Shown piece by piece: positions 1-64,000 of a stretch of 64,000 nt of DNA. Source of the DNA: Nemophila menziesii (Eukaryota; Streptophyta; Magnoliopsida; Boraginales; Hydrophyllaceae); the NCBI GenBank assembly GCA_029959085.1, contig JARWIR010000018.1, positions 186,001 to 250,000 on the forward strand. The letters run 5' to 3'. Below the pieces are notes generated by a model. The model had not been told where the DNA came from. It was given only the letters and a program-made list of their open reading frames with translations, and did not search any database. The position numbers and the translations under genes are program-made. The stretch's first letter is position 1. Each line of letters starts with the position of its first letter.

Positions 1-1739
1 GGTAAAATTAACTATCCTTACTATGATTTGCCTACAAAATATAATAAATATATCTTTTGATATTTCATTCATTGATTATATTGAAAAATAAAAACAAAAA
101 CTCTTTATTTGTTGAGATATCAGTTTTTATGAGAAATAATAAAGTCTTTGGGAAATGTATGACATGTATGCATAGATTCATTGGAAAGAAGTATACGAAA
201 AATAAATAAATTTAAATTATTTAAAAATATAAAGATGTATATGAAGATAAGGTTATATTGATAGGATGAGAACAAATGGTTATAATGTTGACTCAAACAA
301 TGAATTTATTAAGCATGAAAAGAAAAAAAGAAAATGACAATTTTTCGGTTTATGTTACCCTAGTTTTACATAATGTTAGGGTGATTAAGAATGAATAGAA
401 TGAGCGAGAGAAGGTTATTATAATGATTTTACCAAAATAAAGATCTCTTAGTTTATTACTGATATGGAGAAATGACCAAACTTTTTCGAATAGTTTCCAA
501 AATTGAAAGAAAATATATCGTACAAGTATAGAATATATAATAATTTAGATAAAATTTACATCCAAGAATAGCCCCATAACCAATGTTGAAACTAATATCT
601 CTTCTTGGCCATATATTACATTGCACGTAACTAATAGCCAAATATAATTTACATTTGATAACTTTATTAAAATTTATAAAAAGACAACTTGGTTAAATGT
701 TATCTATGTTGGAGAACAACAAAGATAGTAAACGTGTATATTTAGGGAAATAACAATAATATATGTGATAAAATAGGTTTCTCAATCTTGGAACTATATA
801 ATTCATTTACAACGTACGACTAAGAAAAATGGTTTGTTGTTGTGGGTTTATCTTCGTGTTAGTTCATCATAATGTCAAGGAAGTACATAACATAAATACA
901 TTGACGTGCATGTAACGATTGATTTTAGTCACATGGACAAACTATGGTCATCTACAAAAAATTAATTAAATCTTTTTGTAATAACTAGGAGATAATATAG
1001 ACGGATAAAAAATTAACCTTAATATATCCTTTTGTTGAGTTTACTTTTTAAATTGTAACATTAAGATTATAAATAAAGTTATTACATTGAAAAGTATATA
1101 AAAATATATTTAAAGTAAAGATAGACACATATATGTACAGACAAAGTTTATTATACCACATTTATTTACTCAAATTTTGAAAAATAACTAGTCGATGTGT
1201 GGAAAAATATAAAAATGATTTCATAACAATAAATTACCCAAATTCGGTAACACTGGCTAATTACTATAATGTTACATAAGTGAAATATTGTGCTTGATAT
1301 ATAACAATTGAAAAGAACTTTAGATTCACATATTGCCTATTTTTAAAACCCATAAATCTTAACCAACAATTCTTTATTGAACAATTAAACCACTAAACCC
1401 TATAATATATAACCATTGAAAATACCTTTAGATTCACATATGAACCATTATCATTTAATATATATATATATAATAAATAATATATAACAACTACTAATTT
1501 CTATCATAATCAACCATTTGATTCATTTTTATAGCTCAAAAAGACTAAATCTTTTTAGTGTTCGTATATGTTTACTTTTTGTGTTACATATTTCTCGCAA
1601 CATTATATTAAATCTATAAAGGTATAAATTATACGTATATCTAGATTTGTATTAATGAATTTAGAAGTAGGAATATCAATTTACAGTTAATTAATATTTA
1701 TAAATGGACTCAAGGCCATTATGAGTTTACTTCTTGTAA

Positions 1740-1742
<3 letters not shown>

Positions 1743-1804
<62 letters not shown>
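1743..1804. repeat. (TA)n microsatellite of unit 1
   Basis: An uninterrupted TA tract of about 62 bases lies after 'cttcttgtaact'. The same position in other units holds TA tracts of very different length, so it is a fast-changing site in an otherwise conserved unit. Confidence 0.95.
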
Positions 1805-1806
<2 letters not shown>

Positions 1807-2669
1807 TTGATTTTATTTTAACAACTCATACACATAATATATAATACATACAATCAGTAAGAATAAATTAACATGTGATACTATATGAAAAACTAATCCA
1901 ACACACTTTTATATATTATTTTTATATAACTTATGTTTTTTCAACGCTAAAAGTTAAAAATAAAACTGTTCTCTCTTATTAAGCTCCTCCAAAATTTAAT
2001 ATAGTTTTTCTCTTTATTTATTTCCAAAAGAAAATCGAACTGTACTAATAGTACATAACTTATAATATGTTATGTTATTTTTTCTCCACTCATATTTTGA
2101 ATAAGTAAGTAATGATTAAAAAAGTAGAAAAAAACCTACATGATATAACCCCATCATATTGTTTGGGTCATCAACAAATCATATACTTTATAATATTCGT
2201 CCATAGTTAAGATGGATAATTATTAACACATTACATGAAGTATTTCCAAAAATGTTATACCTCCCAAATTCTAAACAATACCAATTGACCTCCCTCGTTT
2301 AGTATACCCCGTCACGTAATGAAAATTCAGCAATACTACATGGATACTACAGCTGTACATGCAATACAAATGCACAATAAGCCAAAAATAAATGGACAAG
2401 CACAAAACCACGGTCGATGAAAATAAATACAATATTGGATCCACCAATACATTCAATTTGGATCCTCCTTCTTCAATTTCATTTATGGTTGACAACAACA
2501 AAAATCGAAACCTAACCTAATATATTGAAACATAAGGTTGATTTCTAATTATCTATCATTTAATTTATGGGGTATATGAAATATATTGAATGAGTGAAAT
2601 TTTTTGGAAAGAACAAAAACGTTTATTTGTGTTTAGTTGTCGAAAATCTATTGTATCCACAAAATCTCT

Positions 2670-2802
2670 AATACCAAAATCACCAACCTTAACATGTCAG
2701 ATTTTATAAACAGAGTATATTTGGAGTTTTGAGGTCTGGATGCACTATAACAGGGTTGCATGTGTGCAGGTACTTCATACCCTTTGCCACATCGAGAGCC
2801 AT
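2670..2802 (-). pseudogene. Raf-like kinase exon relic, unit 1
   Basis: Read on the minus strand from 2802, the sequence encodes a [20 protein letters not shown] stretch, then H-P-D-L-K where kinases have HRDLK, then NLLC, and after a frameshift VGDFG. This is subdomain VIb-VII of plant Raf-like MAPKKK kinases (CTR1/EDR1 class). The catalytic-loop Arg codon is changed to Pro (cga to cca). There is no flanking kinase domain, so it is a dead fragment. Confidence 0.75.
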
Positions 2803-5800
2803 TTTTATTCTTCTTTTTTATATGGTTATTTTGATCAGACTAGCACATCGAGCGTACGTATATCATCAATACTATTTTTTTGTCAAAATATTTCATCAAT
2901 ACTATAAAATCGAACCAAAAATAAAACCAAAAAATAGGAATAAGTTAAAAAGAAAAGGAACAAAGCATAGTAATTTAAGCAGTGTAGGTTTACTTAAGTA
3001 TCTTCCCACTTTTACAAACTATATCAATCAAATAAACAATAGATATAGTAAAATCTAGATTGGTCAATTGAAAAATAAAAATTAAGCATGTAAGTTCAAT
3101 TACAAACCAACAAAGAAAGATAAATCACGATAAAAATTTCTGAATATCCAACTGTAAAAGGAATAAGTGACGGTTCATTGTTAGACAAGTATTTCTGAAG
3201 GTAATTTCGACCATTATACATTTAATTACTAATAGTGAACAACACACTTTTATGTATAATTTTTATTTTCCTCTTTCTACTACATCAAGTAGAAAAGTCA
3301 TGCATACATATGTATGTTTTATCATATTTTAAATTAATAAGTGTTTTCTTTTATCACTACTCGTACATCTTATTGAGTTGTATTCTCTATCTCTTTTCAA
3401 AAGAAAATTAAATTTTTATAATAGTACACATATTATAGTTTTTCTATGTTACTCTTTCTCTATATGAAAGTTTAGAATAAATGAAAATAGTAGATAAAAT
3501 TTTACAAATTTAAAAAGTTGATATGATAAACTAAACCTCCAATGGAGCCAAAAATCAATAAATCATATTTTTTACATTATTTTAAACTCTAAATATAATT
3601 TATATTTATGTCAAATAATAAATTAAATTAATTAATAAAAATATATTTTTAGTCTAAAACGTACCTTGTAGAAGAAATGTCATGGCCTACGACCACTTGT
3701 GAAATCATTTTCCTGTACAAAATACTAATAAATTAAGATCACCATATCACAAAAATATTATATTTTAAGATCTAAATTTTTTCAAATAATGTTATTTCTA
3801 AAAATTAAAATGTAAGACAAATAAATAAGATTGCATTCTAGTTATTAAAAGGTGTGCAGATTATACACAAAACTATTTGGTAATAAAAAAAATATACAAT
3901 TAAAACAAATCATGTACCTCAAAGTAATATTATAGGTTGTAAATCTTAGATTTGGGCGTAGAAAAAACATAAGTAATATAACTATCTAAAAGAAAATATA
4001 AATCTAGATGTACAAATGAGATGAAAAAATCAATTTCTTCTTTAATTTCACCTCTAGTAATCTAAATATCTCTTCAAACTTTTTCGTAGGTTTAATCATA
4101 AAATTTTTGTATGAAAAAAATTATTCAATTTTTGAATATTGTAAAAAATAAATAGACTAGGTCTATGATTATATTATGGCTTGAGATAAATGAAGGTGTG
4201 ATAAAATAAAAAACTGGGTCATAGAATTTTCCCTAAATATTATAATCTTTAGTTGTTTTATGGGCCGAGTCTATTAGTTTAAATACGTAAGAAAAATAAG
4301 ACCATTATCATTGGGCCATATACGTATGTCTAAATTGTGGTTTTTTAACTATTCAAATATAGCTTTAAATTTAAAATACTCTCGTGTTTTAAATTATTTA
4401 TGTGTATATTTTCTAAGATCTCTAATATTTTGCCAGTTGATAAAAAATATATAATTTAACGATTAACGAATTAAGTTGATATAAATGTCTTAGTAGAACA
4501 AGGAAAAAATTAGTTCCTTTAGAATTTAGCTATCCATATATAAATTATTTTTCGTGTGGTTAGGTCCACAAACACATACTATAGTATCTTGATATTATTT
4601 TATAATCCAGGCGATAGAACAATGATCAATTTCACGTATATATGTATGATGAAAAACTAATCTTTTGAAGGTTTAATATACTATTATTATAAAAATGTTA
4701 TGATAATATGAGTACATGGAGACAATTCCTACATAATTAATTATAATTAATATTTATTAATCTAATCTTTATATTGGTAATATTAACTATCCTCATTATG
4801 ATTTGCCTAAAAAATATAATAATTATCTTTGATACTTTAATCATTGACTATATTGAAAAATTAAAAGAAAAACTCCTTATTTGTTGAGATATCGGTTTTA
4901 TGAGAAATAATAAAGTCTTTGGGAAATGTATGACATGTTACGCATAGATTCATTGGAAAGAAGTGTACGAAAAATAAATAAATTTAACTTATTTAAAAAT
5001 ATAAGGATGTATATGAAGATAAGGAGATATTGACAGGATGAGAACAAATGTTATACTGTTGACTCGGACGATGAATTTATTAAGCAAGAAAAGAAAAAAA
5101 GAAAATGACACTTTTTCAGTTTATGTTATCCTAGTTTTACATAAGGTTAGGGTTATTAAGAATGAATGGAATGAGACAGAGAAGGTTATTAAAATGATTA
5201 TAACAAAATAAAGATCTCTTAGTTTATAACAGATATGGAGAAATGACCAAATTGTTTAGAATAGTTTCCAAAATTGAAAGAGAAAATATCATACACGTAT
5301 AGAATATATAATTATTTAAATAAAATTTACATCCAACAATAGCCCCATAATCAATGTTGAAACTAATATCTCTTCTTGACCATCTATTACATTACACGTA
5401 ACTAGTAGCCAAATATAATTTATATTTGATAAATTCATTAAAATTTGTTAAAAGACAACTTGATTAAATGTTATCTATGTTGAGAACAACAAATATAGTA
5501 TATGTGTATAGTTGGGGAAATAACAATAATATTGTGATACAATAGGTTTCTAAATCGTGCAACTAGATAATTCATTTACAACGTACGACTAAGAAAAATG
5601 TTATGTCCTTGTGGGTTTATCTTAGTGTTAGTTCATCATAATGTCAAGGAAGTACATCACATATATACATTGGTGTACATGTAAGGATTGATTATAGTCA
5701 CATGGACAAACTATGGTAATCTACCAAAAATTAATTAAGATCTTTTTGTAATATCTAGGAGATAATATAGACAGATAAACAAATAACCTTAATATATCTT

Positions 5801-7389
5801 TTTGTTGAGTTGACTTTTTAAATTGTAACATTAAGATTATAAATACAGTTAATACATTGAAAAGTATATAAAAGGACATTTAAAGGAAAGATAGACACAT
5901 ATATGTACATACAAAGTTTATTATACAACATTTATTTACTCAAATATTGAAAAATATTTAGTTGATGTGTGGAAAAATATAAAAATGACTTCATAACAAT
6001 AAATTACCCAAATTCGGCAAAACTGGCTAATCACAATAATGTTAAATAAGTGAAATATTGTGCTTGATATATAACCATTGAAAACAACTTTAGATTCACA
6101 TATTGCCTATTTTTAAAACCCATAAATCTTAACCAACAATTCTTTATTAAACCATTAAACCACAAAACCCTATAATATATAACCATTTAAAACACATTTA
6201 GATTCACATATTAACCATTATCGTTTAATATATATAAAAATAACATAAATAATATATAACTACTACTAATTTCTAACATAATCAACCATTTAATTCATTT
6301 TTTAGGCTAAAAAAGACTAACTCTTGTTAGTGTTAGTATATGTTTACTTTTTGTGTTACATAGTTTTTGCATCATTATATTAAATTTATCAAGGTATAAT
6401 TTTAATGTATATCTAGATTTGTATTAATAAATTTAGAAGTAGGAATATTAATTTACAGTTAATTAATATTTATAAATGGACCAAAGGCCATTACGATTTT
6501 ACTTCTTGTAGTTTACAAATATTATATATATATACAAGGATGATTTTTTTTAACAACTCATACACATAATATATAATACATACAATAAAATAACATTTGA
6601 TACTATATCAAAACCGATCCAACACACTTTTATATATTATTTTTATATAATTTATGTTTTTTAAACGCTAAAAGTTAAAAATAAAAATGTTCTCTCTGAT
6701 TAAGCTCCTCCTACATTTAATATAGTTTTTCTCTCTATTTATTTTCAAAATAAAATCGAATTGTACTAATAGTATATAACTTATAATATTTTATGTTATT
6801 TTTTCTTCACCCATATTTTGAATAAATAATATTAGTAAGTAATGACTACAAAAGTAGAAAAAAACCCACATCATATACTCCCGTCATATCGTTTGGGTCA
6901 TCAACAAATCATATACTTTAGTATATTCATTTCATAGTTAAGATGGATAATTACTAACACATTACATGAATTATTTCCAAAAATGTTATACCTCCCAAAT
7001 TCTAAACAATACCAATTGACCTCCCACGTTTAGTATACCCCGTCAGGTAATGAAAATCCAACAATACTACATGGATCCTACAGTTGTACACGCAATACAA
7101 ATGCACAATAAGCCAAAAAGAAATGGACAAGCACAAAACCACGGTCCATGAAAATAAATACAATATTGGATCCAACAATACATTCAATTTGGATCCTCCT
7201 TCTTCAATTTCATTTATGTCTGACAACAATAAAATTGAAACCTAACATAATATATTTAAACATAAGGCTGATTTTGAATTATCTACCATTACATTTATGG
7301 GGTATATGAAATTGATTGAATGAGTGAGAATTATTGAAAAAGAACAAAAATATTTATTTAGCGTAGTTGTTGAAGAACTATTGTATCTA

Positions 7390-7520
7390 ACCAAAATTAG
7401 TAACCTTAACATGTCAGTGTTTATAAACAAGTAAATTTGGAGTCTTGAGGTCTCGATGCACAATAACAGGGTTGCATGTGCGCTAGTACTTCATACCCTC
7501 TTGCAAATCGAGCGAAAATA
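7390..7520 (-). pseudogene. Raf-like kinase exon relic, unit 2 copy a
   Basis: The minus strand still reads HRDLK (cttgaggtctcgatg on the plus strand at 7443-7457), but the DFG region is scrambled (ctaaccaaaattag) and the upstream AKGM region is truncated. It is more decayed than in other units. Confidence 0.6.
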
Positions 7521-8580
7521 TATCATCAATACTATTTTTTTGTCAAAATATATAATCAATACTATAAAATCAAACAAAACATAGGAATAAGTTAAAAAGA
7601 AAAGGACCAAAGCATAGTAATTTAAACAGTGTAGGTTTAATTAAGTATCTTCCCACTTTTACAAACGGTATCAATCAAATAAAAAAAAGGTATATTAAAA
7701 TATAGATTGGTCAATAATAAAAAAAATCAAGTAAATAAGTTCAATTACTAGAATAACTAAGAAAGATAAATCATGATAAAATTTTCTGAATATCATTATC
7801 AAACACCATCAAATGGACAGGATCCCGTGAAGGATTGTTTCTTCCTTTTAAACATCTATGGTTGTTAAAATAGTAATCCACTATGCAACAAATTAAACAA
7901 AAATGAAATATTCCATACAATATGTTGTATCAGTGGCTTCTGTAGCAGATTTTTGAGGCATAAGTGATGGCTCATTGTTAGACAAGTATTTCTAAATGTA
8001 ATTTAGACCTTTATACATTTAATTCTTATTAGTGACCAACACACTGTTCTGTATAATTTTTATTCTCCTCTTTCTACTACACCAAGTTGAAAAGACATGG
8101 ATACATATGTATGTTTTATCATATTTTAAATTAAAAAGTATTCACTTTTACCACTACTCGTACATCTAATTGAGTTGTATTCTCTATTTCTTTTCAAAAA
8201 AATTAAATTCTACTAATAGTATACATATTACAGTTTTTCTATGTTACTCTTTCTCTGTATGAAAGTTTAGAATAAATAAAATATTAGATAATGGTTACAA
8301 ATTTTTAAAATTCATATGATAATCTAAACCTCCTATGGAGTCCGAAATCAATAAATGATATTTTTAACATTATTCTTACATATTTTAAATTCTAAATATA
8401 ATTTATATTTATGTCAGATTATAAATTAAATAAATTACTAAAAGTATAAAAATATATTTTTAGTCTAAAACTAACCTTGTAGAAAAATGTCATGACCAAC
8501 GACCCACTTGTAAAATCATATTCCTCTACAAAATACTAATAAATTAAGAGCACAATTTCATCAAAATATTATGTTTTATA

Positions 8581-8690
8581 AATGAGTAGATTTGAAGTCT
8601 TGAGGTCTCGATGCACTATAACAGGGTTGCATGTGTGTAGGTACTTCATACCCTTTGCCGCATCGAGAGCAGTTATTGTTCTTCTTTTTT
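8581..8690 (-). pseudogene. Raf-like kinase exon relic, unit 2 copy b
   Basis: Second copy created by the internal duplication of unit 2. The minus strand keeps [21 protein letters not shown], but the ATG of the leading MALD is changed and the exon is cut off at 8581, before the DFG segment. Confidence 0.65.
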
Positions 8691-9067
8691 ATATGGTTAT
8701 TTTCACCGGGCTTGCACATCGAGCATACGTATATCATCAATACTATTTTTTGTCAAAATATATCATCAATACTATAAAATCAAACAAAACATAAAACCAA
8801 AAAATAGGAATAAGTTAAAAAGAAAAGAATCAAAGCGTAGTAATTTAAGCAGAGTAGGTTTACTTGAGTATCATCCCACTTTTATAATTTGTATCAATCA
8901 AATAAACAAAAGATATAGTAAAATATAGATTGGTCAATAATAAAAAAAATAATCAAGTAAATAAGTTCAATTACTAGACCATTATACATTTAATTCCTAT
9001 TAGTGACCAACACACTCTTCTGTATAATTTTTATTCTCCTCTTTCTACTACACCAAGTCGAAAAGAC

Positions 9068-9415
9068 ATGGATACATATGTATGTTTTTGTGAAGCCATA
9101 AATAATAAAACAGTAATTACTGAAGGTAAAAATGAAGATAAAGAAAAGAGGTTAATGGATATTTACTCAGGATGTGGAGGTATGAGTACTGGTCTAGTAC
9201 TTGGAGCTAACCGTGGTGGAGTTAAATTAATCAGGAAATGGGCTATATATTTAAACCCACCCGCATTCAAGAGTTTGAAACTAAACCATCCAGAAACACA
9301 TGTTAGAAATAAATCAGCTGAAGATTTACTTGCGTTACTGAAAGAATTGGAGAAGCTTTCGGAGTTGTTTAATCTAATTAGTGAAAAGGTGACTGAGGAG
9401 GAGGAAGAAAAATAA
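9068..9415 (+). pseudogene. Chromomethylase fragment: linker plus methyltransferase motif I
   Basis: A 115-residue open frame whose first ~6 residues come from the satellite. It continues into a chromomethylase (plant CHG-type cytosine-5 methyltransferase). Residues ~31-47 are the SAM-binding motif I, DIYSGCGGMSTGL. The following WAIYLN, LNHPETHVRN and AEDLLALLKE blocks match the CMT region after motif I. The acidic residue of motif II (WAVD/WAVE in active enzymes) is Tyr here. The frame stops after an acidic run, and EAGDSEVF, the start of the chromodomain linker, is readable past the stop. The catalytic Pro-Cys motif and the chromodomain are absent, so no enzyme can be made. The linker normally follows the BAH domain but here precedes it. 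Confidence 0.93.
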
Positions 9416-9428
9416 GAGGCAGGAGATA

Positions 9429-9953
9429 GTGAAGTATTTTTTTGGGTGTTTTACAGATGAAGAAGCTCGAAAGAGATGGCCTCAACGGTACGAAAAGAAA
9501 AAGGGAAATAGTGACATCATTCAAGCAAAGAAGCACTACTCTCAAGGCTTAGTGGACACAGAGACTTTCAATCTCCATTATAATGCTTTCGTGAAGGTAG
9601 GAAAAGGAAAAGACAAAGATTACTACATTTGTAATGTAGTGGAAATGTTCGAATCAGTAGATGACTATCTTTTCTGCACGGCTCAGTGGTACTACCGAGC
9701 AAAAGATACAGTCATTGATAAATGTGAAAATCACATACATGAGAAATGTGTGTTTCTCTCTGAGGTAAAAGATGACAATCCATTGGATTGTCTCATCAAG
9801 AAGTTAAACATCGTTCATATACCTAATAACGTTGATTCAGAAAAGAAAGCTCAATTAATATCGGAATGTGACTTTTACTATGACAAGCTTTATTTACTAC
9901 CATACATTACATTTATGAATGTTCTACCCAATAACTTATCCAAGAGTAATTAA
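9429..9953 (+). pseudogene. Chromomethylase BAH-domain fragment (plus-strand arm)
   Basis: Open frame of about 174 codons starting at a GTG; there is no ATG upstream. It reads DEEARKRWPQRY, then NAFVKVGKGKDKDYYICNV, EMFESVDDYLFCTAQWYYRA, EKCVFLSEVKDDNPLDCL and LPYITFMNVLPN. This is the BAH domain of chromomethylases, which binds H3K9me2 together with the chromodomain. The segment 'gtgttttacag' just before DEEA looks like the end of an intron, so the copy came from genomic DNA at that edge, though the ~500 bases after it carry no intron. After the stop the linker of CMT continues to about 10008. The frame is open, but the protein would be only an isolated BAH domain. Confidence 0.92.
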
Positions 9954-10080
9954 ACAAAATCAACTGTTTCATCTGAATGTGAAGCCATAAATATTAAAAC
10001 AGAAATTACTCATTTTCACCTTCTGTAATTTCTGTTTTATTATTTATGGCTTCACATTCAGATGAAACAGTTGATTTTGT

Positions 10081-10536
10081 TTAATTACTTTCGGATAAGT
10101 TATTGGGTAGAACATTCATAAATGTAATGTAGGGTAGTAAATAAAGCTTGTCATAGTAAAAGTCACATTCCGATATTAATTGAGCTTTCTTTTTTGAATC
10201 AACGTTATTAGGTATATGAATGATGTTTAGCTTCTTGATGAGACAATCCAATGGATTATCATCTTTTACCTCTAAGAGAAACACACATTTCTCATGTATG
10301 TGATCTTCACATTTATCAATGACTGTATCTTTTGCTCGGTAGTACCACTGAGCGGTGCAGAAAAGATAGTCATCATAGTCATCTACGGATTCGAACATTT
10401 CTACTACATTACAATTGTAGTAATCTTCGTCTTTTCCTGCCTTCACAAAAGCATTATTAACTCCACCATGGTTAGCTCCAAGTACTAGACCAGTTTTCAT
10501 ACCTCCACATCCTGAGTAAATATTCATTAACGTCAT
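10081..10536 (-). pseudogene. Chromomethylase fusion fragment: motif I joined to BAH (inverted arm)
   Basis: An uninterrupted 151-codon frame on the minus strand. It begins MTLMNIYSGCGGM, runs through LVLGANHGGV, and then joins in frame to NAFVKAGKDEDYY and the rest of the BAH domain. Relative to the plus-strand arm it lacks about 355 bases; the junction falls at 'gttaa|taatgc', where both sides share 'taa'. This copy is therefore a deletion derivative of the already permuted block. It is not expected to be a functional protein. Confidence 0.9.
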
Positions 10537-12289
10537 CTATTTATTTGATTTATAATATTTTAAATTAAAAAGTATTCTCTTTTACCACTATTTGCATATC
10601 TAATTGAGTTGTATTCTCTTTCTTTTCAAAAGAAAATTAAATTCTACTAATAGTACACATATGATAGTTTTTCTATGTCAAGCTTTCTCTATATGAAAGT
10701 TTAGAATAAATGAAAACAGTAGATAATGGTTACGAATTTAAAAAATTCATATGATAAACTAAACTTCCTATAGAGTCGAAAATTAATAAATCATATTTTT
10801 TACATTATTCTTACATATTTTAAACTCTAAATTTTATTTATATTTATGTCAAATTGTAAATTTAATAAATTAATAAATGTATAAAAACATATTTTTAGTC
10901 TAAAACTTACCTTGTAGAAGAAATGTCAAAACCAATGACCACTTGTGAAATCACTTTTCTGTACAAAATGCTAATAAATTAAGATCACAATTTCATTAAA
11001 ATATTATGTTTTAAGATCTAAATTGTTTCAAATAATGTATTTTCTGAAAATTAATATATAACAAATAAAAAAGATTGCATTGTAGTTAATAAAAGGTGTG
11101 CAAATTATACACAAAAATATTAGGTAATACCAAACAAATACAATTAATACAAATCAATTACCTGAAATTGATATTATAGGCTTTAGATCTTGGAGTTGGG
11201 CTTAGAAAAAAACATAAATAATATAATTTTCTAAAATAAATATAAATCTAGATCTACAAATGAGATGAAAAAATCAATTTCTTCTTTAATTTCACCTCTA
11301 GTAATCTAAATATCTCTTCAAACTTTTTGTAGGTTTAATCATAAAATTGTTGAATGAAAAAAAATTATTCGATTTTTGAAGATTGTAAGAAATGAATAGA
11401 CTAGGTGTATGATTATATTACTATGCTTGAGATAAATGAAAGCGTGATGAAATGAAAAACTAGGTCATAGAATTTTCTCTAAATATTATAATATTCTGTT
11501 ATTTTATGGGCTGGGCCTATTAGTTTAAATATATATATATATAAATTAGACCATTTTCATTGGGCCATATACGTATGTATAAATTGTGGGTTTTTATTTA
11601 TTCAAATATAATTTAAAATTTTAAAATAGTCTCGTGTTTTAATTATTTATGTGTATTCAAGGTGCAGGCATGTGTGTATATTATATAAAATCCATAATAT
11701 TTTGCAAGTTGAATAAAAATATTTAATTTAACGATATAATTATTTTAGTATTTTTTAGCGAAGTAAGTTGATATAAATGTCTTAGTAAAACTAGGAAAAA
11801 ATTAGTTCCTTTAGAATTTAGCTATCCATATATAAGTTATTTTCCGTGTGGTTGGGTCCTCAAACACATACTATAGTACCATGATATAATTTTATAATCC
11901 AATAGAACAATGACCAATATCACGTATATATGTATGATGAAAAACTAATCTTTTGAAGGTTTAATATACTATTATTATAAAAATGTTATGATAATATGAG
12001 TACATGGAGACAATTCCTACATAATTAATTTTAATTAATATTTATTAATCTAATCTTTATATTGGTAAAATTATCTATTCTTATTATGATTTGCCTAAAA
12101 AATATAATATTTATCTTTTGATACTTTAATCATTGATTATATTGAAAAATAAATAAATAAACTCCTTATTTGTTGAGATATCGTTTTTTATGAGAAATAA
12201 TAAAGTCTTTGGGAAATGTATGACATGTTACGCATAGATTCAATGGAAAGAATTGTACGAAAAATAAATAAATTTAACTTATTTAATAT

Positions 12290-12665
12290 ATGTTGGAATG
12301 ATATTAAATGACAATCTTGATACATCTTTTTGAATTCTTATGTGCATATTGCTAGTAATAACTATTACATATATAAATACTTACATATATTTAAAAACCT
12401 CTATATTTTGTTGTTAAATTAATGTGAAATATTAACCTTTATTGTATGATGTAAGTATTTGTTATCTTACACTATTGATAATTCATATTATTTTACACGT
12501 CAAAAATCCTCCTTTTTCTTTAACTTATTTCCAATTCTATTACCTTTGGTTGTTTGGGTGTTTCTGTATATATTTGTTATTCTTACAATACTGCTAATTT
12601 AATTGTATGTGAATAGTTACCCGTATCATTTGGTATAGATTGTAACATAATTATGTATGTCATGT
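12290..12665. other. Non-unit filler sequence at a deletion junction
   Basis: This sequence matches no other part of the window. It bridges unit position ~220 to the 'catttatggctgac' position. No coding potential, terminal repeats or poly(A) were seen. It may be a remnant of an insertion that later caused the deletion, or filler from a repair event. Confidence 0.6.
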
Positions 12666-12870
12666 CAGTAAATGATATTTCATTTATGGCTGACAACAAT
12701 GAGAATCGAAACCTAACATAATATATTGAAACATAAGGCTGATTTTGAATTATCTACCATTTAGTTTATGGGGTATATGAAATATATCGAATGAGTGAAT
12801 TTTTTTGAGAAGAACAAAAACTTTTATTTGTGTTTAGTTGTCATAGATCTATTGTATCCACAAAATCTTT

Positions 12871-13017
12871 AATACCAAAATCACCAACCTTAACATGTCA
12901 AGATTTTATAAACAGAGTAGATTTGGAGTCTTGAGGTCTGGATGCACTATAACAGGGTTGCATGTGTGCAGGTACTTCATACCGGTACTTCATACCCTCT
13001 GCAACATCGAGAGCCAT
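12871..13017 (-). pseudogene. Raf-like kinase exon relic, unit 3
   Basis: Same exon as in the other units, with the B-type Pro at the catalytic-loop Arg position (HPDLK). A 13-base direct duplication (ggtacttcatacc at 12971-12983 and 12984-12996) breaks the frame upstream of the loop, only in this copy. Confidence 0.72.
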
Positions 13018-16000
13018 TTCTATTCTTCTTTTTTATATGGTTATTTTGATCAGGCTAGCACATCGAGCGTACGTATATCATCAATACTACTTTTTGTTAA
13101 AATATATCATCAATACTATAAAATCGAACCAAAAATAAAACCAAAAAATAGGAATAAGTTAAAAAGAAAAGGACCAAATCATAGTAATTTAAGGAGTGTA
13201 GGTTTACTTAAGTAACTTCCCACTTTTACAAACTATATCTATCAAATAAACAAAAGATATAGTAAAATCTAGATTGGTCAATAAAAAAATAAAAATTAAG
13301 TAAATAAGTTCAATTAGTAGACCAACAAAGAAAGATAAATCAAGATAAAAATCTCTGAATACCATTGTCAAACACCGTCAAAGGGACAAGATCCTGTGAA
13401 AGATTGTTTCTTCTTTTTAAACTTCTATGGTTGTTTAAATAGTAATCCACTTTGCAGCAAATTGAACAAAAACGAAATGTTCCATCGATATGTTGTATCA
13501 GTGGCTGCTGTAGCAGATATTTGATCCAACTGTAAAAGGAATAAGTGATGGTTCATTGTTAGACAAGTATTTCTGCAAGTAATTTCGACAATTATACATT
13601 TAATTACTATTATTTACAACACACTTTTCGGTATAATTTTTATTCTCCTCTATCTACTACACCAAGTAGAAAAGACATGGATGCATTTGTATTTTTTATC
13701 ATATTTTAAATTAATAAGTATTTTCTTTTACCACTACTTGTATATCTAATTGAGTTGTATTCACTATTTCTTTCAAAAGAAAATTAAATTTAACTAATAG
13801 TATACATATTATAGTTTTTTATGTTACTCTTTCTTAGTATGAATGTTTAGAATAAATGAAAATAGTAGATTAAAAATTACAAATTTAAAAAATTGATATG
13901 ATAAACTAAACCTCCAATGGAGTCGGAAATCAATAAATCATATTTTTTACATTATTCTTACATATTTTAAACTCTAAATAAAATTAATTAATAAAATAAA
14001 AAAAATATAATTTTAGTCTGAAACTTACCTTGTAGAAGAAATGTCATGACCAACGACCACTTATGAAATAATTTTCCTGTACGAATACTAATAAATTAAG
14101 ACACAATATCATCTAAATATTATGTTTTAAGATCTAAATTTTTTCAAATAATTTAATTTCTAAAAATTAATATGTAAGACAAATAAATTAGAATGCATTC
14201 TAGTTAGTAAAATGTGTGCAGAATATACACACAACTATTAGGTAATAAAAAAATTACAGTCAAAAGAAATCACGTACCTGAAAGTGATATTATAGGCTGT
14301 AAATCTTAGATTTGGGCGTAGAAAAAAACATAAATAATATAATTATCTAAAAGAAAATATAAATCTAGATGTACAAATGAGACGAAAAAAAAATTTCTTC
14401 AAACTTTTTGTATGTTTAATCATAAAATTGTTGAATGAAAAAAATAATTCAATTTTTGAAGATTGTAAGAAATGAATAGACTAGGTGTATGATTATATTA
14501 CGGCTTGACATAAATGAAGGCGTGATAAAATGAAAAACTAGGTCATAGAATTTTCCTAAAATATTATAATCTTTTGTTGTTTTATGGGCCGAGCCTATTA
14601 GTTGAAATACATAAGAAAAATTAGACCATTTTCATTGGGCCATATATGTATGTCTAAATTGTGGTTTTTTATCTATTCAAATATAATTTTTAATATAAAA
14701 TACTCTCGCTTTTAATTTATTTATGTGTAAATTTAATAAGATCTCTAATATTTTGCTCAAACACATACTATAATATCTTGATATAATTTTATAAACCAGA
14801 TGAAAGAACAATGACCAATATCACGTATATATGTATGATCAAAAACTAATCTTATAAAAGTTTAATATACTATTATCTTAAAAATGTTATGATAATATGA
14901 GTATGGAGACAATTCTTACATAATTAATTTTAATTAATATTTATTAATCTAATCTTAATATTGGTAAAATTAACTATCCTTACGATGATTTGCCTACAAA
15001 ATATAATAAATATATCTTTTGATATTTCATTCATTGATTATATTGAAAAACAAAAAGAAAATCTCTTTATTTGTTGAGATATCAGTTTTTATGAGAAATA
15101 ATAAAGTCTTTGGGAAATGTATGACATGTATGCATAGATTCATTGGAAAGAAGTATACGAAAAATAAATAAATTTAACTTATTTAAAAATATAAAGATGT
15201 ATATGAAGATAAGGTTATATTGATTGGATGAGAACAAATCGTTATAATGTTGATTCAAACAATGAAATTATTAAGCATGAAAAGATAAAAAGAAAATGAC
15301 ACTTTTTCTGTTTATGTTACCCTAGTTTTACATAATGTTAGGGTGATTAAGAATAAATAGAATGAGCGAGAGAAGGTTATTATAATGATTGTACCAAAAT
15401 AAAGATCTCTTAGTTTATTATTGATATGGAGAAATGACCAAACTTTTTCGAATAGTTTCCAAAATGGAAAGAAAAAATATCGTACAAGTATAGAATATAT
15501 AATTATTTAGATAAAATTTACATCCAATAATATCCCCATAACCAATGTTGAAACTAATATCTCTTCTTGGCCATCTATTACATTGCACGTAACTAGTAGC
15601 CAAATATAATTTACATTTGATAAATTTATTAAAATTTATAAAAAGACAACTTGGTTAAATGTTATCTATGTTGGAGAACAACAAATATAGTATACGTGTA
15701 TATTTAGGGAAATAACAATAATATATGTGATAAAATAGGTTTCTAAATCTTGCAACTATATAATTCATTTACAACGTACGACTAAGAAAAATGGTTTGTT
15801 GTTGTGGGTTTATCTTAGTGTTAGTTCATCATAATGTCAAGGAAGTACATCACATAAATACATTGACGTGCAGGTAACGATTGATTTTAGTCACATGGAC
15901 AATTTATGGTCATCTACAAAAAATTAATTAAATCTTTTTGTAATAACTAGGAGATAATATAGACGGATAAAATATTAACCTTAATATATCCTTTTATTAA

Positions 16001-16701
16001 GTTTACTTTTTAAATTGTAACAATAAGATTATAAATACAGTTATTACATTGAAAAGTTTATAAAAATATATTTAAAGTAAAGATAGACACATATATGTAC
16101 ATACAAAGTTTATTATACAACATTTATTTACTCATATTTTGAAAAATAATTAGTCGATGTGTGGAAAAATATAAAAATAATTTCATAACAATAAATTACC
16201 CAAATTCGGTAACACTAGTTAAATACTATAATGTTACATAAGTGAAATATTGTGCTTGATATATAACAATTGAAACGAACTTTAGATTCACATATTGCCT
16301 ATTTTTAAAACCCATATATCTTAACCAACAATTCTTTATTGAACCATTAAACCACTAAACCCTATAATATATAACCATTGAAAACACCTTTAGATTCACA
16401 TATTAACCATTATCATTTAATATATATAAATAATATAAATAATATATAACAACTACTAATTTCTAAAATAATAAACTATTTGATTCATTTTTATAGCTCA
16501 AAAAGACTAAATCTTTTTAGTGTTCGTATATGTTTACTTTTTGCGTTACATATTTCTCGCAACATTATATTAAATCTATAAAAGTATAATTTATATGTAT
16601 ATCTAGATTTGTATTAATGAATTTAGAAGTAGGAATATCAATTTACAGTTAATTAATATTTATAAATGGACTCAAGACCATTATGAGATTACTTCTTGTA
16701 A

Positions 16702-16704
<3 letters not shown>

Positions 16705-16756
<52 letters not shown>
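16705..16756. repeat. (TA)n microsatellite of unit 4
   Basis: TA tract of about 52 bases at the position equivalent to 1743 in unit 1; only 18 and 14 bases in the near-identical units 6 and 8. Confidence 0.95.
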
Positions 16757-16759
<3 letters not shown>

Positions 16760-17621
16760 TGATTTTATTTTAACAACTCATACACATAATATATAATACA
16801 TACAATAAGTAAAAATAAATTAACATGTGATACTATATGAAAACCAATTCAACACACTTTTATATATTATTTTTATATAACTTATGGTTTACAACTCTAA
16901 AAGTTAAAAATAAAACTGTTTTCTCTTATTAAGCTCCTCCAAAATTTAATATAGTTTTTCTCTTTATTTATTTCCAAAAGAAAATCGAATTGTACTAATA
17001 GTATATAAGTCATAATATTTTATGTTATTTTTTCTCCACCCTTATTTTGAATAAAAAATATTAGTAAGTAATGACTACAAAAGTTGAAAAAAACCCACAC
17101 AATACTCCCATCATATCGTCAGGGTCATTAAAAAATCATATAGTTCATAATATTCATCCATGTTTAAAATGGATAATTACTAACACATTACATGAAGTAT
17201 TTCCAAAAATGTTATTCCTCCCTAATTCTAAACAATACCAATTGACCTCCCCCATTTAGTATACCTCGTCACGTAATGAAAATCTAACACTACTACATGG
17301 CTCCTACAGTTGTACACGAAATACAAATTCACAATAAGGCAAAAAAACATGGACAAGCGCAAAACCATATGAAAATAAATACAATATTGGATCCAACAAT
17401 ACATTCAATTTGGATCCTCCTTCTCCAATTTAATTTATGTTTGACAACAATAAAAATCGAAACCTAACATAATATATTGAAACATAAGGCTGATTTTGAA
17501 TTATCTAAATTTACATTTACGGGGTATATGAAATATATTGAATGAGTGAGAATTTTTGGAAAGAACAAAAATGTTTATTTGTGTTTAGTTGTCGAAGATC
17601 TATTGAATCCACAAAAGCTCT

Positions 17622-17754
17622 AATACCAAAATCACCAACCTTTACATGTCAGATTTTCTAAACAGAGTAGATTTGGAATCTTGAGGTCTCGATGCACTAT
17701 AACAGGGTTGCACGTGTGCAGGTACTTCATACCCTTTGCCAAATCGAGAGCCAT
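17622..17754 (-). pseudogene. Raf-like protein kinase exon relic (reference copy, type A)
   Basis: The minus strand from 17754 reads [36 protein letters not shown]. After one extra base (the t in 'acatgtaaagg') it reads KVGDFGI. HRDLK lies at 17680-17694 and DFG at about 17625-17633. The motif order and spacing, with YLH...P.IVHRDLK.PNLL and VKVGDFG, are those of plant Raf-like MAPKKK kinases (CTR1/EDR1 type). Only subdomains VIb and VII are present; the glycine loop, the VAIK lysine and the APE motif are not visible nearby. It is a captured exon, with the single-base frameshift shared by the other units. Short plus-strand frames overlapping it are shadows. Confidence 0.8.
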
Positions 17755-18094
17755 TTTTATTTTTCTTTTTTATATGGTTATTTTGATCAGGCTTGCACAT
17801 CGATTATATCATTAATACTATTTTTTTGTCAAAATATATCATCAATACTATAAAATGGAACCAAAAATAAAACCAAAAAATAGTAATAAGTTCAAAAGAA
17901 AAGGACCAAAGCATAGTAATTTAAGCAGTATAGATTTACACTTAAGTATCTTCCCACTTTTACAAACTATATCTATCAAATAAACAAAAGGTATTGTATA
18001 ATCTAGATTGGTCAATAAAAAATAAAAAATTAAGTAAAGAAGTTCAATTACTGGACCAACAAAGAAAGATAAATCACGATAAAATTCTCTGAAT

Positions 18095-18275
18095 ACCATT
18101 GTCAAACACCGTCAAATGGACAAGATCCTGTGAAAGATTGTTTCTTCTTTTTAAACTTCTATGGTTGTTTAAATAGTAATCCACTTTGCAATAAATTGAA
18201 CAAAAACGAAATGTTTCATCGATATGTTGTATCAGTGGCTGCTGTAGCAGATATTTGATCCAACTGCAAATGGAA
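18095..18275 (-). pseudogene. Unrecognised gene-like fragment conserved in most units
   Basis: A GC-richer block read on the minus strand as LDQISATAATDTT, then (after the stop in some copies) KFKKKKQSFTGSCPFDGV. It recurs near 7.79, 13.37, 23.33, 28.19, 33.37, 38.22, 47.41, 53.56 and 58.41 kb and is deleted in unit 1. It lies on the same strand as the kinase relic, about 350 bases upstream of it, so it could be another exon of the same captured gene or an unrelated piece. I do not recognise the family. Confidence 0.35.
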
Positions 18276-20464
18276 TAAGTGACGGTTCATTGTTAGACAA
18301 GTATTTCTGAAGGTAATTTCGACCATTATACATTTAATTACTATTATTGAACAAAAAACTTTTCTGTATAATTTTTATTCTCCTCTTTCTACTACACCAA
18401 GTAGAAAAGACATGGATGCATATGTATGTTTTATAATATTTTAAATTAATAAGTATTTTCTTTTACCACTACTCGTACATCTAATTGAGTTGTATTCTCT
18501 ATTTCTTTCAAAAGAAAATTAAATTTTACTAAAAGTACACATATTATAGTTTTTTATATTACTCTTTCTATGTATGAAAGTTTAGAATAAATGAAAATAG
18601 TAGATAAAAAGTTACAAATTTAAAAAATTGATATGATAAACTAAACCTCCAATTGAGTCGGAAATCAATAAATCATATTTTTTACATTATTCTTACATAT
18701 ATTAAACTCTAAATATTATTTACATTTATGTCAAATTATAAATAAAATTAATTAATAAAAGTATAAAAATATATTTTTAGTCTAAAACTTACCTTCTAGA
18801 TGAAATGTCATGACCAACGACCACTTGTGAAATCATTTTCCTGTACGAATACTAATAAATTAAGATCACAATATCATCAAAATATTATGTTTTAAGATCT
18901 AAATTTTTTCAAATAATGTGATTTCAAAGAATTAATATGTAAGACAAATAAATAAGATTGAATTCTAATTATTAAAAGGTGTGCAGATTATACACAAAAC
19001 TATTAGGTAATACAAAAAAAATACATTCAAAAGAAATCACGTACCTGAAAGTGATATTATAGATCGTAAATCTTAGATTTGGGCGTAGAAAAAAACATAA
19101 ATAATATAATTATCTAAAAGAAAATATAAATCTAGATGTACAGATGAGATGAAAAAATCAATTTCTTCTTTAATTTCACCTCTAGTAATCTAAATATCTC
19201 TTCAAACTTTTTGTAGGTTTAATCATAAAATTGTTGAATGAAAAAAAATTATTCGATTTTTGAAGATTGTAAGAAATGAATAGACTAGGTGTATGATTAT
19301 ATTACTATGCTTGAGATAAATGGAGGCGTGATAAAATGAAAAACTAGTCCCAGCCTATTAGTTGAAATACATAAGAAAAATTAGACCATTTTCATTGGGC
19401 CATATACTTATGTCTAAATTGTGGTTTTTTATCTATTCAAATATAATTTTTAATATAAAATACTCTCGTGTTTAAATTTATTTATGTGTAAATTTTATAA
19501 GATCTCTAATATTTTGCAAGTTGATTAAAAAATATAAAATTTAACGATATAATTATTTTATTATTTGTTAACAGATTACGTTGATATAAATGTCTTAGTA
19601 GAACTAGGAAAAAATTAGTTCCTTTAGAATTTAACTATCCATATATATGTTATTTTCCTTGTGATTGGGTCCTCAAACACATACTATAGTATCTTGATAT
19701 AATTTTATAAACCAGATGAAAGAACAATGACAAATATCACGTATATATATGTATGATAAAAAACTAATCTTGTAGAAGTTTAATATACTATTATTTTAAA
19801 AATATTTATGATAATATGAGTATGGAGACAATTCTTACATAACTAATTTTTAATAATATTTATTAATCTAATCTTAAATTAAATATCCTTATTATGATTT
19901 GCATAAAAAATATAATATATATCTTTTGATATTTTATTCATTGATTATATTGAAAAACAATAAGAAAAACTCTTTATTTGTTGAGATATCGGTTTTTATG
20001 AGAAATAATAAAGTCTTTGGGAAATGTATGACATGTATGCATATATTCATTGGAAAGAAGTTTATGAAAAATAAATAAATTTAACTTATTTAAAAAATAT
20101 AAAGATGTATATGAAGATAAGGTTATATTTATAGGATGAGAACAAATCGTTATAATGTTGACTCGAACGTTGAATTTATTGAGCATGAAAAGAAAAAAAG
20201 AAAATGACACTTTTTCTGTTTATGTTACCCTAGTTTTACATAATGTTAGGGTGATTAAGAATGAATAGAACGAGCGCGAGAAGGTTATTAAAATGATTGT
20301 ACCAAAATAAAGATATCTTAGTTTATTATTGATATGAAGAAATGACCAAATTTTTTAGAATAGTTTCCAAAATTGAAAGAAAAAATATCGTACAAGTATA
20401 GAATATATAATTATTTAGATAAAATTTACATCCAATAATAGCCACATAACCAATATTGAAACTA

Positions 20465-20910
20465 AGGAGAAGAGAATGATGGTGAGTCTAATGATAACTT
20501 CTTATATTTATGTTGTATGGAGGCAGAGGAATGAAATTGATCACGGTGGGGTGACTTTGAATGAAGAACAAATATTGGGGCGAATTTGCGAAATGGTAAA
20601 GATGAAGACTAGTACTAAGTGCTTAAAGAATGTGAAAGTTATAAAGATGGCTGAGAATTTAGTTAGTTAACTTCAATTTGTAAGGTGTCTATTGGGCTTA
20701 TTTCTTGTAATAGTTAATATTTTTTGGGCCGAGTAGATTAAGTCATGTTTTGTAATGAAGGGCTTATTTTCCTTCTTTAAGTTGTAATGTTTAATGGGCT
20801 TACAAGGTATAATACCCATGCTTGGGCAAATGCTTGTAACTCATAGGTTTGTAAGGATTCTGAAGTTGATTTTTAAATGAAAAAGTTTGATTTGATGATC
20901 AAAAAAAAAA
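20465..20910 (+). mobile_element. 5'-truncated LINE (non-LTR retrotransposon) 3' end
   Basis: A 446-base insertion ending in about 10 A residues and flanked by a 13-base target-site duplication, aatattgaaacta, at 20452-20464 and 20911-20923. Its coding part (20476-20670) reads YIYVVWRQRNEIDHGG and ILGRICEMVKMK, the typical C-terminal end of plant LINE ORF2 after the RNase H-like region. A ~230-base 3' UTR with several gggcttat-type blocks follows. Truncation plus poly(A) plus duplication is the signature of target-primed reverse transcription. Confidence 0.88.
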
Positions 20911-21870
20911 AATATTGAAACTAATATCTCTTCTTGGCCATCTATTACATTGCACGTAACTAGTAGCCAAATATAATTTACATTTGATAAATTTGTTAAA
21001 ATTAATAAAAAGACAACTTGATTAAATGTTATCTCGGTTGGAGAACAACAAAGATAGTATACATGTATAGTTAGGGAAATAACAATAATATATGTGATAC
21101 AATAGGTTTCTAAATCTTCCAACTATATAATTCATTTACAACGTACGACTATGAAAAATGGTTTGTCGTTGTGGGTTTATCTTAGTGTTAGTTCATCGTA
21201 ATGTCAAGGAAGTACATCACATATATAAATTGGCGTGCAGGTAACGATTGATTTTAGTCACATGTACAAACTATGGTCATCTACAAAAAATTAATTGAGA
21301 TCTTTTTGCAATAAATAGGAGATAATATAGACAGATAAAAAATAACATTAATATATCGTTTTGTGGAGTTTACTTTTTAAATTGTAACATTAAGATTATA
21401 AATACAGTTATTACATTGAAAAGTATATAAAAAGACATCTAAAGGAAAGATAGACACATATATGTACATACAAAGTTTATTATACCACATTCATTTACTC
21501 AAATTTTAAAAAATAATTAGTTGATGTGTGGAAAAAAATAATCATTGAAAACAACTTTAGATTCACATATAAACAATTATCATTTAATATATATATATAA
21601 AATATAGATAATATATAACTATTACTAATTTCTAATATAATCAACCATTTAATTCATTTTTATAGCTCAAAAAGACCAAATCTTGTTAGTGTTAGTATAT
21701 GTTTACTTTTTGTGTTACATAGTTCTCGCAACATTATATTAAATCTATCAAGGTATAATTTATATGTATATCTAGATTTGTATTAATAAATTTTGATGTA
21801 GGAAGAACAATTTACAGTTAATTAATATTTATAAATGGACTCAAGGCCATCATGATTTTACTTCTTGTAG

Positions 21871-21980
<110 letters not shown>

Positions 21981-22844
21981 TGATTTTATTTTAACAACTC
22001 ATACACATAATATAATACATACAATAAGTAAGAATAAATTAACATGTGATACTATATGAAAAACTAATCCAACACACTTTAATATATTATTTTTATATAA
22101 CTTATGTTTTTTAAACGCTAAAAGTTAAAAATAAATTTGTTCTTTCTTATTAAGCTCCTCCAACATTTAATATAGTTTTTCGCCTTATTTATTTCTAAAT
22201 GAAAATCGAATTGTACTAATACTGCATAACTTATAATATGTTATGTTATTTTTTCTCCACCCATAATTTGAATAATTTTTTTTATTAAGTAATGATTATC
22301 AAAATTGAAAAAAACCTACATGATATACTCCCATCATATCGTTTGGGTCATCAACAAACCATATACTTTAAATATTCGTCAATAGTTAAGATGGATAATT
22401 ACTAACACATTACATGAAGTATTTCCAAAAATGTTATACCTTCGAAATTCTAAACAATACCAATTGACCTCCCACGTTTCGTATACCCCGTCACGTAATG
22501 AAAATCCAACAATACTACATGGCTCCTACAGTTGTACGCGTAATACAAATTCACAATAAGCCAAAAAAATGGACAAGCACAAAACCACGATCGATGAAAA
22601 TAAATACAATATTGGATCCAACAATACATTCAATTTGGATCCTCCTTCTTCAATTTCATTTATGGCTGACAACAATGAGAATCGAAACCTAACATTATAT
22701 TGAAACATAAGGCTGATTTTGAATTATCTACCATTTAGTTTATGGGGTATATGAAATATATTGAATGAGTAAAATTTTTTGAGAAGAACAAAAACTTTTA
22801 TTTGTGTTTAGTTGTCATAGATCTATTGTATCTACAAAATCTTT

Positions 22845-22977
22845 AATACCAAAATCACCAACCTTAACATGTCAGATTTTATAAACAGAGTAGATTTGGA
22901 GTCTTGAGGTCTGGATGCACTATAACAGGGTTGCATGTGTGCAGGTACTTCATACCCTCTGCCAACTCGAGAGCCAT
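22845..22977 (-). pseudogene. Raf-like kinase exon relic, unit 5
   Basis: B-type copy. The minus strand reads [19 protein letters not shown], then H-P-D-L-K, and DFGI is retained. Gly-related changes upstream (ELA for DLA) are shared with unit 7. Confidence 0.72.
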
Positions 22978-25084
22978 TTCTATTCTTCTTTTTTATATGG
23001 TTATTTTGATCTGGCTAGCACATCGAGCGTACGTATATCATCAATACTATTTTTTGTTAAAATATATCATCAATACTATAAAATCGAACCAAAAATAAAA
23101 CCAAAAAATAGAAATAAGTTAAAAAGAAAAGGACCAAAGCATAGTAATTTAAGGAGTGTAGGTTTACTTAAGTAACTTCCCACTTTTACAAACTATATCT
23201 ATCAAATAAACAAAAGATATAGTAAAATCTAGATTGGTCAATAAAAAAATAAAAATTAAGTAAATAAGTTCAATTAGTAGACCAACAAAGAAAGATAAAT
23301 CAAGATAAAAATCTCTGACTACCATTGTCAAACACCGTCAAAGGGACAAGATCCTGTGAAAGATTGTTTCTTCTTTTTAAACTTATATGGTTGTTTAAAT
23401 AGTAATCCACTTTGCAGCAAATTGAACAAAAATGAAATGTTCCATCGATATGTTGTATCAGTGGCTGCTGTAGCAGATATTTGATCCAACTGTAAAAGGA
23501 ATAAGTGATGGTTCATTGTTAGACAAGTATTTCTGCAAGTAATTTCGACAATTATACATTTAATTACTATTATTTAACAACACACTTTTCTGTAAAATTT
23601 TTATTCTCCTCTATCTACTACACCAAGTAGAAAAGACATGGATGCATTTGTATTATTTATCATATTTTAAATTAATAAGTATTTTCTTTTACCACTACTT
23701 GTATATCTAATTGAGTTGTATTCTCTATTTCTTTCAAAAGAAAATTAAATTTAACTAATAATATACATATTATAGTTTTTTTATGTTACTCTTTCTTAGT
23801 ATGAATGTTTAGAATAAATGAAAATAGTAGATTAAAAATTACAAATTTAAAAAATTGATATGATAAACTAAACCTCCAATGGAGTCGGAAATCAATAAAT
23901 CATATTTTTTACATTATTCTTACATATTTTAAACTCTAAATAAAATTAATTAATAAAATAAAAAAATATATTTTTAGTCTGAAACTTAACTTACCTTGTA
24001 GAAGAAATGTCATGACCAACGACCACTTATGAAATAATTTTCCTGTACGAATACTAATAAATTAAGACACAATATCATCTAAATATTATGTTTTAAGATC
24101 TAAATTTTTTCAAATAATTTAATTTCTAAAAATTAATATGTAAGACAAATAAATTAGAATGCATTCTAGTTAGTAAAATGTGTGCAGAATATACACACAA
24201 CTATTAGGTAATAAAAAAAATACAGTCAAAAGAAATCACGCACCTGAAAGTGATATTATAGGCTGTAAATCTTAGATTTGGGCGTAGAAAAAAACATAAA
24301 TAATATAATTATCTAAAAGAAAATATAAATCTAGATGTACAAATGACACGAAAAAAACAATTTCTTCAAACTTTTTGTATGTTTAATCATAAAATTGTTG
24401 AATGAAAAAAATAATTCAATTTTTGAAGATTGTAAGAAATGAATAGACTGGGTGTATGATTATATTACGGCTTGACATAAATGAGGGCGTGATAAAATGA
24501 AAAACTAGGTCATAGAATTTTCCCAAAATATTATAATCTTTTGTTGTTTTATGGGCAGAGCCTATTAGTTAAAATACATAAGAAAAATTAGAACATTTTC
24601 ATTGGGCCATATATGTATGTCTAAATTGTGGTTTTTTATCTATTCAAATATAATTTTAATATAAAATACTCTCGCTTTTTAATTTATTTATGTGTAAATT
24701 TAATAAGATCTCTAATATTTTGCAAGTTGATTAAAAAATATAAAATTTAACGATATAATTATTTTAGTATTTGTTAACGGATTAAGTTGATATAAATGTC
24801 TTAGTAGAACTAGGAAAAAATTAGTTCCTTTAGAATTTAGCTATCCATATATATGTAATTTTCCTTGTGATTGGGTCCTCAAACACATACTATAATATCT
24901 TGATATAATTTTATAAACCAGATGAAAGAACAATGACCAATATCACGTATATATGTATGATCAAAAACTAATCTTATAAAAGTTTAATATACTATTATTT
25001 TAAAAATGTTATGATAATATGAGTATGGAGACAATTCTTACATAATTAATTTTAATTAATATTTATTAATCTAATCTGAATATT

Positions 25085-28000
25085 GGTAAAATTAACTATC
25101 CTTACTATGATTTGCCTACAAAATATAATAAATATATCTTTTGATATTTCATTCAATGATTATATTGAAAAACAAAAAGAAAAACTCTTTATTTGTTGAG
25201 ATATCAGTTTTTATGAGAAATAATAAAGTCTTTGGGAAATGTATGACATGTATGCATAGATTCATTGGAAAGAAGTATACGAAAAATAAATAAATTTAAC
25301 TTATTTAAAAATATAAAGATGTATATGAAGATAAGGTTATATTGATTGGATGAGAACAAATCGTTATAATGTTGACTCAAACAATGAAATTATTAAGCAT
25401 GAAAAGAAAAAAAGAAAATGACACTTTTTCTGTTTATCTTACCCTAGTTTTACATAATGTTACGGTGATTAAGAATGAATAGAATGAGCGAGAGAAGGTT
25501 ATTATAATGATTGTACCAAAATAAAGATCTCTTAGTTTATTATTGATATGGAGAAATGACCAAACTTTTTCGAATAGTTTCCAAAATGGAAAGAAAAAAT
25601 ATCGTACAAGTATAGAATATATAATTATTTAGATAAAATTTACATCCAATAATATCCCCATAACCAATGTGGAAACTAATATCTCTTCTTGGCCATCTAT
25701 TACATTGCACGTAACTAATAGCAAAATATAATTTACATTTGATAAATTTACTAAAATTTATAAAAAGACAACTTGGTTAAATGTTATCTATGTTGGAGAA
25801 CAACAAAGATAGTATACGTGTATATTTAGGGAAATAACAATAATATATGTGATAAAATAGGTTTCTAAATCTTGCAACTATATAATTCATTTACAACGTA
25901 CGACTAAGAAAAATGGTTTGTTGTTGTGGGTTTATCTTAGTGTTAGTTCATCATAATGTCAAGGAAGTACATCATATTAATACATTGACGTGCATGTAAC
26001 GATTGATTTTAGTCACATGGACAAACTATGGTCATCTACAAAAAATTAATTAAATCTTTTTGTAATAACTAGGAGATAATATAGACGGATAAAAAATTAA
26101 CCTTAATATATCCTTTTATTGAGTTTACTTTTTAAATTGTAACAATAAGATTATAAATACAGTTATTACATTGAAAAGTTTATAAAAATATATTTAAAGG
26201 AAAGATAGACACATATATGTACATACAAATTTTATTATACAACATTTATTTACTCATATTTTGAAAAATAATTAGTCGATGTGTGGAAAAATATAAAAAT
26301 AATTTCATAACAATAAATTACCCAAATTCGGTAACACTAGTTAAATACTATAATGTTACATAAGTGAAATATTGTGCTTGATATATAACAATTAAAACGA
26401 ACTTTAGATTCACATATTGCCTATTTATAAAACCCATAAATCTTAACCAACAATTCTTTATTGAACCATTAAACCACTAAACCCTATAATATATAACCAT
26501 TGAAAACACCTTTAGATTCACATATTAACCATTATCATTTAATATATATATAATATAAATAATATATAACAACTACTAATTTCTAAAATAATAAACTATT
26601 TGATTCATTTTTATAGCTCAAAAAGACTAAATCTTTTTAGTGTTCGTATATGTTTACTTTTTGCGTTACATATTTCTCGCAACATTATATTAAATCTATA
26701 AAAGTATAATTTATATGTATATCTAGATTTGTATTAATGAATTTAGAAGTTGGAAAATCAATTTACAGTTAATTAATATTTATAAATGGACTCAAGGCCA
26801 TTATGAGTTTACTTCTTGTAACTAATATATATATATATATATGGCTGATTTTATTTTAACAACTCATACACATAATATATAATACATACAATAAGTAAAA
26901 ATAAATTAACATGTGATGCTATATGAAAACCAATTCAACACACTTTTATATATTATTTTTATATAACTTATGGTTTACAACGCTAAAAGTTAAAAATAAA
27001 ACTGTTTTCTCTTATTAAGCTCATCCAAAATTTAATATAGTTTTTCTCTTTATTTATTTCCAAAAGAAAATCGAATTGTACTAATAGTATATAACTCATA
27101 ATATTTTATGTTATTTTTTCTCCACCCTTATTTTGAATAAAAAATATTAGTAAGTAATGACTACAAAAGTTGAAAAAAACCCACACAATACTCCCATCAT
27201 ATCGTCTGGGTCATTAAAAAATCATATAGTTCATAATATTCATCCATGTTTAAAATGGATAATTACTAACACATTACATGAAGTATTTCCAAAAATGTTA
27301 TTCCTCCCTAATTCTAAACAATACCAATTGACCTCCCCCATTTAGTATACCTCGTCACGTAATGAAAATCTAACACTACTACATGGCTCCTACAGTTGTA
27401 CACGAAATACAAATTCACAATAAGGCAAAAAAACATGGACAAGCGCAAAACCATATGAAAATAAATACAATATTGGATCAAACAATACATTCAATTTGGA
27501 TCCTCCTTCTCCAATTTAATTTATGTTTGACAACAATAAAAATCGAAACCTAACATAATATATTGAAACATAAGGCTGATTTTGAATTATCTAACTTTAC
27601 ATTTACGGGTATATGAAATATATTGAATGAGTGAGAATTTTTGGAAAGAACAAAAATGTTTATTTGTGTTTAGTTGTCGAAGATCTATTGAATCCACAAA
27701 AGCTCTGATACCAAAATCACCAACCTTTACATGTCAGATTTTCTAAACAGAGTAGATTTGGAATCTTGAGGTCTCGATGCACTATAACAGGGTTGCACGT
27801 GTGCAGGTACTTCATACCCTTTGCCAAATCGAGAGCCATTTTTATTTTTCTTTTTTATATGGTTAGTTTGATCAGGCTTGCACATCGATTATATCATTAA
27901 TACTATTTTTTTGTCAAAATATATCATCAATACTATAAAATGGAACCAAAAATAAAACCAAAAAATAGTAATAAGTTCAAAAGAAAAGGACCAAAGCATA

Positions 28001-29959
28001 GTAATTTAAGCAGTATTGATTTACACTTAAGTATCTTCCCACTTTTACAAACTATATCTATCAAATAAACAAAAGGTATTGTATAATCTAGATTGGTCAA
28101 TAAAAAATAAAAAATTAAGTAAAGAAGTTCAATTACTGGACCAACAAAGAAAGATAAATCACGATAAAATTCTCCGAATACCATTGTCAAACACCGTCAA
28201 ATGGACAAGATCCTGTGAAAGATTGTTTCTTCTTTTTAAACTTCTATGGTTGTTTAAATAGTAATCCACTTTGCAATAAATTGAACAAAAACGAAATGTT
28301 TCATCGATATGTTGTATCAGTGGCTGCTGTAGCAGATATTTGATCCAACTGCAAATGGAATAAGTGACGGTTCATTGTTAGACAAGTATTTCTGAAGGTA
28401 ATTTCGACCATTATACATTTAATTACTATTATTGAACAAAAAACTTTTCTGTATAATTTTTATTCTCCTCTTTCTACTACACCAAGTAGAAAAGACATGG
28501 ATGCATATGTATGTTTTATAATATTTTAAATTAATAAGTATTTTCTTTTACCACTACTAGTACATCTAATTGAGTTTTATTCTCTATTTCTTTCAAAAGA
28601 AAATTAAATTTTACTAAAAGTACACATATTATAGTTTTTTATATTACTCTTTCTATGTATGAAAGTTTAAAATAAATGAAAATAGTAGATAAAAAGTTAC
28701 AAATTTAAAAAATTGATATGATAAACTAAACCTCCAATTGAGTCGGAAATCAATAAATCATATTTTTTACATTATTCTTACATATATTAAACTCTAAATA
28801 TAATTTATATTTATGTCAAATTATAAATAAAATTAATTAATAAAAGTATAAAAATATATTTTTAGTCTAAAACTTACCTTCTAGATGAAATGTCATGACC
28901 AACGACCACTTGTGAAATCATTTTCCTGTACGAATACTAATAAATTAAGATCACAATATCATCAAAATATTATGTTTTAAGATCTAAATTTTTTCAAATA
29001 ATGTGATTTCAAAGAATTAATATGTAAGACAAATAAATAAGATTGCATTCTAATTATTAAAAGGTGTGCAGATTATACACAAAACTATTAGGTAATAAAA
29101 AAAAATACATTCAAAAGAAATCACGTACCTGAAAGTGATATTATAGATCGTAAATCTTAGATTTGGGCGTAGAAAAAAACATAAATAATATAATTATCTA
29201 AAAGAAAATATAAATCTAGATGTACAAATGAGATGAAAAAATCAATTTCTTCTTTAATTTCACCTCTAGTAATCTAAATATCTCTTCAAACTTTTTGTAG
29301 GTTTAATCATAAAATTGTTGAATGAAAAAAAATTATTCGATTTTTGAAGATTGTAAGAAATGAATAGACTAGGTGTATGATTATATTACTATGCTTGAGA
29401 TAAATGGAGGCGTGATAAAATGAAAAACTAGTCCCAGCCTATTAGTTGAAATACATAAGAAAAATTAGACCATTTTCATTGGGCCATATACTTATGTCTA
29501 AATTGTGGCTTTTTATCTATTCAAATATAATTTTTAATATAAAATACTCTCGTGTTTAAATTTATTTATGTGTAAATTTTATAAGATCTCTAATATTTTG
29601 CAAGTTGATTAAAAAATATAAAATTTAACGATATAATTATTTTATTATTTGTTAACAGATTACGTTGATATAAATGTCTTAGTAGAACTAGGAAAAAATT
29701 AGTTCCTTTAGAATTTAACTATCCATATATATGTTATTTTCCTTGTGATTGGGTCCTCAAACACATACTATAGTATCTTGATATAATTTTATAAACCAGA
29801 TGAAAGAACAATAACAAATATCACGTATATATATGTATGATAAAAAACTAATCTTGTAGAAGTTTAATATACTATTATTTTAAAAATATTTATGATAATA
29901 TGAGTATGGAGACAATTCTTACATAACTAATTTTTAATAATATTTATTAATCTAATCTT
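25085..29959. repeat. Macrosatellite unit 6 (type A)
   Basis: A 4875-base copy of unit 4 with only scattered substitutions and small indels; its TA tract is cut to 18 bases (26825-26842). Confidence 0.9.
27707..27839 (-). pseudogene. Raf-like kinase exon relic, unit 6
   Basis: A-type copy with HRDLK and DFGI intact on the minus strand. It shares the one-base frameshift between them and has a private g at 27707 (gataccaaaatcacc), which leaves Ile unchanged. Confidence 0.75.
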
Positions 29960-30548
29960 AAATTAAATATCCTTATTATGATTTGCATAAAAAATATAAT
30001 ATATATCTTTTGATATTTTATTCATTGATTATATTGAAAAACAATAAGAAAAACTCTTTATTTGTTGAGATATCGGTTTTTATGAGAAATAATAAAGTCT
30101 TTGGGAAATGTATGACATGTATGCATATATTCATTGGAAAGAAGTTTATGAAAAATAAATAAATTTAACTTATTTAAAAAATATAAAGATGTATATGAAG
30201 ATAAGGTTATATTTATAGGATGAGAACAAATCGTTATAATGTTGACTCGAACGTTGAATTTATTGAGCATGAAAAGAAAAAAAGAAAATGACACTTTTTC
30301 TGTTTATGTTACCCTAGTTTTACATAATGTTAGGGTGATTAAGAATGAATAGAACGAGCGCGAGAAGGTTATTAAAATGATTGTACCAAAATAAAGATCT
30401 CTTAGTTTATTATTGATATGAAGAAATGACCAAATTTTTTAGAATAGTTTCCAAAATTGAAAGAAAAAATATCGTACAAGTATAGAATATATAATTATTT
30501 AGATAAAATTTACATCCAATAATAGCCACATAACCAATATTGAAACTA

Positions 30549-30994
30549 AGGAGAAGAGAATGATGGTGAGTCTAATGATAACTTCTTATATTTATGTTGT
30601 ATGGAGGCAGAGGAATGAAATTGATCACGGTGGGGTGACTTTGAATGAAGAACAAATATTGGGGCGAATTTGCGAAATGGTAAAGATGAAGACTAGTACT
30701 AAGTGCTTAAAGAATGTGAAAGTTATAAAGATGGCTGAGAATTTAGTTAGTTAACTTCAATTTGTAAGGTGTCTATTGGGCTTATTTCTTGTAATAGTTA
30801 ATATTTTTTGGGCCGAGTAGATTAAGTCATGTTTTGTAATGAAGGGCTTATTTTCCTTCTTTAAGTTGTAATGTTTAATGGGCTTACAAGGTATAATACC
30901 CATGCTTGGGCAAATGCTTGTAACTCATAGGTTTGTAAGGATTCTGAAGTTGATTTTTAAATGAAAAAGTTTGATTTGATGATCAAAAAAAAAA
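30549..30994 (+). mobile_element. 5'-truncated LINE 3' end, second copy
   Basis: Identical in structure to the insertion at 20.5 kb, with the same 13-base target-site duplication (30536-30548 and 30995-31007) and the same poly(A) end. A shared insertion point means it was copied with the host dimer and did not insert independently. Confidence 0.88.
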
Positions 30995-31667
30995 AATATT
31001 GAAACTAATATCTCTTCTTGGCCATCTATTACATTGCACGTAACTAGTAGCCAAATATAATTTACATTTGATAAATTTGTTAAAATTAATAAAAAGACAA
31101 CTTGATTAAATGTTATCTCGGTTGGAGAACAACAAAGATAGTATACATGTATAGTTAGGGAAATAACAATAATATATGTGATACAATAGGTTTCTAAATC
31201 TTCCAACTATATAATTCATTTACAACGTACGACTATGAAAAATGGTTTGTCGTTGTGGGTTTATCTTAGTGTTAGTTCATCGTAATGTCAAGGAAGTACA
31301 TCACATATATAAATTGGCGTGCAGGTAACGATTGATTTTAGTCACATGTACAAACTATGGTCATCTACAAAAAATTAATTGAGATCTTTTTGCAATAAAT
31401 AGGAGATAATATAGACAGATAAAAAAATAACATTAATATATCGTTTTGTGGAGTTTACTTTTTAAATTGTAACATTAAGATTATAAATACAGTTATTACA
31501 TTGAAAAGTATATAAAAAGACATCTAAAGGAAAGATAGACACATATATGTACATACAAAGTTTATTATACCACATTCATTTACTCAAATTTTAAAAAATA
31601 ATTAGTTGATGTGTGGAAAAAAATAATCATTGAAAACAACTTTAGATTCACATATAAACAATTATCA

Positions 31668-31671
<4 letters not shown>

Positions 31672-31711
<40 letters not shown>
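31672..31711. repeat. (TA)n microsatellite expanded only in unit 7
   Basis: About 40 bases of TA where unit 5 has only about 13 (near 21588). Confidence 0.9.
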
Positions 31712-31719
<8 letters not shown>

Positions 31720-31983
31720 GATAATATATAACTATTACTAATTTCTAATATAATCCACCATTTAATTCATTTTTATAGCTCAAAAAGACTAAATCTTGTT
31801 AGTGTTAGTATATGTTTACTTTTTGTGTTACATAGTTCTCGCAACATTATATTAAATCTATCAAGGTATAATTTATATGTATATCTAGATTTGTATTAAT
31901 AAATTTTGATGTAGGAAGAACAATTTACAGTTAATTAATATTTATAAATGGACTCAAGGCCATCATGATTTTACTTCTTGTAG

Positions 31984-32021
<38 letters not shown>

Positions 32022-32885
32022 TGATTTTATTTTAACAACTCATACACATAATATAATACATACAATAAGTAAGAATAAATTAACATGTGATACTATATGA
32101 AAAACTAATCCAACACACTTTAATATATTATTTTTATATAACTTATGTTTTTTAAACGCTAAAAGTTAAAAATAAATTTGTTCTTTCTTATTAAGCTCCT
32201 CCAACATTTAATATAGTTTTTCGCCTTATTTATTTCTAAATGAAAATCGAATTGTACTAATACTGCATAACTTATAATATGTTATGTTATTTTTTCTCCA
32301 CCCATAATTTGAATAATTTTTTTTATTAAGTAATGATTATCAAAATTGAAAAAAACCTACATGATATACTCCCATCATATCGTTTGGGTCATCAACAAAC
32401 CATATACTTTAAATATTCGTCAATAGTTAAGATGGATAATTACTAACACATTACATGAAGTATTTCCAAAAATGTTATACCTTCGAAATTCTAAACAATA
32501 CCAATTGACCTCCCACGTTTCGTATACCCCGTCACGTAATGAAAATCCAACAATACTACATGGCTCCTACAGTTGTACGCGTAATACAAATTCACAATAA
32601 GCCAAAAAAATGGACAAGCACAAAACCACGATCGATGAAAATAAATACAATATTGGATCCAACAATACATTCAATTTGGATCCTCCTTCTTCAATTTCAT
32701 TTATGGCTGACAACAATGAGAATCGAAACCTAACATTATATTGAAACATAAGGCTGATTTTGAATTATCTACCATTTAGTTTATGGGGTATATGAAATAT
32801 ATTGAATGAGTAAAATTTTTTGAGAAGAACAAAAACTTTTATTTGTGTTTAGTTGTCATAGATCTATTGTATCTACAAAATCTTT

Positions 32886-33018
32886 AATACCAAAATCACC
32901 AACCTTAACATGTCAGATTTTATAAACAGAGTAGATTTGGAGTCTTGAGGTCTGGATGCACTATAACAGGGTTGCATGTGTGCAGGTACTTCATACCCTC
33001 TGCCAACTCGAGAGCCAT
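32886..33018 (-). pseudogene. Raf-like kinase exon relic, unit 7
   Basis: Same state as in unit 5: Pro for Arg in the catalytic loop, DFG kept. Confidence 0.72.
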
Positions 33019-35120
33019 TTCTATTCTTCTTTTTTATATGGTTATTTTGATCTGGCTAGCACATCGAGCGTACGTATATCATCAATACTATTTTTTGTTA
33101 AAATATATCATCAATACTATAAAATCGAACCAAAAATAAAACCAAAAAATAGAAATAAGTTAAAAAGAAAAGGACCAAAGCATAGTAATTTAAGGAGTGT
33201 AGGTTTACTTAAGTAACTTCCCACTTTTACAAACTATATCTATCAAATAAACAAAAGATATAGTAAAATCTAGATTGGTCAATAAAAAAATAAAAATTAA
33301 GTAAATAAGTTCAATTAGTAGACCAACAAAGAAAGATAAATCAAGATAAAAATCTCTGACTACCATTGTCAAACACCTTCAAAGGGACAAGATCCTGTGA
33401 AAGATTGTTTCTTCTTTTTAAACTTATATGGTTGTTTAAATAGTAATCCACTTTGCAGCAAATTGAACAAAAATGAAATGTTCCATCGATATGTTGTATC
33501 AGTGGCTGCTGTAGCAGATATTTGATCCAACTGTAAAAGGAATAAGTGATGGTTCATTGTTAGACAAGTATTTCTGCAAGTAATTTCGACAATTATACAT
33601 TTAATTACTATTATTTAACAACACACTTTTATGTAAAATTTTTATTCTCCTCTATCTACTACACCAAGTAGAAAAGACATGGATGCATTTGTATTATTTA
33701 TCATATTTTAAATTAATAAGTATTTTCTTTTACCACTACTTGTATATCTAATTGAGTTGTATTCTCTATTTCTTTCAAAAGAAAATTAAATTTAACTAAT
33801 AGTATACATATTATAGTTTTTTTATGTTACTCTTTCTTAGTATGAATGTTTAGAATAAATGAAAATAGTAGATTAAAAATTACAAATTTAAAAAATTGAT
33901 ATGATAAACTAAACCTCCAATGGAGTCGGAAATCAATAAATCATATTTTTTACATTATTCTTACATATTTTAAACTCTAAATAAAATTAATTAATAAAAT
34001 AAAAAAATATATTTTTAGTCTGAAACTTACCTTCTAGAAGAAATGTCATGACCAACGACCACTTATGAAATAATTTTCCTGTACGAATACTAATAAATTA
34101 AGACACAATATCATCTAAATATTATGTTTTAAGATCTAAATTTTTTCAAATAATTTAATTTCTAAAAATTAATATGTAAGACAAATAAATTAGAATGCAT
34201 TCTAGTTAGTAAAATGTGTGCAGAATATACACACAACTATTAGGTAATAAAAAAAATACAGTCAAAAGAAATCACGCACCTGAAAGTGATATTATAGGTT
34301 GTAAATCTTAGATTTGGGCGTAGAAAAAAACATAAATAATATAATTATCTAAAAGAAAATATAAATCTAGATGTACAAATGAGACGAAAAAAACAATTTC
34401 TTCAAACTTTTTGTATGTTTAATCATAAAATTGTTGAATGAAAAAAATAATTCAATTTTTGAAGATTGTAAGAAATGAATAGACTAGGTGTATGATTATA
34501 TTACGGCTTGACATAAATGAGGGCGTGATAAAATGAAAAACTAGGTCATAGAATTTTCCCAAAATATTATAATCTTTTGTTGTTTTATGGGCCGAGCCTA
34601 TTAGTTAAAATACATAAGAAAAATTAGAACATTTTCATTGGGCCATATATGTATGTCTAAATTGTGGTTTTTTATCTATTCAAATATAATTTTAATATAA
34701 AATACTCTCGCTTTTTAATTTATTTATGTGTAAATTTAATAAGATCTCTAATATTTTGCAAGTTGATTAAAAAATATAAAATTTAACGATATAATTATTT
34801 TAGTATTTGTTAACGGATTAAGTTGATATAAATGTCTTAGTAGAACTAGGAAAAAAATTAGTTCCTTTAGAATTTAGCTATCCATATATATTTAATTTTC
34901 CTTGTGATTGGGTCCTCAAACACATACTATAATATCTTGATATAATTTTATAAACCAGATGAAAGAACAATGACCAATATTACGTATATATGTATGATCA
35001 AAAACTAATCTTATAAAAGTTTAATATACTATTATTTTAAAAATGTTATGATAATATGAGTATGGAGACAATTCTTACATAATTAATTTTAATTAATATT
35101 TATTAATCTAATCTTAATAT

Positions 35121-38100
35121 TGGTAAAATTAACTATCCTTACTATGATTTGCCTACAAAATATAATAAATATATCTTTTGATATTTCATTCAATGATTAT
35201 ATTGAAAAACAAAAAGAAAAACTCTTTATTTGTTGAGATATCAGTTTTTATGAGAAATAATAAAGTCTTTGGGAAATGTATGACATGTATGCATAGATTC
35301 ATTGGAAAGAAGTATACGAAAAATAAATAAATTTAACTTATTTAAAAATATAAAGATGTATATGAAGATAAGGTTATATTGATTGGATGAGAACAAATCG
35401 TTATAATGTTGACTCAAACAATGAAATTATTAAGCATGAAAAGAAAAAAAGAAAATGACACTTTTTCTGTTTATGTTACCCTAGTTTTACATAATGTTAG
35501 GGTGATTAAGAATGAATAGAATGAGCGAGAGAAGGTTATTATAATGATTGTACCAAAATAAAGATCTCTTAGTTTATTATTGATATGGAGAAATGACCAA
35601 ACTTTTTCGAATAGTTTCCAAAATGGAAAGAAAATATATCGTACAAGTATAGAATATATAATTATTTAGATAAAATTTACATCCAATAATATCCCCATAA
35701 CCAATGTGGAAACTAATATCTCTTCTTGGCCATCTATTACATTGCACGTAACTAATAGCAAAATATAATCTACATTTGATAAATTTACTAAAATTTATAA
35801 AAAGACAACTTGGTTAAATGTTATCTATGTTGGAGAACAACAAAGATAGTATACGTGTATATTTAGGGAAATAACAATAATATATGTGATAAAATAGGTT
35901 TCTAAATCTTGCAACTATATAATTCATTTACAACGTACGACTAAGAAAAATGGTTTGTTGTTGTGGGTTTATCTTAGTGTTAGTTCATCATAATGTCAAG
36001 GAAGTACATCACATTAATACATTGACGTGCATGTAACGATTGATTTTAGTCACATGGACAAACTATGGTCATCTACAAAAAATTAATTAAATCTTTTTGT
36101 AATAACTAGGAGATAATATAGACGGATAAAAAATTAACCTTAATATATCCTTTTATTGAGTTTACTTTTTAAATTGTAACAATAAGATTATAAATAAAGT
36201 TATTACATTGAAAAGTTTATAAAAATATATTTAAAGGAAAGATAGACACATATATGTACATACAAATTTTATTATACAACATTTATTTACTCATATTTTG
36301 AAAAATAATTAGTCGATGTGTGGAAAAATATAAAAATAATTTCATAACAATAAATTACCCAAATTCGGTAACACTAGTTAAATACTATAATGTTACATAA
36401 GTGAAATATTGTGCTTGATATATAACAATTAAAACGAACTTTAGATTCACATATTACATATTTATAAAACCCATAAATCTTAACCAACAATTCTTTATTG
36501 AACCATTAAACCACTAAACCCTATAATATATAACCATTGAAAACACCTTTAGATTCACATATTAACCATTATCATTTAATATATATATAATATAAATAAT
36601 ATATAACAACTACTAATTTCTAAAATAATAAACTATTTGATTCATTTTTATAGCTCAAAAAGACTAAATCTTTTTAGTGTTCGTATATGTTTACTTTTTG
36701 CGTTACAGATTTCTCGCAACATTATATTAAATCTATAAAAGTATAATTTATATGTATATCTAGATTTGTATTAATGAATTTAGAAGTTGGAAAATCAATT
36801 TACAGTTAATTAATATTTATAAATGGACTCAAGGCCATTATGAGTTTACTTCTTGTAACTAATATATATATATATGGCTGATTTTATTTTAACAACTCAT
36901 ACACATAATATATAATACATACAATAAGTAAAAATAAATTAACATGTGATGCTATATGAAAACCAATTCAACACACTTTTATATATTATTTTTATATAAC
37001 TTATGGTTTACAACGCTAAAAGTTAAAAATAAAACTGTTTTCTCTTATTAAGCTCATCCAAAATTTAATATAGTTTTTCTCTTTATTTATTTCCAAAAGA
37101 AAATCGAATTGTACTAATAGTATATAACTCATAATATTTTATGTTATTTTTTCTCCACCCTTATTTTGAATAAAAAATATTAGTAAGTAATGACTACAAA
37201 AGTTGAAAAAAACCCACACAATACTCCCATCATATCGTCTGGGTCATTAAAAAATCATATAGTTCATAATATTCATCCATGTTTAAAATGGATAATTACT
37301 AACACATTACATGAAGTATTTCCAAAAATGTTATTCCTCCCTAATTCTAAACAATACCAATTGACCTCCCCCATTTAGTATACCTCGTCACGTAATGAAA
37401 ATCTAACACTACTACATGGCTCCTACAGTTGTACACGAAATACAAATTCACAATAAGGCAAAAAAACATGGACAAGCGCAAAACCATATGAAAATAAATA
37501 CAATATTGGATCAAACAATACATTCAATTTGGATCCTCCTTCTCCAATTTAATTTATGTTTGACAACAATAAAAATCGAAACCTAACATAATATATTGAA
37601 ACATAAGGCTGATTTTGAATTATCTAACTTTACATTTACGGGTATATGAAATATATTGAATGAGTGAGAATTTTTGGAAAGAACAAAAATGTTTATTTGT
37701 GTTTAGTTGTCGAAGATCTATTGAATCCACAAAAGCTCTAATACCAAAATCACCAACCTTTACATGTCAGATTTTCTAAACAGAGTAGATTTGGAATCTT
37801 GAGGTCTCGATGCACTATAACAGGGTTGCACGTGTGCAGGTACTTCATACCCTTTGCCAAATCGAGAGCCATTTTTATTTTTCTTTTTTATATGGTTATT
37901 TTGATCAGGCTTGCACATCGATTATATCATTAATACTATTTTTTTGTCAAAATATATCATCAATACTATAAAATGGAACCAAAAATAAAACCAAAAAATA
38001 GTAATAAGTTCAAAAGAAAAGGACCAAAGCATAGTAATTTAAGCAGTATAGATTTACACTTAAGTATCTTCCCACTTTTACAAACTATATCTATCAAATA

Positions 38101-39997
38101 AACAAAAGGTATTGTATAATCTAGATTGGTCAATAAAAATAAAAAATTAAGTAAAGAAGTTCAATTACTGGACCAACAAAGAAAGATAAATCACGATAAA
38201 ATTCTCTGAATACCATTGTCAAACACCGTCAAATGGACAAGATCCTGTGAAAGATTGTTTCTTCTTTTTAAACTTCTATGGTTGTTTAAATAGTAATCCA
38301 CTTTGCAATAAATTGAACAAAAACGAAATGTTTCATCGATATGTTGTATCAGTGGCTGCTGTAGCAGATATTTGATCCAACTGCAAAAGGAATAAGTGAC
38401 GGTTCATTGTTAGACAAGTATTTCTGAAGGTAATTTCGACCATTATACATTTAATTACTATTATTGAACAAAAAACTTTTCTGTATAATTTTTATTCTCC
38501 TCTTTCTACTACACCAAGTAGAAAAGACATGGATGCATATGTATGTTTTATAATATTTTAAATTAATAAGTATTTTCTTTTACCACTACTCGTACATCTA
38601 ATTGAGTTGTATTCTCTATTTCTTTCAAAAGAAAATTAAATTTTACTAAAAGTACACATATTATAGTTTTTTATATTACTCTTTCTATGTATGAAAGTTT
38701 AGAATAAATGAAAATAGTAGATAAAAAGTTACAAATTTAAAAAATTGATATGATAAACTAAACCTCCAATTGAGTCGGAAATCAATGAATCATATTTTTT
38801 ACATTATTCTTACATATTTTAAACTCTAAATATAATTTATATTTATGTCAAATTATAAATAAAATTAATTAATAAAAGTATAAAAATATATTTTTAGTCT
38901 AAAACTTACCTTCTAGATGAAATGTCATGACCAACGACCACTTGTGAAATCATTTTCCTGTACGAATACTAATAAATTAAGATCACAATATCATCAAAAT
39001 ATTATGTTTTAAGATCTAATTTTTTTCAAATAATGTGATTTCAAAGAATTAATATGTAAGACAAATAAATAAGATTGCATTCTAATTATTAAAAGGTGTG
39101 CAGATTATACACAAAACTATTAGGTAATACAAAAAAAATACATTCAAAAGAAATCACGTACCTGAAAGTGATATTATAGATCGTAAATCTTAGATTTGGG
39201 CGTAGAAAAAAACATAAATAATATAATTATCTAAAAGAAAATATAAATCTAGATGTACAAATGTGATGAAAAAATCAATTTCTTCTTTAATTTCACCTCT
39301 AGTAATCTAAATATCTCTTCAAACTTTTTGTAGGTTTAATCATAAAATTGTTAAATGAAAAAAAATTATTCGATTTTTGAAGATTGTAAGAAATGAATAG
39401 ACTAGGTGTATGATTATATTACTATGCTTGAGATAAATGGAGGCGTGATAAAATGAAAAACTAGTCCCAGCCTATTAGTTGAAATACATAAGAAAAATTA
39501 GACCATTTTCATTGGGCCATATACTTATGTCTAAATTGTGGTTTTTTATCTATTCAAATATAATTTTTAATATAAAATACTCTCGTGTTTAAATTTATTT
39601 ATGTGTAAATTTTATAAGATCTCTAATATTTTGCAAGTTGATTAAAAAATATAAAATTTAACGATATAATTATTTTATTATTTGTTAACAGATTACGTTG
39701 ATATAAATGTCTTAGTAGAACTAGGAAAAAATTAGTTCCTTTAGAATTTAACTATCCATATATATGTTATTTTCCTTGTGATTGGGTCCTCAAACACATA
39801 CTATAGTATCTTGATATAATTTTATAAACCAGATGAAAGAACAATGACAAATATCACGTATATATATGTATGATAAAAAACTAATCTTGTTGAAGTTTAA
39901 TATACTATTATTTTAAAAATGTTATGATAATATGAGTATGGAGACAATTCATACATAATTAATTTTAATTAATATTTATTAATCTAATATTAATATT
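35121..39997. repeat. Macrosatellite unit 8 (type A)
   Basis: 4877-base A unit, closest to unit 6. TA tract of only 14 bases at 36862-36875. No private insertions. Confidence 0.9.
37740..37872 (-). pseudogene. Raf-like kinase exon relic, unit 8
   Basis: A-type copy retaining HRDLK and DFGI with the shared single-base frameshift between them. Confidence 0.75.
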
Positions 39998-40035
39998 GAG
40001 AAAATTAACTATCCTTACTATGATTTGCCTACAAA

Positions 40036-40095
<60 letters not shown>

Positions 40096-40101
40096 GAATA
40101 A

Positions 40102-40142
40102 GGGAGGAGAGCTGCCAGCTTATTTTAAAAAGTAGGCTAGCA
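40102..40142 (+). repeat. Left terminal inverted repeat, perfect core
   Basis: 41 bases starting gggaggagagctgccagc and ending ggctagca; the exact reverse complement lies at 44299-44339. Similarity continues outward for about a dozen bases (atagagaata against atagaggata). Confidence 0.93.
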
Positions 40143-40189
40143 GCCTTAGTATATAAAGAAAAATTAAAACAAAAGTTACAAACAAAAGC

Positions 40190-40450
40190 ACAAAACCGGT
40201 CTTCCTCGCCGGTCTTACCTTCTTCACCTGCCTTTTCAAGAAATCACAGCCCTTCGAGCATCACCCTCCAGAGACCTCCTTCATCATATCAACACCATCA
40301 CGCCTGCAGCGAACCCAGCGGCAGCCACCATCCAACACCACGCTCTCTATTCTTCACACAACAGCGAACGCGGCCACGATCCAAAACCACGCCTGCAGCG
40401 AGCCCAACCCATCACACCACTGCTACGACATCTTCAAGAATATCCCAAAT
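40190..40450 (+). other. GC-rich leader of the TIR element
   Basis: Markedly GC-rich against the AT-rich array. It contains an imperfect repeat of 'cacgcctgcagcgaacccag' and '...cgcctgcagcgagcccaac'. Its composition is that of a plant 5' UTR or first exon, as is common just inside Pack-MULE ends. No long frame was found. Confidence 0.5.
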
Positions 40451-40959
40451 TAAGGTTATCAATTTTCTGTAATGGAAACTCTAAAAAATACAAAAACGAA
40501 AAACTAATTTAATTTCAACCTAATCTCGATCACTTTTACAGTTTCTTAGTTTTAAATTCATGTTTAATTGCACTCTTGTGTATTATTTATATACAAATCC
40601 CAGAATTGCCAGCTTAGGCAGGAGTGTCATCAATTTCTTTATCTTTCCTATATTTTTCACACTTTGAATAGTTAGAGCGTCATAATATAGCTATCTTGTT
40701 AGGCAATTTACATAAAGTCATTCTTTTCTTTTAATTATTATGAACACTCTTCTTAAATGTAATTGACTTTAAACAGTTATTTGTTTTTGTTTAATGATGA
40801 TTAAAAAGGTTTGATACAAAAGTTCAATGGACCAGGTGTTTGAGACACGCAAGCTCTTCAATTGTAAAGATGGAGTACTTGATACATAGATAGTTTTTAC
40901 ATGTCCTGACTCCTTGAGTCATGGGCAGTGTTATCTAACTTGGTATATATAGTTTGCAG

Positions 40960-41395
40960 GATATTGGCTAATTCAAAGCAAGAGATCAATTGAGAAAACC
41001 AAATATGTACGTAGATGACATATACTCCACCATTTGTTTCTTTTCCGGTAAGCTTCTCTTCGTTTGTTTACTGTTACTAGAAAAAAGCAGTAGTTCAACT
41101 CACCTATACCAGTTTGGTTCTTGATAATATGTAGGCTATGTTGAGGTTATTTAATAATGATCAACATCAGTCACGAAAGGTAGCTTTTTCTGCAGCAAAT
41201 GGTCTTGATACAGCCCTAAGAAAGAGAAACGAAATCTGATAGTTGTGGGTAACAATGATAAATAGGGGTCGAAAATTACAGAGCTGGAGAAAGAGCACTG
41301 TACTTGGGAGCTGTGTAAGAGGTTAGCACTGGAATCGAGCAAAGATGGGGAGTTGAGACATGCGCCTGCCAGTCTTTCCGTGCACTAGAAGAACC
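40960..41395 (+). pseudogene. Exon-like fragments of an unrecognised gene
   Basis: After 'gtttgcag' a segment reads SKRSIEKTKYVRR and ends near 'ttccg|gtaagc', a donor-like site. After 'tatgtag' a second segment reads HQSRKVAFSAANGLDTALRK, then stops. Further on, another frame reads ELEKEHCTWELCKRLALESS. Splice-like borders and protein-like composition suggest captured exons of one gene. I cannot name it. A minus-strand frame here is a shadow. Confidence 0.4.
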
Positions 41396-42564
41396 TATGT
41401 TTAAAACGGGAGCTGCTGCAAATCACACCAAAAACTATATTTATAATAGGGAGCACATCAGAAGAAAGTAAACAAGGGGTATTACTAATTTGGTGGGGTT
41501 TATGTAATACCCTCAACGTGAAAAATTATGTTTGTTCATTATTATTTTTAGTTTCCATGTAATACAACATGTTTTAGAGTTCGTATGACATGGGTGCGGA
41601 TATATTGGTAATAAATTGAACTTTTTATATTCAAGTTTATATCACCATTTGTATTGTTAAGTGTATTTTGTAATCTAAGTTGGATACGGCTTTGAATCAG
41701 TTGTAATAACAGTACGTTCTTTCACGAGTTTTTCAGCAAAAGTTTAGAGTATATGATCGTATTTGCTAACATCAACAAGATCGTTAACTTTACTAATTCT
41801 CCTTTTATTCTCTTTGTTGATTCTCTCTAAAAATTTCCCACCATTTACCTAATCTTTTAGCAGTTCTTCCAGAGACCACTGCTGCAATTTTTTTCCATTT
41901 GTAGATGTAAGCATCATTATGAATTTGTGTTTAATTAAAGTGAATTATTAGGGAATAATTGGAAAGAGCTTTTAAAATCCAGAAAGGTTTCATTTTTATA
42001 CTTTAATTCAGTCAAGAATAATTCATGAAGAGATTCAAAAGAGTTTTTTCTCATTCTTGAAAAGACAGAATTTATTATTAATTAGACAAACTACAGGGAT
42101 CTTTCAAAAAAATTAATAAAAAAATCCCACTTATACATATAAATACAGGCACTCCACTTAAAAGGGGTGTATTAAATTATGTTTTAGAGATTCTGAGTTT
42201 GTTGCATAAGTAAATAAGAACTAATAAATTTGATGTTTAAGTCATAGTTTTACGAATTATTTGCATGTATCAGCATTTTATTTTGGATGGAGTATGAGCA
42301 TTTATCCATCTAATAAGATAGATCTTAGTAAACCCCTAGAAGGTTTGTTCATCCGATGGCTTATCCTGCAACAATAAATAACAAGTTTATTTTTATAATC
42401 TAGTTTGGCATATGTATCCTCACGCCTCTGACACTTTTGACAATAACATAATTAGCAAAATTTAACCAAATAAATTCAATTATACAATATCAAAAATAAG
42501 GAAATAATAATTCAATTACAAGTGTAAGAAAAAAGTTAAAAGACCCGATTCACAGTTATAGAAG
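41396..42564. other. Interior of the TIR element with no recognisable content
   Basis: AT-rich and stop-rich in all frames. An acceptor-like 'ttgttgcag' on the minus strand near 42366-42380 precedes a short protein-like stretch (DKPSDEQTF), which may be one more captured exon. Otherwise I see nothing. Confidence 0.4.
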
Positions 42565-42830
42565 AACATATCATAATTTTCAAAGGCCTGACCATTCAAC
42601 TGTGTTTGATTAACACTACACATAGCCTCATAACCAACTCTAGTTTCCTTAGTATATTAAACACCTTCATAAGTAGAAGATAGAACACTCTCCTCTTGAA
42701 GTTTGTGTCTTTTAGCTAGACTTAACGACAAGTTATCAGAAGTAAGACACTCAAACGCCTTGCTAACTTTTTTTTATAATTCCTCTTATCTCAGGTGGTT
42801 TATTTTGAGCAGCCGAGTCACCAATTTGCA
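42565..42830 (-). pseudogene. Exon-like fragment of an unrecognised gene
   Basis: The minus strand reads QIGDSAAQNKPPEIRG, then after a frameshift KAFECLTSDNLSLSLAKRHK and LQEESVLSSTYEG, then after a stop GYEAMCSVNQTQLNG. The composition is clearly protein-like and broken by at least one frameshift and one stop. It directly follows the kinesin-like piece on the same strand, but I cannot say whether it belongs to the same gene. Confidence 0.4.
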
Positions 42831-42861
42831 AGAGAGACTTGTAATGATTTTCCGTAAATTA

Positions 42862-42968
42862 TTAACCCGAATATAAATTCTTCTTCAGAAGCTGAGCTGG
42901 CAAATCTTTACCCTGTACAACTCCACACATCTTTCGTAACCACCCTGCCGCTTCCTATCTTCTTAATG
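42862..42968 (-). pseudogene. Probable KIN14-type kinesin fragment (calponin-homology region)
   Basis: The minus strand after an acceptor-like 'ttgcag' reads LRR-stop-EAAGWLRKMCGVVQGKDLPA. A frame change then gives SEEEF.FGL. EAAGWLRKMVGVV..KDLPAEPSEEEFRLGLRSG is the N-terminal calponin-homology region of plant KIN14 kinesins, microtubule motors. The in-frame TAG (for a Tyr) and the frameshift mark it as dead. The identification rests on about 30 residues. Confidence 0.6.
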
Positions 42969-42969
42969 C

Positions 42970-43749
42970 TGCAAATTTAACGCCGGATTATACATTTAAT
43001 CAAGACTATAAATAAAATTTATCCACTACCTTTTTAAATTTAAGTGCAAGATAAAGAAAGGAATCAAAATAACTTAAATGCAAAAAAATGAAGAACAATA
43101 ATGATCATACAAGCTTCTTCAGCCTTTCAACACAACACAGTTATAATGAAGAATAATAGTGATCATACTATTAGGCCATTTTGTAATTCGATAATGCACT
43201 ATAAAACCCCTATAAAATCAGAAATTATACTATTAGTCCCTATATTTATTTATTTATACAGTTAATTGCACTACTAGGTCCCTGTAAAATAACCTGTAAA
43301 AAAATTTCAGGGGTCGTTAATTGCACTATTAATTGTGACCAGGAGCAATTAATTGTGAGCAAGTACTTCAGAAGGTCATGTTACATCATATGCATGCATT
43401 AGCGTATTAATATTAAGATCTTATTATTATTTAAGTCCTTAACCTTGTACAAATGTATAATCAGCTACCTAAAATATACATATCAAATTAAAGAATCAAT
43501 TCATTAATATCAGTTGATAATTAATCAATTAACAGCATATAGTGTAGAAACAGTGTTAAGTTTAAGGACTCAGTTACTAAAACTATTTGCCGAAATCATA
43601 AATATTTTTTTGTAAAAATTTAGCATAAGTGCAAAACCTTATCAAACTATCGGAGAACGGCTGAATTCCGACCAATGTACACCATTGTGCCTCAATCAAC
43701 TCTAGTTTATCTGTTTCTCAATTAATAGAACAAGTTATCAATAGTTAGT
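42970..43749. other. Interior of the TIR element, no gene seen
   Basis: AT-rich sequence with no sustained frame. It includes phrases such as 'ttaattgcactactaggtccctg' in split form near 43263-43285, similar to the 'gggacc' sequences in the element at 60-62 kb. Probably captured intron plus transposon filler. Confidence 0.4.
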
Positions 43750-44174
43750 CAGTCAAAAGTGAAAAACAAACCCGGAACTTTCAAATATGAGACCTCACCA
43801 TTCACCACATTTTTCACCTTTAATCCCCCTAAAGAACCCTTCTCCCCTTCTCCATACGCCTCTTCCACCACAAAATTATAAACAATTTCTATCTTAGGGT
43901 TATTCAATGCCTTACTTTGCATAATTTTTGAGGCACGGCTCATCCTTGCGGTGAATAATGTAGACTATGGAGCCGTATCTAGTTAAGAATTTGCTTCCTC
44001 CATGGCTGAATCGCCACCGCCAATCACGGCCAAGGGTTTGTTCCGGAAAGTTGGGTCAGCACAGTCACTGAAAGCGCAAGCGGAAATACCGCGGTTCCAG
44101 AACTCAATAGAGCCGGGAAAAGCAAGTCCTCTGGCGACGACGCACATGGAGACGATGACAACATCGGAGAGAAC
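43750..44174 (-). pseudogene. NADPH-dependent thioredoxin reductase fragment
   Basis: The minus strand from 44174 reads [117 protein letters not shown]. This is the middle of plant NTR (NTRA/NTRB type): the redox-active site and the NADPH-binding GGGDSAM motif (44001-44021). The active CxxC (CAVC in the family) reads CAFS at 44067-44078, so the second Cys is gone. A one-base loss after EEA and a two-base loss before RASK shift the frame. The FAD-binding N-terminus and the C-terminus are missing. The plus-strand frame at 44002-44223 is its shadow. Confidence 0.9.
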
Positions 44175-44298
44175 TAACTATTCGGCTGCAATTTACTCCC
44201 ACGGAGCATTTTGGTGTATCTGAGAAAGGGAGAATGGTAAGTCGTGAAAGATAAAGAGGGAGTAGTTTTGTTTTAATTTTTGTTTATATATCAATCAA

Positions 44299-44339
44299 TG
44301 CTAGCCTACTTTTTAAAATAAGCTGGCAGCTCTCCTCCC
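44299..44339 (-). repeat. Right terminal inverted repeat, perfect core
   Basis: Exact reverse complement of 40102-40142. The array resumes after a long TA tract that follows it. Confidence 0.93.
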
Positions 44340-44347
44340 GTATCCTC

Positions 44348-44356
<9 letters not shown>

Positions 44357-44433
<77 letters not shown>
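44357..44433. repeat. (TA)n tract at the right edge of the TIR element
   Basis: About 77 bases of TA between the element end and the resumed unit sequence (atatcttttgatattt). The left edge also has a TA tract (about 40041-40089). The uninterrupted unit has only 'aataaatatatc' here, so the tract expanded at or after insertion. Confidence 0.9.
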
Positions 44434-44436
<3 letters not shown>

Positions 44437-46984
44437 TTTGATATTTCATTCATTGATTATATTGAAAAATAAAAACAAAAACTCTTTATTTGTTGAGATA
44501 TCAGTTTTTATGAGAAATAATAAAGTCTTTGGGAAATGTATGACATGTATGCATAGATTCATTGGAAAGAAATATACGAAAAATAAATAAATTTAACTTA
44601 TTTAAAAATATAAAGATGTATATGAAGATAAGGTTATATTGATAGGATGAGAACAAATGGTTATAATGTTGACTCAAACAATGAATTTATTAAGCATGAA
44701 AAGAAAAAAAGAAAATGACACTTTTTCGGTTTATGTTACCCTAGTTTTACATAATGTTAGGGTGATTAAGAATGAATAGAATGAGCGAGAGAAGGTTATT
44801 ATAATGATTTTACCAAAATAAAGATCTCTTAGTTTATTACTGATATGGAGAAATGACCAAACTTTTTAGAATAGTTTCCGAAATTGAAAGAAAATATATC
44901 GTACAAGTATAGAATATATAATAATTTAGATAAAATTTACATCCAAGAATAGCCCCATAACCAATGTTGAAACTAATATCTCTTCTTGGCCATATATTAC
45001 ATTGCACGTAACTAATAGCCAAATATAATTTACATTTGATAACTTTATTAAAATTTATAAAAAGACAACTTGGTTAAATGTTATCTATGTTGGAGAACAA
45101 CAAAGATAGTAAACGTGTATATTTAGGGAAATAACAATAATATATGTGATAAAATAGGTTTCTCAATCTTGGAACTATATAATTCATTTACAACGTACGA
45201 CTAAGAAAAATGGTTTGTTGTTGTGGGTTTATCTTAGTGTTAGTTCATCATAATGTCAAGGAAGTACATCACATATATACATTGGTGTACATGTAAGGAT
45301 TGATTATAGTCACATGGACAAACTATGGTAATCTACCAAAAATTAATTAAGATCTTTCTGTAATAACTAGGAGATAATATAGACGGATAAAAAAATAACC
45401 TTAATATATCTTTTTGTTGAGTTTACTTTTTAAATTGTAACATTAAGATTATAAATACAGTTAATACATTGAAAAGTATATAAAAGGACATTTAAAGGAA
45501 AGATAGACACATATATGTACATACAAAGTTTATTATACAACATTTATTTACTCAAATATTGAAAAATATTTAGTTGATGTGTGGAAAAATATAAAAATGA
45601 CTTCATAACAATAAATTACCCAAATTCGGCAAAACTGGCTAATCACAATAATGTTAAATAAGTGAAATATTGTGCTTGATATATAACCATTGAAAACAAC
45701 TTTAGATTCACATATTGCCTATTTTTAAAACCCATAAATCTTAACCAACAATTCTTTATTAAACCATTAAACCACAAAACCCTATAATATATAACCATTT
45801 AAAACACATTTAGATTCACATATTAACCATTATCGTTTAATATATATAAAAATAACATAAATAATATATAACTACTACTAATTTCTAACATAATCAACCA
45901 TTTAATTCATTTTTTAGGCTAAAAAAGACTAACTCTTGTTAGTGTTAGTATATGTATACTTTTTGTGTTACATAGTTTTTGCATCATTATATTAAATTTA
46001 TCAAGGTATAATTTTAATGTATATCTAGATTTGTATTAATAAATTTAGAAGTAGGAATATTAATTTACAGTTAATTAATATTTATAAATGGACCAAAGGC
46101 CATTACGATTTTACTTCTTGTAGCTTACAAATATTATATATATATACAAGGATGATTTTTTTTAACAACTCATACACATAATATATAATACATACAATAA
46201 AATAACATTTGATACTATATCAAAACCGATCCAACACACTTTTATATATTATTTTTATATAATTTATGTTTTTTAAACGCTAAAAGTTAAAAATAAAAAT
46301 GTTCTCTCTGATTAAGCTCCTCCTACATTTAATATAGTTTTTCTCTCTATTTATTTTCAAAATAAAATCGAATTGTACTAATAGTATATAACTTATAATA
46401 TTTTATGTTATTTTTTCTTCACCCATATTTTGAATAAATAATATTAGTAAGTAATGACTACAAAAGTAGAAAAAAACCCACATCATATACTCCCGTCATA
46501 TCGTTTGGGTCATCAACAAATCATATACTTTAGTATATTCATTTCATAGTTAAGATGGATAATTACTAACACATTAGATGAATTATTTCCAAAAATGTTA
46601 TACCTCCCAAATTCTAAACAATACCAATTGACCTCCCACGTTTAGTATACCCCGTCAGGTAATGAAAATCCAACAATACTACAAGGATCCTACAGTTGTA
46701 CACGCAATACAAATGCACAATAAGCCAAAAAGAAATGGACAAGCACAAAACCACGGTCCATGAAAATAAATACAATATTGGATGCAACAATACATTCAAT
46801 TTGGATCCTCCTTCTTCAATTTCATTTATGTCTGACAACAATAAAAATTGAAACCTAACATAATATATTTAAACATAAGGCTGATTTTGAATTATCTACC
46901 ATTACATTTATGGGGTACATGAAATTGATTGAATGAGTGAGAATTATTGAAAAAGAACAAAAATATTTATTTAGCGTAGTTGTT

Positions 46985-47125
46985 GAAGAACTATTGTATC
47001 TAACCAAAATTAGTAACCTTAACATGTCAGTGTTTATAAACAAGTAAATTTGGAGTCTTGAGGTCTCGATGCACTATAACAGGGTTGCATGTGCGCTAGT
47101 ACTTCATACCCTCTTGCAAATCGAG
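46985..47125 (-). pseudogene. Raf-like kinase exon relic, unit 9 copy a
   Basis: Counterpart of 7390-7520 with the same destroyed DFG region; HRDLK is still readable on the minus strand. Confidence 0.6.
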
Positions 47126-48194
47126 CAAAAATATATCATCAATACTATTTTTTTGTCAAAATATATAATCAATACTATAAAATCAAACAAAACATAGGAA
47201 TAAGTTAAAAAGAAAAGGACCAAAGCATAGTAATTTAAACAGTGTAGGTTTAATTAAGTATCTTCCCACTTTTACAAACTGTATCAATCAAATAAACAAA
47301 AGGTATATTAAAATCTAGATTGGTCAATAATAAAAAAAAATCAAGTAAATAAGTTCAATTACTAGAATAACTAAGAAAGATAAATCATGATAAAATTTTC
47401 TGAATATCATTATCAAACACCATCAAATGGACAGGATCCCGTGAAGGATTGTTTCTTCCTTTTAAACATCTATGGTTGTTAAAATAGTAATCCACTATGC
47501 AACAAATTAAACAAAAATGAAATATTCCATACAATATGTTGTATCAGTGGCTTCTGTAGCAGATTTTTGAGGCATAAGTGATGGCTCATTGTTAGACAAG
47601 TATTTCTAAATGTAATTTAGACCTTTATACATTAAATTCTTATTAGTGACCAACACACTGTTCTGTATAATTTTTATTCTCCTCTTTCTACTACACCAAG
47701 TTGAAAAGACATGGATACATATGTATGTTTTATCATATTTTAAATTAAAAAGTATTCACTTTTACCACTACTCGTACATCTAATTGAGTTGTATTCTCTA
47801 TTTCTTTTCAAAAAAATTAAATTCTACTAATAGTATACATATTACAGTTTTTCTATGTTACTCTTTCTCTGTATGAAAGTTTAGAATAAATAAAATATTA
47901 GATAATGGTTACAAATTTTTAAAATTCATATGATAATCTAAACCTCCTATGGAGTCCGAAATAAATAAATGATATTTTTAACATTATTCTTACATATTTT
48001 AAATTCTAAATATAATTTATATTTATGTCAGATTATAAATTTAATAAATTACTAAAAGTATAAAAATATATTTTTAGTCTAAAACTAACCTTGTAGAAAA
48101 ATGTCATGACCAACGACCCACTTGTAAAATCATATTCCTCTACAAAATACTAATAAATTAAGAGCACAATTTCATCAAAATATTATGTTTTATA

Positions 48195-48305
48195 AATGAG
48201 TAGATTTGAAGTCTTGAGGTCTCGATGCACTATAACAGGGTTTCATGTGTGTAGGTACTTCATACCCTTTGCCGCATCGAGAGCAGTTATTGTTCTTCTT
48301 TTTTA
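48195..48305 (-). pseudogene. Raf-like kinase exon relic, unit 9 copy b
   Basis: Counterpart of 8581-8690, cut off at the same internal-duplication junction; one base differs (gtttcatg for gttgcatg). Confidence 0.62.
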
Positions 48306-48681
48306 TATGGTTATTTTCACCGGGCTTGCACATCGAGCATACGTATATCATCAATACTATTTTTTGTCAAAATATATCATCAATACTATAAAATCAAACA
48401 AAACATAAAACCAAAAAATAGGAATAAGTTAAAAAGAAAAGGATCAAAGCGTAGTAATTTAAGCAGAGTAGGTTTACTTGAGTATCATCCCACTTTTATA
48501 ATTTGTATCAATCAAATAAACAAAAGATATAGTAAAATATAGATTGGTCAATAATAAAAAAAATAATCAAGTAAATAAGTTCAATTACTAGACCATTATA
48601 CATTTAATTCCTATTAGTGACCAACACACTCTTCTGTATAATTTTTATTCTCCTCTTTCTACTACACCAAGTCGAAAAGAC

Positions 48682-49029
48682 ATGGATACATATGTATGTT
48701 TTTGTGAAGCCATAAATAATAAAACAGTAATTACTGAAGGTAAAAATGAAGATAAAGAAAAGAGGTTAATGGATATTTACTCAGGATGTGGAGGTATGAG
48801 TACTGGTCTAGTACTTGGAGCTAACCGTGGTGGAGTTAAATTAATCAGGAAATGGGCTATATATTTAAACCCACCCGCATTCAAGAGTTTGAAACTAAAC
48901 CATCCAGAAACACATGTTAGAAATAAATCAGCTGAAGATTTACTTGCATTACTGAAAGAATTGGAAAAGCTTTCGGAGTTGTTTAATCTAATTAGTGAAA
49001 AGGTGACTGAGGAGGAGGAAGAAAAATAA
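48682..49029 (+). pseudogene. Chromomethylase fragment, second copy: linker plus motif I
   Basis: 115-residue frame with the same amino-acid sequence as the copy at 9068, carrying the same satellite-derived start, the same Tyr in motif II and the same stop. Only a few silent changes are visible (e.g. gcattactg for gcgttactg), so the two C units share a recent origin. Confidence 0.92.
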
Positions 49030-49070
49030 GAGGCAGGAGATAGTGAAGTATTTTTTTTGGGTGTTTTATA

Positions 49071-49568
49071 GATGAAGAAGCTCGAAAGAGATGGCCTCAA
49101 CGGTACGAAAAGAAAAAGGGAAATAGTGACATCATTCAAGCAAAGAAGCACTACTCTCAAGGCTTAGTGGACACAGAGACTTTCAATCTCCATTATAATG
49201 CTTTCGTGAAGGTAGGAAAAGGAAAAGACAAAGATTACTACATTTGTAATGTAGTGGAAATGTTCGAATCAGTAGATGACTATCTTTTCTGCACGGCTCA
49301 GTGGTACTACCGAGCAAAAGATACAGTCATTGATAAATGTGAAAATCACATACATGAGAAATGTGTGTTTCTCTCTGAGGTAAAAGATGACAATCCATTG
49401 GATTGTCTCATCAAGAAGTTAAACATCGTTCATATACCTAATAACGTTGATTTAGAAAAGAAAGCTCAATTAATATCGGAATGTGACTTTTACTATGACA
49501 AGCTTTATTTACTACCGTACATTACATTTATGAATGTTCTACCCAATAACTTATCCGAGAGTAATTAA
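49071..49568 (+). pseudogene. Chromomethylase BAH fragment, second copy
   Basis: Same BAH segment as 9429-9953, ending NNLSESN. Upstream, a run of eight T (seven in the first copy) shifts the leading frame, and the acceptor-like 'cag' is 'tag', so DEEARKRW no longer joins the GTG-initiated frame. BAH itself remains open. The linker continues to about 49610, followed by the loop sequence and a stub of the inverted arm ending near 49659. Confidence 0.9.
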
Positions 49569-49659
49569 ACAAAATCAACTGTTTCATCTGAATGTGAAGC
49601 CATAAATATTAGAACAGAAATTACTCATTTTCACCTTCTGTAATTTCTGTTTTATTATA

Positions 49660-51875
49660 TGAATTCTATCTACTCTAACACTTTCAATCAGAGGTGCGAG
49701 ATATGAATTATTGGTGTAGATTGTTTAATTATGCGATAATTACTGGTTTTGATTAAAGAATATGTAAATTTAAAGACATAATCAGATTCATCGGATGCTA
49801 AAAACGAAGTTATACTGCGGTAAATCAATTTATTTGGCAGATGTGTGAGGCTACAAATCTTGTAGTTATATGTAGTAGTTAATAAAGAGTATAAGTCGAG
49901 GAAACTTTAGGTTTTATTCATTTCTATATTGTGGTAAGATTGTTGGTTATACGCAACACGATAAGCTTTTTCGCCACCAACCAAAGAAATATACATGTAT
50001 ACACCGTTAAATTAATATAAAATTGAGAAGATAAAGTGTTGATCTATACAAATTTGTTATCATCTGAAGCGATTCGGTATATGCAGAGTACAACTTTAAT
50101 AATTTGTTATAGATAAATATGGATTATACAAAAAAGAGAGATGTAAAAAAGGAAAATATAGGATCAAACAAAATCAAAGTACAATACTGAAAGCGAATAA
50201 AGGGTTTCGATCTCCTTTATTAGGGGATACTTAGGTGATAGATCACCAAGGGAAAATCATATTCTTTAACTTCTTGATGAAGGAGAATTTGGGTATAACA
50301 CAGTGATCCAAATATCAACAAACATTATTCAAATGTTTCCAATACGCATAAAATATAATAGTAGACTCTAAATCCTACCAAATGTTATCATACACCTATG
50401 TTTAGTTGGAACAATTGGAGTATCGAGCCTTAGGATAAGCTTAAGCCCATATGGTCATCATTTATGTAGAGGAAAATTATTAACTTAGAACATAAAATAC
50501 ACAAACATTATAATTAATAAATAGTGTGCCGCACATGGGAATAAATAATCAAGTTAAATTATAAATTCACTTAAGCCCTACTAACTCTTTAGCTATGATC
50601 CCCTACGACACTTAGCCATGACATATAGAAACAACATAGAGTGTAAATCCAAACCAGAAAGAACAAAAATACATCAAACTAAACTAAATACTCTAGAAAA
50701 ATGAATAATTTTTTTTATTAATAATAGAAAATTGTTATTTCTTATGAAATGCCAATATCTCCTTTTCTAACATAATGTTGTATTAAGGGCTGGAAACCTA
50801 AATATTACCAATATATCAAGTAATATAAAAAAATAACACGGTAAAAAAAATCAAAAGGGTCACAAAAATTAGTAAGAACACTATATTATTCAGACACATC
50901 AATGTAGGTCAAATTTCATAAATCTTGCTGATAAAATTTTGGATAAGATATAGAAAAGGTTTGTAATAATTTTATGAATTTTTATATTTTATAGGTAAGA
51001 ATACAAGAGAGTTCAAGATTACGTATAAATTCCTCCATATGCGCATCCATATAATATAATTTATCGGGTAATATTTAGTTGGTAATATAGTCGTAGTAGT
51101 GCGAAAAAGCTATAGAAAAGTCACATGTTTAATGTCAATATTCCAAACCTCGGGCAAACAAAATTATCTCAATTATGTTGTTTTTAATGATCATAATTAT
51201 ATCCTTAAACTCGTGCACTCTATTTACAAAACTGTGTAAATTGGAATAACCCACATGATTGAAAGGTAGTCCATCTGTACAATTGCTACAAAATTTAATG
51301 TCTATTGAGATGTTCATGGTATGAGGTGTTTTTCAGTCTATTTGGGGATAATAATCATCTGTTCCTAAGTTTTTATTAAGGAGTGATGCATCTATTTCTT
51401 GCTGCTTTTAAAATGAAAGTGATGAAGTGAGGGACTCTCATTCAGATACAATCAGAGAATGATCAATTGATTTCTGAGGGTGAAGTAGGTTTTGCGAAGA
51501 GGAGCTTGCGTGAGAGGTGGCTAAGAAATGAAATGTTTAGTTAGAAATTTAAATACATAAGATAAGGGTATTTTATGAAAATATTATGTCGAAAACCAGT
51601 ATTATTGCTTGTTATGTGTTCTCGAGGAAGTAATACGAAGAAGTGTGTCAGCAAGCGTTACTGGCCCATGATTGTCAAAAAGAGGGTTGGATATATTTTG
51701 CATATTCTCCAAATGAAAGATTGACATTATTACTTTTTGTCGTAATTAATTTCTGAATTCTTTCGGTTCCCAAGAACAATTATTCTAATAAAGACCACAC
51801 ATTTATGTGATCTACCCGTGTTTATTCAAACTACTAATGATAAATGTCTGTAATACTTCTTTGATATCTTGACTA
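49660..51875. other. Unrelated 2.2-kb segment replacing the inverted CMT arm
   Basis: This sequence has no match elsewhere in the window and no gene I recognise. It starts right after 'taatttctgttttatta', inside the stub of the inverted arm, and ends where unit sequence resumes (aaaagaaaatataaatctag). No terminal inverted repeats, poly(A) or long frames were found; the longest frame, on the minus strand near 51.2 kb, is about 60 codons and featureless. A small repeat 'ctaatgataaa' occurs twice near the right end (51833 and 51873). Confidence 0.6.
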
Positions 51876-54800
51876 ATGATAAAAGAAAATATAAATCTAG
51901 ATGTACAAATGAGATGAAAAAATCAATTTCTTCTTTAATTTCACCTCTAGTAATCTAAATATCTCTTCAAACTTTTTGTAGGTTTAATCATAAAATTGTT
52001 GAATGAAAAAAAATTATTCGATTTTTGAAGATTGTAAGAAATGAATAGACTAGGTGTATGATTATATTCCTATGCTAGAGATAAATGGAGGCGTGATAAA
52101 ATGAAAAACTAGGCCCAGCCTATTAGTTGAAATACATAAGAAAAATTAGACCATTTTCATTGGGCCATATACGTATGTCTAAATTGTGGTTTTTTATCTA
52201 TTCAAATATAATATTTAATATAAAATACTCTCGTGTTTTAATTTATTTATGTGTAAAATTTATAAGATCCCTAATATTTTGCAAGTTGAAAAATAAATAT
52301 ATAATTTAACGATATAATTATTTTAGTATTTGTTAACGGATTACGTTGATATAAATGTCTTAGTAGAACTAGGAAAAAATTAGTTCCATTAGAATTTAGC
52401 TATCCAGATATAAGTTATTTTCCTTGTGACTGGGTCCTCAAACACATACTATATTATCTTGATATAATTTTATAAACTAGATGATAGAACAATGAACAAT
52501 ATCACGTATATATGTATGATGAAAAACTAATCTTACGGAAGTTTAATATACTATTATTTTAAAAATATTTATGATAATATGAGTATGGAGACAATTCTTA
52601 CATAACTAATTTTAAATAATATTTATTAATCTTACACATTACATGAAGTATTTCCAAAAATGTTATACCTTCGAAATTCTAAACAATACCAATTGACCTC
52701 CCACGTTTCGTATACCCCGTCACGTAATGAAAATCCAACAATACTACATGGCTCCTACAGTTGTACGCGTAATACAAATTCACAATAAGCCAAAAAAATG
52801 GACAAGCACAAAACCACGATCGATGAAAAAAAAGACAATATTGGATCCAACAATACATTCAATTTGGATCCTCCTTCTTCAATTTCATTTATGGCTGACA
52901 ACAATGAGAATCGAAACCTAACATAATATATTGAAACATAAGGCTGATTTTGAATTATCTACCATTTAGTTTATGGGGTATATGAAATATATTGAATGAG
53001 TGAAATTTTTTGAGAAGAACAAAAACTTTTATTTGTGTTTAGTTGTCATAGATCTATTGTATCCACAAAATCTTTAATACCAAAATCACCAACCTTAACA
53101 TGTCAGATTTTATAAACAGAGTAGATTTGGAGTCTTGAGGTCTGGATGCACTATAACAGGGTTGCATGTGTGCAGGTACTTCATACCCTCTGCCACATCG
53201 AGAGCCATTTCTATTCTTCTTTTTTATATGGTTATTTTGATCAGGCTAGCACATCGAGCGTACGTATATCATCAATACTATTTTTTGTTAAAATATATCA
53301 TCAATACTATAAAATCAAACCAAAAATAAAACCAAAAAATAGGAATAAGTTAAAAAGAAAAGGACCAAATCATAGTAATTTAAGGAGTGTAGGTTTACTT
53401 AAGTAACTTCCCACTTTTACAAACTATATCTATCAAATAAACAAAAGATATAGTAAAATCTAGATTGGTCAATAAAAAAAAAATTAAGTAAATAAGTTCA
53501 ATTAGTAGACCAACAAAGAAAGATAAATCAAGATAAAAATCTCTGAATACCATTGTCAAACACCGTCAAAGGGACAAGATCATGTGAAAGATTGTTTCTT
53601 CTTTTTAAACTTCTATGGTTGTTTAAATAGTAATCCACTTTGCAGCAAATTGAATTAAAACAAAATGTTCCATCGATATGTTGTATCAGTGGCTGCTGTA
53701 GCAGATATTTGATCCAACTGTAAAAGGAATAAGTGATGGTTCATTGTTAGACAAGTATTTCTGCAAGTAATTTAGACAATTATACATTTAATTACTATTA
53801 TTTAACAACACACTTTTCTGTATAATTTTTATTCTCCTCTATCTACTACACCAAGTAGAAAACACATGGATGCATTTCTATTTTTTATCATATTTTAAAT
53901 TAATAAGTATTTTCTTTTACCACTACTTGTATATCTAATTGAGTTGTATTCTCTATTTCTTTCAAAAGAAAATTAAATTTAACTAATAGTATACATATTA
54001 TAGTTTTTTATGTTACTCTTTCTTAGTATGAATGTTTAGAATAAATGAAAATAGTAGATTAAAAATTACAAATTTAAAAAATTGATATGATAAACTAAAC
54101 CTCCAATGGAGTCGGAAATCAATAAATCATATTTTTTACATTATTCTTACATATTTTAAACTCTAAATAAAATTAATTAATAAAAGTATAAAAATATATT
54201 TTTAGTCTAAAACTTACCTCGTAGATGAAATGTCATGACCAACGACCACTTGTGAAATCATTTTCCTGTACGAATACTAATAAATTAAGATCACAATATC
54301 ATCAAAATATTATGTTTTAAGATCTAAATTTTTTCAAATAATGTGATTTCTAAGAATTAATATGTAAGACAAATAAATAAGATTGCATTCTAATTATTAA
54401 AAGGTGTGCAGATTATACACAAAACTATTAGGTAATACAAAAAAAATACATTCAAAAGAAATCACGTACCTGAAAGTGATATTATAGGCTGTAAATCTTA
54501 GATTTGGGCGTAGAAAAAAACATAAATAATATGATTATCTAAAAGAAAATATAAATCTAGATGTACAAATGAGACGAAAAAAACAATTTCTTCAAACTTT
54601 TTGTATGTTTAATCATAAAATTGTTGAATGAAAAAAATAATTCAATTTTTGAAGAATGTAAGAAATGAATAGACTAGGTGTATGATTATATTAAGGCTTG
54701 ACATAAATGAGGGCGTGATAAAATGAAAAACTAGGTCATAGAATTTTCCCAAAATATTATAATCTTTTGTTGTTTTATGGGCCGAGCCTATTAGTTGAAA

Positions 54801-55310
54801 TACATAAGAAAAATTAGACCATTTTCATTGGGCCATATATGTATGTCTAAATTGTGGTTTTTTATCTATTCAAATATAATTTTTAATATAAAATACTCTC
54901 GCGTTTTAATTTATTTATGTGTAAATTTAATAAGATCTCTAATATTTTGCAAGTTGATTAAAAAATATAAAATTTAACGATGTAATTATTTTAGTATTTG
55001 TTAACGGATTAATTTGATATAAATGTCTTAGTAGAACTAGGAAAAAATTAGTTCCTTTAGAATTTAGCTATCCATATATATGTTATTTTCCTTGTGATTG
55101 GGTCCTCAAACACATACTATAATATCTTGATATAATTTTATAAACCAGATAAAAGAACAATGACCAATATCACGTATATATGTATGATCAAAAACTAATC
55201 TTATAAAAGTTTAATATACTATTATTTTAAAAATGTTATGATAATATGAGTATGGAGACAATTCTTACATAATTAATTTTAATTAATATTTATTAATCTA
55301 ATCTTAATAT
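51876..55310. repeat. Macrosatellite unit 10 (truncated type B)
   Basis: Starts mid-unit with sequence matching the last ~750 bases of a unit (as at 19.12 kb). It jumps at 52632 to the 'cacattacatgaag' position, and then runs as a B unit to its end. About 2.5 kb of the unit, including the LINE insertion site, is missing. Confidence 0.85.
53086..53218 (-). pseudogene. Raf-like kinase exon relic, unit 10
   Basis: B-type copy with HPDLK and DFGI. The segment before the loop reads [15 protein letters not shown], closer to the intact family sequence than units 5 and 7. Confidence 0.72.
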
Positions 55311-58300
55311 TGGTAAAATTAACTATCCTTACTATGATTTGCCTACAAAATATAATAAATATATCTTTTGATATTTCATTCACTGATTAAATTGAAAAAC
55401 AAAAAAAAAACTCTTTATTTGTTGAGATATCAGTTTTTATGAGAAATAATAAAGTCTTTGGGAAATGTATGACATGTATGCATAGATTCATTGGAAAGAA
55501 GTATACGAAAAATAAATAAATTTAACTTATTTAAAAATATAAAGATTTATATGAAGATAAGGTTATATTGATTGGATGAGAACAAATCGTTATAATGTTG
55601 ACTCAAACAATGAAATTATTAAGCATGAAAAGAAAAAAAGAAAATTACACTTTTTCTGTTTATGTTACCCTAGTTTTACATAATGTTAGGGTGATTAAGA
55701 ATGAATAGAATGAGCGAGAGAAGGTTATTATAATGATTTTACCAAAATAAAGATCTCTTAGTTTATTACTGATATGGAGAAATGACCAAACTTTTTAGAA
55801 TAGTTTCCAAAATGGAAAGAAAAAATATCGTACAAGTATAGAATATATAATTATTTAGATAAAATTTACATCCAATAATATCCCCATAACCAATGTTGAA
55901 ACTAATATCTCTTCTTGGCCATCTATTACATTGCACGTAACTAGTAGCCAAATATAATTTACATTTGATAAATTTATTAAAATTTATAAAAAGACAACTT
56001 GGCTAAATGTTATCTATGTTGGAGAACAACAAAGATAGTATACGTGTATATTTAGGGAAATAACAATAATATATGTGATAAAATAGGTTTCTAAATCTTG
56101 CAACTATATAATTCATTTACAACGTACGACTAAGAAAAATGGTTTGTTGTTGTGGGTTTATCTTAGTGTTAGTTCATCATAATGTCAAGGAAGTACATCA
56201 CATAAATACATTGACGTGCAGGTAAAGATTGGTTTTAGTCACATGGACAAACTATGGTCATCTACAAAAAATTAATTAAATCTTTTTGTAATAACTAGGA
56301 GATAATATAGACGGATAAAAAATTAACCTTAATATATCCTTTTATTGAGTTTACTTTTTAAATTGTAACAATAAGATTATAAATACAGTTATTACATTGA
56401 AAAGTTTATAAAAATATATTTAAAGGAAAGATAGACACATATATGTACATACAAAGTTTATTATACAACATTTATTTACTCATATTTTGAAAAATAATTA
56501 GTCGATGTGTGGAAAAATATAAAAATAATTTCATAACAATAAATTACCCAAATTTGGTAACACTAGTTAAATAATATAATGTTACATAAGTGAAATATTG
56601 TGCTTGATATATAACAATTGAAACGAACTTTAGATTCACATATTGCCTATTTTTAAAACCCATAAATCTTAACCAACAATTCTTTATTGAACCATTAAAC
56701 CACTAAACCCTATAATATATAACCATTGAAAACACCTTTAGATTCACATATTAACCATTATCATTTAATATATATAAATAATATAAATAATATATAACAA
56801 CTACTAATTTCTAAAATAATAAACTATTTGATTCATTTTATAGCTCAAAAAGACTAAATATTTTTAGTGTTCGTATATGTTTTCTTTTTGCGTTACATAT
56901 TTCTCGCAACATTATATTAAATCTATAAAAGTATAATTTATATGTATATCTAGATTTGTATTAATGAATTTAGAAGTAGGAAAATCAATTTACAGTTAAT
57001 TAATATTTATAAATGGACTCAAGGCCATTATGAGTTTACTTCTTGTAACTAATATATATATATATATATGGTTGATTTTATTTTAACAACTCATACACAT
57101 AATATATAATACATACAATAAGTAAAATTAAATTAACATGTGATGCTATATGAAAACCAATTCAACACACTTTTATATATTATTTTTATATAACTTATGG
57201 TTTACAACGCTAAAAGTTAAAAATAAAACTGTTTTCTCTTATTAAGCTCCTCCAAAATTTAATATAGTTTTTCTCTTTATTTATTTCCAAAAGAAAATCG
57301 AATTGTACTAATAGTATATAACTCATAATATTTTATGTTATTTTTTCTGCACCCTTATTTTGAATAAAAAATATTAGTAAGTAATGACTACAAAAGTTGA
57401 AAAAAACCCACACAATACTCCAATCATATCGTCTGGGTCATTAAAAAATCATATAGTTCATAATATTCATCCATGTTTAAAATGGATAATTACTAACACA
57501 TTACATGAAGTATTTCCAAAAATGTTATTCCTCCCTAATTCTAAACAATACCAATTGACCTCCCCCATTTAGTATACCTCGTCACGTAATGAAAATCTAA
57601 CACTACTACATGGCTCCTACAGTTGTACACGAAATACAAATTCACAATAAGGCAAAAAAACATGGACAAGCCCAAAACCATATGAAAATAAATACAATAT
57701 TGGATCCAACAATACATTCAATTTGGATCCTCCTTCTCCAATTTAATTTATGTTTGACAACAATAAAAATCGAAACCTAACATAATATATTGAAACATAA
57801 GGCTGATTTTGAATTATCTAACTTTACATTTACGGGGTATATGAAATATATTGAATGAGTGAGAATTTTTGGAAAGAACAAAAATGTTTATTTGTGTTTA
57901 GTTGTCGAAGATCTATTGAATCCACAAAAGCTCTAATACCTAAATCACCAACCTTTACATGTCAGATTTTATAAACAGAGTAGATTTGGAATCTTGAGGT
58001 CTCGATGCACTATAACAGGGTTGCACGTGTGCAGGTACTTCATACCCTTTGCCAAATCGAGAGCCATTTTTATTTTTCTTTTTTATATGGTTATTTTGAT
58101 CAGGCTTGCACATCGATTATATCATTAATACTATTTTTTTGTCAAAATATATCATCAATACTATAAAATGGAACCAAAAATAAAACCAAAAAATAGTAAT
58201 AAGTTTAAAAGAAAAGGACCAAAGCATAGTAATTTAAGCAGTATAGATTTACACTTAAGTATCTTCCCACTTTTACAAACTATATCTATCAAATAAACAA

Positions 58301-60196
58301 AAGGTATTGTATAATCTAGATTGGTCAATAAAAAATAAAAAATTAAGTAAAGAAGTTCAATTACTGGACCAACAAAGAAAGATAAATCACGATAAAATTC
58401 TCTGAATACCATTGTCAAACACCGTCAAATGGACAAGATCCTGTGAAAGATTGTTTCTTCTTTTTAAACTTCTATGGTTGTTTAAATAGTAATCCACTTT
58501 GCAATAAATTGAACAAAAACGAAATGTATCATCGATATGTTGTATCAGTGGCTGCTGTAGCAGATATTTGATCCAACTGCAAAAGGAATAAGTGACGGTT
58601 CATTGTTAGACAAGTATTTCTGAAGGTAATTTCGACCATTATACATTTAATTACTATTATTGAACAAAAAACTTTTCTGTATAATTTTTTATTCTCCTCT
58701 TTCTACTACACCAAGTAGAAAAGACATGGATGCATATGTATGTTTTATAATATTTTAAATTAAAAAGTATTTTCTTTTACCACTACTCGTACATCTAATT
58801 GAGTTGTATTCTCTATTTCTTTCAAAAGAAAATTAAATTTTACTAAAAGTACACATATTATAGTTTTTTATATTACTCTTTCTATGTATGAAAGTTTAGA
58901 ATAAATGAAAATAGTAGATAAAAAGTTACAAATTTAAAAAATTGATATGATAAACTAAACCTCCAATTGAGTCGGAAATCAATAAATCATATTTTTTACA
59001 TTATTCTTACATATTTTAAACTCTAAATATAATTTATATTTATGTAAAATTATAAATAAAATTAATTAATAAAAGTATAAAAATATATTTTTAGTCTAAA
59101 ACTTACCTCGTAGATGAAATGTCATGACCAACGACCACTTGTGAAATCATTTTCCTGTACGAATACTAATAAATTAAGATCACAATATCATCAAAATATT
59201 ATGTTTTAAGATCTAAATTTTTTCAAATAATGTGATTTCTAAGAATTAATATGTAAGACAAATAAATAAGATTGCATTCTAATTATTAAAAGGTGTGCAG
59301 ATTATACACAAAACTATTAGGTAATACAAAAAAAATACATTCAAAAGAAATCACGTACCTGAAAGTGATATTATAGATCGTAAATCTTAGATTTGGGCGT
59401 AGAAAAAAACCTAAATAATATAATTATCTAAAAGAAAATATAAATCTAGATGTACAAATGAGATGAAAAAATCAATTTCTTCTTTAATTTCACCTCTAGT
59501 AATCGAAATATCTCTTCAAACATTTTGTAGGTTTAATCATAAAATTGTTGAATGAAAAAAGATTATTCGATTTTTGAAGATTGTAAGAAATGAATAGACT
59601 AGGTGTATGATTATATTACTATGCTTGAGATAAATGGAGGCGTGATAAAATGAAAAACTAGGCCCAGCCTATTAGTTGAAATACATAAGAAAAATTAGAC
59701 CATTTTCATTGGGCCATATACGTATGTCTAAATTGTGGTTTTTTATCTATTCAAATATAATATTTAATATAAAATACTCTCGTGTTTTAATTTATTTATG
59801 TGTAAAATTTATAAGATCCCTAATATTTTGCAAGTTGAAAAATAAATATATAATTTAACGATATAATTATTTTAGTATTTGTTAACAGATTACGTTGATA
59901 TAAATGTCTTAGTAGAACTAGGAAAAAATTAGTTCCTTTAGAATTTAACTATCCATATATATGTTATTTTCCTCGTGATTGGGTCCTCAAACACATACTA
60001 TATAGTATCTTGATATAATTTTATAAACCAGATGAAAGAACAATGACAAATATCACGTGTATATATGTATGATCAAAAACTAATCTTGTAGAAGTTTAAT
60101 ATACTATTATTATAAAAATGTTATGATAATATGAGTATGGAGACAATTCTTACATAATTAATTTTAATTAATATTTATTAATCTAATATTAATATT
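55311..60196. repeat. Macrosatellite unit 11 (type A)
   Basis: 4886-base A unit. Its last ~750 bases share private variants with the start of unit 10 (e.g. 'gatccctaatattttg' and 'aaaataaatatataattt' near 59.82 and 52.27 kb). TA tract of 18 bases at 57052-57069. Confidence 0.9.
57935..58067 (-). pseudogene. Raf-like kinase exon relic, unit 11
   Basis: A-type copy with HRDLK. The metal-binding motif is changed from DFG to DLG by one substitution (aatacctaaatcacc), seen only here. Confidence 0.73.
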
Positions 60197-60244
60197 GATA
60201 AAATTAACTATCCTTACTATGATTTGCCTACAAAATATAATATA
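60197..60244. repeat. Stub of macrosatellite unit 12
   Basis: The unit-start block runs to 'gcctacaaaatataata' and is then cut by the next mobile element, at the same unit position where unit 9 is cut. Confidence 0.85.
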
Positions 60245-60479
60245 TCTATATAATATTGGAGAAGGGCGAACGGCCCGAAATGTCTCCAGTTTTTCTCCAC
60301 ATTTTCTAGCAGATCAAATTTCTATTATTTTCGTCCTTTAGATCGATTTCAATTAATGGTCCAGATTATATAAAATCAATCCACGGTTTAAAATGTCTTG
60401 ATGTCTCCTCTATATTTTTCAGCCCTTGGATTACTTATTTTTTTAATTCAAAATTAAAAACAAAAAACAAAAAGATATC

Positions 60480-60754
60480 ACTTCACCGTTCACCATTTTT
60501 CACAATCCCAATCTTCGTCTCTCTCTCACTTCACCAAGCCACCATCATCGAAGAACCCTAATAGCCCTCCATCTTTTCACAATCCCAATCCATCCTCCAC
60601 CGTCACCGTCTTCGTCTCTCTCTCTCTCTCACTTCACCAAGCCACCATCATCGAGAAACCCTCATAGCCCTCCATCTCTTAATTCACAATCGAAGAACCA
60701 AAAATTAAATCTTCCCACCAAGCCGCTCTCCTGCCCAATCGAAGAACCCATATG
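60480..60754 (+). other. Captured 5' leader with an internal tandem duplication
   Basis: CT-rich, 5'-UTR-like sequence. A block of about 80-100 bases (from 'cacaatcccaatc' through 'ccctccatct') occurs twice, at about 60499-60578 and 60579-60683, with indels and a longer (CT)n in the second copy. It ends 'atatgag|gtaata', an ATG next to a donor-like site, then an intron-like stretch leads into the AHL exon. Splicing the two would not give the AHL frame. Confidence 0.5.
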
Positions 60755-60805
60755 AGGTAATATTTCTGCTCACGGTTTATTACATGACAATCAAGATGCT
60801 AATGT

Positions 60806-61107
60806 ATGATAATGCAGGGGCGCTTTGAGATCTTATCTTTGACTGGTTCATATGCAATTTCTGAATACAATGCCATGAAAACTAGGACAGGTGGATTAAG
60901 TGTCACACTGGCAGGTCCTAATGGACGTGTGGTGGGTGGTGGTGTTGCTGGGGTACTATTAGCTGCTACTCCGATCCAAGTAAACAAACAAACACCTTCT
61001 TCCTTTTTATTGTAATAAATCTTTTCTTTTCTAAATATGACGTGATTTTCTTTTATAGATGGTAGTTGGAAGCTTTATACCATTTGGGTATAAATTATTA
61101 TTTTAAG
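60806..61107 (+). pseudogene. AT-hook nuclear-localized (AHL) protein PPC-domain fragment
   Basis: The exon at about 60817-60979 reads GRFEILSLTGSY, TRTGGLSVTLAGPNGRVVGG, VAGVLLAATPIQ. A gt...ag intron (60980-61058) follows, then MVVGSFIPFGYKLL. This is the PPC/DUF296 domain of plant AHL proteins, DNA-binding transcription regulators. The core GRFEIL and LAGPxGRVVGGGVAG motifs are intact and the intron is correctly bordered. The AT-hook N-terminus and the C-terminus are missing, so this is a captured fragment. Confidence 0.9.
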
Positions 61108-61255
61108 TTAATTGCATTAACGGTCCCTGTTTTATGCAAGATAGCCAAATTTACCCTGTTTTATATTTCAATTGGCTCAACACCCATTTTAATTATACAA
61201 ATCAGTTAATTACATTGAGCAGAGGACTTAACTCTTTCTCTCGGTGGGTGGTGCA

Positions 61256-61340
61256 GGTTTTCTGATACACAGAGTAGATGGAAAGATTGAGAACTCTAGG
61301 AGCGGATTTAACAAAGTATGAAGAGGTAAAAAGGTAATTA
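61256..61340 (+). pseudogene. Small exon-like piece, gene not recognised
   Basis: After 'gtgcag' the sequence has a frame starting MERLRTLGADLTKYEEVK that ends at a donor-like 'aaaag|gtaatt'. The borders and composition suggest a captured exon; too short to identify. Confidence 0.3.
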
Positions 61341-61539
61341 ATATTTGAACTGTTAATTGCAAAATTGGTCCCTGTCCAATAGATTATCTAATCTCATCAC
61401 TTTTGTAATTTTTCAGAAAATCGCCGCCACTCAGGGACCACTCTCTACCATCATTAATCGGTTTTAAAAACCCAAATTAAGGTAAAAAAGTTAAATGATT
61501 TTTAACCTAATCTCATCACTTTTGTAATTTTTCAGAACT

Positions 61540-62035
61540 GCAGTGCATTTTTTGCATAATATAGGGACCTATGGTGCAACTTTTTCATAATATAGGGACC
61601 ATAAATGTATCATTTATTTTTTGTTTTTCTTTTACAAATCATACAATGCTAATGGAAGCTTTTACCGTATGAAAAGTGAGGCTGGTTAGTTCTTTTTTTG
61701 TTTTTCTTTATTATTTATTTTTTGCACAGGGACCTATAATGCGATTTTTGCACAATACAGTGACTTATAGTGCAATTTATGCACAATACATGAACCTGTG
61801 GGATTTTTCGCATCAGGAGAGCGACTATTGTGCACTTTTCTTCTACTACATTTTGCATACTATAGGGACATGCAGTGCAATTTTGCATACTATAGGGACC
61901 TACCGTGCATTTTTTCATAATATAGGGACCTGCAGTACATTTTTTGCATAATATAGGGACCTCAAGTGTAATCTTTTTATAACATATTGACCTACAGTAC
62001 ATTCTTTTCATAATATAGGGACCTGTAGTGCATTT
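61540..62035 (+). repeat. Degenerate minisatellite with 'atagggacct' core
   Basis: At least nine imperfect copies of a ~31-37-base motif of the form 'gtgcattttttgcataatatagggacct', in two clusters (61540-61610 and 61725-62035). Frames on either strand through it are repeat translations with recurring short motifs, not genes. Confidence 0.8.
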
Positions 62036-62074
62036 TTTAAGATTAAACTCTGATTCTATAACTTTGCACTGCAG

Positions 62075-62156
62075 ACAATTTTATCGATCCGCTCAAGAAC
62101 CGATAATCTCTACTCAAATGACGACAAGGAATTATCTGAAGCGAAAAACCTCAGAG
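62075..62156 (+). pseudogene. Exon-like piece, gene not recognised
   Basis: Bounded by 'ctgcag' and 'tcagag|gttagt', with open frames in two phases (one reading TILSIRSRTDNLYS). Good splice borders suggest a captured exon; the family is unclear. Confidence 0.35.
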
Positions 62157-62478
62157 GTTAGTTTTTTTCTTTGAATTTTTGGGTTAAAATACCTCTGGCA
62201 CGTGTACTTAACAATAAAAATGGATGGAATTGGATGTGGGGACTTACATTGTTGAATAACTAAAGTTTGAGAACCATTTGGGTAACTTTTAAACTTCAGG
62301 TCTGATTCTATGAAGGAGTTCAGAATGTTCATGTGGTGATACTAGGAGCAATGTCATTTCGGGGAAAACACTTAATTAGGAGATAATCTTTGCAACAATA
62401 ACTTGCTAATCATGGTAATCTACTTCACCTTCTTCTTCTTTAACTTGCTCTACCTTAACTTCCTATGTAATTTCATAG

Positions 62479-62646
62479 TATGTTCAGCTTCAGCTTATGC
62501 ATGTACAGTTCAACAAGGTTTAGCTCCAGGTTTAGGACTTGGTATTCTTTTGTTAAGTGTGTTTGGAACTTACGGACTTGCTATATGGTATGGATCTGTG
62601 CTGGTAGTGTTATTAATGTCATTATAGCTGTAATGACTGGTGGAAT
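62479..62646 (+). pseudogene. ABCB (P-glycoprotein-like) transporter exon fragment
   Basis: After acceptor 'tttcatag' the frame reads YACTVQQGLAPGLGLG, then YGLAIWYGS. After a deletion and frame change it reads GSVINVIIAVMTGGM and ends at donor 'gtaagt' (62647). In plant ABCB full transporters this stretch is part of the first membrane domain (QQGL..GLG...YGLA.WYGSKLI..GG.VINVI.AVMTGGMSLGQ). About ten residues between WYGS and GSVIN are lost. No nucleotide-binding domain is nearby. Confidence 0.82.
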
Positions 62647-63052
62647 GTAAGTGTTTGTTTATTTGCCTCCGATACCCTGAAACTTGCTAATTAACCATTT
62701 TAATTGATTAATTCCAGGGCTACTAAAGCAACCCAGGGCTAGATAATTGAAACTCAATTTACATCAGCAGATCATCAATTTATAGACTTATTAGATGTAC
62801 ATTGCACATTGGTCTTTAAGTAATGCAAAATAGCCAAATATACACTGCTAAGGTTTAGTACAAACTGTGTGTGCACGTGATTTGTGTAGAGTTTGATGAT
62901 CTCTGTTCGTGCGTTTGCGTGTGTGTTCATGTGTATTATGACAAACAAAGTGATTCTTATGATTGTATAAAGTATTTCTCAAACTGTCATTATTTACAAT
63001 TATACCCTCCTTGGGAGAATTAATTACTGACCTGTTTGAGTTTATTTTGCAG

Positions 63053-63480
63053 AGAAAACGAACTGCCTAAGTGTATTCTTAATGCAGATTTACACGGTGC
63101 ATTTATTATAGGTGAAGAAATATATAAATTAGTATTAATATAATATTTGATTGTGTTATGTTGAGTTAATTGTGTTTTTCTTGCATTTGTTGAATGCAAA
63201 GTAGATTCCTTAAATGGAGTTAATGGTTTAATGATTCGTGAAACTGCTGAGACATTTGGAATAATCACACAAGATAATAAGTTTAGAGGTAATGGATTTT
63301 TTTAAATTTCTATTTGCGTAATTTTATTCGTATTAACAATTAATTTGTTTTGATTTTTTTAATTAAATTTGTATTGTAGTTGTGGCGAAGAAACTTTCGG
63401 TTTTTATGCTTCACGTTGATTGCTGGAAGATTACATTGCATGGAGATAAACTTACATCAAGGACAATCATGTCTTCATGA
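63053..63480 (+). pseudogene. POP4: RNase P/MRP subunit POP4 (Rpp29) 3' exons
   Basis: Three exons. 63053-63111 reads ENELPKCILNADLHGAFII. About 63187-63288 reads VVECKVDSLNGVNGLMIRET and AETFGIITQDNKFR. 63380-63480 reads VVAKKLSVFMLHVDCWKI and TLHGDKLTSRTIMSS, then stop. ADLHGA, the RET..F.IIT...KFRVV block and the C-terminal HGDK..SR match POP4/Rpp29, an Sm-like-fold protein of RNase P and RNase MRP. Donors 63112 and 63289 and the last acceptor are normal, but the acceptor before the middle exon is 'at' (63185-63186) instead of 'ag'. N-terminal exons are absent, so it is probably a captured, broken fragment. If the mobile element ended before 63 kb it could be a host gene tail. Confidence 0.82.
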
Positions 63481-64000
63481 TTTTGTTTAAAGATAACTTC
63501 TACAGTTTTGATAGTTTATGATTGACATTAATTATTTTTGAGTTTGATTAGATAATAGTACATTTTAATTTGATATAGGAATGTAGGGGAAACGTAAAAG
63601 TAGATATGTTAGACTATAAGTCTATCACATACATTATCTTTTATAGTCAGTAATAAGTATCAATCCATGGGATAATTGTATTCTTTCACACCCATGAAAA
63701 AAATTTGAACTAAAAAATAGTGAGGACTTAGATGAGCTATGGGAACAAAAAAAAGAATGTAGTAGAAACCTACTCGGACAACACACTCAAAAAAAAGGGA
63801 CAACAAATCATGGCATATCATTATATCAATACTAATATACTCCGTAGAAATGGAAGAGATCTCATCCGTAGAAATGGAACAGCATGTGAGGGAATTTATT
63901 TGATCGCATAATAAATCCACAATCGACCCCCACAAGCTTCCATCCGAAATAAGGGGAAACGCAAGCTCACAAATCACATTCCGTGTTTTTGTTTATAAAG
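63481..64000. other. Terminal region without recognised genes
   Basis: AT-rich sequence. A small inverted repeat 'catggg...cccatg' lies at about 63666-63696. A direct repeat of 'ccgtagaaatggaa' occurs at 63842 and 63868. The minus-strand frame of about 105 codons (63660-63977) shows no family features and I do not call it a gene. Confidence 0.4.

Follow-up and report, generated by a model that had tools for sequence, protein, structure and literature searches.

A multicopy hairpin of intronless CMT3 sequence in satellite DNA of Nemophila menziesii

A large-unit satellite of Nemophila menziesii carries long hairpins made from the gene of a repeat-methylating enzyme, the chromomethylase CMT3, and some 21-nt stretches of these hairpins are identical to an apparently intact gene of the host. 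The hairpin sequence is intronless and stems from a CMT3 transcript, shares a permuted domain order with longer copies elsewhere in the genome, and has been inverted and multiplied; we infer the order of these steps and the route of insertion. The hairpin is probably a passively amplified CMT3 retro-pseudogene, a passenger of the satellite which, if transcribed, would give rise to siRNAs acting mainly on the hairpin itself. The window, that is, the whole stretch of 64,000 nucleotides (nts) analyzed here, corresponds to C89:186001-250000, and searches for related copies covered the 1.517-Gb assembly of 361 contigs.

An earlier note on this DNA had described a natural hairpin consisting of two opposite-strand copies separated by a 17-nt loop (Table 1). 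The hairpin is real. Its two sides match at 502 of 526 aligned positions in a global alignment, and the RNA of 9560-10475 is predicted to fold with −671 kcal/mol and 421 base pairs, compared to a mean of −183 kcal/mol (sd 6.5) among 20 shuffles of the same segment, a z of −75 that excludes chance. By both arm alignment and RNA folding, however, the loop measures 15 rather than 17 nts. The inner arms, 9660-10009 and 10025-10374, are 97% complementary over 350 nts across a spacing of 15 nts. The outer parts are asymmetric. There, two further inverted blocks continue outward (9605-9668/10375-10438, 94%; 9138-9225/10457-10544, 91%), but the right arm lacks ~354 nts of the left (about 9226-9579), and the left arm extends ~49 nts beyond the right. 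The right arm additionally bears a 9-nt tandem duplication and the left arm 6 extra nts, neither insertion being present in host CMT3. The same 33-bp linker piece is found at either end of the left arm (9089-9121 and 9978-10010), as expected after tandem duplication or passage through a circular intermediate.

Table 1. Features of the CMT3 hairpin, its second copy, and the adjoining satellite, in window positions
Positions	Strand	Feature	Remarks
8575..8673	−	CTR1-like (Raf-like) kinase frame fragment within satellite unit	PDB chain 3ppz, E 2.5e-8
8975..9088	+	Satellite adjoining hairpin on the left	Copy of 8004-8117, 96%
9089-10009		Left arm, whole	921 nt
9089..9428	+	Left arm part 1: linker, motif I, and acidic tract of processed CMT3 copy	Host CDS 819-1117/1121 and 1172-1210/1221; ~50 nt of acidic tract deleted
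9429..10009	+	Left arm part 2: BAH domain and linker of processed CMT3 copy	Host CDS 275-848
10010-10545		Right side including loop	536 nt
10010..10024	none	Hairpin loop	15 nt
10025..10545	−	Right arm: inverted motif I start and BAH copy	
10546..12286	+	Satellite resuming right of hairpin	
48703..49658	+	Second copy, cut off 19 nt into right arm (left arm and loop kept)	

The arms had been attributed to chromomethylase motif I and BAH sequence, an identification that is correct. The frame of the left arm contains a BAH domain (PF01426, E 2.1e-10), while that of the right arm scores 30.7 bits, marginally below the Pfam cut-off of 30.8; in the motif I frame of 115 aa, Pfam detected no methyltransferase domain. 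PDB chains 4fsx, 7ubu, and 9mvy match the arms with E values of 5e-33 (BAH) and 2e-20 (motif I). These chains carry the label DNA (cytosine-5)-methyltransferase 1, and we take them to be maize ZMET2. In both arms motif I precedes BAH, the reverse of the native chromomethylase, in which BAH comes first. The only ATG, GTG, or TTG frames of at least 130 aa in the 64 kb are the BAH frames of the two copies and of the right arm.

A search for the host gene using the chromodomain/methyltransferase segment of Lithospermum CMT3 as the query returned at least 126 matches, with 97 of 576 first-look candidates scored. Three loci, on contigs C324, C264, and C318, match exon by exon, and many others are intronless and interrupted by stops. 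The gene model of the C324 locus (L017; about 2,216,872-2,221,699) comprises 20 exons and 19 introns and encodes an 869-aa protein devoid of internal stops, an apparently intact CMT3 gene; the CMT3 of Salvia miltiorrhiza also has 19 introns (PMC5842782). In a phylogenetic tree, the array copy and the host gene form a group (1.0) whose neighbors are two Lithospermum CMT3s (0.992), which points to Boraginales as the likely order of the plant; another tree likewise places the array copy next to Lithospermum (0.915). A first placement by score, with Lamiales as the nearest relatives, was not upheld by these trees. A proposed sign of decay was likewise abandoned: of 111 sites that are constant in 13 Lamiales CMT3s, 23 are changed in the array copy, but 22 are changed in Lithospermum CMT3 as well, and 13 of 100 other proteins break at least the array copy's share, so the test shows no decay.

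The left arm crosses all seven host exon junctions within its span without an intron, two in part 1 and five in part 2, and therefore descends from a spliced CMT3 mRNA. When the arms were aligned to the host gene, as the earlier note had suggested, the left arm proved 85-87% identical to the coding sequence (286 of 338 sites or 84.6% in part 1; 497 of 570 or 87.2% in part 2), and the BAH part of the right arm is identical at 376 of 439 sites, the loop being counted in the alignment. As in a processed pseudogene, the coding sequence is broken, by a stop at codon 264, the permuted order, and deletions. Neither a poly-A tail nor an agent of insertion was identified for the CMT3 copies. A T-rich stretch near 9440, considered as a possible intron end, was rejected after alignment to the host gene placed it in coding sequence of the N-terminal flank.

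The same in-frame TAA at codon 264 that is present in the window arms is common to nine longer intronless CMT3 loci (L020 to L028), located on contigs C287, C134, C340, and C26. All nine share a 3′ end at CDS 2594-2597, before the stop codon, and the BAH segment starts at CDS 294-295 in the eight that have BAH within the stretch read; in L025 this stretch extends just from motif I to the C-terminus. Their usual order runs from motif I to the C-terminus, then through a second acidic tract and BAH to an inverted motif I start, with some single loci truncated or lacking a piece. Most longer intronless copies end in this inverted motif I start. Further intronless matches lie on C330, and a dense intronless cluster is found at about C340:11.30-11.62 Mb.

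The substitution history of these copies falls into two phases. Between host CMT3 and the majority sequence of the nine long loci, 192 of 2289 sites differ, and 136 of these are third codon positions. Polarized by the outgroup L018 (64 sites lacking an L018 base), 54 changes belong to the element branch (39 synonymous, 15 nonsynonymous) and 53 to the host branch (46 synonymous, 7 nonsynonymous), with 21 changes left unassigned. The 39 synonymous versus 15 nonsynonymous changes indicate that the element lineage was under coding constraint until shortly before amplification, and this constraint implies a direct parent other than the C324 gene in its present form. A putative paralogue, homoeologue, or working retrogene would fit as the constrained source; no parent carrying introns turned up for these copies. 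The changes after amplification, by their codon distribution, look neutral and are roughly even: private changes at positions 1/2/3 number 21/25/24 in L020, 20/24/24 in L021, 22/17/28 in L024, 43/33/31 in L028, 13/15/11 in the left arm, and 8/8/12 in the right arm. The left and right arms differ from each other at 27 positions distributed 9/8/10, a few of the outermost being of uncertain alignment. C-to-T changes amount to 0.054 per site and copy in CG, 0.039 in CHG, and 0.021 in CHH contexts, with the reverse transitions (A-to-G/T-to-C) at 0.0075; pooled over the nine loci and the two window arms, these rates are rough, since the copies are related and some are incomplete. Such dependence of C-to-T decay on CG and CHG context indicates that the copies are probably methylated, at CHG sites included.

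The repeat array in which the earlier note had placed the hairpin is a higher-order tandem array with periods of ~5 and ~10 kb in the window. The kinase fragment in the hairpin-bearing unit indicates that the satellite took up more than one gene piece; stretches matching this fragment occur in other satellite units. In the second copy, the hairpin breaks off after 19 nts of the right arm, and unrelated sequence follows to about 51880. At 49659-51880, ~2.2 kb of non-repeated sequence takes the place of the right arm and of part of the satellite. Genome-wide, a search that scored 40 of 141 candidates, and whose counts are therefore lower bounds, found at least 78 arm matches, with at least 40 left arms (at least 37 on C89, 2 on C111, and 1 on C143) and at least 38 right arms. 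A right arm is retained beside 38 of the 40 left arms found, the two unpaired ones being C89:235195, the second copy of the window, and C89:920670. Hairpin spacing on C89 is 7.23-7.36 kb in 23 of 36 cases, the tandem, homogenized units of a large-unit satellite or higher-order repeat. Across 13 distinct hairpins at 13 loci, the window's own included, the inner arms are invariably 95.4-96.1% identical. The inner arms of the window's hairpin differ at 17 sites; nine other hairpins have an identical pair at 12 of these, and three more do so at 8-9 of 16. Given this sharing, a single hairpin was multiplied and later changed slightly. Satellite flanks around the longer CMT copies L020 to L028 occur in both direct and inverted orientation, that of L024 being flanked on both sides, and with flanks in both orientations, parts of the array look like large palindromes.

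These findings are best read as the passive amplification of a processed pseudogene. A spliced CMT3 mRNA would have been reverse-transcribed, and its cDNA (codons about 98-866) would have entered an AT-rich large-unit satellite, inside which rearrangement would have placed motif I before BAH. In one lineage, the methyltransferase part would then have been deleted between two acidic-tract copies, and an inverse duplication of the remainder, with its own deletion in the right arm, would have produced the hairpin, which was presumably multiplied along with the ~7.3-kb satellite unit. A read-through transcript would fold into dsRNA of more than 400 bp and could be diced to siRNAs, which would mainly direct methylation of the array itself. 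Given the exact 21-mers in common, side effects on CMT3 in trans are possible, but the analysis gave no sign of their selection. Passive amplification agrees with arms that look neutral, with the signature of methylation, with a second copy in decay, and with the kinase fragment within the satellite unit; the keeping of 38 of 40 right arms together with the exact CMT3 21-mers could also reflect selection.

How far the arms match their putative target bears directly on the principal alternative. Compared to the host CMT3 coding sequence with assumed flanks, 4 of 320 21-mers are exact in the motif I part and 55 of 561 in the BAH part, hence 59 of 881 for the left arm, and 19 of 516 in the right arm with the loop, or 78 of 1397 over all three arm parts. 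With up to two mismatches the counts are 74, 265, and 156, respectively, while a shuffled arm and a satellite stretch as controls each gave 0 of 561, both exactly and with up to two mismatches. The longest exact match spans 47 nts. None of the arms' 21-mers occurs exactly in the unspliced loci L018 and L019. Distinct exact 21-mers in common with CMT3 number 64 for the window hairpin and 530 for the nine long loci together. The earlier note had conceded that its proposal would fall if the arms were too diverged from the active gene to target it; at 85-87% identity, with exact 21-mers present and controls at 0, they are not. If transcribed and diced, the hairpin could thus target CMT3 by virtue of the 21-mers the two have in common.

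On this basis the satellite could be a trans-acting antagonist: the array would be transcribed, its siRNAs would cut CMT3 transcripts or methylate the gene, CHG methylation would fall, and spread of the satellite would be favored. The 21-mer matches over controls at 0, the 47-nt match, and the presence of at least 38 paired hairpins speak for such an activity, as does the rice precedent of miR820 against OsDRM2 (PMC3459959). We nevertheless consider it rather unlikely. The codon pattern has been neutral since amplification, the CG- and CHG-linked C-to-T decay suggests methylated, silent copies, and the right arm was lost in the second copy of the window and is missing in 2 of 40 copies overall. 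Moreover, the arms are no closer to CMT3 than other parts are: the window arms diverge from it by 13.3% and 15.2%, the equivalent part of the nine long loci by 11.8-14.6%, and the methyltransferase part of those loci by 9.1-10.8%. An adapted antagonist is further disfavored by the unrelated CTR1-like kinase piece sharing the satellite unit. It is correspondingly doubtful that the satellite has turned the host's CHG-maintenance gene into a multicopy source of dsRNA whose siRNAs damp CMT3, relax the H3K9me2-CMT3 loop, and so favor its own spread; such damping would perhaps be confined to particular tissues, for example pollen or endosperm.

Alternatively, a mobile element (Helitron, Mutator-like, fold-back, or LINE-borne) may have captured and spread the CMT cDNA and left the satellite as its debris. 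In favor, intronless copies lie on several contigs and have common flanks in direct and inverted orientation, and ~5 kb from one hairpin, a frame on C89 near 1.190 Mb (L032:3-755) contains DUF4283 (Pfam, E 6.3e-10), a domain known from plant LINE-like elements. This frame is possibly a LINE-like remnant. However, no transposase or reverse transcriptase was recognized by Pfam in nine window frames and five L032/L033 frames, or by eye in other frames, no target-site duplication is clear by eye at the two hairpin edges, and the flank limit near L020:1776, once a candidate for a common element end, was rejected as an AT microsatellite, all of which leaves capture by a mobile element quite unlikely. 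Two below-cut-off Pfam matches in the five L032/L033 frames, one labeled Cas1, were taken as chance.

Inverted-repeat relatives of genes, such as PAI and OGI, the latter an inverted repeat itself, tune host genes elsewhere. By analogy, hairpin siRNAs could have been selected to tune CMT3 for the benefit of the host, and the same exact 21-mers and 47-nt match to CMT3 can be adduced in favor; with arms that look neutral, a high copy number in satellite DNA, and the right arm absent in 2 of 40 copies, a selected feedback seems very improbable. An assembly artefact is hardly credible: although long satellite arrays are hard to assemble and the 27-Mb contig ends not far from the window, a fold-back read would make the arms identical, whereas they differ at 24 of 526 positions plus indels, and other hairpins, spread over three contigs, show most of these differences again.

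Retrocopying, satellite DNA, and inverted duplication are each ordinary, and it is their combination and the target that are unusual. To our knowledge, few repeats act against their own silencing machinery. The closest parallels are miR820, which is carried by rice CACTA transposons and for which targeting of, and co-evolution with, OsDRM2 were demonstrated (PMC3459959); Mu killer of maize, a partial inverted duplication of a coding sequence (PMC3440606); OGI of persimmon, which represses MeGI in sex determination (PMC7048303); and the retrotransposons of dinoflagellates and charophytes that carry cytosine methyltransferases (PMC5890265). Like miR820, the hairpin is repeat-borne and potentially a source of small RNAs against a host DNA methyltransferase, with near-perfect matches to its mRNA (the 78 exact 21-mers of 1397); however, miR820 is a microRNA directed at OsDRM2, whereas here a long hairpin of the target gene itself, CMT3, resides in satellite DNA. 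Like Mu killer, it has long, near-perfect inverted arms of a coding sequence, partially duplicated and potentially yielding a long hairpin RNA, but it exists in many copies and matches a gene of host silencing rather than a transposase gene. With OGI it shares descent as a pseudogene relative of a working gene, although the copies here look neutral. Whereas miR820 is a demonstrated small RNA, Mu killer an effective silencer of its transposase gene, and OGI a repressor of MeGI, any such action of the present hairpin is hypothetical. The dinoflagellate and charophyte elements similarly place methyltransferase sequence in multicopy DNA; they carry methyltransferase genes, in contrast to the broken, rearranged processed pseudogenes here, where no element protein was found in the frames examined. 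No description of CMT-derived satellites or hairpins was found in the part of the open-access literature surveyed.

A satellite counter-attack by RNA interference thereby becomes testable with small RNA, RNA-seq, and bisulfite data, and if true would constitute a repeat-borne RNAi antagonist of chromomethylation built from the target gene itself. Even if passive, the array preserves an instance in which the mRNA of a silencing gene was retrocopied, permuted, inverted, and multiplied within satellite DNA, and its copies could mislead efforts to count CMT genes or to map small RNAs and methylation in this plant. As for the remainder of the window, Rfam (at the gathering threshold) and tRNA scans of its sequence and Pfam searches of six other frames came back empty, and a minisatellite of 31-bp units occupies 61726-62038.
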